Position numbers and translations under genes: made by a program
From: Spongiibacter taiwanensis
GTDB lineage: Bacteria > Pseudomonadota > Gammaproteobacteria > Pseudomonadales > Spongiibacteraceae
DNA: 64,000 nucleotides
Direction: 5' to 3'
NCBI RefSeq assembly: GCF_023702635.1
Contig: NZ_CP098455.1
Coordinates: forward strand, 2,914,001-2,978,000
Notes under the pieces: model-generated
The model's input: only the letters and a program-made list of their open reading frames with translations
Told to the model about the DNA's origin: nothing
Databases searched by the model: none
Shown here: positions 1 to 64,000 of the stretch, piece by piece
Position numbering within the stretch: the first letter of the stretch is position 1
How the letters are laid out: every line of letters begins with the position of its first letter

Positions 1-1057
1 GGCTGATGTTTGGCCGCTTGATAATGAATTTCTCCGGTTCGGGGAAGACCTGTTCATCATGATTTGCCGCGGCCATGAAAAAGGCCACCCAATCTCCTTT
101 GCGCAGTGCTTGCTCTCCCACTTGGCAATCGTCGAGGACAACGCGGAACAGGCGCTGCGGCGGGCCGTCCCGGCGCAGGCACTCCTCCATGAAGGGGCGA
201 ATTAACTGGCGATCTTCTTTCAGGCGCGCAAACCAGCTTTTGTCCTCGAGCAGCACGCCGATGAGATTGCCCAGAAAATAGGTTGTGGTTTCCGCGCCAG
301 CCACTACCAGGGTGATGCAGAACAGAATCACTTCCTCTTTGCTGAGACCTTTACCTTCATATTCGGCGCGAATGAATGCTGTCATCAGATCATCGCCACA
401 ATGCTCGCCGGCGTTGACTCGGCGATAGCGGTCCTGAACGGCGGCGGTGAAATACTGGAACAGCTCTTCATTGCAAGTCAGACGCTGCTCCGGGGTGAAG
501 TCGGAGGACACCATAAAGGCGTTGGCCCAGCGCACCAGTTTGCGGTAGTGATCCTTGGGCAATCCCATCAGATAGGTCATTACCATTGCCGGGATCACAC
601 CGGCGACTTCATCCATGTAGTCGATTGGTCGATTCATGCATGAGCGAAAAATGTCGGTAACGTCACTGCGCAGGCGATCGACGATGTCGTCGTGGATGCG
701 TTTGGGGGTGAACGCCATCTTCGCCAGATTGCGCAGCTCGGTGTGCCTGGGCTGGTCGTGATTCACCAGCATCAGGCTCGGCGCACTGGATTCTGCCTGC
801 ATGGGATCCTCTGACGAAAATAACTGGGGGTTTTTCAGTACAAAGGCAACATCCTCATACCGGGTGAAAACCCATGCGGGAAAGGGCGTGTCGACCCCCG
901 GTACGGTTCCGGGGGGGTAATCCTTCAGGCCAAAGGCCGGAGGGTGGCTGCGCAGTACCTTGTACACGGGGTAGGGGTTGCTGATGCACTCGGGGCTCAA
1001 CATGTTGGCAACGACGGTATCGATATCGCTGGCCGGATGGCGGCTTGCTTGGTTCAT
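1..1057 (-). CDS. cytochrome P450 (3' end cut by window edge)
   Basis: A heme monooxygenase of the soluble bacterial P450 class, which hydroxylates lipophilic substrates using electrons from a ferredoxin. Reading leftwards from an ATG at 1057, about 352 residues are visible. They include the I-helix oxygen-activation motif (AGAETT, about residue 240) and the K-helix ExxR in ECLR. The heme-ligand Cys loop lies beyond the window edge, so the call rests on the I and K helices and overall colinearity. Its start codon overlaps the stop of the upstream aldehyde dehydrogenase (ATGA, 1054-1057), so the two are almost certainly cotranscribed and may act in sequence on one hydrophobic substrate. The substrate cannot be told from sequence. 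Confidence 0.9.
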   Translation of the reverse strand, partial: MNQASRHPASDIDTVVANMLSPECISNPYPVYKVLRSHPPAFGLKDYPPGTVPGVDTPFPAWVFTRYEDVAFVLKNPQLFSSEDPMQAESSAPSLMLVNHDQPRHTELRNLAKMAFTPKRIHDDIVDRLRSDVTDIFRSCMNRPIDYMDEVAGVIPAMVMTYLMGLPKDHYRKLVRWANAFMVSSDFTPEQRLTCNEELFQYFTAAVQDRYRRVNAGEHCGDDLMTAFIRAEYEGKGLSKEEVILFCITLVVAGAETTTYFLGNLIGVLLEDKSWFARLKEDRQLIRPFMEECLRRDGPPQRLFRVVLDDCQVGEQALRKGDWVAFFMAAANHDEQVFPEPEKFIIKRPNIS

Positions 1058-2445
1058 AGTTTCCTCATTATTTTGTTAATTGCACCGAAGATACGGGGGT
1101 AAGGCGGTGTCACCATTTTGCTGACATCAATACCTCCGCCACGGTAAATGGCGCGGTGGTTGGAAAACTCCCGGAAGCCATCAATGCCCCGGTATTTGCC
1201 CATGCCACTGGCGCCTATTCCACCAAAGGGCAGGTCATCATTGGCATACTGGAAAATGATGTCGTTGTGGATCAATGCACCGGATTGGCTGTTTTTCGCC
1301 ACCTCATCGAATGTGCGCCGATCTCCAAACACGTAGATCGCCAGCGGGTGAGGGCCTTCACCTACCATGGCGATCTGGGATGCGAGCGAGTCGGCGGTCT
1401 TGATCATCAGTGACGGTCCAAATATTTCCTCCCGGCAAATATCCGCGTCCTCGCCCGGGTTGATGGCGACGTGCAGTGAGTATCCGCCGGGCTTTTCGCT
1501 GGCAAAATGGTGGAGTTGGGCGCCTTTGTTCTTTGCGTCACTAATAAGTTGTTCGAGGCGTTGCTTGTGACGAGCGTTGATAACCGAAACGGCGTCATTA
1601 TCGGTGGTTGAGGCATCGGCCCTTGTCACCGCGCGAGCCAGTTTGGGCAGAAATTGATCCAGTTGGTCGGCTGTCATCAATACATAGTCAGGGGCGATAC
1701 AGATCTGGCCAGCGTTAAAGTATTTGCCAAAGGCAACTTTTCTGGCGACGAGGTCAAGATCAGCGCCCGGGCCGACAATCACTGGGCACTTTCCGCCCAG
1801 CTCCAGCGTTAGCGGGACCAGGTTGTCTGCTGCAGAGCGCATAATACTTTTGGCCACCTGCTCGCCACCGGTGTATATCAAGTGATCAAAGGGAAGTGCC
1901 GCAAAGCGTCGGCTGGTATCTACATCACCCAGGGCAACCTGTACCTCTTCCGGCCCGAAATACTCCGGTATGAGATGTGCGAGACGCTCGGCGGTGGCTG
2001 CTGTGATTTCGGACGGTTTGATAAAGGCGGTATTTCCTGCCGCCAGTGCCGATGCCAGCGGCGACAGGGCGAGGTTAATTGGAAAATTCCAGGGGCTGAG
2101 TATTCCAACCACACCCTTTGGGGTGTAAGCGCTCTCACAGCGTGCTCCACTAAAGCGCAGGCTGAGATCCGTCTGGCGACGCTGGGATTGCATCCAGAAG
2201 CTAAGGTTTTTGATTGCATGGTTTACCGATTTGACCGTGGTGGTGATATCGGCAAAGGCGCTTTGCTGCTTGCTGCGATAGCCAAAGTCGTGGCTGAGAG
2301 CGTCGAGCAAGTCGGCTTCCCGTTCCAATAGCAGGGCGCGCAGGCGGCGGAGCCGATCGAGGCGCGTTGCCAACACGGGCGCCGGGTCGCTTTTGTGGCC
2401 TCGGCGAAGCGCGGCCAAAGAGGGGTTTAACAAGTCGTCAGTCAT
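1054..2445 (-). CDS. coniferyl-aldehyde-type NAD(P)+ aldehyde dehydrogenase
   Basis: Oxidises an aldehyde to the acid with NAD(P)+. The protein (463 aa from the ATG at 2445) has the ALDH fold with the LELGGK motif (Glu215) and catalytic Cys249 in FNAGQICIAP. The compact length and the C-terminal region resemble the coniferyl aldehyde dehydrogenase (CalB) subgroup. Upstream in-frame starts exist (ATG 2481, TTG 2493), but a TTGACA-18 bp-TATTAT promoter on this strand has its -10 over the 2481 ATG, so 2445 is the better start; no strong Shine-Dalgarno is seen for any of them. It is followed by the P450 with a 4-base overlap. The palindrome in its promoter suggests repression by the divergent MarR-like protein. 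The true substrate is unknown. Confidence 0.85.
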   Translation of the reverse strand: MTDDLLNPSLAALRRGHKSDPAPVLATRLDRLRRLRALLLEREADLLDALSHDFGYRSKQQSAFADITTTVKSVNHAIKNLSFWMQSQRRQTDLSLRFSGARCESAYTPKGVVGILSPWNFPINLALSPLASALAAGNTAFIKPSEITAATAERLAHLIPEYFGPEEVQVALGDVDTSRRFAALPFDHLIYTGGEQVAKSIMRSAADNLVPLTLELGGKCPVIVGPGADLDLVARKVAFGKYFNAGQICIAPDYVLMTADQLDQFLPKLARAVTRADASTTDNDAVSVINARHKQRLEQLISDAKNKGAQLHHFASEKPGGYSLHVAINPGEDADICREEIFGPSLMIKTADSLASQIAMVGEGPHPLAIYVFGDRRTFDEVAKNSQSGALIHNDIIFQYANDDLPFGGIGASGMGKYRGIDGFREFSNHRAIYRGGGIDVSKMVTPPYPRIFGAINKIMRKL

Positions 2446-2479
2446 ATGAGTTTGTGAGTTATTAGATTTATTGAAGGCC

Positions 2480-2528
2480 ATAATAGTGTTCAAAGTGAAA
2501 TAGTGTCAACAGGAAACTATTTCATTTT
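2480..2528 (-). promoter_or_regulatory. sigma70 promoter with palindromic operator of the aldDH-P450 operon
   Basis: On the minus strand, TTGACA (2509-2504) and TATTAT (2485-2480) are separated by 18 bp. A perfect 9-bp inverted repeat, TGAAATAGT at 2496-2504 and ACTATTTCA at 2516-2524, brackets the -35 with an 11-bp spacer. Allowing one mismatch, the arms extend to 2492 and 2528. The half-sites are 20 bp apart, two helical turns, as expected for a dimeric repressor. The divergently transcribed MarR-like gene starting at 2621 is the obvious candidate to bind here; that is inference. Confidence 0.7.
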
Positions 2529-2620
2529 ATCTTGTGCTGGTTGTGTTGTGCCGCAGATTTGTAAAGAATAGGGGGCGTTTTCACGCAAATATTCCGTAAT
2601 TTCAGCGGCTTGAGGCAAAG

Positions 2621-3124
2621 TTGAAAAAATTTCAGGACGTTAAGGTCAGTGCCGACTCTGCCCCAGAGGGCTTTCTGGATTACTTTTATCCGATCCACTA
2701 TTCCATAGGCATGCGGATTGAGGCGGGTTTGCGAGCCTGTGGTCGGCTTGATCGGCATCAAACCGTCATCATGTGGATTCTTCGCTCCGAGATGCGTCGC
2801 AGTGGCCGCAGCGCCATCCCGCGTAAAGACGTGGTGCGGCTGATGACTAACTGGTACGACATTACCAGTAGCAGTGTTTCCAAGGCCTTGCGTGCCCTGT
2901 CGAAAGAGCCGCTAAATTACCTCGAGCTGCGCGAGGACCCAAATTCCGGCCGGGAGAAGTTGATCGAGATGACCGAGGCAGGCGCCCGGCACTGCGAGGA
3001 AATGATCGCCAGTGCCTGCGATGTCATTCGTCGCATCACCGACAATTTCTCGAAAGAGGAAAATCAGATGGGGATTTTCATGTTCATGCGCATGGATGAG
3101 GAATTCTCCAAAGTAGAGAAGTAG
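2621..3124 (+). CDS. MarR-like winged-helix transcriptional regulator
   Basis: Probable DNA-binding repressor (167 aa). A helical N-terminus is followed by a winged-helix region around residues 45-130. It contains a recognition-helix-like stretch (SSSVSKALRALS) and a wing rich in Arg/Asp/Gly, then a C-terminal dimerisation helix, as in MarR proteins. The likely start is the TTG at 2621 with GAGG 5 bases upstream; the next ATG (2711) would remove N-terminal helix sequence. It is divergent from the aldehyde dehydrogenase-P450 operon, with a palindromic operator between them. A thioesterase gene follows 68 bases downstream. The ligand is unknown, plausibly an aromatic or fatty acid (thioester). 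Confidence 0.75.
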   Translation: MKKFQDVKVSADSAPEGFLDYFYPIHYSIGMRIEAGLRACGRLDRHQTVIMWILRSEMRRSGRSAIPRKDVVRLMTNWYDITSSSVSKALRALSKEPLNYLELREDPNSGREKLIEMTEAGARHCEEMIASACDVIRRITDNFSKEENQMGIFMFMRMDEEFSKVEK

Positions 3125-3192
3125 ACGGCCGTATTGTGGTCCCGGCTTGGCAAGCTCGTTACACTAGCGGGCTTTTCCAGCCGGGGGTGCCC

Positions 3193-4080
3193 GTGTCAGT
3201 CATCGACGACTTTCTTGCCCATCTCTCATTAACCGATCTGGGCGACGACCAGTTTTCTGGGTTCAGCCAGCACTGCGCCGCCACCGGGCATCTCTTCGGC
3301 GGTCAGATCATGGCCCAGGCCTTTTCCGCTGCATCACAAACGGTGAGCCTGCCCCGGCTCGGGCATCAACTCAGTGGTCAATTTCTGCGTCAGGGCGATA
3401 CCGAAAGCCCGGTGTATTTCCGTGTTGAGCGAGTGAAAGAAGGTCGCAGCTTTAGCCATCGCCGTGTGAGTGCGTCCCAGGGTGGTCGCTGTCTGTTCAC
3501 CCTGGATGCGACTTTTCAAGAGGATGAAGCAGGGCTGGATCACGGTGAGTGTTCACCCGTGACTGGGGATCCCGAATCCCTGCCCCGGCTAGAGGATTTT
3601 GACGCCGAGTTTATCGGCCCAGGGCCGCGCCAGTTGTTTGATTTTCTGGCCACTTACAGCGTGTTGGAATATCGCTTTGAGGCGCCGCCGGCCTATCTGG
3701 AACACCGTGACCGGCCGGCGCGCCAGCGCACCTGGGTGCGTGCAAAGTACCCGCTGCCTGAAGACCCGGCATTGCAGCGGGCCTTGTTGGTTTACGCGAG
3801 TGACCACAATTTTCTGCGTACGGCATTGCTCCCCTATCGCAGTCGGGTTGGCAAGGAGGCCTTTCAATTTGCCAGCCTGAATCACTCCCTGTGGATTCAC
3901 CGGCAGGTCGATCTGTCTGAATGGCTGCGCTATGAGGTGGTCAGCCCGGTGGCCTGCCATCATCGTACGCTGGTAACCGGGCATTTCTACGATCTGGCCG
4001 GTCGGCTGGTGGCGACGGCCGTGCAGGAAGGGTTAATGCGGCTTGCCAGTGAAGGTGGGCTTGCCTCTGAGGTAGTTTAA
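3193..4080 (+). CDS. tesB: acyl-CoA thioesterase II (TesB family)
   Basis: Hydrolyses acyl-CoA to free acid and CoA in the cytosol. The double-hotdog TesB fold is indicated by the N-terminal HLFGGQIMAQA block and the C-terminal second hotdog. Equivalents of the E. coli catalytic triad are visible: Asp in YASDHNFL, a Ser in ASLNHSLW at the usual Thr position, and Gln in AVQEGLM. I place the start at the GTG at 3193 (295 aa, close to the usual 286). An upstream GTG at 3136 would add 19 residues that do not look conserved. It follows the MarR-like gene in the same direction and may be cotranscribed, keeping CoA free during degradation of the P450/aldehyde dehydrogenase substrate. Confidence 0.9.
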   Translation: MSVIDDFLAHLSLTDLGDDQFSGFSQHCAATGHLFGGQIMAQAFSAASQTVSLPRLGHQLSGQFLRQGDTESPVYFRVERVKEGRSFSHRRVSASQGGRCLFTLDATFQEDEAGLDHGECSPVTGDPESLPRLEDFDAEFIGPGPRQLFDFLATYSVLEYRFEAPPAYLEHRDRPARQRTWVRAKYPLPEDPALQRALLVYASDHNFLRTALLPYRSRVGKEAFQFASLNHSLWIHRQVDLSEWLRYEVVSPVACHHRTLVTGHFYDLAGRLVATAVQEGLMRLASEGGLASEVV

Positions 4081-4098
4081 AAGGCTAGCCCGGCGGTG

Positions 4099-5376
4099 TT
4101 ACCAGCGATAGTTCACCTGGAATGATAAGGCGTAGGACTTGAATTTTTCCTCGGCGTCTTGTCCGAGCGGCAGCTGGGTATTGGTGTAGTGGCGGTTATT
4201 GTTGGCGGTGTAGAGGTAGGTAATCGCTGCGCTCCAATGGTCGTCAAATTGCTTTTGCAGGGCGGCGCTGAAATGCCACTTGGCTTGCAAATTGTTGAGT
4301 GGCGTGATCGCTGATTTCTCTGTCAAATTACTAACGCGCAAAATGCCGCCCATCGCCTTCAGGCTGTCGTTAAACTGATATTCCACTGACACCGAGTGGG
4401 CGAAATTATCCATGCCGCCAAAATCACCCTTGATCTTGATGTCAGGCGCATTGGCATCTTCTGCTCGCGATAGCGTCGTGTCGATCCCGCCCAGTGCCTC
4501 GCTCCATTCCAGCCAGCTGATCTCGGCGCCGAGGTTAAGTTGTGGTGTTACCTGCCAGGAGGCGCCCAGATTGATTTCCCGGGGCAGCGACAGCCCATCG
4601 ATCTCGGCGTCGTTGTACTGCACTTTGCCCATCCCGATCGCCTGGTAATTCACCTGGGCGCTACCGCCCTCCAGCACCAGCTTGGTCTTTTCGCCATAAC
4701 TGAGGCCCAGGGTCACGGTTTCGCTGGCATCGTATTGCACCCCGGCCCGCCAGGAGAAGGAAATGCCGCTGAGATTGTCGATGCGCAGGCCAAAGAACGG
4801 CCCCTCTGCGCTGGAAGTTTCGTGAAACAGTTTTTGCTCGGCCTCGGAGTAGTTAAGTGAGGCCGACAGCCCCAGACGCAGGCGGTCATTGACCCGCCAG
4901 GCGATAGCGGGTGCTGCCCGAAACACGCCGAACATGGCCGAGAGTTCATCCTCGTTGTTGTACTGGGTGGTTAAGTCCTCGTAGATGTAGCCGACACCGC
5001 CCTGGGCAAACACGCCAAAGCCCACCACAACATCTGGGTTAGCCTCTAGGGGGCTGGTCCAGGCACCGCTCACCAGCACCACAAAGTCGTTATTGGAGTG
5101 TTGCTGATTGCCCAGGGAGTCCCAATGGCTGATACCGCGAATAATGTGGGGCTCCAGATTCAGGGATAAATTCGCTGAGCGCTGTCGGGCGATCCCGGCG
5201 GTATTGCCGTTGAGGCCCATCGGGCCGCTGGAATAGGCGGTATCCGTTCCGGCTTTGCCAATGGCCTCGGTACCAAAGCCCACCGGATTGACGCCAATTC
5301 CAGCGGCGGCGAAGGGGGACCAGCAGAGTGCTATGGTGAGGGTGAGTTGCGGAAGAGGGCTGCGGGTGAATGTCAT
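4099..5376 (-). CDS. outer-membrane transporter, FadL/TodX family
   Basis: A beta-barrel channel for uptake of long-chain fatty acids or other hydrophobic compounds across the outer membrane (425 aa). A Sec signal peptide of about 25 residues ends near AAAGIGVN. The mature N-terminus carries the FadL-type hatch with the FGTEAIGKAGTDTAYSSGP-like segment and Asn-rich loop. The rest is amphipathic strand repeats ending in an aromatic residue (NYRW), as barrels do. It is convergent with tesB (18 bases apart) and divergent from a TetR regulator; two copies of a palindromic operator lie immediately upstream of its start, so TetR control is very likely. The substrate may be shared with the neighbouring P450 pathway. 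Confidence 0.9.
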   Translation of the reverse strand: MTFTRSPLPQLTLTIALCWSPFAAAGIGVNPVGFGTEAIGKAGTDTAYSSGPMGLNGNTAGIARQRSANLSLNLEPHIIRGISHWDSLGNQQHSNNDFVVLVSGAWTSPLEANPDVVVGFGVFAQGGVGYIYEDLTTQYNNEDELSAMFGVFRAAPAIAWRVNDRLRLGLSASLNYSEAEQKLFHETSSAEGPFFGLRIDNLSGISFSWRAGVQYDASETVTLGLSYGEKTKLVLEGGSAQVNYQAIGMGKVQYNDAEIDGLSLPREINLGASWQVTPQLNLGAEISWLEWSEALGGIDTTLSRAEDANAPDIKIKGDFGGMDNFAHSVSVEYQFNDSLKAMGGILRVSNLTEKSAITPLNNLQAKWHFSAALQKQFDDHWSAAITYLYTANNNRHYTNTQLPLGQDAEEKFKSYALSFQVNYRW

Positions 5377-5379
5377 AAA

Positions 5380-5432
5380 TATACCGATTAGTATTTTTTG
5401 GCCAATAATATACCGAAAGGTATATTATTGGC
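5380..5432. promoter_or_regulatory. two tandem TetR-type operators between fadL-like and tetR genes
   Basis: Site A (5380-5395) reads TATACCGATTAGTATT and site B (5409-5424) reads TATACCGAAAGGTATA; they are 29 bp apart centre to centre. Site B lies inside a perfect 32-bp palindrome, with 14-bp arms at 5401-5414 and 5419-5432 around GAAA. Site A is 3 bases from the fadL-like start codon, so binding there would block its transcription or translation start. The adjacent TetR protein is the natural ligand; binding itself is inference. Confidence 0.75.
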
Positions 5433-5523
5433 AGCGTTATTTTGGTGTGAGTTTCTTTTCCGGCAGGGCTTGGGTATAAGGGCGATCGGCATAGCGCCGT
5501 AAGGCGAAAACAGAGGTAGGGGA

Positions 5524-6117
5524 ATGGCGGAACAGAAAATCAGCAAGCGGCAGAAAACGCGGGAGTTGATTCTCCGGGTAGCAGCGCAGCAATTTTCAAA
5601 ATACGGTTTTGCTGGCACCAGCATGGATGGCTTGGCAAAGGCCTGTAAGTTGACCAAAGGCGCCCTGTACGACCACTTTGGTGGCAAAGACGATGTCTAT
5701 GTGCAGAGTCTTACTGCCCATTTTGACCAGGCCCTGGACGGCCTTGAGGTGAAGACCCTGGGTTTGGCGGCGGCACCGGTGGAGGAGCGTTTGCTCTCCT
5801 TTGCCCGCAATTTCGTGCAGCTTCTGTCGGATGACAAGGTGTTCCGGCGGTTGATTATTCACTGGATTACCGACACCCGAACAAGCCCCTCGCAATTGCT
5901 GGTCAGCGGTCGGATCGTCAAGGCCTTTGATTACATGGTGGGGCTGTTGCAGGAATATCGACCACATCTGGATGCCCGCTATCATGCCTACGGGTTTTTC
6001 TGCACCGCCATTTTGGCAGAGGACATGCGCAGTGTCGCCGAGGTACTAACGCCAGAAGTGAAGTCGGTGAAAACCGCCGAGGGCCTGTTGAGCTATTTTA
6101 GGGAGACTTTGGGGTAG
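5524..6117 (+). CDS. TetR/AcrR family transcriptional repressor
   Basis: A 197-aa regulator with an N-terminal TetR helix-turn-helix at about residues 10-57: the motif includes FAGTSMDGLAKACKLTKGALYDHF, described here as TSMDGLA followed by TKGALYDHF. The C-terminal helical domain would bind an inducer. The start is an ATG preceded by a strong purine-rich site (AGAGGTAGGGG). It is divergent from the FadL-like transporter with two palindromic operators between, so autoregulation plus control of the transporter is likely. By analogy to other TetR proteins next to fadL genes, the inducer may be a fatty acyl-CoA or hydrophobic substrate; the sequence does not decide this. Confidence 0.88.
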   Translation: MAEQKISKRQKTRELILRVAAQQFSKYGFAGTSMDGLAKACKLTKGALYDHFGGKDDVYVQSLTAHFDQALDGLEVKTLGLAAAPVEERLLSFARNFVQLLSDDKVFRRLIIHWITDTRTSPSQLLVSGRIVKAFDYMVGLLQEYRPHLDARYHAYGFFCTAILAEDMRSVAEVLTPEVKSVKTAEGLLSYFRETLG

Positions 6118-6166
6118 GTCTGCACGGCGGTCGGCTCCTCGATAAGTGGTTGAGTACAATGGGTGG

Positions 6167-6205
6167 TGTTAGCGAAGCGTTCCCCCTCAGAGGGGCTCGC
6201 TAACA
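6167..6205. terminator. hairpin at the end of the iorAB-cytochrome operon
   Basis: TGTTAGCG (6167-6174) pairs with CGCTAACA (6198-6205), with CCCCT/AGAGGGG pairing inside. It overlaps the stop codon of the cytochrome gene and sits in the 82-base convergent gap with tetR. There is no U-tract on either strand, so it may be a bidirectional 3' stabiliser rather than a classical intrinsic terminator. Confidence 0.4.
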
Positions 6206-6727
6206 GGGACCTCCCGCCTTAACCCAGGCCTCCAGGGCCTCGACAAATTCCGGCTGGGACAGCGGTGGCAAGCTGCGACCCTTGCCCGGCTGCCAACCCC
6301 ACAGCACCAGTTCATCCTCGGCCATATGGTGTTGTAGATCCTCCAAGCTGCGATTACCGTTCTTAGTGGGATCTTTCAGCGCGAGGCACAGCTCAAAGGC
6401 AGTCAGCCCTTCCCAGCCCATGCTCAAGGGTGCAAGCGCCCAGTGGGGCGCCCCCGGAACGGCATCGTCGGCTACGTTGCGATCCTGATGGCAGGCGCTG
6501 CATTGCAGGGTCGGCGCGCCGTGATTGTCCGGTCCTCTTACCACCAATTGGGCGTGGCGGCGGCGATCGTCACCCTGTCGCGGAAATTCGGTGTTGGTAT
6601 GGCAGTTCAAACAGCGCGGGTGAGTCAGTACCTCGTAAAGCGGGGCGAACAAGGTCGATTGACCGAAGACCATCTGGCTGGAGCCGAACAGGCCCAGAAT
6701 CAGGCCGCTCAAAAGCGGTAATTTCAT
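6200..6727 (-). CDS. periplasmic c-type cytochrome (electron acceptor of the IorAB hydroxylase)
   Basis: A 175-aa protein with an N-terminal signal peptide (about 22 residues, ending near VFGQS) and two heme-binding CxxCH motifs, CLNCH and CSACH, about 40 residues apart. It is therefore probably a periplasmic diheme cytochrome. It lies 11 bases downstream of the molybdenum hydroxylase large subunit and on the same strand. Cytochrome genes in this position commonly serve Ior/aldehyde-type molybdenum enzymes by passing electrons to the respiratory chain; that role is inferred from context. Spacing between the hemes and the short length distinguish it from the triheme PaoD-type or alcohol-dehydrogenase cytochromes. 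Confidence 0.75.
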   Translation of the reverse strand: MKLPLLSGLILGLFGSSQMVFGQSTLFAPLYEVLTHPRCLNCHTNTEFPRQGDDRRRHAQLVVRGPDNHGAPTLQCSACHQDRNVADDAVPGAPHWALAPLSMGWEGLTAFELCLALKDPTKNGNRSLEDLQHHMAEDELVLWGWQPGKGRSLPPLSQPEFVEALEAWVKAGGPC

Positions 6728-6738
6728 CGCAGGCCTCC

Positions 6739-8988
6739 TCAGGCAATGTTGAAATCGAGGTTCTTTAGGGGCAGTTCGGTAATGGCTTCCCCGGTGGCGG
6801 CGAAGATGGCATTACACAGGGCTGGGCCGACGCAGGGCACCCCCAATTCACCCACCCCGCCAGGGCGGCCGCCGCGGTTCACCAGCACGGTTTCAAAAGA
6901 GGGTGTCTGGTACATGCGCAGCACGGGGTAGTCATCAAAATTGTTTTGCTGCACGATGCCGTCTACCAGCTCAATTTCACCAAACAGCACGCTCGACAGG
7001 GCGAAGACCACGGCGGACTCCACCTGGGCAATCACCAGATCTGGATTGATCGCGGTACCGCAGTCCACCGCACTGACCACCTTGTGTATAAGCAGATTCC
7101 GCTGATCATCCACTGAGGCCTCTACCACCTGGGCGACGAAACTGCCCCAGTGGCCCATAACTGCGATTCCCTGAAAACGCCCAGGCGGCGGATTGCCCCA
7201 TTGCGCAGCCTGGGCGGCGGCGTCGAGTACCGCCCGGTGCCGGGGGCTGTCGTTCAGCATGTTGCGACGAAATTGATAAGGGTCGGCGCCGCTGCGCCGG
7301 GCGACGACATCGATCAGGGTCTCCTGGGCAAACACGTCGGTGTATTTGTTCACCGAGCGCATCCACAGTGCTGGCATGTTGGGTTTGACGGTGAGGTGGA
7401 AATCCATCAGTACGTTGTCAATGTCATAGGGCATGCCGGTTTCCAGGTCGGTCAGGTCCTGCAGTGGCGGCAGCTCAACGTCCTGAAGAAGGTCGAGTAC
7501 CTCCTCCACGTACAGCGAAGCGGTGACATCCTGGGTGACGGCCCGGTGGCTCCAGGAGATGACGTCGCCAGTCGCATCCACCCCCGCAGACACCCTCACC
7601 ATCGCAGCGGGGCGGTAGAAGCCGCCTTTCATATCATCCTCCCGACTCCAGATTAATTTCAGCGGTTGCTGGACGACCTTGGCCAGCACGGCGGCGTCTC
7701 TGACAAAATCGGCCAGGGGGTTGCCCCGGCGGCCAAAGCCACCGCCAGCGGGCATCACATGGAATTGAATTTGATCGGGGAGCAGGCCAAGAATGGCGGC
7801 GGCAAAGGTTTTGTCCAGGGTCGGAGATTGGGTGCCGGTCCAGATGTCGCAGCTGTCGCCGCGGTAATCGATCACCACGTTAAGCGGTTCCATGGCGGCG
7901 TGGGCCTGGTAGGGGAAGTAATAGTCCTGGCTGATGACCTCCCGCGCCAGCGCATTGGCCAACAGCACCGAGCCGTCATTGCGAATCGGGACACCGGGCA
8001 GATTGAGCTTCAAGCCATCCACATTGCGCTGGGCTTTCGAGTCGGTACGCCCCGCCAATACTTCGTTCCAGCTCACCTGTAGCGCCTGGCGACCTTTGGT
8101 GGCGGCCCAATAGTCTTCCGCCAACACAGCCACACCGCCGGGAACACTGATAACATCGACCACCCCGGGGACAGCCAGGGCCCCTTGACGGTCGACGCTC
8201 AGCGGCTGACCGCCAAACCGGGGTGGGCGTAGCATCACCGCAGTGAGCATATCGGGGATGTCGATATCCATTCCGTAAAGAAAGCTGCCGTTGGTTTTCG
8301 GTACCACATCAAGGCGCTGGCGCGAGCTGCCGATAATGCGGTACTGGCTGGGGTCCTTGAGGGTTGGCGTTGTCGGTACAGGCTCCGCCGCTGCGGCCGC
8401 CGCCAACTCACCGTAGCTCGCATGGCGGCCATTCGCATCGTCGATCACATAGCCAGATTCGGTACGCAGCGTGCTTGCGCTGACTTGCCAGCGCCGGGCG
8501 GCGGCATTCACCAGCATTTGTCTGACGGTAGCGCCTACTGCCCGCTGGCCATCAAAGTAGCCCCTGACGACGGAGCTGGCCACGGTGAACTGCAGTAGCC
8601 CGGCAAAGTAGGGATTATTAAAGTTGGCGGCAACCGGCGATAGCGCAGAGCTCACCCGGCTCCAGTCAGCGTCGAGTTCCTCGGCCACCAGCATTGGCAG
8701 CGCGGTGAGGGCGCCCTGGCCAATTTCAGCGGCACCGACCAGGACGGTTACCGAATTGTCGGTATCGATTCGCAGAAATTCGCCTATCTGATAGGTGTCT
8801 GTCGCCGTTGGGGGCGAAGTGGCTGGGGTATCATTATCACGGTTGGTATCGGTGTCTGAGCTCCCACTGCCGCCGCCACAGGCTACCAATAATCCGCCGC
8901 CGGCAAGGGCGGTCAGGCGTAGGAACTGACGCCGATTCAGTCCATTGGCATTCGAAGTGGCAATGCCGCGCTCAAGTATTTTTTTCAT
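6739..8988 (-). CDS. iorB: IorB-like molybdopterin-binding subunit, Tat-exported lipoprotein
   Basis: Large catalytic subunit of an isoquinoline 1-oxidoreductase-like molybdenum hydroxylase (749 aa). It would hydroxylate an aldehyde or N-heterocycle with water as oxygen source. The start is the ATG at 8988, with GGGAGG 5 bases upstream; the longer frame to 9030 lacks a site. The N-terminus has a twin-arginine signal (NRRQFLRL, residues 18-25) running into a lipobox LVAC with Cys37, then a Gly/Ser/Asp linker, so the enzyme is probably exported folded and lipid-anchored. Cofactor motifs include GGGFGRRG and the C-terminal GVGELGVP with the active-site Glu. It forms an operon with iorA upstream and a cytochrome downstream. 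The substrate is unknown. Confidence 0.85.
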   Translation of the reverse strand: MKKILERGIATSNANGLNRRQFLRLTALAGGGLLVACGGGSGSSDTDTNRDNDTPATSPPTATDTYQIGEFLRIDTDNSVTVLVGAAEIGQGALTALPMLVAEELDADWSRVSSALSPVAANFNNPYFAGLLQFTVASSVVRGYFDGQRAVGATVRQMLVNAAARRWQVSASTLRTESGYVIDDANGRHASYGELAAAAAAEPVPTTPTLKDPSQYRIIGSSRQRLDVVPKTNGSFLYGMDIDIPDMLTAVMLRPPRFGGQPLSVDRQGALAVPGVVDVISVPGGVAVLAEDYWAATKGRQALQVSWNEVLAGRTDSKAQRNVDGLKLNLPGVPIRNDGSVLLANALAREVISQDYYFPYQAHAAMEPLNVVIDYRGDSCDIWTGTQSPTLDKTFAAAILGLLPDQIQFHVMPAGGGFGRRGNPLADFVRDAAVLAKVVQQPLKLIWSREDDMKGGFYRPAAMVRVSAGVDATGDVISWSHRAVTQDVTASLYVEEVLDLLQDVELPPLQDLTDLETGMPYDIDNVLMDFHLTVKPNMPALWMRSVNKYTDVFAQETLIDVVARRSGADPYQFRRNMLNDSPRHRAVLDAAAQAAQWGNPPPGRFQGIAVMGHWGSFVAQVVEASVDDQRNLLIHKVVSAVDCGTAINPDLVIAQVESAVVFALSSVLFGEIELVDGIVQQNNFDDYPVLRMYQTPSFETVLVNRGGRPGGVGELGVPCVGPALCNAIFAATGEAITELPLKNLDFNIA

Positions 8989-9012
8989 GTTTCCCTCCCG
9001 CCGCTCGGAGCC

Positions 9013-9212
9013 TAATGGTCGATGCGGCAAATAAGGTTACGCTCAGTCACAGCACAAGGGGTTCTGGACTGCGGCCCTTCGGCAGCGTCTGTGCGGGCGT
9101 GACCCCGCGTGGTGTTCCTTGCTAAGGACCGGGCCATTAGCGGCGAAACCCGGCTTGGTTCGCACCCACACAGACGCTCTGAATGTGATCTTATTTGCCG
9201 CATGGACCACTA
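9013..9212. repeat. nested inverted-repeat element between iorA and iorB
   Basis: Outer arms 9013-9040 and 9185-9212 match in 24 of 28 positions, sharing the exact core GCGGCAAATAAG. Inner arms 9084-9102 and 9160-9178 also pair, sharing AGCGTCTGTG/CACAGACGCT. The whole 200 bases could fold into one long hairpin with an asymmetric insertion of about 40 bases in the left arm. The right outer arm includes the iorA stop codon. No protein is encoded. It looks like a MITE or palindromic genome repeat that inserted within the operon; copy number elsewhere is unknown. Confidence 0.6.
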
Positions 9213-9668
9213 GCGTTGGTCATCGGCAATTTGGTGAATCGCGCGGCGAATCCGGGCATAGGTACCGCAACGACAGAGATTGCCTGACATCGCTTCATCA
9301 ATGTCCCGATCGTTCGGCGAAGGAATTTCGGTTAGCAGGGCGGTGGCGGCCATAATTTGGCCGGATTGGCAGTACCCGCATTGGGGGATGTTCATCTCCT
9401 GCCAGGCTCGCTGCACCTGCTGGCCTATCGCGTCGGCGGCCATGGCTTCAATGGTCTCGATTCGCCGTTGACCTACCGCTGCAATCGGCAGGACGCAGGA
9501 TCGTGTCGGCTGGCCGTCCAGGTGAACAGTGCAGGCGCCGCACAGGGCCTGGCCACAGCCAAATTTTGTGCCGGTAAGTTTGAGGTCTTCCCGCAGGACC
9601 CATAACAGGGGCTTGTCTTCGGCCACATTGACAGTGTGGTCGACCCCGTTGACGTCGATGGTAAACAT
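9210..9668 (-). CDS. iorA: IorA-like [2Fe-2S] subunit of molybdenum hydroxylase
   Basis: Small electron-transfer subunit (152 aa) that carries two [2Fe-2S] clusters between the molybdopterin subunit and the external acceptor. The N-terminal plant-type ferredoxin domain has Cys38, Cys43, Cys46 and Cys58 ([10 protein letters not shown] pattern). The C-terminal helical domain has Cys97/Cys100 (CGYC) and Cys132/Cys134 (CRC). The length is typical of the family, and the start is an ATG with GAGAT upstream. It is the first gene of the iorA-iorB-cytochrome c set, but is separated from iorB by an unusual 221-base gap containing an inverted-repeat element. Confidence 0.9.
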
Positions 9669-9865
9669 GGTGATCTCGCAATGTTGTTATTGATTTTGTC
9701 TGGCGCCCGGCAGAATGTGCTCGGTGTTTACATTGTGGCCGGAAACACCGCTAAGACGCAAGTTAGAGTTACGGGGTATTAACCGTTTCGGATGAGTCCG
9801 TTGGTGTGGGTAACGCGAGGCGCGAGTATTGGCTAGGTTTTTTGGGAATAAAGGATTGTTGGAGA
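9669..9865. other. intergenic region upstream of iorA
   Basis: About 200 bases between the end of srkA and the start of iorA, both leftward. It should hold the iorA promoter, but I see no convincing -35/-10 pair and no palindromic operator. No small ORF with a ribosome site was seen. Confidence 0.4.
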
Positions 9866-10861
9866 TTAAAAGGAGGCCAAGCGTAGCGGGGTCTCCTGCA
9901 GCGCCGCCTGCTGCTCGCGCAGCTGCAGAATATGCTCACCCCAGTAGCGCTCGGTGTTAAACCAGGGGAAGGCCTTGGGAAACGCCGGGTCATCCCAGCG
10001 CCGGGCCAGCCAGGCGGCGTGGTGCATAATGCGCAGGCTGCGCAGGGGTTCGATCAATGTCAGCTCCCGGGGGTGGAACTCGTAGAACTCTTCGTAGCCT
10101 TCTACCAGCTCCATTAAAGCGCGCTGCTGACTGTCGGAGTCACCCGAGAGAAACATCCACAAATCCTGGATGGCCGGGGCCATTCGACTGTCGTCAAAAT
10201 CCACCAGCCAGGTTTCCTCACCCCGCCAGAGAATGTTGCCAACGTGGCCATCGCCGTGACAGCGCAGCAGGGTCGGCGGCGCGTCTGCAAAACGCTGGTC
10301 GATCACCTTGAGCAAGTCCTCGCTCAGGCTGGCATAGGCATCGCGCAGGGAGTCTGGCAAAAAATTGTGTTCCAGTAGAAAGGCGCGGCTCTGATGACCA
10401 AAACTTTGGCTGCTTAGGGTCGGGCGGTGGGCGAAGGTTTCACTGCTACCTAAAAGGTGCAGCCGGCCGAACAGGCGGCCCAGCTGAAACAGGTTTTCCA
10501 TGTCGTCCAGGGCCGGGGCGTGGCCGCCGCGCCGGGGGTAAATGGCAAAGCGAAAGCCCTCAAAATGGAACAGCGTGTCGCCGTCGGGGTTTTGCCAGGG
10601 TGGAATCACTGAAATCTCGTGATCGAATAACTGCTGGGTAAAGCGGTGTTCTTCCAGAATCTGTTCATCGCTCCAGCGGCCCGGGCGATAAAATTTCACC
10701 ACCACGGGGTCGGCTTCTTCCAGGCCAAACTGGTACACCCGGTTCTCATAACTGTTGAGGGCAAATACCCTCAGGTCGCTAAGCAGCCCCTGACTCTCGA
10801 CAGCATCGACCACGCGATCGGGATTGAGGTTGGCAAAGTCCTCCCGTACTTGATCGTTCAC
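9866..10861 (-). CDS. srkA: stress response kinase A (YihE/SrkA-type Ser/Thr kinase)
   Basis: A cytosolic protein kinase of the aminoglycoside-phosphotransferase-like fold (331 aa), implicated in E. coli in survival of oxidative and envelope stress and in opposing MazEF killing. The N-lobe has the NSYENRVYQFG loop and the VVKFYRPGRW lysine. The C-lobe has the catalytic loop CHGDGHVGNILW and the metal-binding LVDFDDS motif. Length and motifs match SrkA closely. Its ATG overlaps the modC stop by 4 bases, so here it is translationally coupled to the molybdate transporter. In E. coli it sits with dsbA instead, making this linkage noteworthy. Confidence 0.9.
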   Translation of the reverse strand: MNDQVREDFANLNPDRVVDAVESQGLLSDLRVFALNSYENRVYQFGLEEADPVVVKFYRPGRWSDEQILEEHRFTQQLFDHEISVIPPWQNPDGDTLFHFEGFRFAIYPRRGGHAPALDDMENLFQLGRLFGRLHLLGSSETFAHRPTLSSQSFGHQSRAFLLEHNFLPDSLRDAYASLSEDLLKVIDQRFADAPPTLLRCHGDGHVGNILWRGEETWLVDFDDSRMAPAIQDLWMFLSGDSDSQQRALMELVEGYEEFYEFHPRELTLIEPLRSLRIMHHAAWLARRWDDPAFPKAFPWFNTERYWGEHILQLREQQAALQETPLRLASF

Positions 10862-11955
10862 GACGGCCTCCCGGGTTGATTTAGCAGCGCCACACTTTTG
10901 ATCTGGGCATACACACCCATGCCCTCAGTCAGGCGCAGTTGCACGCAGGACTTACGGGTAATTTTGGCAAGCAGATAGGGTGGCTGGCTACCCTCACCCA
11001 GACGCAATCGCAACAGCATTTGGGCTGGCCCGCTGGCGGCAATGGTATCGATCACGCAGGGCAGGCGATTGAGAATGGAACTGTTGCCGGCGGCGTTGAG
11101 GCTGATACTCACGTCTCTGGCCGGCACAAAAATACGCACATTGCTGCCCAGCTCGGCATGGATTTCAGCTAACTCCAGGTGGCGATGAAGGTCGAGCCGC
11201 AGGCGGCTCAGATTAAAGTGAGGGTCGTGGGATTCCACACTGGCTTGCAGCACTACCCCGGCGTCTTGCTGCTGGGCAAGGGGCAGGTCCAGACGCGAAC
11301 ACAGCTCGAGAATATTGCCCTGGGCCAGGACTTGCCCCTGCTCCAGCAATAGCACTTCGCTGGCCAGTCGGCTGACTTCGTGAAAACTGTGGCTGACGTA
11401 AATAATGGGAATATCCAGATGTCGGGGCAGGTCTTCGAGCAGGCTCAGCAGCTCATCGCGGGCGCTGTCGTGGAGACCAGCGAGGGGTTCGTCCATCAGC
11501 AGTAATTGGGGGTGGCGGAGCAGTGCCCGGGCAATGGCGACGCGTTTCTGTTGACCGCCGGAGAGGTGGCTGACAGGGTGTTTCACCAGGTCGCGGATCT
11601 GCAGCCAGTCGCAGACCTCCTCTTCGCTCGGGCCGGCCTTGTTGAAGGCGCGGCGGCGGGCGTAGCGAAGATTGCCCAGCACATTTAAATGGGGAAACAG
11701 GCGGGCATCCTGAAACACCAGCGCCACGCCACGCCGCTCCGGTGGCAGGAAGGATTTCGCGTTTTGCCAGTCCTGGCCGTTAAATTGAATCAGCCCGCCG
11801 CTGGGTCGCTCTAGCCCAGCGATGCAGCGCAGCAGGGTGGTTTTGCCACTACCGCTTGGGCCACAGATAGCGGTAATGCCTGAGCTGGGCAGGGCGGTAT
11901 CCAGGCGAAGGGCAAATTGGCTGCGCGCTAAGGCCAGCGACAACAACAGGCTCAC
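10858..11955 (-). CDS. modC: molybdate ABC transporter ATP-binding protein ModC
   Basis: ATPase that powers molybdate import (365 aa). The nucleotide-binding domain shows Walker A GPSGSGKTT (about residues 33-41), Q-loop VFQDARLF, signature LSGGQQKR, Walker B LLLMDEP and the switch His in YVSHS. A C-terminal Mop/TOBE-like domain (about 290-360, containing LAKITRKS) is characteristic of ModC and senses oxyanion. It overlaps modB and srkA by 4 bases on either side, so the three are translationally coupled. The nearby molybdenum hydroxylase is an obvious consumer of the imported metal. Confidence 0.93.
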   Translation of the reverse strand: MSLLLSLALARSQFALRLDTALPSSGITAICGPSGSGKTTLLRCIAGLERPSGGLIQFNGQDWQNAKSFLPPERRGVALVFQDARLFPHLNVLGNLRYARRRAFNKAGPSEEEVCDWLQIRDLVKHPVSHLSGGQQKRVAIARALLRHPQLLLMDEPLAGLHDSARDELLSLLEDLPRHLDIPIIYVSHSFHEVSRLASEVLLLEQGQVLAQGNILELCSRLDLPLAQQQDAGVVLQASVESHDPHFNLSRLRLDLHRHLELAEIHAELGSNVRIFVPARDVSISLNAAGNSSILNRLPCVIDTIAASGPAQMLLRLRLGEGSQPPYLLAKITRKSCVQLRLTEGMGVYAQIKSVALLNQPGRPS

Positions 11956-12656
11956 ACGGGGCCCCCGAGCACGGCGCGGCGGTTCTGGCGATACACCAGG
12001 GTCAGCACCAGCAGGGAGAACACAATCAAGCCCCCCGCCAACACATGGGCAGAGTCGTATTGCAGTGATTCCACCCGGTCGTAAAGGGCGATTGACAACA
12101 CCTGGGTTTCACCCGGGATATTGCCGCCGATCATGAGCACCACACCAAATTCGCCCACGGTGTGGGCAAAGCCGAGGGTGGCGGCCACCAGGAAGCTGCT
12201 GCGGGTCATCGGCAGCACCAGGGAGAAAAAACGGTTCAGCGGTCCCGCTCCCAATGTCGCGGCGCTTTCCAGCAGCGCGCCCGGCAATTGCTGGAAGGCG
12301 CTTTGCAAGGGCTGCACCACAAAGGGCAGCGAGTACAACACCGAAGCAATGACCAGACCACTGAAACTGAAGGACAGGCGACTGCCGGTCAGGCTAAGCC
12401 AGAATTCAGCCAGCGGTGAGGAGGGCGCAAAGGCGATCAATAAATAAAAGCCCAGCACCGTTGGCGGCAGTACTAATGGCAGGGCGACAATGGCCTGCAG
12501 TAGCGCCTTGCCCCGCCAGCGGGTATGGGCCAGCCACCAGGCCAGCGGCGTGCCGAGAAGCAGCAAGATCAGTGTGGTCAGTCCGGCGAGTTGCAGGGTG
12601 AGGGCGACTGCCTGCCAGTCCTGGGCGGTCAAAATGGCGACGCTCCCTGGGCACAA
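11952..12656 (-). CDS. modB: molybdate ABC transporter permease ModB
   Basis: Inner-membrane channel subunit of the molybdate importer, with about five transmembrane helices and the EAA-type loop around ESAATLGAGPLNRF. The first start in frame is the TTG at 12656. A second TTG at 12632, preceded by GGGAG about 10 bases upstream, would give MTAQDWQAV, which matches normal ModB N-termini better; the exact start is undecided (226-234 aa). No modA (periplasmic binding protein) precedes it: the next gene upstream is comF. Either modA is elsewhere or another binding protein is used. Confidence 0.88.
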   Translation of the reverse strand: MCPGSVAILTAQDWQAVALTLQLAGLTTLILLLLGTPLAWWLAHTRWRGKALLQAIVALPLVLPPTVLGFYLLIAFAPSSPLAEFWLSLTGSRLSFSFSGLVIASVLYSLPFVVQPLQSAFQQLPGALLESAATLGAGPLNRFFSLVLPMTRSSFLVAATLGFAHTVGEFGVVLMIGGNIPGETQVLSIALYDRVESLQYDSAHVLAGGLIVFSLLVLTLVYRQNRRAVLGGPV

Positions 12657-12752
12657 GGTCTCGGCCGAGAGGATCTGAATGGGCGCGGCGGCGCTGTGAT
12701 CATGGTGTTCCTGTCAGGTTAAGCGGCGGTAGGGCGGCGGCAATGCGACGGT

Positions 12753-13466
12753 TTATGGCGTTCTGGCAAGACACCAAATATCGACGCGACGTGCGCCACA
12801 GCGCGTCAGTATAGCGGCCAGGCTGTGGGCTGTCGCGCCTGTGGTGAGTACGTCATCAACCAGGGCCAGGTGTTTGCCGGCGATGGATTCGGGTTGCAAC
12901 ACGGCAAAGGCCTTGCGCAGGTTTTGCCGCCGCTGGTTGGCCGACAGCCCCTGCTGGGCGGACGTCCACTGGCGGCGCTTGGCGGCGCGCAGCATCGGAA
13001 TTTTCAGGGCCGCGGACCACTGCTCGGCCAATAGCTCAGCCTGGTTGTAGCCCCGTTGCCAGCGGCGGCGCCAGTGCAGCGGAACCGGCACCAGCAGCTC
13101 TGGCTCTGCCGCCTCGAGCCGGTCGCGGCAGGCCTCAAGCCATAATTCGCCGAGCAAAGCCCCGGCCGCGAGCTGGCCGTGGTGCTTGAACTGGTTAATC
13201 AGGCCGCCCACGGGAAAGTCGTAGCGCAGCGGGCAAAGACAGCGAGCAAAGGCCGGGGGCCGCTGCAGACATTTGCCACAGTGGATGGCGGTGCTGCCAG
13301 GGGGGAGGGGCAGGGCGCATTGCTGGCAATGGGCGCCCAGCCAGGGCAGCTCAACTTCGCAGGCATCGCAGATGGCCTTGTTGTTTTCGCTGGGCAGCTG
13401 GCAGAGCAGGCAAGCGTAGGGAAAGAGGGCATCGAAGGCCCGCCGCCAGCGGGATCTGTTAACCAT
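12753..13466 (-). CDS. comF: ComF family phosphoribosyltransferase-like protein
   Basis: A 237-aa member of the ComF/GntX family, associated with DNA uptake and use in competent bacteria. The N-terminal zinc-ribbon-like Cys pairs (CLLC, CDAC, CQQC, CGKC) span about residues 17-70. The C-terminal PRTase domain carries LALVDDVLTTGATA, the PRPP-binding motif. The ATG at 13466 overlaps one arm of a probable BirA operator, so the gene may share divergent control with the biotin operon. This comF-bio divergent arrangement recurs in many gammaproteobacteria. Confidence 0.88.
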   Translation of the reverse strand: MVNRSRWRRAFDALFPYACLLCQLPSENNKAICDACEVELPWLGAHCQQCALPLPPGSTAIHCGKCLQRPPAFARCLCPLRYDFPVGGLINQFKHHGQLAAGALLGELWLEACRDRLEAAEPELLVPVPLHWRRRWQRGYNQAELLAEQWSAALKIPMLRAAKRRQWTSAQQGLSANQRRQNLRKAFAVLQPESIAGKHLALVDDVLTTGATAHSLAAILTRCGARRVDIWCLARTP

Positions 13467-13509
13467 AAGCGTCCTTGCAGGTTGACAGTGATAGGGGGCG
13501 CGATATGAT
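13456..13509 (+). promoter_or_regulatory. bio operon promoter with BirA-type operator
   Basis: Half-sites CTGTTAACC (13456-13464) and GGTTGACAG (13480-13488) are separated by 15 bp and are complementary at 8 of 9 positions. They match the known BirA operator pattern TTGTAAACC-N14/16-GGTTTACAA. A sigma70 promoter, TTGACA (13482-13487) and TATGAT (13504-13509) with a 16-bp spacer, has its -35 in the right half-site. The left half-site overlaps the comF start codon. Biotin-bound BirA would thus repress bioB and perhaps comF. Confidence 0.8.
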
Positions 13510-13555
13510 AGCGCTTCCTCTGAACATAGCGTTGTTTGCGCCCCAAGGGAAAGTT

Positions 13556-14614
13556 ATGAGCCCGGAAAATATCACCACCCCCCGTCACGATTGGACCGCC
13601 AAGGAAGTGCAGGCCCTGTTTGAACAGCCCTTCAACGATTTGCTGTTCCAGGCGCAGACGGTGCACCGGGCCAACTTTGACCCCAATGAAGTTCAGGTGA
13701 GCACCCTGCTGTCCATCAAAACCGGCGCCTGCCCGGAAGATTGCAAATACTGCCCCCAGAGCAACCGCTACGACACCGGGCTGGAAAAAGAAAAATTAAT
13801 GGAAGTGGAAAAGGTGCTGGCCGAGGCGAAAGCTGCCAAAGCCCAGGGTTCCACTCGTTTCTGTATGGGCGCGGCGTGGCGCTCGCCCAAGAAAAAAGAC
13901 ATGCCCTACGTCACCGCCATGGTTAAAGGGGTCAAGGAAATGGGTCTGGAGACCTGTATGACCCTGGGGATGCTCAGTGATGAGCAAGCCAAAGCGCTGG
14001 CTGATGCGGGGTTGGACTACTACAACCACAACCTGGATACCTCGCCCGAGTTCTACGGCGAGATCATTACCACCCGTACGTATCAGGACCGTCTCACCAC
14101 CCTGAGCCACGTTCGTGATGCCGGTATCAAGGTGTGCAGTGGCGGGATTGTTGGCATGGGCGAAACCGTCAAGGATCGGGTCGGGCTGTTGCTGCAGCTG
14201 GCCAATCTGCCCGCCCACCCCGAGAGCGTGCCCATCAACATGCTGGTGAAGGTAGAGGGCACACCGCTGGATCAGGTTGACGATCTGGATAACTTCGACT
14301 TTATTCGCACCATCGCCGTGGCCCGGATTTTGATGCCCCAGTCCCATGTGCGGCTGTCCGCCGGGCGTGAATCGATGAACGAAGAAATGCATGCCCTGGC
14401 CTATTTTGCCGGTGCCAACTCGATTTTCTACGGCGAAAAATTGCTCACAACACCCAACCCGGAAGCTAACAAAGACATGCAGCTGTTTGGCCGCCTGGGA
14501 ATCAAGCCTGAGCAGCGCTGTGTTGAGCAGGATGACGAGGCCCAGGGCGAAGCGCTGATGGCTCAAGTGGACAAGGTCCGCAACGACGCATTCTTTTACG
14601 ACGCCACTGCATAA
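13556..14614 (+). CDS. bioB: biotin synthase
   Basis: Radical-SAM enzyme that inserts sulfur into dethiobiotin, the last step of biotin synthesis. The protein is 352 aa from the ATG at 13556 (AAGGGA site upstream); a longer in-frame reading to 13475 would overlap the promoter and is rejected. The radical-SAM cluster motif CPEDCKYC appears at about residues 62-69, and conserved blocks such as [13 protein letters not shown] and the C-terminal FYGEKLLTT segment identify BioB. It is the first gene of bioB-bioF-bioHC-bioD and lies directly behind the BirA-type operator. No bioA is present here, so that gene must be elsewhere or replaced. Confidence 0.97.
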
Positions 14615-14619
14615 TCGCC

Positions 14620-15795
14620 ATGTTCGAACGCGCCCTCCAGCGCCGTCTGGCAGAGCGCCGGGAGCAAAATCGTTACCGCCAGCGGCGGGTCGTGGAGTCG
14701 GCCCAGGGCGCCGAGCTGCAGGTTGACGGCCGTCAGCTGCTGCAATTTTGCAGTAACGATTATCTGGGCCTGGCGAATCACCCCAAATTGATTGAAGCCA
14801 TGCACCGTGCCAGCGCCGAGTTTGGTGTGGGCGGCGGCGCGTCCCATTTGGTTTGCGGTCACTCTTCGCTTCACCACCGCCTGGAAGAACGCTTGGCGGA
14901 GTTAACGGGGCGGGATCGCGCACTCCTGTTTTCTACCGGTTATATGGCTAACCTCGGCACGGTGGCAGCCCTCGTTGGCCGCAGCGATCAGGTGTTTGAA
15001 GACCGCCTTAACCATGCCTCGCTACTCGATGCCGGTCTGCTTTCCGGCAGTCGCTTCCAACGTTTTGCCCATAATGATGTCGCCGATTTGCAGCGACGGC
15101 TGCAGCGCGCCCCGGAGGAAGGGCTGAAGCTGATTGTGGTGGATGGCGTGTTCAGCATGGACGGCGATATGGCGCCCCTGCCTGAATTGGCCGGCCTTGC
15201 CCAGCGCCACAACGCCTGGCTGATGGTCGACGATGCCCACGGTTTTGGTGTGCTGGGGGCGTCCGGTGCGGGCAGCGCCGCCCACTTTGGCCTGGACCAG
15301 CAACAACTACCGGTATTGATGGGCACCCTTGGTAAGGCCATTGGCAGCTTCGGCGCCTTTGTTGCCGGCAGCGAAACGCTGATTGAAAGCCTGATTCAAT
15401 TTGCCAGACCCTACATCTACACCACCGCCATGCCGCCAGCGGTTGCTGCGGCAACCCTGGCCAGTCTGGACTTGCTGGAAACTGAAGCCTGGCGGCGTGA
15501 CCATCTGGCATCGCTGATCGCCTACTTTCGCCATGAGGCAGCCCTGCTGGGACTGCCGTTAATGGAATCTAACACCGCAATTCAGCCGCTAATGGTGGGT
15601 GATGATGGCCAGGCCCTGGCAATCAGTCGGGCCCTGGAAGCCGAGGGTATTCTGATTTCTGCCATACGCCCGCCCACCGTGCCGGTGGGTACCGCGCGCT
15701 TGCGGATCACCCTGTCGGCAGCCCACCGGGAGACCGATGTGGATCGTCTGCTGAGCAGCTTGGCCGCCATCTGGCGCGAGCGAGGCCAGCTGTGA
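14620..15795 (+). CDS. bioF: 8-amino-7-oxononanoate synthase
   Basis: PLP enzyme condensing pimeloyl-ACP (or -CoA) with L-alanine to give 8-amino-7-oxononanoate. The 391-aa length is standard. Signatures include [12 protein letters not shown] near the N-terminus, the [10 protein letters not shown] motif with the PLP-ring Asp and His, and the Schiff-base Lys in GTLGKAIGS (about residue 240). The start is an ATG 5 bases after the bioB stop. It overlaps the next gene by 4 bases (GTGA), giving tight translational coupling. Confidence 0.96.
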
Positions 15796-17372
15796 GCCAG
15801 CTCTATCGCGAGCGCCTGGCTTCCACGAGTGGCAGTACCGTCGAACTGGTGTTGCTGCACGGCTGGGCCAGTCACTGTGGCATTTGGCGGAGCTTGCTGC
15901 CGGGGCTGCGTGAGCATTTCAATATCACCCTGCTGGATCTGCCCGGCTATGGCGCGAGTGCGTCGCTTGCCGCCCCAGTCGACCCCGACACCCTGCTTGA
16001 GCAGGTGTTGCCTGAGCTGCCTCCATCAGCGCTTTATGTGGGGTGGTCCCTGGGCGGCATGTTGGCGACCTCGCTCGCTGACCGCTACCCGGACCGGGTG
16101 AATGGGGTCATTACCATTGGCAGCAATGCGGTGTTCGTGGCCAGACCGGATTGGCCCTGGGCCATGGCGCCGGAGACCTTCCAGCAATTTGCCGACAGCC
16201 TTGCCGGCAATGCCGGGCGCACTCTGAAGCGCTTTAATGCCTTGCAAGTATTGGGTGACAGCGCGGGCAAGCAGCTGTTGAAACGACTGGAGGGGCTGAA
16301 CCTAACGCAGGATGTCAGTCTTGATAATCTCAGTCGGGGGCTGGCTTGCCTCAACGGATTCGACAACCGCGCGGCATTGGCGCGATTGACGGTGCCGGTG
16401 TTGCACCTGCTCGGCGAGAAGGACGCTTTGGTTCCTGCCGCGGTGGCGGAGCAGCTTGCGCTGTCGGCGAATCAGCAGGTGCAGGTCATGCCCGGCAGTG
16501 GTCATCTTCCTTTTTTGTCCCAGCCTGATGAAGTGCTCAGTGCGGTATTAGCCTTTGCCGGTGAGCACGGATGGATCATGGCAGGCGCCCAGCGTCACAT
16601 CGACAAGCAACAGGTGGCCCGGGCCTTCAGCAAAGCCGCGGTCAGTTACGACAGCGTTGCCCAATTGCAGCGGCGGGTTGCCGATCATCTGCTTGCGGCG
16701 CTGCCGACGACCACTGGAACGGTGCTCGACCTGGGTTGCGGCACGGGCTACTGCTTGCGCGCGTTGCGTGAGCGGGCCAAACAACAGGTGCTCGCACTGG
16801 ATCTGGCTGCGGGGATGGTGAGCTATGCGGCCAGCGCGCGAGCCGGTCAGGCGAATTACTGGATTTGTGGCGACGCGGAAGATTTGCCCCTGGCTGACGA
16901 GAGTGTTGACCTGGTGTTTTCCAGTTTGTCGCTGCAGTGGTGCGAGAATTTTGCGGCGGTCTGCGCCGAGTTGCAGCGGGTGCTCAAACCCGGTGGTCAG
17001 GCCTTGCTGGCAACCCTCGGTCCGCAAACCCTGTTTGAATTGCGCCAGGCATGGCAGCAGGTTGATCAGTACACCCACGTGAACTCCTTTGCCGACCGGG
17101 AATATTTGCAAGCGGCGATAGACGGAAGTGGTTTGAACCTGTCATGGTGGCGGGAGGCGCTGGAGGTAGTGTCATACCGGCGGCTCGGTGAACTAACCCG
17201 GGAGCTGAAGAGCCTGGGCGCCCGCAACGTCAATGAGGGCCGCCCCGGCGGTCTTGCAGGGCGGCAGCGACTGCTCGCGTTAACTGAAGCCTATGAAGGC
17301 TTTCGCCAAACGGATGGCACCCTGCCGGCCAGCTATCAGGTGTGGTACCTGTGTCTGCACAAGTCGTGCTGA
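15792..17372 (+). CDS. bioHC: bifunctional BioHC: pimeloyl-ACP methyl ester esterase fused to malonyl-ACP O-methyltransferase
   Basis: One 526-aa protein carries both ends of the pimelate-shielding pathway. Residues 1-255 form the BioH alpha/beta hydrolase, with nucleophile Ser86 in GWSLGG, Asp211 in GEKDALVP and His238 in GSGHLP. Residues 268-526 form the BioC methyltransferase, with SAM motif [11 protein letters not shown] at 311-320. BioC methylates malonyl-ACP so that fatty acid synthesis can elongate it, and BioH removes the methyl group afterwards. The start is a GTG overlapping the bioF stop. Such BioH-BioC fusions are known from marine gammaproteobacteria such as Saccharophagus and Teredinibacter, which helps place the organism. 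Confidence 0.95.
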
Positions 17373-17407
17373 ACAGGAAACGGCAAAAACGAACGGCGAG
17401 AAAAGGA

Positions 17408-18112
17408 ATGGGCAAAACGTTTTTTGTTGCGGGAACCGATACGGATGCGGGCAAGACCCTGATTTCTTGTGGTCTGCTAACGGCAGCAAACAAGATGGGA
17501 CTTTCTACCTTGGCGCTCAAGCCGGTGGCCGCCGGGGCAGAGCCCGGGCCGGAAGGGCCGGTGAACGGCGATGCCATGTTACTGCTGCAAACCATGACAG
17601 AGAAGCTGCCCTACTCTCAGGTGAATCCGGTTTTGTTTCAGGCGCCCATCGCGCCGCACATTGCCGCCGCCCAAGAGGGGCGACGGTTGCAGGTCGCCCA
17701 GCTGGCAGGTTATGTTCGCGGCGCCTTGATGAAGCCCGCCGACTTGAAATTGATCGAAGGAGCAGGCGGCTGGCGTGTGCCACTGAACATGCACCAAACC
17801 ATGGCCAGCCTGGCTGTGGAGCTGGAATTGCCAGTGATTATGGTGGTGGGGATGAAGCTGGGCTGCCTTAACCACGCCCTGCTAACAGCGCAGGCAATAG
17901 CCAACGATGGACTTCGGCTTGCAGGCTGGGTAGCGAATCGTATTGATCCCAACATGGACTGTTTTGAAGAAAATATGCAAACCCTGGCTGAAATGCTGCG
18001 CGCGCCCTGCTTGGGTATTGTTCCCCACTTGGCGGACCCAAGGGATTTTAACAAGGTCGCAAGCTACCTCGATCTGGGCGCGCTGGGGCTATCGCCGAAA
18101 GACCCGGCGTAG
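17408..18112 (+). CDS. bioD: dethiobiotin synthetase
   Basis: ATP-dependent carboxylation of 7,8-diaminononanoate to dethiobiotin. The start is the ATG at 17408 with AAAAGGA just upstream (234 aa); the frame extends back into bioHC but without reason to start there. The P-loop GTDTDAGKT lies at residues 8-16, a KPVAAG block follows, and the LIEGAGGWRVPL motif is present near residue 115. It is the last gene of the bio operon, 35 bases after bioHC, and a large palindromic repeat follows within about 50 bases. Confidence 0.96.
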   Translation: MGKTFFVAGTDTDAGKTLISCGLLTAANKMGLSTLALKPVAAGAEPGPEGPVNGDAMLLLQTMTEKLPYSQVNPVLFQAPIAPHIAAAQEGRRLQVAQLAGYVRGALMKPADLKLIEGAGGWRVPLNMHQTMASLAVELELPVIMVVGMKLGCLNHALLTAQAIANDGLRLAGWVANRIDPNMDCFEENMQTLAEMLRAPCLGIVPHLADPRDFNKVASYLDLGALGLSPKDPA

Positions 18113-18162
18113 CGCAAACGCTTCCCTTTGTGTGCCTGGCTGGCGAACGGGGCTGGACCTGA

Positions 18163-18600
18163 ATGGTACTTACTTAAGCCTGTCATTCCCGCAAAGGCGC
18201 ACTACTGTCCGGAATAAATTGAGCCACACAGCTTGCAAGGACTAAATATCGTGGGCGGAAACAGCATCTGCCGGGGACGTGACTTGATTTAAGAAAGCCT
18301 CAAATATCGTCGTACCCGCGAACGCGGGTATCCAGTATGTTTGCTAACGTAGCTGGGTTTTCTGGATGCCCGCGTTCGCGAGCATGACGGCATAAAAGTC
18401 ATTCCGGATAGTAGTGCGCGAAGGCGGGGGTCCTGAAACGATAGCCCCCGGATATCGTCATACCCTAGAACGCGGGTATCCAGTATGTTTGCTAACGTAG
18501 CTGGATTTTCTGGATGCCCGCGTTCGCGAGCATGACGACACAAAAACTATTCCGGACAGTAGTGCGCCTTTGCGGGAAGGACAATCCGGACGATATTTGC
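18163..18600. repeat. large nested palindromic repeat after bioD
   Basis: A non-coding block built as hairpins within a hairpin. Outer arms 18187-18216 and 18548-18577 are perfect 30-bp reverse complements; weaker pairing continues outward (GGTACTTACTTAAGCC-like near 18163 against 18585-18600). Inside are two direct copies of a unit of about 115 bases (18304-18418 and 18452-18566, offset 148 bp). Each carries its own stem: CCCGCGAACGCGGG-type sequence, TATCCAG, then CTGGATGCCCGCGTTCGCG. No ORF or transposase is present. It resembles the dispersed palindromic repeats common in proteobacterial genomes and may also end bio operon transcription. Confidence 0.75.
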
Positions 18601-18730
18601 CTAAAGTAAGTGCCGTTCGGGCTGGACCTCATACTCTTCTCGGGTTAAAAACACGCGGTACGTCTTCTTTTTCCGCGACGCGGATTGTCGCGGCGGAAGG
18701 CCAATTCCATGATCTATTCGGAGAAACAGG

Positions 18731-19084
18731 ATGACTGAGAGCACGGTAGCGCAGGGTGGTGGCGGTGAGGGAACAGCCAAGATTGTCTACATTCTTTATC
18801 TGATTGGCATTGTGTTTGGCATTACCGGCATTATCGGTGTGGTGATTGCTTATGTGAATAAAGGGGACGCGCCAGAATGGTTGAAGTCCCACTATCAGTT
18901 TCAGATTCGTACCTTTTGGATAGGGGCGCTGTACATCGTGATTGGCGCGATGTTGTCGATGGCGATTGTGGGCTACCTACTGCTGCTGTTTTGGGTGGTG
19001 TGGTTGATAGTGCGCTGCGTGAAGGGCATTAAAGCGCTGGACACCAAACAGCCTCATCCCGACCCGACCGGGTGGCTGTTCTAA
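18731..19084 (+). CDS. DUF4870-type small integral membrane protein
   Basis: A 117-aa protein with three hydrophobic segments (about residues 18-40, 60-83 and 84-100) and a polar loop containing KSHYQFQIRTFW. That spacing and the HYQFQIRTFW-type motif are typical of the DUF4870/Tic20-like small membrane family of unknown function. The start is an ATG with GGAGAAACAGG upstream. It is separated from bioD by the repeat block and is convergent with the amphi-Trp gene 10 bases away. No function can be assigned. Confidence 0.75.
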   Translation: MTESTVAQGGGGEGTAKIVYILYLIGIVFGITGIIGVVIAYVNKGDAPEWLKSHYQFQIRTFWIGALYIVIGAMLSMAIVGYLLLLFWVVWLIVRCVKGIKALDTKQPHPDPTGWLF

Positions 19085-19094
19085 GCCCGCGGCT

Positions 19095-19361
19095 TTATTC
19101 AACGTTGAGGGTTTTTCCCTCTTTAGGACCGTCATCAGTTTGCCAGCTCACCCGGATGTCCAGCCGGTGACGGTTGTCCTCTTGGCTGGCACTGACTCTC
19201 AGTGTCAGCAGCCCTTCGGGGTGCAGCAGAATCTCGCCATCATCGTCGCTGAAACGCAGTTCGCCACGATTCAGTCCCTTGGTCAGCGCTTTTAAAATTC
19301 CCTGTACGGTATCGCGATCCTGCAGCGACTCATGGCGAAAACTTTTCTTTGATTCGCGCAT
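19095..19361 (-). CDS. amphi-Trp domain protein (GAK-associated)
   Basis: An 88-aa protein with the layout of the amphi-Trp domain: an amphipathic helix (DTVQGILKALTKGLNRG), a short strand (ELRFSDDDGEILLHP), two further alternating strands, and the RVSWQ ending with its conserved Trp. The domain's biochemical role is unknown; members are recorded next to the GAK system (ATP-grasp/kinase/CofD-like), which lies immediately upstream here on the same strand. The start ATG has GAGGAAGAGC upstream. It is 117 bases from the metallophosphoesterase and could be the last gene of that leftward run. Confidence 0.7.
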   Translation of the reverse strand: MRESKKSFRHESLQDRDTVQGILKALTKGLNRGELRFSDDDGEILLHPEGLLTLRVSASQEDNRHRLDIRVSWQTDDGPKEGKTLNVE

Positions 19362-19478
19362 TGCGCTCTTCCTCGATGGCTATTTCAGCAGCTACTTTTT
19401 TAGCAACTAATAGTGGGCTTTCCCCAACGGGTTTGGAAGGCTTGGTGTAGAATTTCTGAGCGACCCAACCCCCGCCAT

Positions 19479-20861
19479 CTAGTGCCAGGTCAGATAACTG
19501 GCCGGTTCGAGCACGCGGGTCGCATGGTGGTCATTGCTGATGCCAATCACCTTGCCGGAGGGGTGAATCAGGGTGAAGCCGACACCGAGGCCCGAGAGGC
19601 CTTCTTTAATGCGCGAGTTGCGATCCATGGTGATGTCACCTTCAATGTGCAACAGCCCCTGTCGCAACATCAACCGCTGGCCATTGGTCTGGTTGCGGTG
19701 GCCGTGCATGATGGCGTGAATGCCGAGTTTGTTGACCTTTTTTACCCCCTTTTTGCTGAGCGGCAAATCGGTCTTGCGATACTTGGTACGCAGGGTGTTA
19801 TTGACGGCGCCATAATAAAACGAAAACAGGTCGTCGCTGTGTTGTTTGCGAAACAACTTGTTGAGGTGGCGATGGCCTTTTTTCTTCAGCAGGTCAGCTA
19901 CGTTATCGTCCAGGCCTGCATGGATAAACAGGAAGGAGCCCGCCCGATAGCTGAGCTTCATCTTGCTGAAGAACCAGCTGAACTCGCCGCCAGGGGCAAA
20001 GAACAGGTCAACACAGCGCTGGGCGGTTGCGTAGACTTGGCGCAGGTCCAGACCCGCATCCCGGTAGGCCTGTTCGAAACTGTCGCGCTTCTTCGCCATG
20101 CCGGCAATTTCCTTGGCAATGGCTTCGTCGCTCAATTTGCCTCTTGCCGCGTCGGCAAATGCTTGCGGCCAGGTGTCGCGGGGCATCAGCCGCTGGCGAC
20201 AGGTTGCCTCATCCGGTATCGAATGTGGCAGGGGATTGCCGCTCAGGTAGACGTCAAACACTTCCTTGAGCAGGGGCACCACCTTGGGTCCCATGCGCAG
20301 AAAGAAATGCTCGCTGAGGACGGTGCGGGGGCGGACCAGGGTACGCAGACCCACCAGCAAGCGGATGTCGTGGTTGCCTGCCAGGAGTTTGACCTTGGCG
20401 CCGGTGTCGAGCAATTGACGAATTTTGCGCAGCAACGCCAAGTTGCTCGGCCCCTTGTCTAAACAGTCACCGCCGATCACGAAGCAGGCCTTCTTGCCGT
20501 AGTCGCTGAGGCGCAACTGCTGGCCGTCTTCCACAATGCCGCCAGAGGCGATCAGTGAGGCTGCAAAGGCATCGGCATCCGCGTGGGCGTCGGAAAAAAA
20601 CAGGACCGGTTGCTTGGGCCAGCGCCATTGCTTGAGAGCGTGGCCACTGCGCAGGGCGGTGGCGAGGGCAATGTCGTTTTCGTCAGATGCAGTATTGTCC
20701 AGCGCCCATTGTTCCATGCGGCGAAGGGCATGGTTGGGAAAGTAGCGCTGCAAAACGGCTTGCTGAGAGGGCGTGGTAGTGCCGAGCTCGGGGAGTCGAA
20801 TGGCGGGCTCTACCGCTGTCGGCATCGAGTCGCCGTAATATCGCGTGATAGTGTCCATCAT
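19479..20861 (-). CDS. calcineurin-like metallophosphoesterase
   Basis: A 460-aa phosphoesterase with all five metal motifs in order: FSDAHAD (about residue 88), GGDCLDKG, LAGNHDIR, a His in FIHAGLD, and MHGHR. This set binds two metals, as in serine/threonine or nucleotide phosphatases. The N-terminal 80 residues are extra to the domain and unrecognised. Two ATGs stand at the start (20861 and 20858) without a strong ribosome site. It lies downstream of the kinase genes of the GAK-type cluster on the same strand, so it may reverse a phosphorylation made there; that is inference from context. Confidence 0.85.
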   Translation of the reverse strand: MMDTITRYYGDSMPTAVEPAIRLPELGTTTPSQQAVLQRYFPNHALRRMEQWALDNTASDENDIALATALRSGHALKQWRWPKQPVLFFSDAHADADAFAASLIASGGIVEDGQQLRLSDYGKKACFVIGGDCLDKGPSNLALLRKIRQLLDTGAKVKLLAGNHDIRLLVGLRTLVRPRTVLSEHFFLRMGPKVVPLLKEVFDVYLSGNPLPHSIPDEATCRQRLMPRDTWPQAFADAARGKLSDEAIAKEIAGMAKKRDSFEQAYRDAGLDLRQVYATAQRCVDLFFAPGGEFSWFFSKMKLSYRAGSFLFIHAGLDDNVADLLKKKGHRHLNKLFRKQHSDDLFSFYYGAVNNTLRTKYRKTDLPLSKKGVKKVNKLGIHAIMHGHRNQTNGQRLMLRQGLLHIEGDITMDRNSRIKEGLSGLGVGFTLIHPSGKVIGISNDHHATRVLEPASYLTWH

Positions 20862-21062
20862 AGTGCCGGGTATCCTCGCCTCGCTATTCAGGCCGCCTGG
20901 TGTCTGGCAGTGCGTTGTCCGTTGGACAGTGCTGCGCGCTGTTTTCTCACTTCCTCTTTATATTTCATCTTTGTTGCAAATCGATGACGAACTCGCTGCA
21001 ACCGCCGATGTCGCCGGGCAAGGGCAAAGTATGTGGGTGATATGCGGAGGATGCGCGGTGTA

Positions 21063-21752
21063 TTAATCTGCGTGGGCTTCGCGGTGACGGATTTTCCAAT
21101 TGCCGCCGATGTGATGCCAATGATCGTCGATCCGTTCCAGAAAGACAGGTTGGGCGTGGTACATGCTCAATGTGGGGATATCCGACTCTGCCAGCGCGCC
21201 CATCACCGATGCCGCATGACGGATAGCGGCGCCGTGGCCCACAAATACTTTCAGTTGAGGGTCACTGCCAGTGTTGGTCATGGCCCCTTCAATATGGCTG
21301 GCAACCCGGTGTCCTGCGTCCATCAATGATTCTGCACCGGGCAGGGGCAGGCGGAAATGACTGTCGCTTTTCCAGTTATCGGGCAGTGGTGGGCAGCGCG
21401 GGTCGCTGGCCACCGCTTGCTGAATTTGGGTCGTGGTGAGATTGGCAGCGCTGCCCACATTGCGTTCCCATAGCGCATCAAATGACGCGGTGGTCACTGC
21501 GGTGCCCGTTAGCCGAGTCAACTCGTCGGCCAGAATCTGCGCAGTCTGCCAGGCGCGTAACAGGCTGGAGCAGTCAATTTGGTGCGCCAGCGTGAGCTGA
21601 TGTTCGGCGCAGAAATCCATTAGTTGCGGGGCTGCGGCCCGGGCCTGGGCTCGGCCTGTTTCGGTGAGCGGCCAGGGTTGCAGGGCACTGGGGGTATCGG
21701 CCTGTTGGTGATAGTCGCCGTGACGGAGCAGGGCGATGACAGTTCTCACCAT
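21063..21752 (-). CDS. histidine phosphatase family protein (phosphoglycerate-mutase-like)
   Basis: A phosphatase of the RHG superfamily (229 aa). The catalytic LLRHGDY motif lies at about residues 7-13, and a second catalytic His is present in VGHGAAIRH. The start is the ATG at 21752 with GGGAGCG upstream, 2 bases beyond the stop of the HprK-like kinase, so the two are coupled. The general SixA/GpmB-like fold removes phosphate from phosphohistidine or small phospho-compounds. Its place in a cluster with two kinases and an ATP-grasp enzyme suggests a regulatory or salvage dephosphorylation step. Confidence 0.85.
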   Translation of the reverse strand: MVRTVIALLRHGDYHQQADTPSALQPWPLTETGRAQARAAAPQLMDFCAEHQLTLAHQIDCSSLLRAWQTAQILADELTRLTGTAVTTASFDALWERNVGSAANLTTTQIQQAVASDPRCPPLPDNWKSDSHFRLPLPGAESLMDAGHRVASHIEGAMTNTGSDPQLKVFVGHGAAIRHAASVMGALAESDIPTLSMYHAQPVFLERIDDHWHHIGGNWKIRHREAHAD

Positions 21753-21754
21753 GC

Positions 21755-22891
21755 TTACGCTCCCACCAGCGAGGTGATGGCATCGGCGGCCTTGGCAAAG
21801 TCGGCTCTGCCGGTGATTTCGTAGCACGCCACCCCCTTGAGCGCAGCCAGGTACTTCTCGGGCTTGGGCCTAATATCACCATCGAGGAAATGGCCCTCGC
21901 TGTCTTGATAAAACGGGCCGGGGGATTTCATTACCGCGGGCAGCAGTTCCCGACGTTGGTTGAGATCAACCTGTGTAATCGTGGTCTCTGCATCGGCGGC
22001 ATGGTGCCAGTTCAGGATAAACAGGGCCTTTAACGGCGCGTTGTGTTGAATGCGACCTTCGCCGTAGCAGGCGGTGATGGGCACATCGTACTTTTCCTCC
22101 AGCTCCCACAGGGCCTGCTTGGGCAAATTGGTGAGGGCCTGCTGGCGTGCCGTTGGCAGCAGGCTGACCAGCCGAAGGTTGTTGAGCAGGGTGCCGGGAT
22201 TCACCCGAGGCAGCTTGGGCACCCCGGCAGCCTGGGCGCCATTGCCCTCGACCTTGATGAACAAACGGTCATTGCTGACAAAGCGGGTTCGCTCACCTTC
22301 CATCAGGGTCAGCATCAGGGTGGACTTGCCACCACCGGAAAGACCAGCCAGCGCAATCGCCTGGTTCTGATGGGCATCGAGCACGACCCCCGCCGCATGA
22401 CAGATCAGCCAGCCCTGCTGCTGCAGATAGTTCATGTACTGATTGTTGATGAAGTTGATCACCTGATTGTCATTCTTCAGGCAGGGCCCCACCACCAGGG
22501 CTTCGGTCGGTGATTGGAGAAAGACCATGCCGGTGCGCACTTTGCGCAGCAATCGGGTGTTGGGTGTCAGTGCCAGGTAGCTGTCCTTGCGGGATTGCTT
22601 GCCCGGCTCCCGCTTCCAGTCTTTGAAGGCCAGATCCAACTCCGGTGCTGGCGCCTCAATGGCGGTAATGGTGATGTTAACTAGCTGATCGTTTGCGTCG
22701 CTGGCAGGCGATGCTGCTGTTGATGGGGCTGTTAGATGCGCCATATAGTGCGCAATCTTTGCTAGCAGGTTTTCATTGTTACTGCGCAGCTCCAGCGTCA
22801 CACCGGCGATGTGAAACTGCACCGCTCGCGGAAGGGGTTGGCGCTCCCCCAGTAATTGATGACGAAGGCGCTCGACGTTGTCGGTGGTCAT
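21755..22891 (-). CDS. HprK-related kinase B (GAK system)
   Basis: A 378-aa protein related to HPr kinase/phosphorylase in its core. The P-loop is AGLSGGGKST at residues 182-191, and a downstream FVSNDRLF block resembles the HprK Asp-containing strand. Residues 1-170 are a distinct N-terminal domain. It is not a true HprK: the length, N-terminus and context differ. Such HprK_rel_B proteins are recorded with a RimK-like ATP-grasp enzyme and a CofD-like protein, both of which are neighbours here. The substrate is unknown. It overlaps the ATP-grasp gene by 4 bases (ATGA). Confidence 0.82.
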   Translation of the reverse strand: MTTDNVERLRHQLLGERQPLPRAVQFHIAGVTLELRSNNENLLAKIAHYMAHLTAPSTAASPASDANDQLVNITITAIEAPAPELDLAFKDWKREPGKQSRKDSYLALTPNTRLLRKVRTGMVFLQSPTEALVVGPCLKNDNQVINFINNQYMNYLQQQGWLICHAAGVVLDAHQNQAIALAGLSGGGKSTLMLTLMEGERTRFVSNDRLFIKVEGNGAQAAGVPKLPRVNPGTLLNNLRLVSLLPTARQQALTNLPKQALWELEEKYDVPITACYGEGRIQHNAPLKALFILNWHHAADAETTITQVDLNQRRELLPAVMKSPGPFYQDSEGHFLDGDIRPKPEKYLAALKGVACYEITGRADFAKAADAITSLVGA

Positions 22892-23775
22892 GAAAGTTGC
22901 TCCACCGCGTAATCCGCATAGCGGGCGGCGGCGTCGATGCCCGCACCCTCAAGCGCGCCCTTGAATCCCCCAAAGGCGGACACCTCGAATACCACCGGAC
23001 CGTTATCGGTTTCGGCGATGTCGACGGTGGTGAAGTCCATACGGAAAGCGGCCTGGGCTCGGCGTGCAATGTCGATCATATCCGCCGGTGCCTGGTAGCT
23101 CTCATAACGGCCGCCGCTGTGGATGGTGGTGTTCCAGCTGGAAGACTGGCTTACCCGGGCATAGGTGCCCAAATACTCGCCCCCCAGAAACACCAGCGCC
23201 AAGTCTCTGCCGGGTAAATTTAGGCGCTTTTGAATGTACATCACCGGGTTGGCGGCCATAAAGGCCCGCACTGCAGCGCTGATTTCCTCACTGGGTTGAT
23301 CAGTGTCGATGATGCACATGCCCCGGGCCTTGGTGGAGTAGAGGGGTTTAAACACGGCGCTGCCAAAGCGGTGAATGGCATCCAGGGCCTGGTCGATATC
23401 TTCGGTCACGCAGGTTTCCGGCATGGGGATCTGCTGGGCCTGTAGAGCCATGGTGCCAGACAGTCGGTTGATCAGCCGAGCCATGGAGTTCACCGGGCTG
23501 AACACGCGTACCCCGGCTGCTTCGGCGAGGCGCAGCATTTCCAGTCGGTCCAGGCTTTGGGGGCTGTACTGGGCGGTGATTTTCTTGACGATAATACCGT
23601 CGAGCTGGCACAGGTCCTGATCGCGATACAGCAGGCGGCCCTGCTGTAGATCCATGCTCAGCTCATGCATGTCGACCACCAGGCGAAATCCTGTGCGTTG
23701 CTCCAGGGCGTCTGCCAGCACTTCGGTTGACCACTTTCCGGGAATGCCGACAACGGCGATACGTGGCTTAGGCAA
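22888..23775 (-). CDS. GAK system ATP-grasp enzyme (RimK-like)
   Basis: A 295-aa ATP-grasp ligase distantly related to ribosomal protein S6 modification protein RimK. ATP-grasp elements visible are the VFKPLYSTKARGM segment (nucleotide-binding Lys and flexible loop), the MYIQKRL strand with the family's acidic/basic residues, and the metal-site ending VVFEVSAFGGFKG. Enzymes of this fold join a carboxylate to an amine via acyl phosphate, so ligation of an amino acid or peptide to a small molecule or protein is likely. It overlaps both neighbours (4 and 8 bases), so kinase, ligase and phosphatase are made together. The product is not known. Confidence 0.82.
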   Translation of the reverse strand: MPKPRIAVVGIPGKWSTEVLADALEQRTGFRLVVDMHELSMDLQQGRLLYRDQDLCQLDGIIVKKITAQYSPQSLDRLEMLRLAEAAGVRVFSPVNSMARLINRLSGTMALQAQQIPMPETCVTEDIDQALDAIHRFGSAVFKPLYSTKARGMCIIDTDQPSEEISAAVRAFMAANPVMYIQKRLNLPGRDLALVFLGGEYLGTYARVSQSSSWNTTIHSGGRYESYQAPADMIDIARRAQAAFRMDFTTVDIAETDNGPVVFEVSAFGGFKGALEGAGIDAAARYADYAVEQLS

Positions 23776-25411
23776 TGAACATCTCCCTGACTGTCAGTGT
23801 AAATTTTTCCGGCTTCTGGGGGTTGGCGGCCAGTGCTTGCTCAAGCAAGTAGCGAGCTCGAAAGAACATGCCTTTAGCGTGAGCCTTGTCGAGGATAAAG
23901 CGGGTTGAGCTGGCAAAGGAGCGGGCCAGGGCGAGCGCCATGCGCAGATCGAAACTGGTGTCATCCTGCTCGCGCGCAAATGCACTGGCCGTCTCATGAA
24001 TACGCAATGCTGATTGCATTAAGCGTCGACGAACGGGGGTGTCCAGAATTTGCAGCCGATAATTGGACACCATAAATACCGACACATCCTGCACGTAATC
24101 CATATAGCGGGAGCGGTGCAGGTCGATGAAATTGATCTTCTGGCTGGCGGGGTCGTAAATAATGTTGTCGATATTGAAATCGCCGTGGATATACACCGAA
24201 AAGGGCGCCGCCAATTTGGCTTCCAGCTCGGTGGCCTGCTCGATAAGGGTGTCAAAGGCGGGCAAACGCAGCGCGTTGATGCGGCTGGGCGCGCGATTAA
24301 ACTCGGGGTGAATTTTGTAGACCGGGTCGATGCGTCGTTTTAGCTGGCCGCCAAAATCCGCAGTGACCGGTTCTTTGATCAGGGTTTCCCGCCATACCTT
24401 GTTTAACGTTTCAACGAGGCGGTCGTGGGCCTGCGCAAACAGATTGTCGTCGGCTTGTAAGGCCAGCTTTTCAAAGGTCAGTCCGGGCAAGTGCTCAATT
24501 AGCAGCGCGGCAGACTGGCCCCGTTTGTCGTAGGACAAGATTCGCGGTGCCAGCCCGGGATAAATATCGTGCCAGCTTTTAACGCCTTCCCGCTCCTCCT
24601 TGACCTTCTTTTTCTCACCATCTTTAAAGATTCCCAGATAGCTCTGGTCGGTTTCCTTGCCGCTGGAAACCCCGGCGATGGCGCTGCCAGATCGGGTTTC
24701 GGCAATGGTTTCAATTTTGACGTCGTCGACTTTCTGCTGGCGCTGCAGCTTTTCCACCGACGATTGCAGTGAGCGGTAGCGCTCAAGGCTCACGGTCTGG
24801 CCGACATTGGCTGAGATAATGGCTTCGCTGATATTCACCAGCGCGTCGCCCATTGACGCCACGCTCTGACTAACGAACAGCGCCTGGGCGAGATCTTCCG
24901 TCTGCTTCTTGTTGTTTTTCAGCGCCTGAATATAGCGCTTTTTCAGCTTGTTGCAGTCCTGCTCCAAGCGTCCTTCAAATCGGGTGATGCGCAGCGCCCG
25001 GCGACTTTTGTTGTCGCTGATGGCGGGTTCCAGCATTTCCAGCGCATCGCGAATGTGCTGCAACATGGGCACATAAAGGGTGGGGCGCAGCACTTCGGGG
25101 GCCGACATTCGCTCAACATGGCTGACACAGCCAATGGCCAGGGTGCCAATATCTTCCAACTGGGAGGCGATTTCCTCAATGCTGCGCAAGGCGGTGATCT
25201 GCGGGTGGCCCGGCTCAAACTGGGTCAGGTGTTGCAGGCAGCTGTTATGAATACGCTGCTTCAGATTCTGGATATACCCTTCCCGGCTGAGAATGTCCTT
25301 GGCATTGCCCTTGCCGACGTCGCCAAAAAAGACCTGCAGCTTTTCGACCAGCGAGTCGATTTCGACCTGCAGAAAATGCAGATTGCTGGCGATGCTGCTG
25401 GGGATTTCCAT
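23768..25411 (-). CDS. PhoU-like helical domain fused to aminoglycoside-phosphotransferase-type kinase
   Basis: A 547-aa two-domain protein. Residues 1 to about 240 are almost entirely helical with regular heptads and read like the PhoU phosphate-signalling fold. From about 290 onwards comes an APH/choline-kinase-like domain, with the catalytic loop HGDFNIDNIIYD near residue 410 and the metal motif FIDLHRSRY about 20 residues later. It is the first gene of the leftward kinase/ATP-grasp/HprK-like/phosphatase run and overlaps the ATP-grasp gene by 8 bases. A small-molecule or protein kinase gated by a PhoU-like sensor is a reasonable guess, not shown by sequence alone. Confidence 0.75.
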   Translation of the reverse strand: MEIPSSIASNLHFLQVEIDSLVEKLQVFFGDVGKGNAKDILSREGYIQNLKQRIHNSCLQHLTQFEPGHPQITALRSIEEIASQLEDIGTLAIGCVSHVERMSAPEVLRPTLYVPMLQHIRDALEMLEPAISDNKSRRALRITRFEGRLEQDCNKLKKRYIQALKNNKKQTEDLAQALFVSQSVASMGDALVNISEAIISANVGQTVSLERYRSLQSSVEKLQRQQKVDDVKIETIAETRSGSAIAGVSSGKETDQSYLGIFKDGEKKKVKEEREGVKSWHDIYPGLAPRILSYDKRGQSAALLIEHLPGLTFEKLALQADDNLFAQAHDRLVETLNKVWRETLIKEPVTADFGGQLKRRIDPVYKIHPEFNRAPSRINALRLPAFDTLIEQATELEAKLAAPFSVYIHGDFNIDNIIYDPASQKINFIDLHRSRYMDYVQDVSVFMVSNYRLQILDTPVRRRLMQSALRIHETASAFAREQDDTSFDLRMALALARSFASSTRFILDKAHAKGMFFRARYLLEQALAANPQKPEKFTLTVREMFIA

Positions 25412-25450
25412 AGGGCAGATCCGGGGTGTCTGATTGGCGGTGCAACAAAA

Positions 25451-25549
25451 TTGTCATAACGATACTGCTAAAGTAATACAGAATTGTTAAATTTGCTGCT
25501 GCATGGCCACCGAAGTGGCCGTTGGTAGCAGAACAAGGAGTTGTGGTTG
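25451..25549 (+). promoter_or_regulatory. promoter and leader of the CofD-like gene
   Basis: TTGTCA (25451-25456) and TAATAC (25474-25479) are spaced by 17 bp, a good sigma70 pair. The leader contains a small stem, GGCCAC-CGAA-GTGGCC (about 25505-25520), and the ribosome site AAGGAG at 25535-25540, 9 bases before the ATG at 25550. The opposite-strand promoter for the kinase gene (start 25411) must also lie here, but I could not choose one. Confidence 0.6.
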
Positions 25550-26746
25550 ATGTCGCCCATTCGTTTGAGCCGGACGGTTGAAATCCCTGATGGCCTGCGA
25601 ATCAGCCGCTATCGGAAGAGCCCCGAGCTCGGCCCCAAGGTGCTGTTTTTCAGTGGTGGCAGCGCGCTTAACTCGCTGTGCAAAACCCTCAAGGATTACA
25701 CCCACAACTCTACCCACCTGGTCACTCCCTTCGATTCCGGCGGCAGCTCCGCCGAGTTGCGCCGGGCCTTTGGCATGCCCTCGATCGGTGATTTACGCAG
25801 CCGGATGATGGCATTGGCCGACGAGTCGGTGCTGGGGCATCCGGATATCTTTCGCCTGTTTAACCATCGTTTTCCCAAAGGCGGCAGCAGTGACGCGCTG
25901 CGCGCTCAGCTAGAGACCATGGCCCAGGGCAAGGGTGAGCTGATGAGCGAAATCGCCAATCCGATGCGGCGTTTGATTTCTAATCAGCTCGGCTATTTTC
26001 TACAGGCAATGCCGGCCGATTTTAATTTGGCGGGTGCCAGTATCGGCAACCTGATTCTGACCGGCGGTTACCTCAACAATCACCGCCACCTCGATCCCAT
26101 TGTGTTTCTGTTCTCCAAATTGGTGAACGTGCAAGGCACCGTTCGCGCCATCGTTGATGAGGACTTGCACCTGGTTGCCGAGTTGGAGGATGGCTCTCGG
26201 GTGATCGGGCAGCACGCACTGACTGGCAAGGAAGTGCCGCCGCTGCAAAAAAAGGTGAAGCGGGTGTTTCTGTCGGCATCGGCGTCTCAGCCTGAGCCAA
26301 CACCCTTGTCGGTGCGCAAGAAAAATCGCAAGTTGATCGAGTCAGCCGAGCTGATTTGTTATCCCCCCGGTAGCTTTTATTCCAGCCTGCTAGTGAACTT
26401 GCTGCCATCGGGAGTGGGGCGGGCCATTGCCAGTAACGGCTGCCCAAAGGTGTATTTACCCAACCTGGGCCGCGACCCGGAGCAGTACGGCATGACGCTG
26501 GATGATTGTCTGGATCAACTGCTCGCCCAGTTACAGGCGGACTGCGGCGAGGAACCTACCCCGGTGTCGAGTCAGCTGAACTTTATCCTCATTGACAGCC
26601 GGCAGGGCAACTATGGCCCGCTGCCCTCGGCAAAGCGCCTGGAACAGCTGGGCATCTCGGTGATCGACACCCGGCTGGTCAGCAAGGCCAGCGCGCCTTA
26701 CTACGACAATGCGCTGCTGGTCGCGGCCCTGATGTCGCTGGTCTGA
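25550..26746 (+). CDS. GAK system CofD-like protein
   Basis: A 398-aa protein of the CofD/YvcK fold, which in CofD transfers a phospholactyl group to coenzyme F420 precursors. The N-terminal FFSGGSALNSLCKTL block resembles the GGTG-type nucleotide loop. The VTPFDSGGSS motif and the later ASIGNLILTGGYL motif are the usual CofD/YvcK signatures. F420 itself is not expected in this organism, and the protein is the lone rightward member of the cluster, divergent from the kinase operon. The start is the ATG at 25550 with AAGGAG 9 bases away, preferred over the TTG at 25541. Confidence 0.82.
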   Translation: MSPIRLSRTVEIPDGLRISRYRKSPELGPKVLFFSGGSALNSLCKTLKDYTHNSTHLVTPFDSGGSSAELRRAFGMPSIGDLRSRMMALADESVLGHPDIFRLFNHRFPKGGSSDALRAQLETMAQGKGELMSEIANPMRRLISNQLGYFLQAMPADFNLAGASIGNLILTGGYLNNHRHLDPIVFLFSKLVNVQGTVRAIVDEDLHLVAELEDGSRVIGQHALTGKEVPPLQKKVKRVFLSASASQPEPTPLSVRKKNRKLIESAELICYPPGSFYSSLLVNLLPSGVGRAIASNGCPKVYLPNLGRDPEQYGMTLDDCLDQLLAQLQADCGEEPTPVSSQLNFILIDSRQGNYGPLPSAKRLEQLGISVIDTRLVSKASAPYYDNALLVAALMSLV

Positions 26747-26976
26747 TCCCCGCCAGCCCGGCATAGCGCGCCTTTCCGGGCGATGCCCCGCTTCCGGGGC
26801 ACGCCTCCCGCCTTTTCCTGCTCACTCTGCGGCCTTCGCCGGCCACCATTGATTGACCCAAATGACATAAAAATCCGTCACCAGGGACTTGCCCAGCGCA
26901 AAAACCCTGCTATAGTTTTCACTGTCAACATTGGTGAGCCGTTTTAGCTTGCCCGGTTTAAGAGTGAGGTTTTCCC
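26747..26976 (+). promoter_or_regulatory. promoter region of the acyl-CoA dehydrogenase pair
   Basis: TTGCCC (26889-26894) and TATAGT (26911-26916) with a 16-bp spacer form a plausible sigma70 promoter 60 bases upstream of the first dehydrogenase. A stem TGCCCC-GCTTCC-GGGGCA near 26782-26799 follows the CofD-like gene and could act as its terminator, although the U-tract is poor. Confidence 0.55.
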
Positions 26977-28764
26977 ATGCCGCAATACAAAGCACCCCTG
27001 CGCGATATCCACTTTGTCCTCAAGAATGTGCTCAACTGCAACGAGCACTATACCAAGCTGGCAAAAAGGGAAGAGGTAAGTGAAGACTTACTTGATGCCA
27101 TCATTGAAGAAGGGGCGAAGTTTTCTGAGAACGTGCTGTCGCCGCTGAACCAGGTTGGCGACCAGGAGGGTTGTACCTGGTCTGAAGACGGGGTGACCAC
27201 ACCCACCGGCTTCAAAGAGGCCTACCAGCAATATGCCGAGGGCGGTTGGCCTTCGATGACGGCGGCCACCCAGTTTGGCGGTCAGGGTCTGCCCAATTCC
27301 ATCGGCCTGGTAATGAGTGAGATGGTGAGCTCTGCCTGCTGGTCCTGGGGTATGTACACCGGTCTGTCCCAGTCTGCCGCGCGGCTACTCGAGAATTACG
27401 CCAGCGAGTCACTTCAGGAAACCTATCTGCCCAAGATGGTAGACGGTACTTGGGGCGGCACCATGTGTTTGACCGAGCCCCACTGCGGCTCGGACCTGGG
27501 CATTCTGCGAACCAAAGCCGAGCCCCAGGCCGATGGCAGCCACCGCATTACCGGTACCAAGATTTTTATTTCTGGCGGTGAGCACGACCTGACCGAAAAT
27601 ATTGTTCACCTGGTGCTCGCCCGTATTGAGGGCGCGCCGATGGGCACCAAAGGTATCTCCCTGTTTCTGGTGCCCAAGTTCCTCCCGGACGCGGATGGCA
27701 ATGTTGGTCAGCGCAATGGCGTGAGCTGCGGCAGCATTGAACACAAGATGGGCATCAAGGCTTCGGCGACCTGTGTCATGAACTTTGATGGGGCCACCGG
27801 CTTTTTGGTCGGTGAGCAAAATCGCGGCTTAAATGCGATGTTTCATATGATGAACTCAGCTCGCCTGGGCACCGCACTGCAGGGTCTGGCGTCTGGCGAA
27901 CTGGCTTTCCAGGGCGCATTGACTTACGCCCGGGAGCGTCTGCAGATGCGCTCGCTCAGCGGCCCCAAAAATCCGAACGGCCCCGCCGACCCGCTGATTG
28001 TGCACCCCGACGTGCGCCGTATGCTGCTGACCCAAAAGGCCCTGGCCGAGGGTAGCCGCGCCTTTATTTACTGGGTGGCGCAACTGGTGGATGTGTCTTA
28101 CTTCTCAGACGATGAAGAGGCCCGCGAGCACGCCGAGAACCTGTCAGAGCTGCTGACCCCGATTGCCAAGGCCTTTGTTACCGAGACTGGCCTGGAGTCG
28201 GCCAACTACGGCATGCAGGTCTACGGCGGTCACGGCTACATTGCCGAGTGGGGCATGGAGCAGATCGTGCGTGACCTGCGCATTTCGACCCTGTACGAAG
28301 GCACCACCGGCATTCAGGCGCTGGATCTGCTGGGTCGCAAGGTGATGGGCAGCGGTGGCAAGCAGCTGGCGGTGTTCACCAAAATTATCCATAAATTCTG
28401 TCAGTCTCAGCAGCACCGCCCGGAGATGGCGGAGTTTATCGGCCCGCTGGCCAAGCTGAATCAGGAGTGGGGCGAAGTCACCGCCAAATTGGGTGAAAAG
28501 GCCATGGCCAACCCGGAAGAGGTGGGCGCTGCCTCAGTGGACTACCTGATGTACGCCGGCTACCTCTCCCTGGGCTACATGTGGGCGCGGATGGCGGCCA
28601 TTGCGCTGGAGAACGACGGCAGCGATGCCTTCCTCAGTGCCAAGGTGCAAACGGCCCAGTTCTACTTCCAGCGCCTGCTGCCCCGCACCGAGTCGCACAA
28701 ACTGGCGATGCTCAATGGTGCTGACTCCATCATGGCCATGCCGGCGGAGGCCTTTGCCTTTTAA
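26977..28764 (+). CDS. acyl-CoA dehydrogenase, DmdC-like long form (copy 1)
   Basis: A 595-aa FAD enzyme forming the alpha-beta double bond of an acyl-CoA. It belongs to the long subfamily with a C-terminal extension that includes 3-methylmercaptopropionyl-CoA dehydrogenase (DmdC) and many FadE-like proteins. Visible features are MCLTEPHCGSDLG (FAD contact), the KIFISGGEHDLTEN loop, the YGMQVYGGHGYIAEWGMEQ helix and the Glu-containing YEGTTGIQALDLLGRK. GAGG stands upstream of the ATG. The next gene is a clear paralogue. DmdC function itself cannot be claimed: this subfamily covers many medium- and long-chain substrates. Confidence 0.9.
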   Translation: MPQYKAPLRDIHFVLKNVLNCNEHYTKLAKREEVSEDLLDAIIEEGAKFSENVLSPLNQVGDQEGCTWSEDGVTTPTGFKEAYQQYAEGGWPSMTAATQFGGQGLPNSIGLVMSEMVSSACWSWGMYTGLSQSAARLLENYASESLQETYLPKMVDGTWGGTMCLTEPHCGSDLGILRTKAEPQADGSHRITGTKIFISGGEHDLTENIVHLVLARIEGAPMGTKGISLFLVPKFLPDADGNVGQRNGVSCGSIEHKMGIKASATCVMNFDGATGFLVGEQNRGLNAMFHMMNSARLGTALQGLASGELAFQGALTYARERLQMRSLSGPKNPNGPADPLIVHPDVRRMLLTQKALAEGSRAFIYWVAQLVDVSYFSDDEEAREHAENLSELLTPIAKAFVTETGLESANYGMQVYGGHGYIAEWGMEQIVRDLRISTLYEGTTGIQALDLLGRKVMGSGGKQLAVFTKIIHKFCQSQQHRPEMAEFIGPLAKLNQEWGEVTAKLGEKAMANPEEVGAASVDYLMYAGYLSLGYMWARMAAIALENDGSDAFLSAKVQTAQFYFQRLLPRTESHKLAMLNGADSIMAMPAEAFAF

Positions 28765-28767
28765 TTT

Positions 28768-28837
28768 GCGGGGGACATCCCCCGCTGCCTGAATCACCGT
28801 AATACTCAGACCCAATCCGGCATTTATGGCCGGATTG
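28768..28837 (+). repeat. two hairpins between the paired acyl-CoA dehydrogenases
   Basis: GCGGGGG/CCCCCGC (28768-28785) lies just after the first stop codon. CAATCCGGC (28813-28821) pairs with GCCGGATTG (28829-28837) closer to the second gene. Neither is followed by a U-tract, so they are more likely to tune mRNA stability or partial read-through than to terminate fully. Confidence 0.5.
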
Positions 28838-28879
28838 TGGTGTCTGAACCGCACTGAAAGAACAAGATTGGGAGGCGAC

Positions 28880-30676
28880 ATGCCCGACTATAAAGCACCC
28901 TTAAAAGACATGCAGTTTGTATTGCACGAGGTGTTCAACGCAGAACAACTCTGGCGTGAATTTCCCGCTCTGCAGGAGGTTAACCGGGAACTGGCCGATG
29001 CCATTCTCGAAGAGAGTGCCAAGATCAACGAAGGCTTGATCGCACCCTTGAGCCAGAGCGGTGATGCCCAGGGTGTGCGTTGGCAGGATGGCAATGTGAT
29101 CACCCCGGAAGGCTATAAAGAAGCTTTCAAACAGCTCGCCGAAGGCGGTTGGGCAGGGCTGTCGGGTGAGGAGCAATACGGCGCCCAGAATATGCCCAAG
29201 ATGCTGATTCTGCTGTTCGAAGAGATGCTCTATTCCGCCAATATTGCGATGGGTTTGTATCTGACCCTCACCTCGGGGGCGGCGCTGGCTATTGCCAATC
29301 ACGCTTCAGACGAGTTGAAGGAAAAGTACCTGCCCAACATGTATGCGGGTAAGTGGGCCGGGGCCATGTGCCTGACGGAAGCCCACGCCGGTACCGACCT
29401 CGGCATGATCCGCACCAAGGCCATTCCCCAGGCCGACGGCAGCTATGCCATCAGTGGCACCAAGATCTTTATCACCGGCGGCGAGCAGGATCTGACCGAA
29501 AACATCATTCACCTGGTGCTGGCCAAACTGCCCGACGCCCCCGCTGGCTCCAAAGGCATTTCGCTGTTTCTGGTGCCCAAAGTGAAGGTGAATGACGACG
29601 GCTCATTGGGGGACGCCAATGGCGTCAACTGTGGCAGCGTCGAGCACAAAATGGGTATTCATGCCTCGGCCACCTGTGTGCTGAACTTTGACGGCGCCCA
29701 GGGCTTTTTGGTCGGTGAGATCAATAAAGGCCTTCAGGGCATGTTCACCATGATGAACTACGAGCGCCTGTCGGTGGGTATTCAGGGCCTCAGCGCGGGC
29801 CAGGCGGCTTATCAGTGGTCGGCGGAATACGCGTTGGAGCGCCTGCAAAGCCGGGCGCCGTCCGGCCCGCAAAACGCCGATGGCGCGGCCGACCCGCTGA
29901 TTGTGCACCCGGACGTACGGCGCATGATGCTGACCCAAAAGGCCTATGTAGAGGCGGGCCGCGCTTTTGCGGTGTACGTTGGCAAGCAGCTGGATACCGC
30001 CAAGTTTGGTGAAGGCGAGGCCCAGGCCAAAGCATCGGCCCTGGTCGAGCTGCTTACCCCGGTGGCAAAAGCCTTTTTGACTGACAAAGGCCTGGAAGGC
30101 ACCGTGCTGGGCCAGCAGGTGTTTGGCGGCCACGGTTACGTGAAAGAATGGGGCATGGAACAATTGGTGCGCGACGTGCGTATCAGCCAGATTTATGAAG
30201 GCACCAATGGAATTCAGGCGCTGGATTTGATGGGCCGCAAAATTGCCGCCAATGGGGGTAAATACCTCGCGCCCCTGTTGGCCGAAATGCGTGGCTTTGT
30301 TGAAGAAAACGGCAGCGTGGCCGGGCTGGCAGAATTTCTGACCCCGCTGAGCGGCGCAATAGACAACCTGGAAGCCCTGACCGAGACCGTGTTGTCCCGC
30401 ACCGCTGACGGCGATGCCAATGCAGTGGGTGCAGCGTCGGTTGAGTACCTGCATGTGATGGGTTTGACCCTCTACACCTACATGTGGGCGCTACAGTGCA
30501 AGGTGATTCTCAGTGGCGACAGCGCCCAGAGCGAGGCCTTTAATCAGGCCAAGCTGCACACCGCGCGCTTCTTCGTTGAGCATCTGCTGCCCCAGGCGGA
30601 CGCCCTGTCCGCGTCGATTCGCAATGGCAGCGACAGCCTGATGGCGATTCCCGCCGAGGCCTTTCTGTCTGCCTAG
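28880..30676 (+). CDS. acyl-CoA dehydrogenase, DmdC-like long form (copy 2)
   Basis: A 598-aa paralogue of the preceding gene, alike from the first residues (MPDYKAPLKDMQFVL against MPQYKAPLRDIHFVL) to the end (SLMAIPAEAF). It has the same FAD and base motifs (MCLTEAHAGTDLG; YEGTNGIQALDLMGRK). The start is the ATG at 28880 with GGGAGG 4 bases upstream; the earlier in-frame start at 28826 has no site and lies in the hairpin region. The two copies probably arose by tandem duplication and differ in chain-length or branch preference. They likely share the upstream promoter. Confidence 0.9.
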   Translation: MPDYKAPLKDMQFVLHEVFNAEQLWREFPALQEVNRELADAILEESAKINEGLIAPLSQSGDAQGVRWQDGNVITPEGYKEAFKQLAEGGWAGLSGEEQYGAQNMPKMLILLFEEMLYSANIAMGLYLTLTSGAALAIANHASDELKEKYLPNMYAGKWAGAMCLTEAHAGTDLGMIRTKAIPQADGSYAISGTKIFITGGEQDLTENIIHLVLAKLPDAPAGSKGISLFLVPKVKVNDDGSLGDANGVNCGSVEHKMGIHASATCVLNFDGAQGFLVGEINKGLQGMFTMMNYERLSVGIQGLSAGQAAYQWSAEYALERLQSRAPSGPQNADGAADPLIVHPDVRRMMLTQKAYVEAGRAFAVYVGKQLDTAKFGEGEAQAKASALVELLTPVAKAFLTDKGLEGTVLGQQVFGGHGYVKEWGMEQLVRDVRISQIYEGTNGIQALDLMGRKIAANGGKYLAPLLAEMRGFVEENGSVAGLAEFLTPLSGAIDNLEALTETVLSRTADGDANAVGAASVEYLHVMGLTLYTYMWALQCKVILSGDSAQSEAFNQAKLHTARFFVEHLLPQADALSASIRNGSDSLMAIPAEAFLSA

Positions 30677-30684
30677 CACGGGAT

Positions 30685-30710
30685 GACCGGGGTGCTACCG
30701 CGCCCCGGTC
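30685..30710 (+). terminator. possible 3' hairpin after the acyl-CoA dehydrogenase pair
   Basis: GACCGGGG (30685-30692) and CCCCGGTC (30703-30710) form a perfect 8-bp stem 9 bases after the stop codon. The following sequence is GC-rich without a U-run, so it is a weak terminator candidate. Confidence 0.4.
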
Positions 30711-30888
30711 ACCGAGCCCCGATCAACGTGCCCCGGTCACCTCTTCGCACTGCTTCAATTCCACTCCTGAGCCGGCTGCCGATGCCCGAGCCCGGGTACC
30801 GTTCTGGGCTGGTATTACGGTCACGAATTTGTCATGGTCGGCGTGTGAATACGGTATACTGCTGGCGCTGAAAGCGAGGTGGAAAGCG

Positions 30889-31077
30889 ATGGAAAACGAA
30901 CACAACAAATTGTATCCAGAAGACCAGGCCCGGGTGGATGCGTATCTGCGTCAGGGCTACAACGAAACCGAGCGCAAGCCGTTTCGGCCGCTGAAACTGT
31001 TGTTTATTTTGGCCATTATGGTCACCACGTTGAGTTGCGCCAGTCTGCTACTCGCGTGGGCGGCAGGCGTTTATTAA
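30889..31077 (+). CDS. DUF3094 family small membrane protein
   Basis: A 62-aa protein: a polar N-terminus with the family signature LYPEDQARVDAYL and ERKPFRPLKLL, then one hydrophobic segment of about 22 residues at the C-terminus. Small proteins with this PEDQxRVxxYL...ERKPFRP pattern are widespread in pseudomonads and relatives; their role is unknown. I place the start at the ATG at 30889 (GAGGTGGAAAG upstream). The longer reading from 30829 adds residues with no family match. It stands alone between the dehydrogenases and a convergent lipoprotein gene. Confidence 0.75.
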   Translation: MENEHNKLYPEDQARVDAYLRQGYNETERKPFRPLKLLFILAIMVTTLSCASLLLAWAAGVY

Positions 31078-31213
31078 TCTGCCCCAGTTTTGATCGCATT
31101 TGCGCCGCTGCAGTCAGCATGGCGGCGCAACCCTTCCCAGCGTCATCTCCCTGTATTGCCCCTCAAGCCTCCTGCCGGTCAAATCTGTTCTTTGAGTAGA
31201 GGAGCCGCTGTTC

Positions 31214-33043
31214 TCATTGAACCAGCGGTAAGTCGATAGTACCGGCAAGCCCGGTGGGCAGAGTCGGTTGGGCGATTGCCGCGCCGTGGAGAAAGTAGGG
31301 GTGAAAGCCATAGACCATCAGCCCCAATGTATCGCCGCTATTCACCTGCTCAGATACGCCGATCATCTCGACCAGCAGGCTGCCGGTGCCGGTAATTGGC
31401 AGCACCTGATCGTTGATCAATTTGGCATCGCCGCCGCCCGCAGGGATTCTGCCCAGGCCGATATACAGGGTGGTGTCCTCGCCGTTGCCGCCGTCGAGAA
31501 CCAGTGACGCCAGCGGGATGCCGGCCAGGGTGGCTGCCGATGTCATGGTCTCAAGGGGAATAAACTGCGCCGGGGCGACCAATTGCACAATCAGCTCCTC
31601 CGGCAGCAGATTGACGATATCGTCGGCGGAGTCTGCCAGCGATGCCGGGTCGGCCAAACCGGCAGCCACTTGCTGCACCACGGCCAGGGTTTCAACTGGC
31701 AGCGCCGACAGGGTGTTTAGCAGGGTGGTTAGCGGAATATTCTGCAGCAGGTTGGCGAGGCTGCTGAGGCCGCCCGGAATCACCTGGCTTGGGGGAAGTT
31801 CGCGCAGTTGGCCGCCCCGGGGGACTTCGGCAAAGGTGGTGCCTTGCTGGCTGGCCGCCAGGCTAAAGCAGATGTCGGGCAGACGGAAGTTGGCAGCGCT
31901 GCCACTGAGTTTGCTGATCAGAAAGTCGGCGGCGACCTCCCGGGTGTTCAACACCTGCTCGTCGCAGTACAGCTGCTCGTCGGTGCCAAACAATATCTGC
32001 GAGCCCGCCGTTTGCAGTGCCGGCACAATATGGCCGTCCCGCTGAATCAGTAGGTGGGTGTCCTGACCGTTGGCTTTCCAGCATTCGTAGTTTTCAATCG
32101 CTTCGTTGAGATTAAACAGCACATCGTGACTGCCCTGAATAAACAGGGCATCGGCGGTGGACAGGCCAGTGGCCATCTGGCCCTGACAAAAAGCCCGGGG
32201 GCCGTGGGTGGCCAGTTCATCAATGATCTCATCACTGATATCGCCGGTGGTGGTCGCCTCGATAAAGCCCTGAATCAGATAGGGTGCCAGCTTGCCCTGG
32301 GAGGCAACGGCGAGAAGATCCAGCCAGATGTTTTTTGGTGTCTGGTTGGCGTACAGGCTGTAGGGCAGATGGCTCCAGGTGGCCATGGGCACAATGGCAT
32401 CAAAGCGCTTGTCGGTGCTGGAGCAGACCGTCTGAAAACCGCCGCCGTAAGACAGGCCAATGGCGCCGATCACCGGGTCGCTGTCGCGGTAGCCCAGGTT
32501 AGGCAGGTTCTGCTCCGCCCAGTCGATCATTCGGGAAATATTGTCGCAGTCCAGCTCCGGGTCCATTACGGTAATGTCGCCGCTGCTCTCGCCAAAGCCC
32601 CGCTGGTCAAAGCTGATCACGTAGTAACCGGCCTCCTCCCACAAGCGTCGGGAGACATCACCGGACACATCGCCGCTGGCAAAGCTGGATACTGGGTTGG
32701 GGTCGTCAAAATCCTTGATGCGGCTCAGGCCAAAGCCGTGGCCGTGGATCACCAACGGTACCGGCGCGCCCTCGGTATTGTTGGGTACAAACACACTGAA
32801 GGCCACATCCTCGCCGTCGCTGGCGCTGATAATCTGGTCGAAATGACCCTGGGTTTCTGCCACACCGCTATTGCCACTGCGATGGCTCAGGGCGGTCTGG
32901 GGCGTTTCGTTGCCGCCGCTGTTGCCTTCGTCGTTGCCGCTGCTAGTGCTACCACCGCCGCCGCCCCCGCCGCAGGCGCTCAAAAGCAGAAGGGTGGAAA
33001 CCAGTGTGCTGGCGGCGAACAGTCTTAGGGAGGCCTTTTGCAT
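31214..33043 (-). CDS. lipoprotein alpha/beta hydrolase, CocE/S15-like
   Basis: A 609-aa secreted hydrolase. The N-terminus is a lipoprotein signal (LLLLSACGGG, Cys at about residue 24) followed by a Gly/Ser/Asn-rich linker. The alpha/beta hydrolase domain (about residues 70-400) has the nucleophile elbow GLSYGG and the HGHGFG oxyanion region, in an order resembling X-Pro dipeptidyl peptidase S15/CocE acylases. A C-terminal part (about 400-609) is a beta-rich domain, possibly the usual jelly roll. It should be anchored to the outer membrane facing the periplasm or surface. The substrate (ester, amide or peptide) is unknown. Transcribed alone. Confidence 0.78.
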   Translation of the reverse strand: MQKASLRLFAASTLVSTLLLLSACGGGGGGGSTSSGNDEGNSGGNETPQTALSHRSGNSGVAETQGHFDQIISASDGEDVAFSVFVPNNTEGAPVPLVIHGHGFGLSRIKDFDDPNPVSSFASGDVSGDVSRRLWEEAGYYVISFDQRGFGESSGDITVMDPELDCDNISRMIDWAEQNLPNLGYRDSDPVIGAIGLSYGGGFQTVCSSTDKRFDAIVPMATWSHLPYSLYANQTPKNIWLDLLAVASQGKLAPYLIQGFIEATTTGDISDEIIDELATHGPRAFCQGQMATGLSTADALFIQGSHDVLFNLNEAIENYECWKANGQDTHLLIQRDGHIVPALQTAGSQILFGTDEQLYCDEQVLNTREVAADFLISKLSGSAANFRLPDICFSLAASQQGTTFAEVPRGGQLRELPPSQVIPGGLSSLANLLQNIPLTTLLNTLSALPVETLAVVQQVAAGLADPASLADSADDIVNLLPEELIVQLVAPAQFIPLETMTSAATLAGIPLASLVLDGGNGEDTTLYIGLGRIPAGGGDAKLINDQVLPITGTGSLLVEMIGVSEQVNSGDTLGLMVYGFHPYFLHGAAIAQPTLPTGLAGTIDLPLVQ

Positions 33044-33246
33044 TTTATTATCTCTTTCGGTCTGGCGGATTTGTGTTCGATGAAAACATTGCGTCGAGTA
33101 TAGGTCTTCTGGTCGGCAATGCTATGCGCCGGTCGACAAAGTGGCTGTGGCGCTTGGGCCAATCGGCATTTTCTTGGGTATCATCGGGTCCCATAAGCGC
33201 TTGTTGCTGCGCATCCTGTTCCGCTTTGGAGTCCCCTTTGTCTGGA

Positions 33247-33723
33247 TTGAACATCGTTACTGCTGATTACCGCTCCCCTCGGGATCGCCGCGCCATTACC
33301 GAATTGATGGACTGCTATGCCCGGGACCCAATGGGCGGCGGTCAGCCCATCACACCGGATAAGCTGGCGGTGCTGTGTGATCATTTGGCAGCCTTCCCCG
33401 GCGCAGTTACGCTGTTAGCCTATGACCAGGATCGGGCGCTGGGGTTGGTTACCGCCTTTCCCGGCTTCTCCACCTTTCGCTGCGCGCCACTATTTAATAT
33501 TCACGATGTCGTGGTGGTGCCCGAAGCGCGGGGCCAGGGCATTTGCCGACAAATGCTCGCCGCGCTGGAGGGGGTCGCCCGTGATCGGGGTTGCTGCAAG
33601 CTGACCCTTGAAGTGCTGGCAGGTAACGAGGTTGCGCGCGGTGTGTATGCCCGGATTGGCTTTGCCGGCTACGCATTGGACCCGGCGGCAGGCGAGGCCT
33701 TGTTCTGGGAGAAAAGTCTGTAG
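33247..33723 (+). CDS. GNAT family N-acetyltransferase
   Basis: A single-domain acetyl-CoA-dependent acetyltransferase (158 aa). The acetyl-CoA-binding motif A, VVVVPEARGQGICRQML (R/QxxGxG/A type), is preceded by the NIHDV strand and followed by KLTLEVLAGNEVARGVYARIGF, a typical motif B. I choose the TTG at 33247, where similarity to the domain begins; the frame extends back to 33004, overlapping the divergent lipoprotein gene, with residues that do not look conserved. No good ribosome site is visible. The substrate (small molecule or protein N-terminus) cannot be told. Confidence 0.72.
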   Translation: MNIVTADYRSPRDRRAITELMDCYARDPMGGGQPITPDKLAVLCDHLAAFPGAVTLLAYDQDRALGLVTAFPGFSTFRCAPLFNIHDVVVVPEARGQGICRQMLAALEGVARDRGCCKLTLEVLAGNEVARGVYARIGFAGYALDPAAGEALFWEKSL

Positions 33724-33866
33724 TGGCTTGCTCATGTCCCCAGTGAATAGCATTGCCGGGCCAGCCCTGACTTTGAAATCGCAGGAAACAAGAAATCGCA
33801 GGAAAACGGAATAGAAAACGCCAATCAAAAACAATGGCGGAAAACCCAGTGAAAGGAAAAGACGCG

Positions 33867-34574
33867 ATGCCAGATTATCGCAATATTGTGGTGCTGACCG
33901 GGGCGGGGATTTCCGCCGAATCCGGCATTAAGACCTTTCGGGCCAGCGACGGCCTGTGGGAAGACCACCGCATTGAAGATGTCGCCACGCCCGAAGGCTT
34001 CGAAGCCAATCCCGCGCTGGTGCACCAGTTTTACAACGGGCGCCGTCGCCAGTTACTGGGTGGCGAGGTCGCCCCCAATCCGGCCCATTTCGCCCTGGCG
34101 GAGCTGGAACAGCGCCTCAATGGCAAGGTGCTGCTGGTCACCCAGAATATCGACAATCTCCATGAGCGGGCCGGCTCTAAAAATCTGATTCATCTCCACG
34201 GCGAGCTGTTAAAAATGCGCTGCGCGGTCACCGATCAGTTATTCGATATTGAAGGAGATATCGACGGAGCTGACCTCTGCGCCTGCTGCGGCCAACCCGG
34301 CCGGCTGCGTCCCCATGTGGTCTGGTTTGGTGAAATGCCCCTGCAGATGGACGAGATATACGCGGCCCTGGACCAGTGTGATTTGTTTCTGTCCATCGGT
34401 ACCTCCGGAAACGTCTACCCCGCAGCGGGCTTTGTGCAGGTCGCCCGGGCGGCGGGGGCCGATACCATTGAAGTGAACCTTGAGCCGTCCCAGACCCGTA
34501 CTCTGTTTGCCGAGGGGCGCTATGGGTTGGCCAGTGAGGAACTGCCCAAGTTGGTTCGGGAGATTCTTGCCTAG
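33867..34574 (+). CDS. cobB: NAD+-dependent protein deacylase, sirtuin class III (CobB-like)
   Basis: Removes acyl groups, especially succinyl/malonyl, from lysines using NAD+ (235 aa). Motifs: [15 protein letters not shown] (NAD), TQNIDNLH with the catalytic His in LHGELL, and RPHVVWFGE. The FYNGRRR segment keeps the Tyr and Arg that in CobB/SIRT5 accept acidic acyl groups, fitting a cell rich in acyl-CoA pathways. A zinc-type Cys set (MRC, CACC) is present. The start is the ATG at 33867 with AAGGA; an earlier ATG at 33834 is less likely. It is followed by an AT-rich region and the integron-like array. Confidence 0.93.
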
Positions 34575-34808
34575 TGTGGGTGGTTGCGGCAGTGTTAAGC
34601 GGTTTTTTTTGTGGAGCGATTGTGTTTGTTCCTGACCCTATTTTTGGCGGTATTGGCAGGGTAAATTATCGCTTTGGCGATGCTGTGCGAAAGGTGTGAG
34701 TTTTTGCCTTTATTTATCAGGGTGTTAGAAAAGTTGCCTTTAAATTTTCGAATTATAAGGTATACCCGCTAATTAATATTATGAGGTCGAAGACCTCATT
34801 AACATGCT
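34575..34808. other. AT-rich gap before the integron-like array
   Basis: About 230 bases of markedly AT-richer DNA than the flanks, including a T8 run (34606-34613) and a small stem ATGAGGTC-GAA-GACCTCAT at 34781-34799 just before the first cassette junction. No ORF with a ribosome site, integrase fragment or convincing attI site was found. It may be the degraded remains of the integron platform. Confidence 0.45.
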
Positions 34809-35322
34809 GTTAGGTCTACATGTTGCCAATAAAAATGGAAGTGCAAATATGCTACAACATATTTTAGATTTACCTGTAATAGCACAGGGAGCCCTTGGCT
34901 CTGCTGCTTTCTGGTTGGTCTATGAAGTAAGCAAGCGGCTTATAAATGCTGGTTACAATTTACTTGGCAAATTTAGTAGCGAAACTAGAAGGGACTTGAA
35001 AAGTCTAGAGTTCTTCTACCATAAAAGATGTGCTGGAGGCAGTGAACGCACTTTTATTGTATCTATGTTTCATGCTCTCAATCGTCTTGTTATAGCATTA
35101 ATTTTTATTTGCCTTGGATTAATATCAGCGCCATGGATTGGTGCAGCCTCAGGAATAGCATACTTATTCGCAATCTTTAACTTGTTCATTTCCTTGCGCG
35201 CATTGAAGATATCATTTAGTACTGACATGACCGATGAAGAGCACGAAGCTAAAGCGAAAGAATTAGCAGAAGACCTAACAAGTCAAGAAGGGACGCCGTA
35301 AACGGCGCCCCTTCTTGAGGCG
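34809..35322 (+). mobile_element. integron gene cassette 1
   Basis: The junction GTTAGGT (34809-34815) fits the GTTRRRY core site. The cassette's own attC opens with ACCTAAC (35273-35279), its exact reverse complement, as expected for one circularisable cassette. The coding sequence occupies 34849-35301, oriented towards the attC. Boundaries by the G|TT cleavage rule are after G34809 and after G35322. Confidence 0.65.
34849..35301 (+). CDS. cassette-borne hypothetical membrane protein
   Basis: Not recognised. A 150-aa product from the ATG at 34849 (GGAAG upstream); an earlier ATG at 34804 would start inside the cassette junction. It has two hydrophobic stretches (about residues 12-28 and 75-115, the second long enough for two passes), an amphipathic N-terminus and a charged, acidic C-terminal tail (DEEHEAKAKELAEDL). 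This is compatible with an inner-membrane protein with cytosolic tail. Codon use is AT-rich, unlike the neighbours. The stop codon falls in the loop of the attC site, a common cassette feature. No function assigned. Confidence 0.65.
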   Translation: MLQHILDLPVIAQGALGSAAFWLVYEVSKRLINAGYNLLGKFSSETRRDLKSLEFFYHKRCAGGSERTFIVSMFHALNRLVIALIFICLGLISAPWIGAASGIAYLFAIFNLFISLRALKISFSTDMTDEEHEAKAKELAEDLTSQEGTP

Positions 35323-35329
35323 TTATACC
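35273..35329 (+). other. attC recombination site
   Basis: Core R'' ACCTAAC (35273-35279) and R' GTTATAC (35322-35328). Between them, L'' at 35283-35298 and L' at 35303-35318 are 16-base arms complementary at 15 of 16 positions, around a TAAA loop. The order R''-L''-loop-L'-R', the spacing and the GACGCCG/CGGCGCC stem closely resemble published attC sites of Pseudomonas/Vibrio-type cassettes. R' deviates from GTTRRRY by one base. Confidence 0.75.
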
Positions 35330-35353
35330 TAGCTAAGAAAGAATTTCCATCGA

Positions 35354-35707
35354 ATGAAAGACGCCGGCGTGAAATATGAGGTTCTGAGGATTGCCGAAAA
35401 TGAAATAGAGGTGAAAATCGATGTTTCTTACAATTTTTTGGTTGCCTTTCAGAAAACGTGGTATGAATTTAGATTTACCAATGAGGCATTTCGGCACTTC
35501 CAAGAATGTTTGGAAAAGGGCGTAGAATCTACCCACGGTACATCCTCTATCTGGGAAGCTAATAAAATTTTTATAAAAAAGCAGAATCACCCAAACAATT
35601 ACCGAAACGTGCGTTTCTATAGAAGGTTTTTTATACTCGGCTTCAACATTGTGCCAGCTGTGTTGTCTCAAGATATTGTCCGAGGCATCGTGGCAGCAAA
35701 GGTATAA
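35354..35707 (+). CDS. cassette-borne hypothetical protein
   Basis: Not recognised. A 117-aa soluble protein with no signal peptide or clear transmembrane helix. It is rich in aromatic and basic residues in the C-terminal half (YRNVRFYRRFFILGF) and has an alternating strand-like N-terminal half (VLRIAENEIEVKIDVSYNF). The gene is AT-rich. It begins 25 bases after the attC of cassette 1, and its stop codon lies inside GTATAAC (35702-35708), the exact complement of GTTATAC at the cassette's left junction. This supports its being a second cassette. The ribosome site is weak, so expression may depend on read-through. Confidence 0.6.
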   Translation: MKDAGVKYEVLRIAENEIEVKIDVSYNFLVAFQKTWYEFRFTNEAFRHFQECLEKGVESTHGTSSIWEANKIFIKKQNHPNNYRNVRFYRRFFILGFNIVPAVLSQDIVRGIVAAKV

Positions 35708-35772
35708 CAAGCGACTGTGATCCCAAGTCAACCTAATAGCCGACTAAATCTATATTGTTTGCCTCGTTACAA
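35702..35772 (+). other. possible degenerate second attC site
   Basis: GTATAAC (35702-35708) is the exact reverse complement of the left junction of cassette 2, and GTTACAA (35766-35772) could be the far core site. I could not see good L''/L' pairing between them, so this is a weak call resting on the junction rule. Confidence 0.35.
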
Positions 35773-35774
35773 CT

Positions 35775-36080
35775 CTACGTGCCACGCTTGATATCACGGT
35801 AGAAATTTTCATGGGAACCAAGCACCATTAATTCCAAAATCAACTGTCCTTCATCAAAACTATATCCGAGCAAGGTTAGCTGCTTGTTCATCTTGAATTT
35901 ATGTACACGCAAAAAAACTAGGTCGCCTTTCTTCTGCTCCCCAAGTTTTGGGTCTTTCATCAGCGCTTTAATAGCTGTATCCAAATCCTTTTTTTGGTTT
36001 GGCTTCAACTTTTTTACCACCTTTTTGAACGTAGGTGTTTGTAATACGCTAACGACTTTAGCCAAAGTCGTATTCCTCAA
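35775..36080 (-). CDS. RelE/ParE-family toxin
   Basis: A 101-aa basic protein of the RelE/ParE fold. It has an N-terminal helical hairpin rich in Lys (FKKVVKKLKPNQKKDLD), a strand set (GDLVFLRVHKFKMNKQLTLLGYSF) and the C-terminal LILELMVLGSHENFYRDIKR typical of the mRNA-interferase/gyrase-poison family. It overlaps the antitoxin gene by 23 bases. Start codons are TTG: 36080, or 36065 (with GAGG 9 bases before). Together with the antitoxin it forms a toxin-antitoxin pair lying within the cassette-like region but facing the opposite way, as cassette-borne TA pairs with their own promoter often do. Confidence 0.8.
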   Translation of the reverse strand: MRNTTLAKVVSVLQTPTFKKVVKKLKPNQKKDLDTAIKALMKDPKLGEQKKGDLVFLRVHKFKMNKQLTLLGYSFDEGQLILELMVLGSHENFYRDIKRGT

Positions 36081-36285
36081 GCTTTCCAGCTTCTTTTTCT
36101 GCTTTTGCTATGATCGCCTGCTTAACAAATTCATATGGCAAATCTGGGTTATCTTCCATCATTTCGCCAATTTTTGCCCAGTGCTCAATCTGCTTAGGCG
36201 GTGTTCTATTCAGGGCTTTTGCCATAATCGTGGCTTTATCAACCAGATCTTGGTCTAATCGTATGCTCGTTGTAGCCATGGCCAT
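36058..36285 (-). CDS. ParD-like antitoxin
   Basis: A 75-aa protein with a ribbon-helix-helix-like N-terminus (TTSIRLDQDLVDKATIMAKALNRTPPKQIEHWAKIG) and an acidic, unstructured C-terminus (KLEEYDFG) that would wrap the toxin. This is the ParD-like arrangement for binding DNA and neutralising the adjacent RelE/ParE toxin. The start is the ATG at 36285, with AGAGGA immediately before; the longer reading to 36381 overlaps the promoter. The toxin start overlaps its end, giving the usual translational coupling. Confidence 0.8.
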   Translation of the reverse strand: MAMATTSIRLDQDLVDKATIMAKALNRTPPKQIEHWAKIGEMMEDNPDLPYEFVKQAIIAKAEKEAGKLEEYDFG

Positions 36286-36313
36286 GTCCTCTGCAAGTCG
36301 GCTTCTTACAGGG

Positions 36314-36342
36314 AGTGTAGCGTTTTGCCACAAGTGAGGCAA
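36314..36342 (-). promoter_or_regulatory. promoter of the toxin-antitoxin pair
   Basis: On the minus strand, TTGCCT (36342-36337) and TACACT (36319-36314) are 17 bp apart. The spacer begins with a short inverted repeat (TTGCC...GGCAA) that could be the autoregulatory operator for the ribbon-helix-helix antitoxin. Confidence 0.6.
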
Positions 36343-36550
36343 GTTGCAGCAAGGCGTTGTTGTCGCGGCGCAAAAGGCCACTCAAGCCCAAGTTTTCCCG
36401 CATCAGCCAAACAGTTAAGCTTGCGAACTATACGCTAATTTCCTAAGCTTCATCTTTATCACCCACTATCCGCGTTTGGCTCAGCACCGCGCCGCTGGGT
36501 GTGAGCCTTAACAAGACCACTAACGCGGCGACGACGCGAAGGAAACTGAC

Positions 36551-37402
36551 ATGAATCTGGACGCCCTGCGGGATCACGTATTCCAACCCATCATTGTTAA
36601 CTACACCGATAAAGACACCATGCTCTATGCCCTGAGCCTGGGTGCGGGCAGCGACCCGATGGATGAGCGGGAGCTGCCCTTTGTCTTTGAAAAGAACCTG
36701 AAGAGCCTGCCGAGCATTGCGGCGGTGCTGGCCCACCCGGGTTTGTGGCTGGCGGACAAGAAGTTTGAAATCAATCTGGTCAAGCTGCTGCACGGTGAGC
36801 AGCGCTGTACCTTCCACAAGCCGCTGCCAGCTTCTGGCGAGCTGCGCGGCGAATACCGGGTGGATGCGGTGATGGATAAGGGCGCTGACAAGGGCGCGCT
36901 GATGTATTTCGCCAAGGACCTGTACGACAACGCCTCTGGCGAGCTGCTGTGCTCGGTGCTGTCGACTTATTTCCTTCGTGGCGACGGTGGTTGCGGCAGT
37001 TTTGGCGAGGTGCCCGAGGCCATGGCCAAGGTGCCAGAGACCCCGGCGGATTTCAGTGAAGAAATTGTGATCGACAAGCGGGCGGCGCTGTTTTATCGCC
37101 TCAATGGCGACCGTAACCCCATTCATGCCGACCCCGAGCTGGCCAAAAAGGCGGGCTTCCCCGCGCCGATTCTGCAGGGCTTGTGCGCCTACGGGATTTG
37201 CGGGCTGTCAGTGGTGCGCCAGGCCCTGGACTATGACCCCAGCAAGATGGGCTCTCTGAACCTGCGCTTTAGCTCGCCGGTGTTTCCCGGTGAAACCCTG
37301 AAAGTGGAAGCGTGGAAAGTGGATGGCGGCATTGCCTTCCAGGCCTTTGTGAAAGAGCGGGAAAAGCTGGCCATCAGTGATGGTTTTGTGGCGGTACATT
37401 AA
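36551..37402 (+). CDS. MaoC-like (R)-specific enoyl-CoA hydratase
   Basis: A 283-aa double-hotdog hydratase. The C-terminal half has the hydratase-2 motif YRLNGDRNPIHADPELAKKAGF with its catalytic Asp and His, followed by PILQGLCAYG. The N-terminal half is a degenerate hotdog, as in eukaryote-like MFE2 hydratases. It hydrates trans-2-enoyl-CoA to (R)-3-hydroxyacyl-CoA, feeding beta-oxidation or polyester synthesis. The start is the ATG at 36551 with GAAGGAAA upstream. It stands between the cassette-like region and the PEBP gene and ends at an intrinsic terminator. Confidence 0.9.
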   Translation: MNLDALRDHVFQPIIVNYTDKDTMLYALSLGAGSDPMDERELPFVFEKNLKSLPSIAAVLAHPGLWLADKKFEINLVKLLHGEQRCTFHKPLPASGELRGEYRVDAVMDKGADKGALMYFAKDLYDNASGELLCSVLSTYFLRGDGGCGSFGEVPEAMAKVPETPADFSEEIVIDKRAALFYRLNGDRNPIHADPELAKKAGFPAPILQGLCAYGICGLSVVRQALDYDPSKMGSLNLRFSSPVFPGETLKVEAWKVDGGIAFQAFVKEREKLAISDGFVAVH

Positions 37403-37429
37403 TCGCAGTCGCGAACATGTGATTGAAAA

Positions 37430-37463
37430 TAAAAAACGGGGCGCAAGGCCCCGTTTTTTATTT
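37430..37463. terminator. bidirectional intrinsic terminator
   Basis: AAAAAACGGGGC, a short loop, then GCCCCGTTTTTT: a GC stem flanked by A- and T-runs on both sides at 37431-37460. It ends the MaoC gene rightwards and the PEBP gene leftwards, which converge here. Confidence 0.88.
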
Positions 37464-37474
37464 GCCGGCCTGTA

Positions 37475-38101
37475 TTAGCGCAGCCGGGGATTCAGGGTGT
37501 ACTGCACCGAGATCGAGGCACTGTCGAGCACATGGCCTTCAATGGCTGCCAGCACATCGGCGCCGGTAAAGTCGCCCTCTACCGGGCAGCGGGCCACATC
37601 CAGGGCATACAGGGTGAAGCGGTAGTTGTGCATGATGGAGTCGTTCCAGGGCGGGAAGGGGCCATCGTAGCCGTAGTATTTACCGCCCATGTCCGGGTCA
37701 TCGCCAAACCACTCCCGATAGTTATTGATGCCGTGGCGGGTGCCCAGCGGGCCTTCGGGGCCGGGTTTGCCACCGGCGGTAAAGCCGTCGGAGAACAGGC
37801 CTTCTTCAATGGCGCTGAGGTTGGCGGGCAGATCGACCATGACCCAGTGGTAGAAATCCACCCGGGGCAGGTCGGCGGGCACTTCCCGGTCTTCCTGGTT
37901 GACATCGTCGGCGGCGGAGGGCACGTCGAGGTCAACGCAGATCATTACCAGCGATTGGGTGCCTTCGGGCAGGTCGGTCCAGGCCAGTGGCGGATTCTTG
38001 TTTGGGCCAAGGGTGGCGTGGGCCTGTTCGTCGGGTAGTCCGGCACAGTAGGTCGCAGGCATAAACTGCTTATCCTGAAAGGCTGAGCTGGTCAGTTTCA
38101 T
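37475..38101 (-). CDS. YbhB/YbcL-type phosphatidylethanolamine-binding protein (PEBP) homologue
   Basis: A 208-aa member of the Raf-kinase-inhibitor-like/PEBP family. The fold is shown by the LPPLAW-type segment (NPPLAWTDLPEGTQSLVMICVDLD), DFYHWVMVDLP, and GKYYGYDGPFPPWNDS with MHNYRFTLYALD. It is longer than YbhB through an insert around residues 75-110. Bacterial members are of unclear function; ligand binding is assumed. The start is the ATG at 38101 with GGGAG. No signal peptide, so cytosolic. It lies between the MaoC gene (convergent) and the mmsR-like gene. Confidence 0.82.
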   Translation of the reverse strand: MKLTSSAFQDKQFMPATYCAGLPDEQAHATLGPNKNPPLAWTDLPEGTQSLVMICVDLDVPSAADDVNQEDREVPADLPRVDFYHWVMVDLPANLSAIEEGLFSDGFTAGGKPGPEGPLGTRHGINNYREWFGDDPDMGGKYYGYDGPFPPWNDSIMHNYRFTLYALDVARCPVEGDFTGADVLAAIEGHVLDSASISVQYTLNPRLR

Positions 38102-38202
38102 AATGGCTCCCTGGTTGGATAAAAATGGTACCCGGTGTCGGGTGTGTGGCGTTTTGCCCATAGCATAACGCGGCTGGCGCGGGCCCAAAAGGGCTGCTGT
38201 GC

Positions 38203-39078
38203 TCAGCCTTTGCGATGCACGCGGTAGTCGCTGGGGGAGAGGCCAATGACCTTTTTAAACAGGCGAGAAAAGTAATAGGCGTCGTCGTAGCCCACCGCCG
38301 CAGCGACCTGTTTTACCGATTGGCTGGTGCTGTCCAGCAGGTAGCAGGCCCGCTGCACTTTCATGTTGATAAAGTACTGGATGGGTGACTGGCCGCTGAG
38401 GGCTTTGAACTTTTTGGTGAAGTGGTACTTGGACAATTTTGCGCTGGCGGCCAGCTCGTCCAGATTGAGCTGGCCGTGAATATGCTCCTGCATGATGGCG
38501 CGCAGCCGCTCCCAATCCAGCGCCTTGCCGCTTTGGGGGCGCTGCTGCCGCACTAGCAGGGCCAGGTAGCTGAGCAAGGCCTGGAGCTGGTGGCAGCCCT
38601 GAACGAATTCCGGCAGTTGGTAGGCGCTGCGGCGCAGCTCCGACAGGCCGTCGAAAATACGCACGACCCGGGGCTGCACGCCAATATTCAGCACGGGCGA
38701 GGTGACGTGAATGTGGTTGTAAAATTCGTCTGCCAGATTACCTTCAAAATGGAGCCAGTAGATGGTCCAGGGGTCTTGCTTGTCCGCCCGGTAGCTGTGG
38801 GCGTGGTCCCGCTGCAGCAGCACCAGATCGCCACTGCCAATCTGGTAGCGGCGCTGGTCGCTGGTGAGGCTGCCTTTGCCGGCGGTGCAGTAGATGAGCA
38901 GGTAGTTTTCGGTCTGGCGGCGGGCCATGCGGTGACCGTAGGCGCTGGGGTAGTATCCCATCGCCACCGGATACAGCCCCTGGGTGAGGGGGTGCTGGGC
39001 CAGCTCGCTAACAATAAATTGCGGTGTGAGAAAGCGAATGCCGTCGGCGGGGAGGGGCCAGTCGGAGGTAAGCGCCAT
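38203..39078 (-). CDS. mmsR: AraC-family regulator, MmsR-like
   Basis: A 291-aa activator. The N-terminal cupin sensing domain (about residues 20-170) is followed by two AraC helix-turn-helix units (about 190-285, including LDELAASAKLSKYHFTKKFKALSGQSPIQYF and VAAAVGYDDAYYFSRLFKKVIGLSPSDYR, each shown here as landmarks). It is divergent from the valine catabolic operon, exactly where mmsR lies beside mmsAB in Pseudomonas, so it probably activates that operon when valine or 3-hydroxyisobutyrate is present. The start ATG at 39078 has a poor ribosome site; an upstream in-frame start exists (39135). The 206-base intergenic region should hold its binding sites. Confidence 0.8.
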   Translation of the reverse strand: MALTSDWPLPADGIRFLTPQFIVSELAQHPLTQGLYPVAMGYYPSAYGHRMARRQTENYLLIYCTAGKGSLTSDQRRYQIGSGDLVLLQRDHAHSYRADKQDPWTIYWLHFEGNLADEFYNHIHVTSPVLNIGVQPRVVRIFDGLSELRRSAYQLPEFVQGCHQLQALLSYLALLVRQQRPQSGKALDWERLRAIMQEHIHGQLNLDELAASAKLSKYHFTKKFKALSGQSPIQYFINMKVQRACYLLDSTSQSVKQVAAAVGYDDAYYFSRLFKKVIGLSPSDYRVHRKG

Positions 39079-39284
39079 TATAAGTATTTGTAATTTAAGT
39101 GATTGTTTATATTTCCAAGTGTGGATGCGTAACACAATGTTACCGCAATATAGTCCATTAACTCGGCAAGATAATCAATCCAATTTCGGGGCGCGTTATG
39201 CTTTTATATTGTCCCTTTTTACACCAAGCCGCCCGGACTGGCCGGACAGCTGATTGATCCTAAAACCATAATGGGAGAAACACT

Positions 39285-40703
39285 ATGGCTGCTGAAACTG
39301 CTGCTGCCACTACCGAAGAAGCCAAAACCATTGCTGCCCTGATTGAACGGTCCCGTGCGGCCCAGGCGCAAATCGAGAACTACACCCAGGAGCAGGTCGA
39401 CGAGCTGATCACTGCGATGGTGTGGGCGGTGGCCCAGCCCGGCGTGGCTGAAAAGATTGCCCAGTTCACTGTTGAAGAGACCCAGCTGGGTAACTACGAC
39501 GGCAAATACCTGAAGATTTTCCGCAAGACCCGCGCTGCGCTGTACGACATTATCAACGACAAGTCTGTGGGTGTGATCGAGGAAGATAAAGAGCGCAATA
39601 TCGTTAAAATCGCCAAGCCCGTGGGTGTAATCGGTGCGCTGACGCCGTGCACCAACCCCGAGGCGACGCCGGTGATCAAGGCGATCTCTGCCGTGAAAGG
39701 CCGCAACTCCATCATCGTTGCGCCCCACCCCCGCTCCAAACTGACCAACAAAATGATCTGCGACCTGATGCGTGACGCCATTGTGGCCTGTGGCGCACCT
39801 GCGGATCTGGTGATCTCCATCGACAGCCCCTCCATGGAGCTGACCGGTGAGCTAATGAAGCAGTGCGACCGCATTCTGGCCACCGGCGGTGCGCCGATGG
39901 TTAAGTCTGCTTACTCCAGCGGTACACCTGCGCTGGGTGTGGGTGCCGGTAACGCGGTAATCACCGTTGACGACACTGCCAACCTGGACGAAGCGGCCGA
40001 GAAAATCCGTATCTCCAAAACGCTGGACCTGGCAGCGTCCTGCTCTTCTGATAACGCGGTGATCGCCTTTGAATCGATCAAAGACGCGCTGCTGGAGAAA
40101 CTGGTTGCCCAGGGTGGTTACATCTGCAACGAAGATGAAAAAGCCAAACTGCAGGGCATCATCTGGGAAGATGGTCACATTGCTTCACGCATTGTTGCCC
40201 AGCCCGCTTCTGTGCTGGCCGAGATGGCCGGTATTGAGATTCCCGAAGGCCGCACTTTCTTCATCGTTCCTGAAACCGGTGCCGGCCCGGCTCACCCCTT
40301 CTCTGGAGAGAAGATGTCTGTGGTAATGGCCTTCTACACTGCCAAAGGTATCGATGAAGCCATTGCGCTGACCAACGCCATTCAGGCTTACCAGGGTCAG
40401 GGCCACAGCTGTGGTATCTACTCCTACAACGACGACAACATCATGAAGTTTGCCAAGGCCACCAAAACCTCACGGGTAATGGTGAACCAGCCTCAGGCAC
40501 CGTCTAACAGCGGTAACCTGTGGAACGGCATGCGTCAGACCTTCTCCCTGGGTTGTGGTAGCTGGGGCGGCAACGCCACCAATAACAACATCACCTGGCA
40601 GGACCTGATCAACGTGACCTGGATCTCCAAAAATCTGGACAAGCCCAAAGAGCTGCCCGCTGACGAAGTGCTGTTTGCCAGCGCGATCAACAAGCTGAAG
40701 TAA
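39285..40703 (+). CDS. CoA-acylating aldehyde dehydrogenase (EutE/SauS type)
   Basis: A 472-aa acylating dehydrogenase making acyl-CoA from an aldehyde, CoA and NAD(P)+. The type is shown by TPCTNPEATPVIKAI, the VGAGNAVITVD block and the catalytic Cys in DLAASCSSDNAV (about residue 250). These belong to the EutE/AdhE/sulfoacetaldehyde dehydrogenase branch, not MmsA. It is first in a run ending in mmsB and faces the MmsR-like gene, the position mmsA should occupy. It may therefore convert methylmalonate semialdehyde or propanal to propionyl-CoA in valine breakdown; this is inference. The ribosome site is GGGAGAAAC. Confidence 0.82.
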   Translation: MAAETAAATTEEAKTIAALIERSRAAQAQIENYTQEQVDELITAMVWAVAQPGVAEKIAQFTVEETQLGNYDGKYLKIFRKTRAALYDIINDKSVGVIEEDKERNIVKIAKPVGVIGALTPCTNPEATPVIKAISAVKGRNSIIVAPHPRSKLTNKMICDLMRDAIVACGAPADLVISIDSPSMELTGELMKQCDRILATGGAPMVKSAYSSGTPALGVGAGNAVITVDDTANLDEAAEKIRISKTLDLAASCSSDNAVIAFESIKDALLEKLVAQGGYICNEDEKAKLQGIIWEDGHIASRIVAQPASVLAEMAGIEIPEGRTFFIVPETGAGPAHPFSGEKMSVVMAFYTAKGIDEAIALTNAIQAYQGQGHSCGIYSYNDDNIMKFAKATKTSRVMVNQPQAPSNSGNLWNGMRQTFSLGCGSWGGNATNNNITWQDLINVTWISKNLDKPKELPADEVLFASAINKLK

Positions 40704-40719
40704 GCTGTCCACCTCCCTT

Positions 40720-40743
40720 GGCGGCCACAATTTTGTGGCCGCC
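40720..40743 (+). promoter_or_regulatory. perfect hairpin between the acylating dehydrogenase and isobutyryl-CoA dehydrogenase genes
   Basis: GGCGGCCACAA (40720-40730) pairs perfectly with TTGTGGCCGCC (40733-40743). It lies in a 103-base gap whereas the following genes overlap. With no strong U-tract it is more likely a processing or partial-termination element setting the ratio of the first gene to the rest. Confidence 0.5.
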
Positions 40744-40806
40744 CTTGTATTGGATTCCAGCCGGGGCCTGTAGCAAATCTCCGGCTACTGATAAAACGAG
40801 AACGAC

Positions 40807-41973
40807 ATGGACTTTAACCTGACAGAAGATCAGAAGGCCTACGCCGAAAGCGCGCGGTCCTTTGCTGAAGGGGTTTTCAAGCCCAATGCCGCCCAGTGGG
40901 ATGCTGAGCATATTTTCCCCAAAGACGCGCTGAAGGCAGCGGGTGAGCTCGGCTTCATGGGCCTGTACACCCCCGAAGAAGCGGGTGGCCTGGGTATGAG
41001 CCGCCTCGACACCAGCGTGATTGTGGAAGAACTGGCCCGGGGTTGTACCTCGACGGCGGCCTTTTTGACCATTCACAACATGGCCACCAGCATGATTGGC
41101 ACCTACGGCAATCAGGAGACCATCGATAAATGGTGTCCCGAGCTGGTAACTGGCGAAAAGCTGGCGTCTTACTGTTTGACTGAGCCCGGTGCCGGGTCCG
41201 ATGCGGCCAGCTTGCGCAGCACCGCCAAGAAAGATGGCGACAACTACATCGTTAATGGCGGCAAGATGTTTATCTCGGGTGCTGGCGCCACCGACGTGCT
41301 GGTTGCCATGTTGCGCACCGGCGATGCCAATTCCGGCGCCAAAGGCATCAGTGCCTTTGCCATTCCTGCCGATGCCCCTGGTATCACCTACGGCAAGAAA
41401 GAAGAAAAGATGGGCTGGAACAGCCAGCCAACGGCCACCGTCACTTTTGAAGACGTGGTGGTGCCTGCCTCTGCTATGCTCGGCAAAGAGGGCGAGGGTT
41501 TCAAAATCGCCATGCGTGGCCTGGACGGCGGTCGCATTAACATTGCCACCTGTTCCATCGGCACGGCCCAGGCCGCCCTTGAAACGGCGGTAGAGTACGT
41601 TAAAGAGCGCAAGCAGTTTGGTCAGGCAATTGCCGACTTCCAGAACACCCAGTTCAAACTGGCCGATATGGCCACCCAACTGGTCGCTGCCCGGCAGATG
41701 GTGCGCATGGCGGCTTTCAAACTGGACAGCAAAGACCCCGAAGCCACCACCTTCTGTGCCATGGCCAAGCGCTTTGTGACCGATGTCTGCTTTGATATCT
41801 GTAACGACGCTCTGCAGCTGCACGGCGGCTATGGTTACATCAAGGAGTATCCCCTGGAGCGGCACGTGCGGGATAACCGGGTTCACCAGATTCTGGAAGG
41901 CACCAACGAAATCATGCGGGTCATTATTGGCCGTCGAGTGTTAATGGAAGGCGCAATGGAGGTCGTGAAATGA
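40807..41973 (+). CDS. isobutyryl-CoA dehydrogenase-like acyl-CoA dehydrogenase
   Basis: A 388-aa short-chain acyl-CoA dehydrogenase. Features: YCLTEPGAGSDAASL (FAD contact), KMFISGAGATDV, LDGGRINIATCSIG and the C-terminal ILEGTNEIMRVIIGR containing the catalytic Glu position used by isobutyryl-CoA and short-chain enzymes. In context it should turn isobutyryl-CoA (from valine) into methacrylyl-CoA. It overlaps the next gene by 4 bases (ATGA). The start is an ATG with AAACGAGAACG upstream. Confidence 0.88.
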   Translation: MDFNLTEDQKAYAESARSFAEGVFKPNAAQWDAEHIFPKDALKAAGELGFMGLYTPEEAGGLGMSRLDTSVIVEELARGCTSTAAFLTIHNMATSMIGTYGNQETIDKWCPELVTGEKLASYCLTEPGAGSDAASLRSTAKKDGDNYIVNGGKMFISGAGATDVLVAMLRTGDANSGAKGISAFAIPADAPGITYGKKEEKMGWNSQPTATVTFEDVVVPASAMLGKEGEGFKIAMRGLDGGRINIATCSIGTAQAALETAVEYVKERKQFGQAIADFQNTQFKLADMATQLVAARQMVRMAAFKLDSKDPEATTFCAMAKRFVTDVCFDICNDALQLHGGYGYIKEYPLERHVRDNRVHQILEGTNEIMRVIIGRRVLMEGAMEVVK

Positions 41974-42761
41974 GCAACTACAGCCCAACCGATAAACTGA
42001 AAGTCGAAATCATCGAGCACACCGCCCTGATTACTATCGACAACCCCGGTGCCAACACCTGGGATGTGGAGTCGCTCACCGGGCTGAAAACCCTGGTCGA
42101 GAATCTGAATGCGGACAAGAACATTTTCAGTCTGGTGATTACCGGCGCGGGCGAGAAATTCTTCTCTGCCGGTGCTGACCTGAAACTGTTCGCCGACGGT
42201 GACAAAGAAGTCGCCTACGACATGGGTGTGAAGTTTGGTCAGGCCTTTGAAACCCTGGCGGACTTCCGCGGTGTGTCCATTGCGGCAATCAACGGCTTTG
42301 CCATGGGTGGCGGTCTGGAATGCGCCCTGGCTTGCGATATTCGCATCGCTGAAGAGCAGGCCCAAATGGCCCTGCCCGAAGCCAAAGTGGGGCTGCTGCC
42401 CTGCGCTGGCGGCACTCAGCGTCTGCACCAGTTGGTTGGCACCGGTTGGGCCAAGCGGGTGATTCTGTGCGGCGAGCGCCTGAAAGCGGCCAAAGCCCTG
42501 GAGATTGGTCTGGTTGAAGAAGTGGTACCCACTGGCACGGCCAAAGAGGTGGCCCTGAAGCTGGCGGCACAAGTGGCCCAGCAAAGCCCCGTGGCCGTCA
42601 CCATGTGTAAAACCCTGGTACACCAGGCTCGGGAAGAGACCATTCCCAAAGGCCTGATGCTGGAGCGGGAATTGTTTGTTCAGTTGTTTGATACGGCCGA
42701 CCAGAAAGAAGGTGTTAACGCCTTCCTGGAAAAGCGGGCTCCGGAATGGAAGAACGCCTGA
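41970..42761 (+). CDS. enoyl-CoA hydratase (methacrylyl-CoA step)
   Basis: A 263-aa crotonase with the oxyanion-hole segments AGEKFFSAGADLKLF and AINGFAMGGGLECALACD and both catalytic Glu positions (MALPEAKVGLLPCAGGTQRL). In this operon it most likely hydrates methacrylyl-CoA to 3-hydroxyisobutyryl-CoA. It overlaps the dehydrogenase (4 bases) and touches the hydrolase gene (TGATG), so the three are coupled. General enoyl-CoA activity is also possible. Confidence 0.88.
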   Translation: MSNYSPTDKLKVEIIEHTALITIDNPGANTWDVESLTGLKTLVENLNADKNIFSLVITGAGEKFFSAGADLKLFADGDKEVAYDMGVKFGQAFETLADFRGVSIAAINGFAMGGGLECALACDIRIAEEQAQMALPEAKVGLLPCAGGTQRLHQLVGTGWAKRVILCGERLKAAKALEIGLVEEVVPTGTAKEVALKLAAQVAQQSPVAVTMCKTLVHQAREETIPKGLMLERELFVQLFDTADQKEGVNAFLEKRAPEWKNA

Positions 42762-43873
42762 TGACTGACGAAGTTTTATTTGAAGAGCGCCCCTCCGCGA
42801 GCGGCCCCGCCGTGGGGGTCATTACCCTCAATGTGGAAAAAACCCTCAACTCACTCACCCTGAACATGGTTGAGCTGATGCAGGCCAAGTTGAAGGACTG
42901 GCGTCAGCGCAGCGATATCGCCTGTGTGTTTGTCAAAGGCGCGGGTGAAAAAGCCCTCTGCGCGGGTGGTGACGTTCAGGCGCTGTATCGCTCCTCCATC
43001 GAGCAGCCCGGTGGCCCCTGCGAGTACGCAGAAGCCTTTTTCGATACCGAGTACCGGGTTGACTACGCCTTCCACCAGTTCGACAAGCCGGTGATCGTGT
43101 GGGGTCACGGTATTGTGATGGGCGGCGGCATGGGGATTTATGCTGCGGGCAGCTACCGGGTCGTTACGGAAAAGACGCGCCTGGCCATGCCCGAAGTGAC
43201 CATCGGGTTGTATCCCGATGTGGGCGGCAGCTACTTTCTCAACCGCATGCCCGGCAACAAGGGTTTGTTCCTGGCACTGACCGGGGCGAACTTCAATGCC
43301 GCCGACGCGCTGTACCTGGGTGCGGCCGAAGGCTTTATTGAACACCAGTACCGGGACGATGTGCTTGAGGCGCTGGCAAATGTGCCCTGGTCAACCGGTG
43401 TTGCCGACAACCATGAGCGCGTGCTGGATTTGCTCAAGACCTTCACCGAGCGCAGTGCCGCGGCTATGCCGGCGGGCAATGTTGAAGCCGCTGCCGACGA
43501 GATCGAGAGTCTGTGCAGCGCCGACAGCGATGTGGCCCTGATTGAGGCCGTGGCCAATGCCCAGAGTGAAAACCCCTGGGTTCAGAAAGCCGCCGCCGCC
43601 CTTAAGGCGGGTTCGCCGCTCAGCGCCCGGATCATCATTGAGCAGCTGCGCCGCACCAAGGGTGTCAGCCTCAAAGAGGTGTTCAAGATGGAGCTGGCAC
43701 TGTCGACCAACATCGTTCGCGGACGCGAGTTTGCCGAAGGTGTGCGTGCCCTGCTGATCGATAAGGATCGCAACCCCAAGTGGCAGTTCGCGACTGCCGC
43801 CGATGTGTCTGATGCGGCCCTGGCGTCTTATTTTGAAGCGCCCTGGGAAGAAAGCCCCCTGGCGGATCTGTAA
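42761..43873 (+). CDS. 3-hydroxyisobutyryl-CoA hydrolase
   Basis: A 370-aa crotonase-superfamily hydrolase of the HIBCH type. The N-terminal FVKGAGEKALCAGGDVQALY and the IVMGGGMGIYAAGSYRVVTEKT oxyanion region are followed by the family's MPEVTIGLYPDVGGSYFLNRMPG block with the catalytic Glu/Asp. It frees 3-hydroxyisobutyrate from CoA, the committed step of valine catabolism that avoids toxic methacrylyl-CoA build-up. The start is the ATG at 42761, sharing a base with the upstream stop. An earlier ATG at 42746 lies inside the hydratase gene and is less likely. Confidence 0.9.
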   Translation: MTDEVLFEERPSASGPAVGVITLNVEKTLNSLTLNMVELMQAKLKDWRQRSDIACVFVKGAGEKALCAGGDVQALYRSSIEQPGGPCEYAEAFFDTEYRVDYAFHQFDKPVIVWGHGIVMGGGMGIYAAGSYRVVTEKTRLAMPEVTIGLYPDVGGSYFLNRMPGNKGLFLALTGANFNAADALYLGAAEGFIEHQYRDDVLEALANVPWSTGVADNHERVLDLLKTFTERSAAAMPAGNVEAAADEIESLCSADSDVALIEAVANAQSENPWVQKAAAALKAGSPLSARIIIEQLRRTKGVSLKEVFKMELALSTNIVRGREFAEGVRALLIDKDRNPKWQFATAADVSDAALASYFEAPWEESPLADL

Positions 43874-43969
43874 TTCCAGCCGGGAGGCGGGGCGGCTGGG
43901 CCGCCCCAAGATTACTGGTCGGGGTGGTGTCTGCCCCGATTTTCTGAAAGCAATAAACAGGTGAATATC

Positions 43970-44857
43970 ATGGCGAATGTCGCATTTATCGGTTTGGGTA
44001 ACATGGGCGGCCCAATGGCTGCCAATCTGGTTAAGGCGGGTCATTCCGTCACTGTATTTGACTTGGTTGAAGCGGCAATGGATGCCGTGGTTGCTCAGGG
44101 CGCCAAAAAATCCAGCTCTGCACTGGAAGCATTGGCCAGCGCAGATACCGTGATCACCATGCTGCCAGCTGGCAAGCACGTGGCCGGTTTGTACCTGGGT
44201 GACGAGGGCCTGATCGCCAAGGCCAACCCCGGCACTGTATTTCTGGATTGCTCCACCATTGACGCCGATACGGCTCGCAAAGTGGGCGCGGCGGCTGCCG
44301 AGCGCGGCCTGGAAATGCTGGACTCACCGGTATCCGGTGGCGTGAAAGCCGCCCAGGCGGGCACCCTGGCCTTTATGTGTGGCGGTACTGCCGCCGGCTT
44401 TGAGAAAGGCAAGCTGGTGCTCGAAGGCATGGGCAAGAATATTTTCCACGCCGGTGATCACGGTGCGGGCCAGATTGCCAAGATCTGTAACAACATGCTG
44501 CTGGCGATCCACATGGTGGGTACCGCTGAGGCGCTGCAACTGGGCGCAAACAACGGCCTGGATCCCAAAGTGCTGTCTGAGATCATGCTGAAGAGCTCTG
44601 GTCGCAACTGGTCGCTGGAAGTTTACAACCCTTACCCCGGCGTGATGGAAACCGCGCCTGCCTCCAACGATTACAAGCCCGGCTTTATGGTGCAGTTGAT
44701 GCTGAAAGACCTGGGTTTGGCGATGGAAAACAGCCTGAGCACCCAAAGCTCGGTGCCCATGGGCGCTCTGGCGCGCAGCCTGTATGCCTCCTTCTCGGCC
44801 AAAGGCAACGCCACGCGGGACTTCTCCGCTATTCTGGAAATGTTTCAGGGCGAGTAA
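43970..44857 (+). CDS. mmsB: 3-hydroxyisobutyrate dehydrogenase
   Basis: A 295-aa NAD+-dependent dehydrogenase oxidising 3-hydroxyisobutyrate to methylmalonate semialdehyde. The Rossmann motif GLGNMGGPMAANL is at the N-terminus, DSPVSGGVKAAQAGTLAFMCGG is the substrate-binding block, and GAGQIAKICNNML holds the catalytic Lys. I place the start at the ATG at 43970 (AGGTG upstream) rather than the GTG at 43961. It is the last gene of the valine operon; a strong intrinsic terminator follows after 50 bases. Its semialdehyde product needs an acylating dehydrogenase, supplied here by the EutE-like gene. Confidence 0.92.
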   Translation: MANVAFIGLGNMGGPMAANLVKAGHSVTVFDLVEAAMDAVVAQGAKKSSSALEALASADTVITMLPAGKHVAGLYLGDEGLIAKANPGTVFLDCSTIDADTARKVGAAAAERGLEMLDSPVSGGVKAAQAGTLAFMCGGTAAGFEKGKLVLEGMGKNIFHAGDHGAGQIAKICNNMLLAIHMVGTAEALQLGANNGLDPKVLSEIMLKSSGRNWSLEVYNPYPGVMETAPASNDYKPGFMVQLMLKDLGLAMENSLSTQSSVPMGALARSLYASFSAKGNATRDFSAILEMFQGE

Positions 44858-44906
44858 ACTTTAATCGCTTTTGGTTTCGCACTCCCAGCGCGGAACCATT
44901 CTTTGG

Positions 44907-44943
44907 CAGCGCTCCTTTTGGGGCGCTGTCTTTTTTATTTTTG
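44907..44943 (+). terminator. intrinsic terminator of the valine operon
   Basis: CAGCGCTCC (44907-44915), TTTT, GGGGCGCTG (44920-44928), then TCTTTTTTATTTTT: a GC-rich stem and a clear U-tract. Confidence 0.9.
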
Positions 44944-44971
44944 TCCCGCCCAATCTGTGGCAGATTGTTTA

Positions 44972-45251
44972 GGGCCTGTTAACACTAATTGGATTGTCAC
45001 TGTTGAGGCTAAAAACGCGCCAATCACGCGGGCCTCGCCGGGACGCGAGGAGAGCAGTTTGGTCACTCCAAACAAACGAGGAGCAACACAGAGTGGCGCT
45101 TTTTTAGCCTCAACCCCTAGGGCTGGGGCCATTTTTGCCCCCAGCGTTGTTGCCAGCCACTTGTTTAGAATGACTAAACGGCGCGCCTGTCGCCGAGCTG
45201 GCGGCAAAAATGACCGCCAGCAGTAATAATCCAATTAGTGTTAACAGGCCC
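44972..45251. mobile_element. MITE-like non-autonomous element
   Basis: Near-280-base element with perfect terminal inverted repeats of about 25 bp (44971-44995 against 45228-45252, beginning GGGCCTGTTAACAC). It is flanked by TTA on both sides (44969-44971 and 45252-45254), a possible 3-bp target duplication. Inside, GTTGAGGCTAAAAA (45002-45015) pairs with TTTTTAGCCTCAAC (45101-45114), and further stems occur near 45130 and 45198-45222. There is no transposase or plausible ORF. Its right end abuts the start codon of the shikimate-kinase-like gene. Relation to an IS5-type family is suggested only by TIR and TSD style. Confidence 0.7.
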
Positions 45252-45253
45252 TT

Positions 45254-45811
45254 ATGTCCAGCCCCTCTTCCCCTGAGTTACCGCCCATGCCACCTCCCAT
45301 CAAGGCCCGCTCACTGGTGCTGATCGGCATGCCTGCCTCGGGCAAGTCCACCCTGGCAAGTCTTCTGGCATCCACCTTGGGGTGGCAGACCGTAGATACC
45401 GATGACCTGATCGTTCAGGCCAGTGGCTGCTCATTGCAGGACATTGTCGATGCAAAGGGTTATCTCGCCCTTCGTGAGGTAGAAGAGCGGGCGATTTTGA
45501 TGGCTGACTTCGCCGGTAAGGTCGTGGCGACTGGCGGCAGTGCGGTCTACAGCGAGCCGGCGATGCGCCATTTACAGCAATATGGCCCGCTGGTGTTTTT
45601 AAATGTTCCATTGGACGAGTTGCAACGGCGACTGGGTAATTTCGCCATGCGCGGTATTGCCGCCGCGCCAGGAACGGATTTAGCGGCCCTGTACCAGCAA
45701 CGCCAGCCCCTGTACGAGCGCTGGGCCGATGTCACCATTGCGGTGGGTAAGGAGAACGAAACGGCGCTGGCCGTGCGCATCCTGCAGCAGCTGTCTATTG
45801 CGGGAATGTAA
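45254..45811 (+). CDS. shikimate-kinase-like P-loop kinase
   Basis: A 185-aa kinase with the shikimate kinase fold. P-loop GMPASGKST is at residues 25-33, DTDDLIVQASG fits the shikimate-binding/Asp region, ATGGSAVYSEPAM resembles the GGG segment, and the C-terminal lid has Arg/Gln-rich residues. It lacks some classical shikimate-contact residues by eye, so AroK function is not certain. The ATG at 45254 is fused to the end of the MITE-like element and has no ribosome site; the ATG at 45287 is an alternative. It precedes a pterin-type gene pair. Confidence 0.75.
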   Translation: MSSPSSPELPPMPPPIKARSLVLIGMPASGKSTLASLLASTLGWQTVDTDDLIVQASGCSLQDIVDAKGYLALREVEERAILMADFAGKVVATGGSAVYSEPAMRHLQQYGPLVFLNVPLDELQRRLGNFAMRGIAAAPGTDLAALYQQRQPLYERWADVTIAVGKENETALAVRILQQLSIAGM

Positions 45812-45931
45812 TCTGGCAGTGCCTGTCATCACCCTGGGCGCTGGGTTACCATCGAATGGCTGCAACCATCGGTTGTGGCGTTAATCGGGAGCCCCGTCGG
45901 GGACGCAAAGCAATAAGGAAACGTCTCGATC

Positions 45932-46435
45932 ATGCCTGTTCACAGTCAGACCTGTATCGAAATTTGTAAAGAAGACCTCAAATTTTCTGGTGCACATTTC
46001 ACGATATTTTCCGCCACCGAGCGCGAGCGCCTGCACGGCCACAACTTCAAAGTGAGCCTGTTGCTCACTGCCGAGGTGGGCGAGAACGGGATGTGCTTCA
46101 GCTACGTGGAAATCAAAAAGCGGCTGCGGCGCCTGTGCGCCACCCTGGACGAATACACCCTGATTCCCAACCAGTCGCCCTATATGTCGGTGACCGAGGA
46201 CGGCCCGTATTACACCGCCCTGTTTGCCGGGGAAGAGATGAAGTTTCTCAAGTCAGACACTCTTCTGTTGCCGATTCGCAATACCACGGTGGAGGAGTTC
46301 GCCCGCTACCTGCTCCAGCGTCTGCTGGAAGATGCGCCCTTTATTGAGGGCAATGAGATCAGCGAACTGGTGATGAAGGTGTCCTCCGGGCCGGGGCAGT
46401 GGGGCAGTGCCAGCTGGCACCGGGAGGCGCAATGA
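45932..46435 (+). CDS. 6-pyruvoyltetrahydropterin synthase/QueD-like protein
   Basis: A 167-aa T-fold enzyme. It has the zinc His set (GAHFT near residue 21 and LHGHNFKV near residue 35) and an acidic C-terminal part with the family's catalytic Glu region (GNEISELVMKV). The family includes QueD (6-carboxytetrahydropterin) and PTPS. The length is longer than QueD (about 120), with an insert in the middle, so a PTPS-type or divergent member is likely. It overlaps the following short-chain dehydrogenase by 4 bases. That pairing hints at a reduced pterin rather than queuosine. Confidence 0.8.
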   Translation: MPVHSQTCIEICKEDLKFSGAHFTIFSATERERLHGHNFKVSLLLTAEVGENGMCFSYVEIKKRLRRLCATLDEYTLIPNQSPYMSVTEDGPYYTALFAGEEMKFLKSDTLLLPIRNTTVEEFARYLLQRLLEDAPFIEGNEISELVMKVSSGPGQWGSASWHREAQ

Positions 46436-47136
46436 GCCGGGTGCTGGTGGTAAGCGGCGCGTCCCAGGGCATTGGTCTTGCTGCGGCCAAACGATTTCAG
46501 GACCAGGGCTATCGGGTGGTTAACCTGTCCCGTCGACAGTGCCCGCTGGCGGGGGTGGACAATATCGCCATCGATCTGGCTCAGCCGGGGGCCGTTGAGC
46601 AACATGCCGAGGCCCTGGCGCAGGCGGTTGCCGAGGCCGAGCAGGTGGTTTTACTGCACAACGCGGCGCGCCAGGAATTTGACCGGGTGGACAATCTTGC
46701 CGAGGCCAATCTGCAGGCGGTGTTGCAGATTAATGTGGTTGCTCCCCAGAGCCTCAATCTCCACCTTATCCCCCATATGCCGCCGGGCTCGGCCATTCTC
46801 TATATCGGCTCCACCCTGAGCGAAAAGGCGGTGCCGGGGACCTGCTCTTATGTGACCAGCAAGCACGCGGTCATCGGCTTAATGCGCGCTACGGTGCAGG
46901 ACTTGGCCGGTAAGGGAATTCACAGCGCCTGTATTTGTCCCGGTTTTACTGACACTGAAATGCTGCGCAGCCAAATCGGCGGGCGTCAGGAGGTGATCGA
47001 TGGGATCACTGCCATGGTGACCCAAGGCCGTTTGATCGACGTAGAGGAAATTGCCGATAGTATCTGGTACTGCGCCTCTTCGCCGGTCATCAACGGCGCC
47101 ATCTTGCACGCCAATCTCGGTCAGCTCGAGCGCTAG
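46432..47136 (+). CDS. short-chain dehydrogenase/reductase, sepiapterin-reductase-like
   Basis: A 234-aa Rossmann reductase: GASQGIGLAAAKRF is the dinucleotide loop, HNAARQEF the NAA motif, and YVTSKHAV the catalytic Tyr-x3-Lys, with IYIGSTLS supplying the Ser. The start is the ATG at 46432 overlapping the pterin synthase stop (ATGA), so it is coupled to it. Sepiapterin reductase activity is inferred from this coupling and from the small size, not from specific residues. Any SDR substrate remains possible. Confidence 0.75.
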   Translation: MSRVLVVSGASQGIGLAAAKRFQDQGYRVVNLSRRQCPLAGVDNIAIDLAQPGAVEQHAEALAQAVAEAEQVVLLHNAARQEFDRVDNLAEANLQAVLQINVVAPQSLNLHLIPHMPPGSAILYIGSTLSEKAVPGTCSYVTSKHAVIGLMRATVQDLAGKGIHSACICPGFTDTEMLRSQIGGRQEVIDGITAMVTQGRLIDVEEIADSIWYCASSPVINGAILHANLGQLER

Positions 47137-47207
47137 CCCGAGGCGGCCGATCTTTACGCCGGGCGACGCAGTGCTCACATTCGCAGGCAAAAGATAAGGA
47201 CGCAGAT

Positions 47208-47822
47208 ATGAAGATTGGTATTGTCATCGGTAGTCACCGGCCGGGTTCCCAGAGCGCCAAAGTGGCCAACGCGGTACAGCAGAGGCTCGATGCCATTGCG
47301 GAGTGCGAGTCGGTGTATGTCCTGGACCTGGGCGGCAATCCCTTGCCGCTCTGGGATGAGGGCATGTGGTCGGATGATCCCGACTGGCAGGCCCTGTTTG
47401 GTCCGGTATCGGCCGAGCTGGCTGCCTGTGATGGCTTTGTGGTGGTCTCGCCCGAGTGGAGCGGAATGGCCCCCGCCGGCTTAAAGAATTTCTTCCTGCT
47501 CTGCGGCAAAGGCGAGTTGGCTCACAAGCCCGCTTATTTGATTGGCGTTTCTGCCAGTGAGGGCGGCGCCTACCCCATCGCAGAGCTTCGTATGAGCAGT
47601 TACAAGAACACCCGCCTTTGCTACATTCCCGAGCACTTGATCGTGCGCCGGGTAGAAAAGGTGTTCAATGCCGACGCTGACAGCAACGATCCCCGCGCTC
47701 AGAAATACCTTGGCGAACGTCTGGATTTTGGTCTACAAAATTTGTGTGCCTACGCGTCAGCGCTAGGGGCTATGCGGCAGAACACGGTTTTGGAAGACTC
47801 GCGATTCCCTCACGGCATGTGA
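47208..47822 (+). CDS. NAD(P)H-dependent FMN reductase
   Basis: A 204-aa flavodoxin-fold reductase. GSHRPGSQSAKVANAV is the phosphate-binding loop for FMN, and VVVSPEWSGMAPAGLKNFFLL resembles the PEYNxSxPGxLKN motif of the family, with Trp/Ser changes at the Tyr-Asn positions. It could recycle a reduced flavin or reduce quinone-type substrates. The start is the ATG with AAGGA upstream. It is the last gene before a long leader region and is only loosely linked to the pterin pair. Confidence 0.82.
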   Translation: MKIGIVIGSHRPGSQSAKVANAVQQRLDAIAECESVYVLDLGGNPLPLWDEGMWSDDPDWQALFGPVSAELAACDGFVVVSPEWSGMAPAGLKNFFLLCGKGELAHKPAYLIGVSASEGGAYPIAELRMSSYKNTRLCYIPEHLIVRRVEKVFNADADSNDPRAQKYLGERLDFGLQNLCAYASALGAMRQNTVLEDSRFPHGM

Positions 47823-48308
47823 AGTCCTGGTCGGGCTTACATTACAAATCCGTCTCATCTTGTCGTTTAGGCACTAAGTTTGCTTTGCACTTAAGTAAGG
47901 TCTGTTGATCCTTTAACCGCGCCACAAATTTGGCGATACCGGCCGGTGCTCCCGGCCGCGGAAAAGGTGGTGAGGATAAAGCCTCCCTGAGCAAAAAATC
48001 CTGGGTGAAAATCTCGGGCAGAAAGTTCCCTAGGGAAAACGGTCAGGCGAGTAAGCACAATCCGTGATAGTTAAACGGGCCGCAGAATTGAATGATCATC
48101 GTTGCGAGTTGGAGAAAGTGTTGATGATTTAGAACGCCAATATCACTTTGCTAATGGGTTCGTATTCAACGCATTAATTGAGTTTCATCGCTGGATGCAG
48201 TGTTCGTATCAGAGTAGAGTGAAGGTAAGTCGAACGGATTTTTGAACATTCTCTCCACCTTTTTTAGTACCGCGTGTTTGCGTTGTTGCACAGAAGGAGA
48301 TTGCAGGA
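47823..48308 (+). promoter_or_regulatory. long intergenic leader of the prkA operon
   Basis: A 486-base gap with several stem-loops on the + strand: CGCCA/TGGCG at about 47927, CCGGCCG/CGGCCGCGG at about 47940, CCTGAG/CTCGGG at about 47988-48020 and the self-complementary TTCCCTAGGGAA near 48025. No ORF with a ribosome site is seen. The AGGAG before the prkA ATG at 48309 is good. A structured leader or small RNA is possible; I could not match it to a known riboswitch. Confidence 0.45.
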
Positions 48309-50231
48309 ATGGGCATCTTAGATAACGTCCGGGAGCAATATCTGCGAGGCAAAGAAGAGGAAATGTCCCTTGAGGCATACCTCGACTTGTGCCGCACAGA
48401 CCCCATGGTTTACGCCACACCAGCAGAGCGCATGCTGGCGGCTATCGGCAAACCGGAGCTGGTAGATACCCGTCACGACCCCAGGCTCTCGCGTATTTTC
48501 TCCAATCGATTAATTCCCCGTTACCCCGCCTTTGCCGAATTCTACGGCATGGAAGATGTGATCTCTCAAATCGTGGCCTTCTTCCGCCACGCTGCCCAGG
48601 GGCTTGAGGAACGCAAGCAGGTACTGTATCTGCTCGGGCCGGTAGGCGGTGGTAAATCGTCGATCGCCGAGCGCTTGAAGAAGTTGATGGAGGCGTACCC
48701 GATTTATGCCATCAAGGGCTCGCCCATTAATGAATCTCCGCTGGGGCTGTTCGATCCCATGCGGGACGGGCCTCAGCTGGAAGAGGAGTACGGCATTCCA
48801 CGGCGCTATCTGACTGGCATTTCATCGCCCTGGGCGATCAAGCGCATGCAGGAATACGAAGGCGATCTGAGCCAGTTCCGGGTGGTGAAAATCCAACCCT
48901 CGGTGCTCAAGCAAGTGGCGGTGACCAAAACCGAACCGGGTGATGAGAACAACCAGGATATCTCCTCGCTGGTCGGCAAGGTGGATATCCGCAAGCTCGA
49001 AGCCTACGCCCAGGATGATCCCGATGCCTATTCCTACTCTGGCGGCCTGTGTCTGGCCAACCAGGGGATGCTGGAATTTGTTGAGATGTTCAAGGCGCCC
49101 ATCAAGATGTTGCACCCCTTGCTCACGGCGACTCAGGAGGGCAACTACAAGGGCACCGAAGGTTTCTCGGCCATTCCCTTCCAAGGGGTAATTTTGGCTC
49201 ACTCCAACGAGTCAGAGTGGCAGAGTTTCCGCAACAACAAACACAACGAGGCCTTCCTCGACCGGGTTTACATCGTCAAGGTGCCATACTGTTTGCAGGT
49301 CTCGGAAGAGGTCAAAATCTACGAGAAGCTGCTGCGCAGCAGCTCACTGGCGGAGGCCCCCTGCGCCCCCGGTACGTTGGAAATGCTGGCTCAGTTTTCG
49401 GTGCTGTCCCGCCTGAAAGAGCCGGAGAATTCCAGCATCTATTCCAAGATGCGGGTGTATGACGGTGAGTCTCTGAAAGACACTGATCCCGCGGCCAAGT
49501 CCTATCAGGAGTATCGGGATTACGCCGGAATCGACGAGGGCATGAACGGCATGTCCACCCGTTTCGCCTTTAAAGTGTTGTCGGCGGTCTTCAATTATGA
49601 CAACTCCGAGATTGCGGCGAACCCGGTGCACCTGATGTACGTGCTGGAGCAGCGCATCATGCGTGAACAGCTGCCGGAAGATCAGCAGCGCCAGTACCTT
49701 GAATTTATCAAGGGTTGGTTGGCTGTGCGCTATGCCGAATACGTCGGCAAGGAAATTCAGACCGCCTATCTCGAGTCCTACACCGAGTACGGCCAGAATA
49801 TCTTTGACCGCTATGTGACCTTTGCCGACTACTGGATTCAGGACGAAGACTATCGGGATCAGGAAACCGGCGCGATTTTTGACCGGGCCATGCTCAACAG
49901 TGAGCTGGAAAAAATCGAGAAGCCTGCGGGCATCGCCAACCCCAAAGACTTCCGTAATGAGACCGTCAATTTTGTGTTGCGGGCCCGCGCCCAAAACGAG
50001 GGTCGCAATCCAAGCTGGACCAGCTACGAGAAACTGCGCGAAGTGATCGAGAAGAAAATGTTCTCGAGCACAGAGGAGCTGCTGCCGGTGATTTCCTTCA
50101 ATGCTAAAGCCTCGGCAGAGGACAAGCAGAAGCACGAGAACTTCGTGACCCGGATGGTTGAAAAGGGCTACACACCCAAGCAGGTTCGCCTGTTGTCAGA
50201 GTGGTACTTGAGGGTGCGTAAGGCCGGTTGA
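48309..50231 (+). CDS. prkA: PrkA family serine protein kinase (YeaG)
   Basis: A 640-aa protein with an N-terminal AAA+ domain (Walker A GPVGGGKS at residues 110-117, LLTATQEGNYKG further on) and a C-terminal PrkA kinase-like region. In E. coli (YeaG) and Bacillus it works with YeaH/SpoVR-type partners in stationary-phase, nitrogen-starvation and sporulation control. The gene order prkA-yeaH-spoVR here matches the widely conserved triad. The start is the ATG at 48309 with AGAAGGAG about 10 bases upstream. Length is standard. Expression under a stationary-phase sigma factor is likely, but no promoter was chosen. Confidence 0.96.
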   Translation: MGILDNVREQYLRGKEEEMSLEAYLDLCRTDPMVYATPAERMLAAIGKPELVDTRHDPRLSRIFSNRLIPRYPAFAEFYGMEDVISQIVAFFRHAAQGLEERKQVLYLLGPVGGGKSSIAERLKKLMEAYPIYAIKGSPINESPLGLFDPMRDGPQLEEEYGIPRRYLTGISSPWAIKRMQEYEGDLSQFRVVKIQPSVLKQVAVTKTEPGDENNQDISSLVGKVDIRKLEAYAQDDPDAYSYSGGLCLANQGMLEFVEMFKAPIKMLHPLLTATQEGNYKGTEGFSAIPFQGVILAHSNESEWQSFRNNKHNEAFLDRVYIVKVPYCLQVSEEVKIYEKLLRSSSLAEAPCAPGTLEMLAQFSVLSRLKEPENSSIYSKMRVYDGESLKDTDPAAKSYQEYRDYAGIDEGMNGMSTRFAFKVLSAVFNYDNSEIAANPVHLMYVLEQRIMREQLPEDQQRQYLEFIKGWLAVRYAEYVGKEIQTAYLESYTEYGQNIFDRYVTFADYWIQDEDYRDQETGAIFDRAMLNSELEKIEKPAGIANPKDFRNETVNFVLRARAQNEGRNPSWTSYEKLREVIEKKMFSSTEELLPVISFNAKASAEDKQKHENFVTRMVEKGYTPKQVRLLSEWYLRVRKAG

Positions 50232-50288
50232 TCCGCCGCAGGTTGAGACGATCCGAACGAGCAGATTCACTGTGTTAAGGGGCGTACT

Positions 50289-51512
50289 ATGTCAATGATC
50301 ATTGACCGCCGCCTGAATGATCGCAACAAAAACGCGACTAATCGCCAGCGTTTTATCAGGCGTTACAAGGCTCAATTGCGACGGTCGGTTGCGGACCTCG
50401 TCGCAGAGCGTTCCATCACCGACATGTCCCGGGGCGGGGAGGTGGGTATCCCGGTGAAGGACATCTCCGAGCCGCGCTTTCGCATCGGCAAGGGCGGTGA
50501 TCGGGAGATGGTTCACCCCGGTAATCACAGCTTTTCTCCCGGCGACCTGATTGCCAAACCCCCGGCCGGCGGTGGCGGCGGTTCGGGTGATGGTGGCGGT
50601 GGCGACGGCGGTGGTGGCCAGGACAATTTCATGTTCACCCTCTCCAAAGAGGAGTTCATGAACCTGTTCTTTGATGATCTTGAACTGCCGCGCCTGGCTC
50701 GCAACGTCCTCGGCGACAGCAATCAATTCAAGTATCGCCGGGCGGGCTACACCCCCAGTGGTGTGCCGGCAAACCTGTCGATTCGCAAATCGCTGGAAAA
50801 CGCAATGGCTCGCCGCATTGCGCTGAAGTCGCCGCTCAAACGGCAATTGCGTGAGCTGGAAGAGGCGGGTGGCTCGGAAGAAGAGATCGCCGAGTTGAAA
50901 GCGCGGTTGGAGCGCATTCCCTTTCTGGACGAATACGATCTGCGCTTTCGCCATCGGGTGAAGGAGCCCAAGCCAATCAGCCGGGCGGTGATGTTCTGCC
51001 TGATGGACGTGTCAGCCTCAATGTCCGAGCAGAAAAAGGATCTGGCCAAGCGCTTTTACACCCTGCTGCACATGTTCCTCAGCCGCAAGTACGAGAAGGT
51101 GGAGCTGGTCTTTATCCGCCATACCTCCAATGCCGAGGAGGTCGATGAGCATGCCTTCTTCCACGATCCCCAAACGGGCGGCACGGTGGTGATGTCGGCC
51201 CTCAATATGATGGTCGATATCCTGGAGGAACGTTACGACCCGGCGAGTTGGAATATCTACGGTGCTCAAGTCTCCGATGGCGACGCCTTTGGTAGCGACC
51301 CCCAGCGCAGTGCGATGCGCTTGAGCAAGGATATTCTGCCGTCATGCCGTTACTTTGCCTACGTTGAAATTCCCGACAACATCAGCAGTATCACCCCACT
51401 GGGGGCGGCCTACAGCCAGATTCGTCACGAGAGTTTTGCCATGAGCACGGTGCTACATCGCGGCGATGTGTATCCGGTGCTGCGGGAGTTGTTTCAGAGG
51501 GAAGCTGCATGA
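50289..51512 (+). CDS. yeaH: YeaH/YhbH family protein (DUF444)
   Basis: A 407-aa protein with a Gly-rich low-complexity stretch at about residues 95-110, then a von Willebrand A-like domain containing the metal-site LMDVSASMSEQ and the later SDGDAFGSDPQ segment. This is the usual partner of PrkA. It overlaps spoVR by 4 bases, so it is coupled to it. It is thought to be a substrate or adaptor of PrkA; direct biochemistry is limited. Confidence 0.95.
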   Translation: MSMIIDRRLNDRNKNATNRQRFIRRYKAQLRRSVADLVAERSITDMSRGGEVGIPVKDISEPRFRIGKGGDREMVHPGNHSFSPGDLIAKPPAGGGGGSGDGGGGDGGGGQDNFMFTLSKEEFMNLFFDDLELPRLARNVLGDSNQFKYRRAGYTPSGVPANLSIRKSLENAMARRIALKSPLKRQLRELEEAGGSEEEIAELKARLERIPFLDEYDLRFRHRVKEPKPISRAVMFCLMDVSASMSEQKKDLAKRFYTLLHMFLSRKYEKVELVFIRHTSNAEEVDEHAFFHDPQTGGTVVMSALNMMVDILEERYDPASWNIYGAQVSDGDAFGSDPQRSAMRLSKDILPSCRYFAYVEIPDNISSITPLGAAYSQIRHESFAMSTVLHRGDVYPVLRELFQREAA

Positions 51513-53035
51513 GTGAAGTGCAAGCAAAACCCGGTGTGCTGTCCCACGGCGGCGACTGGAACTTTGAGTTGCTGCAAGAATACGATCTGGAAATTGCCAA
51601 GCTCGCCAAAGAGTTTGGGCTGGATACTTACCCCAACCAAATTGAGGTCATTGCCTCCGAGCAAATGCTGGACGCCTATGCGTCCGTTGGCCTGCCCATC
51701 AGTTATGCCCACTGGAGTTACGGCAAGGAATTTATCCGCAATGAAGAGGGCTACCGCCGCGGCATGCGCGGGCTGGCCTATGAGTTGGTGATCAACTCAG
51801 ACCCCTGTATTGCCTACCTGATGGAAGACAACAGCATGCCCATGCAGGCGCTGGTGATTGCCCACGCCTGTTATGGACACAACTCCTTTTTTAAAGGCAA
51901 CTATCTCTTCAGGCAGTGGACCAGTGCCGACGCGATCGTCGACTACATGGTCTTTGCGCGAAAGTATATTTTCGATTGCGAACAGCGCTACGGCGAAACC
52001 CGGGTAGAAGAAATGCTGGATGCCTGCCACGCGCTGATGGATCACGGGGTAGACCGCTTTCATCGGCCGTCGCCGCTGTCTGCCGATGAAGAATTGCAGC
52101 GGCAACGCAGCCGGGACGAGCACGCCTGGAAGCAATACGATGATATCTGGCGGACCCTGCCAGAGAGTAAGTCGGAAAAGCCCGAGAAGAAAAAAGCCAA
52201 GCGGGTGTTTCCGCCCGAGCCCCAGGAAAACCTGCTGTATTTCATTGAAAAGTACTCGCCGACCCTGGAGCCCTGGCAGCGGGAAATTGTGCGCATTGTG
52301 CGCAAGCTGGCCCAGTATTTTTATCCCCAGGGGCTGACCAAAGTGATGAACGAGGGGTGGGCGACCTTTTGGCACTACACCCTGCTCAATACCATGTATG
52401 ACCGCGGCCTGGTGGACGAGGGCTTTATGTTTGAAGTGCTCCAGTCCCACACCAACGTGGTGATGCAGCCCGGCTATGACCACCCGGCTTACTCCGGCAT
52501 TAATCCCTATGCCCTTGGCTTTGCGATGATGAAGGACATTCGCCGAATCTGCGAAGAGCCCGATGATGAGGACCGCCAGTGGTTCCCGGATATCGCCGGT
52601 AAGGACTGGCGCGAAGTGCTGGATTTTGCCATGCGCAATTACAAAGATGAGTCCTTCATCAACCAGTATTTATCGCCAAAGTTGATTCGTCAGTTCCATC
52701 TGTTTGCCATCTCTGACAAGCACAAGGAAGATCATTTGCGCATTGATGCCATCCACAATGAAGATGGTTACCGCGAGGTGCGCCGCACCCTGTCTCGGCA
52801 GTACAACCGGGACATGTTGGTGCCCGATATTCAGATCGTGCGGTACGAGCACATGGGTGATCGCTCGCTGGCGCTGCGCTACAACCGCTTGAAAGAGCGG
52901 CCTCTCTCAGACGAAGCCAAAGAGGTGCTCAAGCATCTCTGTTTTCTGTGGGGCTTTAAAGTCACCATGGAGATTCACGACGAGGGCGCCGGCCTGGTAG
53001 ACAAAATGGAGGTCACACCAGCTAGTCGCCTTTGA
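51509..53035 (+). CDS. spoVR: SpoVR family protein (YcgB)
   Basis: A 508-aa member of the SpoVR family, implicated in spore cortex formation in Bacillus and in stress in gammaproteobacteria; the enzyme activity is unknown. Conserved blocks such as HWSYGKEF, IAHACYGHNSFFKGNY and NEGWATFWHYTLLN carry several His/Glu residues that look metal-binding. It is the last gene of the prkA-yeaH-spoVR operon, beginning with an ATGA overlap. Its 3' end runs 14 bases into the convergent crotonase gene. Confidence 0.95.
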   Translation: MSEVQAKPGVLSHGGDWNFELLQEYDLEIAKLAKEFGLDTYPNQIEVIASEQMLDAYASVGLPISYAHWSYGKEFIRNEEGYRRGMRGLAYELVINSDPCIAYLMEDNSMPMQALVIAHACYGHNSFFKGNYLFRQWTSADAIVDYMVFARKYIFDCEQRYGETRVEEMLDACHALMDHGVDRFHRPSPLSADEELQRQRSRDEHAWKQYDDIWRTLPESKSEKPEKKKAKRVFPPEPQENLLYFIEKYSPTLEPWQREIVRIVRKLAQYFYPQGLTKVMNEGWATFWHYTLLNTMYDRGLVDEGFMFEVLQSHTNVVMQPGYDHPAYSGINPYALGFAMMKDIRRICEEPDDEDRQWFPDIAGKDWREVLDFAMRNYKDESFINQYLSPKLIRQFHLFAISDKHKEDHLRIDAIHNEDGYREVRRTLSRQYNRDMLVPDIQIVRYEHMGDRSLALRYNRLKERPLSDEAKEVLKHLCFLWGFKVTMEIHDEGAGLVDKMEVTPASRL

Positions 53036-53837
53036 AGGTGGCCGGTGTTTTGTTGATAAAGGCCTCCACCGCCCGGGCGTGGTCTTGAGTGTGGTGGCAG
53101 TGGCCCTGCACATCGGCGCAGAGATCGAGAAAATCATCCAGTTCCACCCGCTGAGCCGCCTTCATTAGGCGCTTGGTCTGGCGCAAAGCCAACGGCGGCT
53201 TGCTGGCATATTCGCTGGCACAAGTTTCCGCTCTACTCAGCAATTGCGAAGGATCGACACAGTCCAGTAACAGCCCCAGCCTGCTGGCCTCCTCGCTATC
53301 AATAATCCGCCCACTGAACGTCAGCTCGGCTGCGCGTTGATACCCCACCAGTCGCTGCAGAAACCAGGCGCCCCCATCGCCGGGGATAATGCCGAGGTTG
53401 ATAAAGGTCTCGCCAAAGCGGGTGTCGTCACAGCCAATACGAAGATCACACATGCAGCACAGGTCAAAACCTGCGCCGACTGCGGCACCGTTCACTGCGG
53501 CGATGGTGACCACTTCCGCATTGCAAACGGCCTTGGTCATGCGTTGAATCCCCTCCCGGTAGGCCCGGCTGATGGTTGCCGGGCTGCCGCCAAACATGCC
53601 TTTACGTTGGGCCATTTCCTTGATGTTCCCGCCGGAACTGAAAGCCCTTCCCTGACCTGTAAAAATCACACAGGCAATCGACAGATTGCTGTTCGCCCAG
53701 TCCAAAACTGCGCAGATGTCCTCAATAAGTGCAGTGCCGGTCAGGGCATTGCGCACATCGTCGCGTTGAAACTCGCAAATCGCGTAGCCCGATTTCACGG
53801 TCAGTTGGGCATCTTGTAGCTGGGGCGCTGAATTCAT
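53022..53837 (-). CDS. crotonase-family enoyl-CoA hydratase/isomerase
   Basis: A 271-aa crotonase. The two oxyanion-hole segments FTGQGRAFSSGGNIKEM and AVNGAAVGAGFDLCCMCDLR are present, and the downstream ETFINLGIIPGDGGAWFLQRL block carries only part of the usual catalytic acids. It is not directly in the liu operon but lies 0.9 kb from it on the opposite strand. It could supply the methylglutaconyl-CoA hydratase (LiuC) activity missing there; that is a guess. The start is the ATG at 53837 with AGAGAG upstream. It overlaps the spoVR end. Confidence 0.82.
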   Translation of the reverse strand: MNSAPQLQDAQLTVKSGYAICEFQRDDVRNALTGTALIEDICAVLDWANSNLSIACVIFTGQGRAFSSGGNIKEMAQRKGMFGGSPATISRAYREGIQRMTKAVCNAEVVTIAAVNGAAVGAGFDLCCMCDLRIGCDDTRFGETFINLGIIPGDGGAWFLQRLVGYQRAAELTFSGRIIDSEEASRLGLLLDCVDPSQLLSRAETCASEYASKPPLALRQTKRLMKAAQRVELDDFLDLCADVQGHCHHTQDHARAVEAFINKTPATFKGD

Positions 53838-54107
53838 GGGGATTCTCTCTGTCGGGCAGTAAGGTCGTCGATGCAAAAAAGTCGATTGTTTCGCAACTGA
53901 TACCTAGTGGATTACGTAGCTATACCTGTGAGCCGCCGACTAGGCACAGTAATTGTATATGTACTGGCAGTCTCGCGTAGTTATCGGTGACGTGGCGCAG
54001 ATTCCCGCAGGAAAATGCGCTGGCCTGTGAAACCCACGGCATCTTTATGTTGTCCTCTATATAGCACGGTTCGGAGTTTGCAGCATTGATTGACGCTGGA
54101 GGAAAAA

Positions 54108-54434
54108 ATGCTGAAAAAGAAAAATAAGTCGGTAGTGTTTTTGGATCAATTGCCTGCCATCCCGGTGGATGAGGTGATTATTCACTCACTTGAAGGGGGC
54201 CTGTATGCCGCCTCCATTGTGATGGGTGCCCACACCCTGAGAGTTTACGAGCTGCCGAACACGCCCCTGTGTCGACGAAAAATGAGTGAAATTCGTAGCT
54301 TGTTAGCACCGGCGCAATGCAAAAATATCTACCTGCTGCACGATAGTGCCTATGATGAAATGATTGGTAGTTCGAGCGCCGTATCATCAGCGCTGCGAAT
54401 TCGCCTCTCCCAGTTTGAGGAGAGCGTTGCCTGA
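54108..54434 (+). CDS. DUF6482-type small protein
   Basis: A 108-aa protein. Landmarks are EVIIHSLEGGLYAASIVM (the LEGGLY motif) and NIYLLHDSAYDEMIG near the C-terminus; the spacing and the LLHDSxYDEM pattern resemble the DUF6482 family of pseudomonads, function unknown. A very good ribosome site (GGAGGAAAAA) places the start at the ATG at 54108, not at the TTG 18 bases upstream. It is transcribed alone. Confidence 0.68.
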   Translation: MLKKKNKSVVFLDQLPAIPVDEVIIHSLEGGLYAASIVMGAHTLRVYELPNTPLCRRKMSEIRSLLAPAQCKNIYLLHDSAYDEMIGSSSAVSSALRIRLSQFEESVA

Positions 54435-54693
54435 CTCGCAGGCTAATGGTGTCCTGTCATCGCAGTCGTGTTTGCGCTGACCAATAACGTCAGTGGCAAC
54501 TTATCAGCCAGTGGTGCTGGCAGAGGCGCGTTATCTGTTAAACCCGACTGATCGAATGTCGCTTATCCCCGGCAACACGTCGTAAATTGTTCTCCCTCGC
54601 CGTTCTCTGATGGCTCCGGCTGTCACTGCTCCCTATCTGCCAAATTCGCGTGGTTGCTCCGCTGAGGCCAACCGAGATGCCCATGAACGCAAG
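54435..54693. other. intergenic region before liuR
   Basis: About 260 bases between the DUF6482 gene and the LiuR box. I see no ORF with a ribosome site, no strong hairpin and no terminator. Confidence 0.4.
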
Positions 54694-54709
54694 TTGACGT
54701 TAACGTAAA
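54694..54709 (+). promoter_or_regulatory. LiuR-type operator
   Basis: TTGACGTTAACGTAAA, a near-palindrome centred on GTTAAC, matches the published LiuR box style (TTTACGTTAACGTAAA). It lies about 62 bases before the LiuR start and would control the whole liu operon. A sigma70 -35 (TTGACG) coincides with it; the -10 is not clear. Confidence 0.7.
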
Positions 54710-54770
54710 GGTAAGATAGCCTTCTTGCCTGATATTGGTCGCAAAGGCTAATCGGCCTTCGGAGGTGGGT

Positions 54771-55169
54771 GTGACGACAAAAAAGAAGCAGTCTTACAGC
54801 ATTTCTGAGCTGGCGGCGGAGTTTGATATCACCACCCGCACCATTCGCTTCTACGAAGAGAAAGGCCTGCTCAACCCGAGTCGCAATGGCCAGAGCCGGA
54901 TCTATTCCCCGGCGGACAGAACGAAGCTGCGATTGATCCTGCGTGGCAAACGCCTTGGGCTGTCGCTGGAAGAGAGTCGGGACGTGATCGAGATGTATGA
55001 CCCGGCCCATGACCACGGCAATAAAAAGCAAATACAGACCCTGATCGACAAAATCCGCGATAAGCGCCAGCAACTGCGTCATCAGCTGCAGGATATTGAA
55101 GTGCTGTTGCAGGAGCTGGATGACGCCGAAGCACGCTTGACTGACGCGATAAAAGATAAAGCCAGCTAA
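54771..55169 (+). CDS. liuR: MerR-family regulator LiuR
   Basis: A 132-aa MerR-type protein: helix-turn-helix with wing at the N-terminus ([32 protein letters not shown] in outline), a coiled-coil dimerisation helix at about residues 80-120, and no metal-binding Cys cluster. Its place immediately upstream of liuA, liuB and liuD and a LiuR-type box at 54694 identify it as the leucine/isovalerate utilisation regulator, probably sensing branched-chain acyl-CoA. The start is the GTG at 54771 with GGAGG before it; the TTG at 54735 is rejected. Confidence 0.88.
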
Positions 55170-55194
55170 TCCCCGAATCTGCGAGGACAATAAA

Positions 55195-56364
55195 ATGACA
55201 ACCTCTTATTCCAGTCTCAATTTTGATCTGGGTGAAGACATCCAGATGCTCCGGGAAATGGTCTACCGTTTCGCCCAGGAAGAAATCGCCCCCCGGGCCG
55301 CTCAGATCGACAAAGACAATCAATTTCCGATGGACCTGTGGCGCAAGTTCGGCGACCTGGGTTTGCTCGGGATTACCGTCAGCGAGGAATACGGCGGTAG
55401 CGATATGGGTTACCTGGCCCATGTGATTGCCGGTGAGGAGATCTGCCGGGCCTCGGCCTCGGTGGGCTTGTCTTACGGCGCCCACAGCAATCTCTGCGTG
55501 AATCAGATTTTCAAAAACGGTAGCGAAGCGCAAAAGCGCAAATACCTGCCCAAGCTTTGCAGTGGCGAGCATATCGGCGCCCTGGCCATGTCTGAGCCCA
55601 ATGCCGGTTCCGATGTGGTGAGCATGAAACTGCGGGCCGACAAGCAGGGCGACAAGTACATTCTCAACGGCAACAAGATGTGGATCACCAACGGTCCCGA
55701 TGCCCACACCTATGTGATCTACGCCAAGACAGATATCAATGGCGGTTCCATGGGCATCAGCGCCTTTATTGTGGAGCGGGACTTCCCCGGTTTTTCTCGG
55801 GCGCAAAAGCTCGACAAATTCGGCATGCGTGGCTCCAACACCTGCGAGCTGGTGTTCGACAACTGCGAAGTGCCGGCAGAGAACCTGATGGGCAAAGAGG
55901 GCGACGGTGCCCGTATTCTGATGAGCGGCCTGGACTTTGAGCGCACCGTGCTCGCCGCCGGCCCGGTGGGCATCATGCAGGCCTGCATGGATGTGGTGGT
56001 GCCTTATCTGCATGAGCGCAAGCAGTTTGGCAAGAGCATCGGTGAGTTTCAGTTGATGCAGGGCAAACTGGCGGATATGTACTGCGACCTCAACGCCAGC
56101 AGGGCCTACCTGTATGCGGTGGCCAAGGCGTGCGATCGGGGCGAGGAAACCCGCAAAGACGCGGCGGCGGTGATTCTCTACACCGCTGAAAAGGCCACCC
56201 AGATGGCCCTGCAGGCCATGCAGACCCTGGGCGGGAATGGCTATACCAATGAATACCCCACTGGCCGCCTGATTCGCGATGCCAAACTTTATGAAATTGG
56301 CGCTGGCACCTCAGAAATTCGGCGGATGTTGATTGGCCGGGAAATGTTTAACGAGACCCGCTAA
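55195..56364 (+). CDS. liuA: isovaleryl-CoA dehydrogenase
   Basis: A 389-aa acyl-CoA dehydrogenase that oxidises isovaleryl-CoA to 3-methylcrotonyl-CoA in leucine degradation. The diagnostic features are present: Glu in [12 protein letters not shown] (the IVD-specific catalytic base) and [17 protein letters not shown], where Gly replaces the usual C-terminal Glu. [16 protein letters not shown] contacts FAD. Start ATG with GAGGACAAT. It is directly after liuR and 75 bases before liuB. Confidence 0.94.
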
Positions 56365-56439
56365 ACCTATCCACAAATCAGAAAATAACCTTGCTCCGGC
56401 ATCCGATGCCGGCGCCGCTCAACACCACAGGAGCCGCTG

Positions 56440-58047
56440 ATGACAGTGCTCAAATCCAGTATCAACACTCACAGCCCAGAGTTTCAGGCCAATGCCAAAT
56501 CAATGCGCAAACACTTGGGCGCCTTGCAGGAGGTCAGCGCGCTAATCCAACAGGGCGGCGGCGAGAAGGCCGCCCAGCGTCATCTGTCTCGCGGCAAAAT
56601 GCTGCCTCGGCAACGGGTCGATGCCTTACTCGACCCGGGCTCGCCCTTTCTGGAAATTGGCCAGCTGGCGGCCTGGAAGGTTTATAAGGAAGAGATTCCC
56701 GCCGCCGGAGTGGTGGCGGGAATTGGCCAAGTCTGCGGCGTGGAGTGCATGATTGTGGCTAACGATGCCACCGTAAAGGGCGGCTCCTACTATCCACTCA
56801 CGGTGAAAAAGCACCTGCGTGCCCAGGCGATTGCTGAGCAGAACAATCTGCCCTGTATTTACCTGGTGGATTCCGGCGGCGCCAATCTGCCGCAGCAGGA
56901 TGAGGTGTTTCCGGATCGGGACCACTTTGGCCGTATTTTCTACAACCAGGCCAACATGTCCGCCAAGGGCATTGCCCAGATTGCGGTGGTATTGGGCTCC
57001 TGTACCGCAGGCGGCGCCTATGTTCCGGCCATGGCGGATGAAACCATTATCGTCAAAGAGCAGGGCACCATCTTTCTGGCCGGACCGCCGCTGGTGCGTG
57101 CCGCCACCGGCGAAATCGTCACCGCCGAAGAGCTGGGCGGGGCGGATGTTCACTGTCGCCAGTCCGGGGTGGCAGATCACTATGCACAAAATGACGAACA
57201 CGCTATCCAATTGGCGCGCCAGGCGGTGTCTCGCCTGAACCGCAAAAAGCGCCAGCAACTCGATGTTAGCCCCTCGGTCGAGCCGCGCTATGCGGCAGAC
57301 GAGGTCTACGGCATCGTTCCTGCTGACACCCGCAAGCCCTACGATGCGCGGGAAATTATCGCCCGCATCGTTGACGATTCTGATTTTGACGAGTTCAAGG
57401 CCCTGTTCGGTACCACGCTGGTGTGTGGTTTTGCCCGCATTTATGGCTATCCGGTGGGTATTATCGCCAATAACGGCATTCTATTTTCAGAGTCCGCGGC
57501 GAAGGGCGCTCACTTTATTGAGCTGTGTGCCAAGCGCAAGATTCCGCTGGTATTCCTGCAGAATATTTCTGGTTTTATGGTCGGCAAGCAGTACGAAGCC
57601 GGTGGTATCGCCCGCCACGGCGCCAAGATGGTGATGGCCGTGTCCTGTGCCAAGGTGCCCAAGTTCACCGTGGTGATCGGTGGCTCCTACGGTGCCGGTA
57701 ACTACGGCATGTGCGGTCGCGCCTATGAGCCCCGCTTTATGTTTATGTGGCCCAATGCCCGCATTGCGGTAATGGGCGGCGAGCAGGCGGCTGGCGTTAT
57801 GGCTCAGATCAAGCGTGAGCAAATGGAGCGCAGTGGCGAGCCCTGGAGCGATGCGCAGGAGAAGCAGCTCAAGCAGCCAATCCTCGACCAGTTTGATCGT
57901 CAGAGCGATCCCTTTTATGCCTCGGCCCGGCTCTGGGACGACGGGATTATCGATCCCGCCGATACCCGCCGCGTGTTGGGCCTGACCTTATCTGCCAGCC
58001 TAAATGCCGAAATACCCGACAGCCAGTTTGGCGTGTTCCGCATGTAG
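56440..58047 (+). CDS. liuB: 3-methylcrotonyl-CoA carboxylase beta subunit
   Basis: The carboxyltransferase subunit (535 aa), transferring CO2 from biotin to 3-methylcrotonyl-CoA. Landmarks are the N-terminal [21 protein letters not shown], the oxyanion loops [15 protein letters not shown] and [22 protein letters not shown], and the C-terminal carboxyltransferase block. It forms the alpha6beta6 enzyme with liuD. Start ATG with AGGAG. liuC (methylglutaconyl-CoA hydratase) normally lies between liuB and liuD but is absent here. Confidence 0.95.
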
Positions 58048-58067
58048 TGCGGTTCAGGAGAAAAATA

Positions 58068-60098
58068 ATGTTTAACAGTGTATTGATTGCCAACCGCGGC
58101 GAGATTGCCTGCCGGGTTATTCGTAGTGCCCGGCAGATGGGGATTCGCAGCATTGCGGTGTACAGCGACGCTGACCGGGACGCCATGCATGTGGCCCTGG
58201 CGGATGAGGCGGTGTATCTGGGCGGTGCGCCTGCCAGTGAATCTTATCTGGATATGGACAAGATTCTTGCTGCCGCCAAGCAAACCGGCGCCGAGGCGAT
58301 TCACCCCGGTTACGGCTTTCTCTCGGAAAATGCCGAGTTCTGCCGCCGCTGTGACAGTTCCGGAGTCATTTTTATCGGGCCGCCGGTGGGCGCCATTGAA
58401 GCGATGGGCTCCAAGTCTGCCGCCAAAAGTATTATGAGCGAGGCGGGTGTACCGCTACTGCCCGGCTACCACGGCGACAGCCAGGACCCGGCCCTACTGA
58501 AAAACGCCGCTGCTGATATTGGTTACCCGGTACTGCTCAAGGCCAGTGCAGGTGGTGGCGGGAAGGGCATGCGCATCGTCTGGTCGGAGAGCGAATTTGA
58601 CGAGGCCCTGGCCGGCGCTAAACGGGAGGCCAGCAAATCCTTTGGCGATGACAAAATGCTGGTGGAGAAGTATCTGACCGGTCCACGGCATGTGGAAGTG
58701 CAGGTTTTCTGTGACAGCCTCGGCAACGGTGTGCACCTGTTTGAACGTGACTGCTCCCTGCAGCGCCGTCACCAGAAAGTGATTGAAGAAGCCCCGGCCC
58801 CGGGTATGACCGAAGCGTTGCGCGACGCCATGGGCAACGCAGCCGTACAGGCTGCCAAGGCAATCAATTACTGCGGCGCGGGCACGGTGGAATTTCTGCT
58901 GGCCGACAATGGTGAGTTCTACTTTATGGAGATGAACACCCGTCTGCAGGTGGAGCATCCTGTAACGGAGATAATCACCAAACAGGATCTGGTGGCCTGG
59001 CAGTTCCGGGTGGCCAGTGGTCTGCCCTTGCCGCAAAGTCAGCATGAGCTGCGTATTCATGGCCACGCCTTTGAGGCGCGGATCTATGCTGAAGATACTG
59101 ATAATCAGTTTCTGCCCCAGACCGGCACCCTCAATTACCTGTCTGTGCCGGAAGAAAATGCCCACGTGCGAATTGATACCGGCGTGAGGGCTGGCGACAC
59201 CATCAGCGTCCATTACGATCCGATGATCGCCAAACTGATTGTCTGGGATACGGATCGCGCCAGTGCGCTGCGCCGTCTGCAAAATGCATTGGCCCAGTTC
59301 CATATCAGCGGCGTGACCACCAATCGTCGTTTCCTGCAGCAGTTGGCGGCCAATACTGCCTTTGCCGAAGAAGATTTTGACACTGGCTTTATTGATAAGC
59401 ATTTGGATTCCATACGTGCTCAGGCCAGTAAAGCCCGCGCCGCCCAGCGTCATCAGCACCTGGCGCTGGCGGCATTGATGGTATTGGCTAATCAGCGGAC
59501 TGTGGCCTTGGATAATCACACGGCTTCGCCCTGGCTGGCCGCCGATGGCTGGCGTACTAATGCCCCAGCCAAGCAGCATCTGCGGTTGCAAGTGGGCGAT
59601 GAAGTGATGGATATCAATGCTACCCGCCTGCTGGACCAGCCGGCGTTAACCCTCGATGTTGAGATTGAAGGTAAGGTATACCGCGTCTGTGGTAGCTGTA
59701 TTGCCGAAGCTCGAGGGGGTGTTGTGCAGGCTGATGTGGATGGGCTGCGCTTGCGTTTTCCCTACGCTCGCCAACTTAACGCCAGGCAGGGTGCCAGCTA
59801 CTGCCTGTTTACCGGCGACACCGATTTTGCCTTTGCCCAATACTCCCCTGACTTTACGCAACAAGGCGACAAACAGGGCGAGTTGACCGCACCGATGAAC
59901 GGCACCATTGTGGCCTTGTTGGTAGAGCCTGGTGTGCAAGTCAAGAAAGGTGCACCACTGCTGATTATGGAAGCCATGAAAATGGAGCACAGCATTACGG
60001 CTCCCGCTGATGGCGCGGTTGAAGCCTTCCACTTCAATGCGGGTGAACTGGTGGAGGGCGGTGCAGAGCTGTTGCGGTTTGAACCCCATATTGCCTAG
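58068..60098 (+). CDS. liuD: 3-methylcrotonyl-CoA carboxylase alpha subunit (biotin carboxylase + BCCP)
   Basis: A 676-aa subunit with a biotin carboxylase domain (about 1-450: ANRGEIACRV, ASAGGGGKGMRIV as ATP-grasp glycine loop, EMNTRLQVEHPVTE), a linker region and a C-terminal biotinyl domain with EAMKMEHS, the Lys being the biotin site (about residue 640). The cofactor is made by the bio operon in this same window. Start ATG at 58068 (AGGAG upstream); the GTG at 58047 is rejected. It is convergent with the MalT-like gene 3 bases away. No liuE (HMG-CoA lyase) follows. Confidence 0.95.
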   Translation: MFNSVLIANRGEIACRVIRSARQMGIRSIAVYSDADRDAMHVALADEAVYLGGAPASESYLDMDKILAAAKQTGAEAIHPGYGFLSENAEFCRRCDSSGVIFIGPPVGAIEAMGSKSAAKSIMSEAGVPLLPGYHGDSQDPALLKNAAADIGYPVLLKASAGGGGKGMRIVWSESEFDEALAGAKREASKSFGDDKMLVEKYLTGPRHVEVQVFCDSLGNGVHLFERDCSLQRRHQKVIEEAPAPGMTEALRDAMGNAAVQAAKAINYCGAGTVEFLLADNGEFYFMEMNTRLQVEHPVTEIITKQDLVAWQFRVASGLPLPQSQHELRIHGHAFEARIYAEDTDNQFLPQTGTLNYLSVPEENAHVRIDTGVRAGDTISVHYDPMIAKLIVWDTDRASALRRLQNALAQFHISGVTTNRRFLQQLAANTAFAEEDFDTGFIDKHLDSIRAQASKARAAQRHQHLALAALMVLANQRTVALDNHTASPWLAADGWRTNAPAKQHLRLQVGDEVMDINATRLLDQPALTLDVEIEGKVYRVCGSCIAEARGGVVQADVDGLRLRFPYARQLNARQGASYCLFTGDTDFAFAQYSPDFTQQGDKQGELTAPMNGTIVALLVEPGVQVKKGAPLLIMEAMKMEHSITAPADGAVEAFHFNAGELVEGGAELLRFEPHIA

Positions 60099-60101
60099 CA
60101 C

Positions 60102-62789
60102 TTATTCCACCAATCCTAGTTCGCGTCCGTAGGAAACCGCTGCCGTCCTGTTAGACACGCCAAGCTTTTTATAGAGGTTTTTCAAGTGCCATTTAACGGT
60201 ATCCAGTGATACATAACAGTAGTTTGCGATGTCGGCATTGGAAAGCCCCCGACATAATAGTTCCAGTAGTTCAGACTCTTTTTTGGTCAGGGGGGCTGTC
60301 ACGGACAAAGCAGCCGGCTGGATAAGGGGCTGCGCAGGCTGATGCGTTGTTATCCCTAGCGCATTTACCAATAGATTGTAGAAGTGTTTCTCAGCCTGCA
60401 TCGCAAAGGATGATTCGGAAATACGGCTACTTCTAAGAATCTGACTGCAGGCCTCTGACTGATCTAAAAATGGTTGCAGTAGGGCCATTTTGGCGGCTCG
60501 CCTAATACTGCTTATCAAGGATTTGGAGGCCAGTGAAGTCTTGCCTGAAAGATGGTGCAGGAAAGCGATGTCGAGGTCTATTTTCGCCAACCTATGTCGA
60601 CGTCCTGCTTTTTTGGCGGAGTCTTTCATTGATTCCAGTATCGGCAAGATGGCGCGTAACTCACTCTGGCTGAACAGCAGCGCTACCTGCGTCTCCTGCC
60701 ATTTTTCTTGCAACCTAGGGGTGATGTTATCGATTAGTGGCTTGCTTTGTTGGACACTCTCCAAACCGAAGCCAATTGCACTGGCTTCGGTTTGCGCTTG
60801 ATCCAGCTCGCCGATAGCAATCAGTCGCTTGATGATTGCACATGATGTCATCAATGACAGTCTGTGAGGGTGCTTTCTGACGGCTGAGCGCAATGTGGCG
60901 AGGCAGATTTCACTGCATTCAGGGGTCCACAACTTCACAGCTGCTTCAATTCCTAATGCAGCGGAGTCCAGTAAGAGATTGCTGTCGAGAGTTTTGAAAA
61001 AGACCTTCAAGTAGGTTCTGGCCTTATCTGCATCACCCAGTTCAACCAAGCAGTTAGCCGCAATACCCATCAGTGAGCCAGTAAGAGCAGATTCTCCGCC
61101 TAGGCAGCGACGGGTGTTGTCAATTCCTTGTTCTAGCTCATCCAGCGATTGTTGAAAATTGCCTTCAAGGTTTGCAATCAAGCCCAGAATCAGATTTATC
61201 CACCCGGCGCTGTACTGTCCACCGAGCTCTCGCATAATGGGCTCGGCTCGCATCAATATGGACCGAGCGGCGGCAAACTGAAATTGGTTGGCTTGGCAAA
61301 TACTGTGAATACACATCACTGAGCTGAGCGTGTAAGGGTCGTGATTGCGCCCCTTGGAAATGGCATAGCCGGACGAGGTCTCTGCGTCGGTCAAATTGTC
61401 GGTAAACAGGTCTATCGTCATATGGATATGATCCATACGCTGCTGAAAATCCTTTGCCACGAGAAAGTCTTGTGGCAGGTTTTGGTAGCGTTCTAAAAGC
61501 CGAAGGAACTCGGCTCGACCTTTTTCATAGTTGCGCTGAAATACCAATGCCCATACCAACCAATAGTGAGTCTCCAGGCTGATTGGCTCGCCGGACTGAA
61601 CCAGCCGCATGATCCACTCCATATGCTGGGCTATATCGCCCTGTTCCCGGACAAAGGAATTTCCGATCGAGGTAAGTAGGGCGCTCACTCTGTCTGGTGC
61701 GCCGGCAGCAAAAGCATACTCTACCGCGTCGTGCCACTGCTGTTTGGCCTCGCACCATTGGGAGGCTCGGTACAAAAAAGCGTTTCTTGCTTCCTCGCTG
61801 AGGTGTTGTTGGGCCTCGTTATGCAGAAACTGTTTAAAGAATGTGTGTAGACGATACTGGCTGTGAAGGCTGTCCATGGGTGTGATAAATACATTGCGCA
61901 TTATCAGTTGATCAATGTATCTGTCGGAGTCACTGTCAGGGAATAAAGCCCGACACATATCCCGAGAAAATATCCGCAGTAATCCCACGCGATGAAGGAA
62001 CTCACGGAAAGCGGCGTCGGTCTTCGTTAGAATTTGGTATTTGAGCATATTGGCAATACCTTCATCATTTCCCGACAGCAGGGGCATCACACTGGCGCTG
62101 TCGGCGGTGGAGCCAAGCATAATCTGCGCGAGGCGTACTGCTGCCGGCCAGCCTTCTGTTTTGGCGATGATTTGCTCAATATCGCTCTCTTTAAGGTCAG
62201 AGGTGGCTTGTTGGCCAAGCAGTTCTTTAGTGGCTCGTTTATCCAGGCTTAGCAGCTCGGTGCCCACTTGACGGTACAGGCCGTGCAAGGTCGCCTTGCC
62301 AAAATTGAATTCGGGCCTGACATTGCTCGAGCCGATAAAGCGAAGGTTTTCCCCTGTACGAAAAATTAACGCATCAATCAGCTGGGGAAGGTTGTGATCT
62401 TGACAGGAATTCAGGTTGTCCAAAAAATAAATTGCATCACCTTCAACTGTAGCCAGCTGGGCGATAAGGTGGTTGATCATTTCCGGTAGGCTGCGCTGTG
62501 AGCCAATTCGCGTATCCCGACTTCCGTAGTCCCGCCGATTTAACGCCGGGTTTACTGCCTGAATAGCAGACACAATCTTCTCTGTTGTGTTTGTATGCTC
62601 GTCCAGCCCAACCCAGTGACACTGCACCCCACGATCACTGAAAGTGTGGTAAAGCGTTGTCATTGCGACAGTTTTGCCATAACCAATCGGGGCGATAAAT
62701 CCCGTTGATTTAGGCAGCGGCCCATCTAACAGAGTGCGTATGGCATTGGTTTCTACGGGATCAAAGGCGTAATAAGGCGGCTTGTACAT
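60102..62789 (-). CDS. MalT-like LuxR-family ATP-dependent regulator (LAL type)
   Basis: An 895-aa signal-dependent activator. An N-terminal STAND-type ATPase has the P-loop APIGYGKT (33-40) and the Walker B-like IYFLDNLNSC. A large middle domain of helical repeats (TPR-like, about 350-800) should bind the inducer. The C-terminal LuxR helix-turn-helix spans about residues 832-890 (LTKKESELLELLCRG, NADIANYCYVSLDTVKWHLKNLYKKLGVSNR). It lies beside and divergent from a TonB-dependent receptor, so it may regulate uptake and degradation of a specific compound. The inducer is unknown. Its stop is 3 bases from the convergent liuD stop. Confidence 0.9.
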   Translation of the reverse strand: MYKPPYYAFDPVETNAIRTLLDGPLPKSTGFIAPIGYGKTVAMTTLYHTFSDRGVQCHWVGLDEHTNTTEKIVSAIQAVNPALNRRDYGSRDTRIGSQRSLPEMINHLIAQLATVEGDAIYFLDNLNSCQDHNLPQLIDALIFRTGENLRFIGSSNVRPEFNFGKATLHGLYRQVGTELLSLDKRATKELLGQQATSDLKESDIEQIIAKTEGWPAAVRLAQIMLGSTADSASVMPLLSGNDEGIANMLKYQILTKTDAAFREFLHRVGLLRIFSRDMCRALFPDSDSDRYIDQLIMRNVFITPMDSLHSQYRLHTFFKQFLHNEAQQHLSEEARNAFLYRASQWCEAKQQWHDAVEYAFAAGAPDRVSALLTSIGNSFVREQGDIAQHMEWIMRLVQSGEPISLETHYWLVWALVFQRNYEKGRAEFLRLLERYQNLPQDFLVAKDFQQRMDHIHMTIDLFTDNLTDAETSSGYAISKGRNHDPYTLSSVMCIHSICQANQFQFAAARSILMRAEPIMRELGGQYSAGWINLILGLIANLEGNFQQSLDELEQGIDNTRRCLGGESALTGSLMGIAANCLVELGDADKARTYLKVFFKTLDSNLLLDSAALGIEAAVKLWTPECSEICLATLRSAVRKHPHRLSLMTSCAIIKRLIAIGELDQAQTEASAIGFGLESVQQSKPLIDNITPRLQEKWQETQVALLFSQSELRAILPILESMKDSAKKAGRRHRLAKIDLDIAFLHHLSGKTSLASKSLISSIRRAAKMALLQPFLDQSEACSQILRSSRISESSFAMQAEKHFYNLLVNALGITTHQPAQPLIQPAALSVTAPLTKKESELLELLCRGLSNADIANYCYVSLDTVKWHLKNLYKKLGVSNRTAAVSYGRELGLVE

Positions 62790-63238
62790 CGTGATTTGTG
62801 TCCTATTTATTGTTTTTTATAGCTTTTTAAGCTTAGGTCCTTCTGCCTGATCGGGCGGCATCTGCTGTGGTTATCGGTGTTGGGCTTAAGTAGTGGTGCT
62901 TTCTCAGTGTGCCCCCCCCCCCCACCTCTAGTTCGAAAAACCACCCCTTCGGGTGGGGTGGCAATACTCTGTCACATTTATTCTTTCAAGTGAACTTTTG
63001 TTGATCAGAGTAAAGGCCTCTAGGTGTTGCCTAACGTGACTGCATCTACTTCCTCGAAGCAGGTGCGTGACTAGCTCTGGTGGGTAGAGTTCTCGCTGAA
63101 ACCGTGTTTCAGATTGATCACCACCCTAACTTGCCGCTTCTGCGAAGCGGCTTTTTTTAGCTGATAAGCAAAAATTAGACTTTTCATAACAAAAGACCGT
63201 AGAAGCCGTGCTTTTACCGGGGTTGGAGGAAGTTATCT
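62790..63238. promoter_or_regulatory. regulatory gap between the MalT-like gene and the TonB receptor
   Basis: About 450 bases without an ORF. It contains a homopolymer of 12 C (62912-62923), a CCACCCC-TTCG-GGGTGG-type stem near 62942-62962, a CTGAAAC-CGT-GTTTCAG stem near 63097-63113 and an intrinsic terminator at 63133-63158. A promoter for the receptor must lie here or upstream; a small RNA ending at the terminator is possible. Confidence 0.45.
63133..63158 (+). terminator. intrinsic terminator in the receptor leader
   Basis: GCCGCTTC (63133-63140), TGC, GAAGCGGC (63144-63151), then TTTTTTT. No protein gene ends upstream of it on this strand, so it ends a small RNA or attenuates the TonB receptor transcript. 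Confidence 0.85.
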
Positions 63239-64000
63239 ATGAATCCTTGTTTGATCAGGGGGTTATGTGTTGTCTGTGCCGTGGGTAGCGGCACCGCGGC
63301 TGTCGCACAGGAGCCCGCTCAGAGTAAGCGTAGTGCTAACCGCCTACTTGAAGAGGTAACGGTCACGGCTCAGAAGCGTGAAGAAAATTCACAAGATGTG
63401 CCGATTTCCATTCAAGCCTTTAGTCAGGAAAAGCTCGATGCTTATGGCATCGAGAATACGATGGATCTAGCCAAAATTACGCCTGGACTCACGATGACCT
63501 ACACCTATGGTTACACAGTGGTGTACTTGCGCGGTGTGGGTACCGACGCCTTCTTGCCATCGGCTGACCCCAGTGTGGCGACCTATATTGATGGTATCAA
63601 CGTTCCCCCGGGGCACGGTAAAAAGGATGCCTTGGGACCGGTGGAGCGAGTTGAGATACTTAAGGGCCCACAAGGTACGCTGTTTGGTCGCAATTCCACG
63701 GCTGGCGCGATAAACATGATTACGCCGCGTCCCCCTGAGGAATTTGTGGGGTCTCTTAAGGTTGAAGAAGCCTTCTTTCAACCTGATGGTGGTGAGGGCG
63801 TTAGTGATGTAGAAAAGACATCTTACTCCCTCTACATGGGAGCGCCTTTGACAGACAATATTGGCTTCACAGTCGCATACTTTGAAGATCTACCCTACAT
63901 CATTGGTGAGAACCGCTTAGCAGATGGCACGAAGGGCCCGATGCGAGAGGATTATACTCAAGGTGCGCGGCTCAAGCTGGTTTGGGATATTACTGACACT
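63239..64000 (+). CDS. TonB-dependent receptor (3' end beyond window)
   Basis: The first 254 residues of an outer-membrane TonB-dependent receptor. It has a signal peptide of about 24 residues (ending AAVAQ), then a TonB-box-like EEVTVTAQKR, the QDVPISIQAF plug segment, YLRGVG, DPSVATYIDGI and RVEILKGPQGTLFGRNSTAGAIN, which together define the plug domain. Such receptors with VTAQKR-type boxes often import catabolic substrates in marine and sphingomonad-like bacteria rather than iron. The start ATG at 63239 has GGAGGA upstream. The adjacent MalT-like regulator may control it. The beta-barrel lies off the window. Confidence 0.93.
   Translation, partial: MNPCLIRGLCVVCAVGSGTAAVAQEPAQSKRSANRLLEEVTVTAQKREENSQDVPISIQAFSQEKLDAYGIENTMDLAKITPGLTMTYTYGYTVVYLRGVGTDAFLPSADPSVATYIDGINVPPGHGKKDALGPVERVEILKGPQGTLFGRNSTAGAINMITPRPPEEFVGSLKVEEAFFQPDGGEGVSDVEKTSYSLYMGAPLTDNIGFTVAYFEDLPYIIGENRLADGTKGPMREDYTQGARLKLVWDITDT

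Follow-up and report, generated by a model that had tools for sequence, protein, structure and literature searches.

A six-gene GAK core in Spongiibacter taiwanensis and a tentative phosphorylation cycle linked to phosphate homeostasis

The window, the whole 64,000-nucleotide stretch of Spongiibacter taiwanensis DNA analyzed here, contains a gene cluster that, judged by its profile matches, is a copy of the conserved but uncharacterised GAK system. Comparison across genomes revealed that the GAK core consists of six genes, and that a PhoU-APH fusion kinase, an RHG (histidine) phosphatase and a metallophosphoesterase (MPE) belong to it equally with the ATP-grasp enzyme, the HprK-related kinase B (HprK-B) and the amphi-Trp protein. 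We tentatively propose, with somewhat less than even confidence, that this core would run a build-and-erase phosphorylation cycle on a shared acceptor, linked to phosphate homeostasis.

All seven open reading frames that a sequence-only reading had described as neighbors, with the CofD-like gene divergent, were confirmed in place (Table 1). The tight overlaps of 4 to 8 bases reported in that reading hold for the PhoU-APH and ATP-grasp genes (8 bases) and for the ATP-grasp and HprK-B genes (4 bases), but not for the remainder of the operon. Read from its first GTG, the RHG frame overlaps HprK-B by 73 bases; its likely start is the ATG at 21752, 2 bases past the HprK-B stop, and the MPE and amphi-Trp genes are separated by 201 and 117 bases, respectively. 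The cluster in the window contains no NUDIX, CHAD or Na/Pi gene.

Table 1. Features of the GAK cluster (positions in the window)
Feature	Position	Strand	Description	Model or basis
PhoU-APH/EcKL fusion kinase	23768..25411	-	547 aa; first gene of operon	Pfam PhoU, APH, EcKL
GAK ATP-grasp enzyme	22888..23775	-	295 aa; TTG start	TIGR04356
HprK-related kinase B (HprK-B)	21755..22891	-	378 aa	TIGR04355
RHG (histidine) phosphatase	21063..21752	-	branch 1	His_Phos_1
PPP-like metallophosphoesterase (MPE)	19479..20861	-	460 aa; GAK-specific subfamily	Metallophos
Amphi-Trp protein	19095..19361	-	88 aa; N-terminal FRHESLQD motif	TIGR04354
CofD/YvcK-like protein	25541..26746	+	401 aa; divergent, optional component	TIGR04357
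Intergenic region, divergent CofD-like gene / operon	25412..25540	.	likely promoter region	position

Four of the proteins, encoded side by side, exceed the curated cut-offs of the NCBIfam GAK models (TIGR04354-TIGR04357): amphi-Trp at 70.2 bits (cut-off 31), HprK_rel_B at 349.9 (cut-off 200), grasp_GAK at 441 (cut-off 300) and CofD_rel_GAK at 539.5 (cut-off 340). These matches bear out the earlier identification of the cluster as a GAK system. PhoU-APH, RHG and MPE match no GAK-named model and have generic names in public annotation, yet they are as conserved as the GAK-named parts. Pfam recognizes PhoU (38.4 bits), APH (39.7 bits) and EcKL (35.5 bits) on the fusion kinase, a single protein, Metallophos on MPE (25.2 bits) and His_Phos_1 on RHG (68.6 bits). 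While the family itself is already named, keyword searches of the literature returned no paper on it.

Scanning the genomes of 84,980 species produced 499 stretches encoding relatives of the ATP-grasp enzyme, not all of which are assumed to be GAK members. The neighborhood set comprised 98 loci, 18 from one genome set and the best 80 of the 499; because loci were ranked on how closely they match the ATP-grasp query, close relatives are over-represented. A gene was counted from 40 bits or half coverage upward, and on this basis all six core genes were found in 61 of the 65 non-duplicate loci with enough flank, a recurrence that excludes chance. At locus L075 the MPE is fragmentary, with 88 of 460 residues aligned. 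The unit recurs in many marine bacteria and has the same gene order on Rhodobacterales plasmids, such that the GAK genes are co-located in relatives, as in the window, and not scattered. Marinobacter xestospongiae, Halomonas eurihalina, Thalassospira lucentensis and Gilvimarinus agarilyticus are among the carriers. The GAK proteins also show correlated divergence (distance matrices, r 0.69-0.89, three duplicate loci included). The duplicates L045, L046 and L050 (of L073, L066 and L123, respectively) were excluded from the six-gene count, the PHO-site counts and the residue conservation, and retained in the neighbor listings, the amphi-Trp C-terminus comparison and the distance matrices. SixA-NUDIX genes occur in 40 of the 65 loci and NUDIX genes in 38, with either type present in more than half. 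DUF4870 was rejected as a component, being seen only in the window and in 3/13 stand-alone CofD loci. Among 299 genomes sampled from the phylum, the MPE subfamily (alignment A3) was present in 14, all of which also carry GAK genes; the earlier suggestion that MPE is a new component is thus strengthened, as it is GAK-specific within this sample.

The CofD-like gene, one of the seven in the sequence-only reading, is absent from 14 of the 32 GAK genomes searched and is therefore optional. Its product matches the general Pfam CofD domain (139.8 bits) and, in NCBIfam, only TIGR04357 and the YvcK model TIGR01826, the latter at 130.9 bits and so under the cut-off of 196; no F420 CofD model matched at E 0.01. 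Solved YvcK-type structures are also matched, and residues D65 and GGSS67-70 are present in 39/39 aligned proteins. The protein resembles YvcK/GlmR (UPF0052) more closely than F420 CofD. A glycerate 2-kinase (MOFRL family) lies beside CofD in some Roseibium-type genomes, within what we take to be a mannosylglycerate-use operon; it was discarded as a substrate clue because it is confined to one clade.

The ATP-grasp enzyme shares its family and, by its matches to solved RimK and LysX structures, probably its fold with the RimK, MptN and LysX ligases. It scores 113.4 bits against the RimK family model TIGR00768 (rimK_fam), under the cut-off of 143.4, and its second-best NCBIfam match is MptN, the pterin glutamate ligase (151.3 bits). 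The asparagine residues of the RimK active site are conserved and have roles in the ligase. In the GAK enzyme, T217 and S266 are found in 95/95 aligned proteins at positions where 15 of 17 RimK-like control ORFs, at least one of them visibly misaligned, have Asn. K149-A150 occupies the place of the Gln-Gly of the ligases, while D252 and E264 are retained. Given the substitution of the asparagines by T217 and S266, ligase activity is doubtful.

Residue conservation was assessed on proteins whose alignment spans 85% of their counterpart in the window, and the number of sequences differs by family. The predicted active-site residues of the kinases and phosphatases are invariant in the aligned sets: K263, E273, HGD409-411, N416 and D430 of the fusion kinase in 88/88 relatives, GGGKS186-190 and NDR207-209 of HprK-B in 85/85, and R11, H12, R67, E97 and H174 of RHG in 84/84 (numbering counts one residue before the ATG). 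HprK-B resembles HPr kinase/phosphorylase as a related P-loop kinase with conserved GGGKS and ND motifs, but the Pfam HprK family does not match it at E 0.01. The small partner probably differs as well: Foldseek found nothing with E < 1 for the predicted structure of amphi-Trp (pLDDT 87.6), and an HPr-like amphi-Trp was rejected as unlikely. A cycle of reversible phosphorylation is plausible, given that the kinases and phosphatases are conserved side by side and keep their active-site residues. Of the reversible cycle of phosphorylation or ligation suggested by the sequence-only reading, it is the phosphorylation that stands and the ligation that is in doubt.

Three features link GAK to phosphate, a connection absent from the sequence-only reading, and we regard them as statistical hints: the PhoU domain, neighboring genes and upstream sites. 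CHAD genes occur in 8/65 loci and Na/Pi cotransporter genes in 7/65, in some lineages; a separate CHAD count covered 50 of the 80 best loci and gave 57 matches, some of them fragments. PHO-box-like sites of at least 12 bits were detected upstream of 14/87 GAK loci versus 9/396 control genes, with a weaker contrast to intergenic controls (14/87 versus 8/190, p 0.0012). Shuffling the upstream regions of a near-identical set of 88 gave 1.05 expected regions with a site versus the 14 observed, and none of 400 permuted matrices reached 14. The matrix weights were set from general knowledge; the CTGTCAT consensus and two-repeat layout agree with the PHO box as outlined in PMC4415409. As a control, the matrix detected sites before phoB in 13/18 genomes, with none found in Roseibium and Thalassospira, and the GAK site of Thalassospira is consequently unvalidated. 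At 12 bits, 73/87 GAK upstream regions contain no such site, and 5 of the 14 sites are directed away from the operon. The intergenic region of the window contains no clear PHO box (best site 8.9 bits). PHO boxes ahead of stand-alone CofD genes were considered and dismissed (0/13 at 12 bits). At several loci in the window's genus, PHO-like sites also lie inside a TTGTC-GACAA inverted repeat, and another regulator is therefore possible there.

In the cycle that we tentatively favor, the PhoU-APH/EcKL-type kinase, HprK-B and the altered RimK-like ATP-grasp enzyme would transfer phosphoryl groups to a common acceptor, which would most likely be a small molecule ending with several phosphates or a pyrophosphate. 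RHG and the PPP-like MPE, joined in more than half of loci by the NUDIX or SixA-NUDIX hydrolases, would remove them. The PhoU domain may act as a gate, amphi-Trp would be a small protein specific to the system whose task is to carry or read the product, and the CofD/YvcK-like protein an optional nucleotide-dependent partner. The basis for the cycle is the co-location, the correlated divergence, the GAK specificity of MPE in the sample, the conserved active sites and the statistical phosphate links; we infer the acceptor, the order of steps, the gating by PhoU, what amphi-Trp does and that the enzymes are active at all. A bolder version, which we consider a long shot, would make GAK the bacterial equivalent of inositol-pyrophosphate signaling. 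The ATP-grasp enzyme without its ligase asparagines would serve as a kinase and, together with the PhoU-gated kinase, produce a small-molecule messenger that bears several phosphates and signals phosphate status. RHG, PPP-like and NUDIX enzymes would erase this messenger and amphi-Trp would read it. The kinase domain of PPIP5K is itself an ATP-grasp domain. In the PPIP5K cycle, as outlined in PMC11836120, PMC11323792 and PMC8064635, a phosphate-linked signal depends on the balance between a kinase, a histidine phosphatase and NUDIX enzymes. The GAK kinase, phosphatase and NUDIX set may work in an analogous way; it differs in consisting of separate bacterial genes with a RimK-like ATP-grasp enzyme.

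Reversible protein modification is a possible but less probable explanation for the same genes. HprK-B would phosphorylate amphi-Trp, at His10 or Ser12 of FRHESLQD, or another protein, PPP-like MPE and RHG would reverse this, and the ATP-grasp enzyme would add amino acids in the manner of RimK. Membership of the HprK-B and RimK-like families is consistent with this, and the predicted MPE structure (pLDDT 90.3) has 1v73 as its nearest PDB match and PPP phosphatases next; its closeness to protein phosphatases favors a protein target, against the small-molecule cycle. H10 and S12 are present in 65/66 aligned amphi-Trp proteins. In a comparison of 20 listed amphi-Trp matches, two of which (L175 and L181) had no protein sequence shown, none of the 7 proteins above the cut-off in GAK-less genomes has an FRHESLQD-type motif; a below-cut-off protein of one such genome (L190) has FRHDG and lacks the Ser-Leu. 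The genome of the window encodes a single amphi-Trp protein. However, genome G178 has Ala in place of S12, and genome G194 has Ala in place of S12 and Tyr in place of H10, although both retain HprK-B, and Ser12 was rejected as a universal HprK-B target. The missing HPr-like fold match and the loss of two RimK asparagines also argue against this explanation, as does the C terminus of amphi-Trp, which is variable among aligned relatives (three duplicate loci included), unlike a RimK tail target. Furthermore, a small molecule accounts better for the NUDIX hydrolases.

A biosynthetic route modeled on that of the F420 tail, leading to a cofactor that bears phosphate and amino acids, is unlikely; in it, a CofD-like transfer would be followed by amino-acid addition by the ATP-grasp enzyme, and the phosphatases would serve in processing. 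CofD-like and RimK-like enzymes do occur together and the MptN match fits such a pathway, but the CofD-like protein is absent from many GAK genomes and YvcK-like, the ligase asparagines are lost, and the neighbor listing revealed no further biosynthetic gene recurring at the GAK locus. The patchy and plasmid-borne occurrence of GAK (HprK_rel_B above cut-off in 8/18 genomes of the window's genus; GAK on 5 plasmid records) might instead suggest a mobile defense or conflict system. We consider this highly improbable and rejected a defense role: PADLOC models match 0/7 proteins at E 0.001, a search of phage records with the ATP-grasp protein gave no hit at E 1e-20, and no defense genes were recognized among the recurring neighbors listed.

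GAK has so far consisted of database family names without function. With its six-gene core, a phosphatase subfamily that in our sample always accompanies GAK, an atypical ATP-grasp enzyme and a leaning towards phosphate, an anonymous cluster becomes a pathway that can be tested. Should the link to phosphate prove right, GAK would represent an overlooked phosphate-signaling or phosphate-storage chemistry in marine bacteria.

Read in the direction of transcription, the six minus-strand genes of the cluster in the window encode a PhoU-APH fusion kinase, an ATP-grasp enzyme, HprK-related kinase B (HprK-B), an RHG histidine phosphatase, a metallophosphoesterase (MPE) and an amphi-Trp protein. The products scoring above curated NCBIfam cut-offs were amphi-Trp (TIGR04354), HprK-B (TIGR04355), ATP-grasp (TIGR04356) and CofD (TIGR04357); PhoU-APH, RHG and MPE matched general families only (NCBIfam, Pfam). 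The GAK family is already named in NCBIfam and the window cluster is a member of it, as the sequence-only reading had recognised. Keyword searches of 5.39 million open-access papers gave none on GAK, amphi-Trp or HprK-related kinase, a search that may miss subscription papers, supplements and other wording. The genome is a single contig of 3.71 Mb. A BLAST relative of the DUF4870 protein lies near CofD in three stand-alone CofD loci (L162-L164), and two copies of the ~290-bp repeat occur in locus L043, one of them between its RHG and MPE genes.

GAK cluster and other features in the window
Feature	Position	Strand	Description
Seven-gene GAK cluster	19095-26746	six genes (-), CofD-like gene divergent	
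DUF4870 protein	18731-19084		adjoins amphi-Trp
Repeat region	18181-18583		between ORF ending at 18112 and DUF4870; two direct 125-nt copies, 89% identical; several inverted repeats
Repeat element, ~290 bp	44968-45256		several long copies in own genome (34 match places)
Low-G+C segment	34001-36000		G+C down to 0.458 vs 0.565-0.584 in adjoining 2-kb steps

The GAK core consists of six genes. Genes were counted in 65 non-duplicate loci whose ATP-grasp gene is flanked by 5 kb or more upstream and 5.5 kb or more downstream; 61 of them hold the full set. ATP-grasp, HprK-B, PhoU-APH and MPE are each present in all 65 (the MPE of L075 is a fragment), RHG and amphi-Trp each in 63, and CofD in 29. The MPE, which the sequence-only reading had considered a possible new component, gave alignment matches at E 1e-10 in 14 of 299 phylum genomes. 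These comprise all 13 genomes whose HprK-B passes its cut-off, plus G220, where the contig also carries a partial HprK-B. In one further genome, G070, ATP-grasp and HprK-B are present as partial genes where a contig ends, and no MPE match was obtained. CofD was found in the locus in 5 of 32 GAK genomes searched, elsewhere in 13 and not over cut-off in 14; in several Roseibium-type genomes (L159-L170) a glycerate 2-kinase-like gene (MOFRL family) adjoins it. Between the seven families, distance matrices show correlations of r 0.69-0.89, values inflated by shared ancestry and three duplicate loci.

Within the genus, 8 of 18 genomes have HprK-B over cut-off and 7 have CofD; the eighth HprK-B genome, G010, carries the six genes without CofD. 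In the phylum sample (n=299), ATP-grasp was over cut-off in 12 genomes, HprK-B in 13 and amphi-Trp in 19. Scanning genomes from 84,980 species with an ATP-grasp alignment yielded 499 stretches that code for relatives of the ATP-grasp protein, not all of which need be GAK; the best 80 of the 499 were kept and are, by record title, mostly from Gamma- and Alphaproteobacteria, and also from Stieleria and Rhodopirellula. Plasmids of Tritonibacter, Pseudooceanicola and Qingshengfaniella carry all six genes in the window's order (Rhodobacterales clusters L194, L195 and L196), and their public annotation labels PhoU-APH, RHG and MPE as (aminoglycoside) phosphotransferase, histidine phosphatase and metallophosphoesterase, next to genes that bear the GAK name.

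The expected catalytic residues are conserved in proteins aligned over 85% of the window protein. Invariant are GGGKS and NDR of HprK-B (85/85); K263, E273, HGD, N416 and D430 of PhoU-APH (88/88); R11, H12, R67, E97 and H174 of RHG (84/84); D91, H93, D132, N163, H164, H314 and H388 of MPE (50/50); and D65 and GGSS of CofD (39/39). The MPE model (pLDDT 90.3) is nearest to 1v73, a cold-active protein-tyrosine phosphatase of Shewanella (E 7e-8, TM 0.50 by target), followed by PPP phosphatases such as PP2A, PP1, PP5 and calcineurin. The ATP-grasp enzyme retains K143, D252 and E264. However, it has T217 and S266 in 95/95 sequences where 15 of 17 RimK-like proteins have Asn, and K149-A150 where 15 of 17 have Gln and Gly. 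The second of these Asn residues is a metal ligand. Because these RimK-type residues are replaced, classical ligase chemistry is uncertain for the GAK enzyme.

Accessory genes include SixA-NUDIX fusions (40/65 loci), stand-alone NUDIX genes (38/65), Na/Pi cotransporters (7/65), CHAD genes (10/98) and CYTH-like genes (three loci, one Pfam-confirmed); none of these was found in the window's cluster. Across 50 GAK genomes there are 57 CHAD matches, and a CHAD gene lies inside the locus in 8, against ~0.27 expected (hand arithmetic from listed genome sizes), several of the eight being related.

In 14 of 87 loci the region upstream of the operon holds a site scoring 12 bits or more with a PHO-box matrix whose consensus and two-repeat layout agree with PMC4415409. 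Nine of these sites point with the operon and five away, and the hits are spread over 9 of 37 identity clusters. Shuffled regions of a near-identical set of 88 gave 1.05, and none of 400 column-permuted matrices reached 14; the best, at 13, itself resembles a PHO half-site. Sites were present at 9 of 396 control genes of the same loci (Fisher p 3e-6) and 6 of 212 AT-rich controls. Intergenic controls gave a weaker contrast than control genes (8/190, p 0.0012); two of the eight sites are GAK promoters starting with a NUDIX gene (L072, L096), and two more precede a GAK-adjoining CHAD gene (L052) and CYTH gene (L116). Of 18 GAK-bearing genomes, 13 have a matrix site ahead of phoB, and the matrix found none there in Roseibium or Thalassospira. 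Counting against a phosphate link are the window's upstream score of 8.9 and the stand-alone CofD regions, none of 13 reaching 12 bits.

The main rival account is a reversible protein modification centred on amphi-Trp. GAK amphi-Trp proteins have an N-terminal F-R-H-E-S-L-Q-D motif, with H10 and S12 in 65 of 66 aligned. But G178 and G194 have Ala at position 12, and G194 also has Tyr at position 10. The motif is absent from all seven over-cut-off amphi-Trp proteins of non-GAK genomes; an eighth match, below cut-off, reads FRHDG. The amphi-Trp model (pLDDT 87.6) has one helix and four strands, and its best PDB match reached only E 1.1.

For the CofD-like protein the characterised relative is GlmR/YvcK, for which UDP-GlcNAc binding (PMC7525490) and uridyltransferase activity (PMC10128056) are described. 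Inositol pyrophosphates are governed by kinase, histidine-phosphatase and NUDIX activities, according to PMC11836120 and PMC11323792, and a NUDIX enzyme of yeast has diphosphoinositides, dinucleotides and polyphosphates as substrates (PMC8064635); the likeness to the GAK kinases, RHG and NUDIX proteins is an analogy only. The most economical account of GAK is a build-and-erase cycle of a phosphorylated product, in which the two kinases and the unusual ATP-grasp enzyme would build the product, the phosphohydrolases would erase it, and PhoU and amphi-Trp may serve as regulatory or carrier parts.
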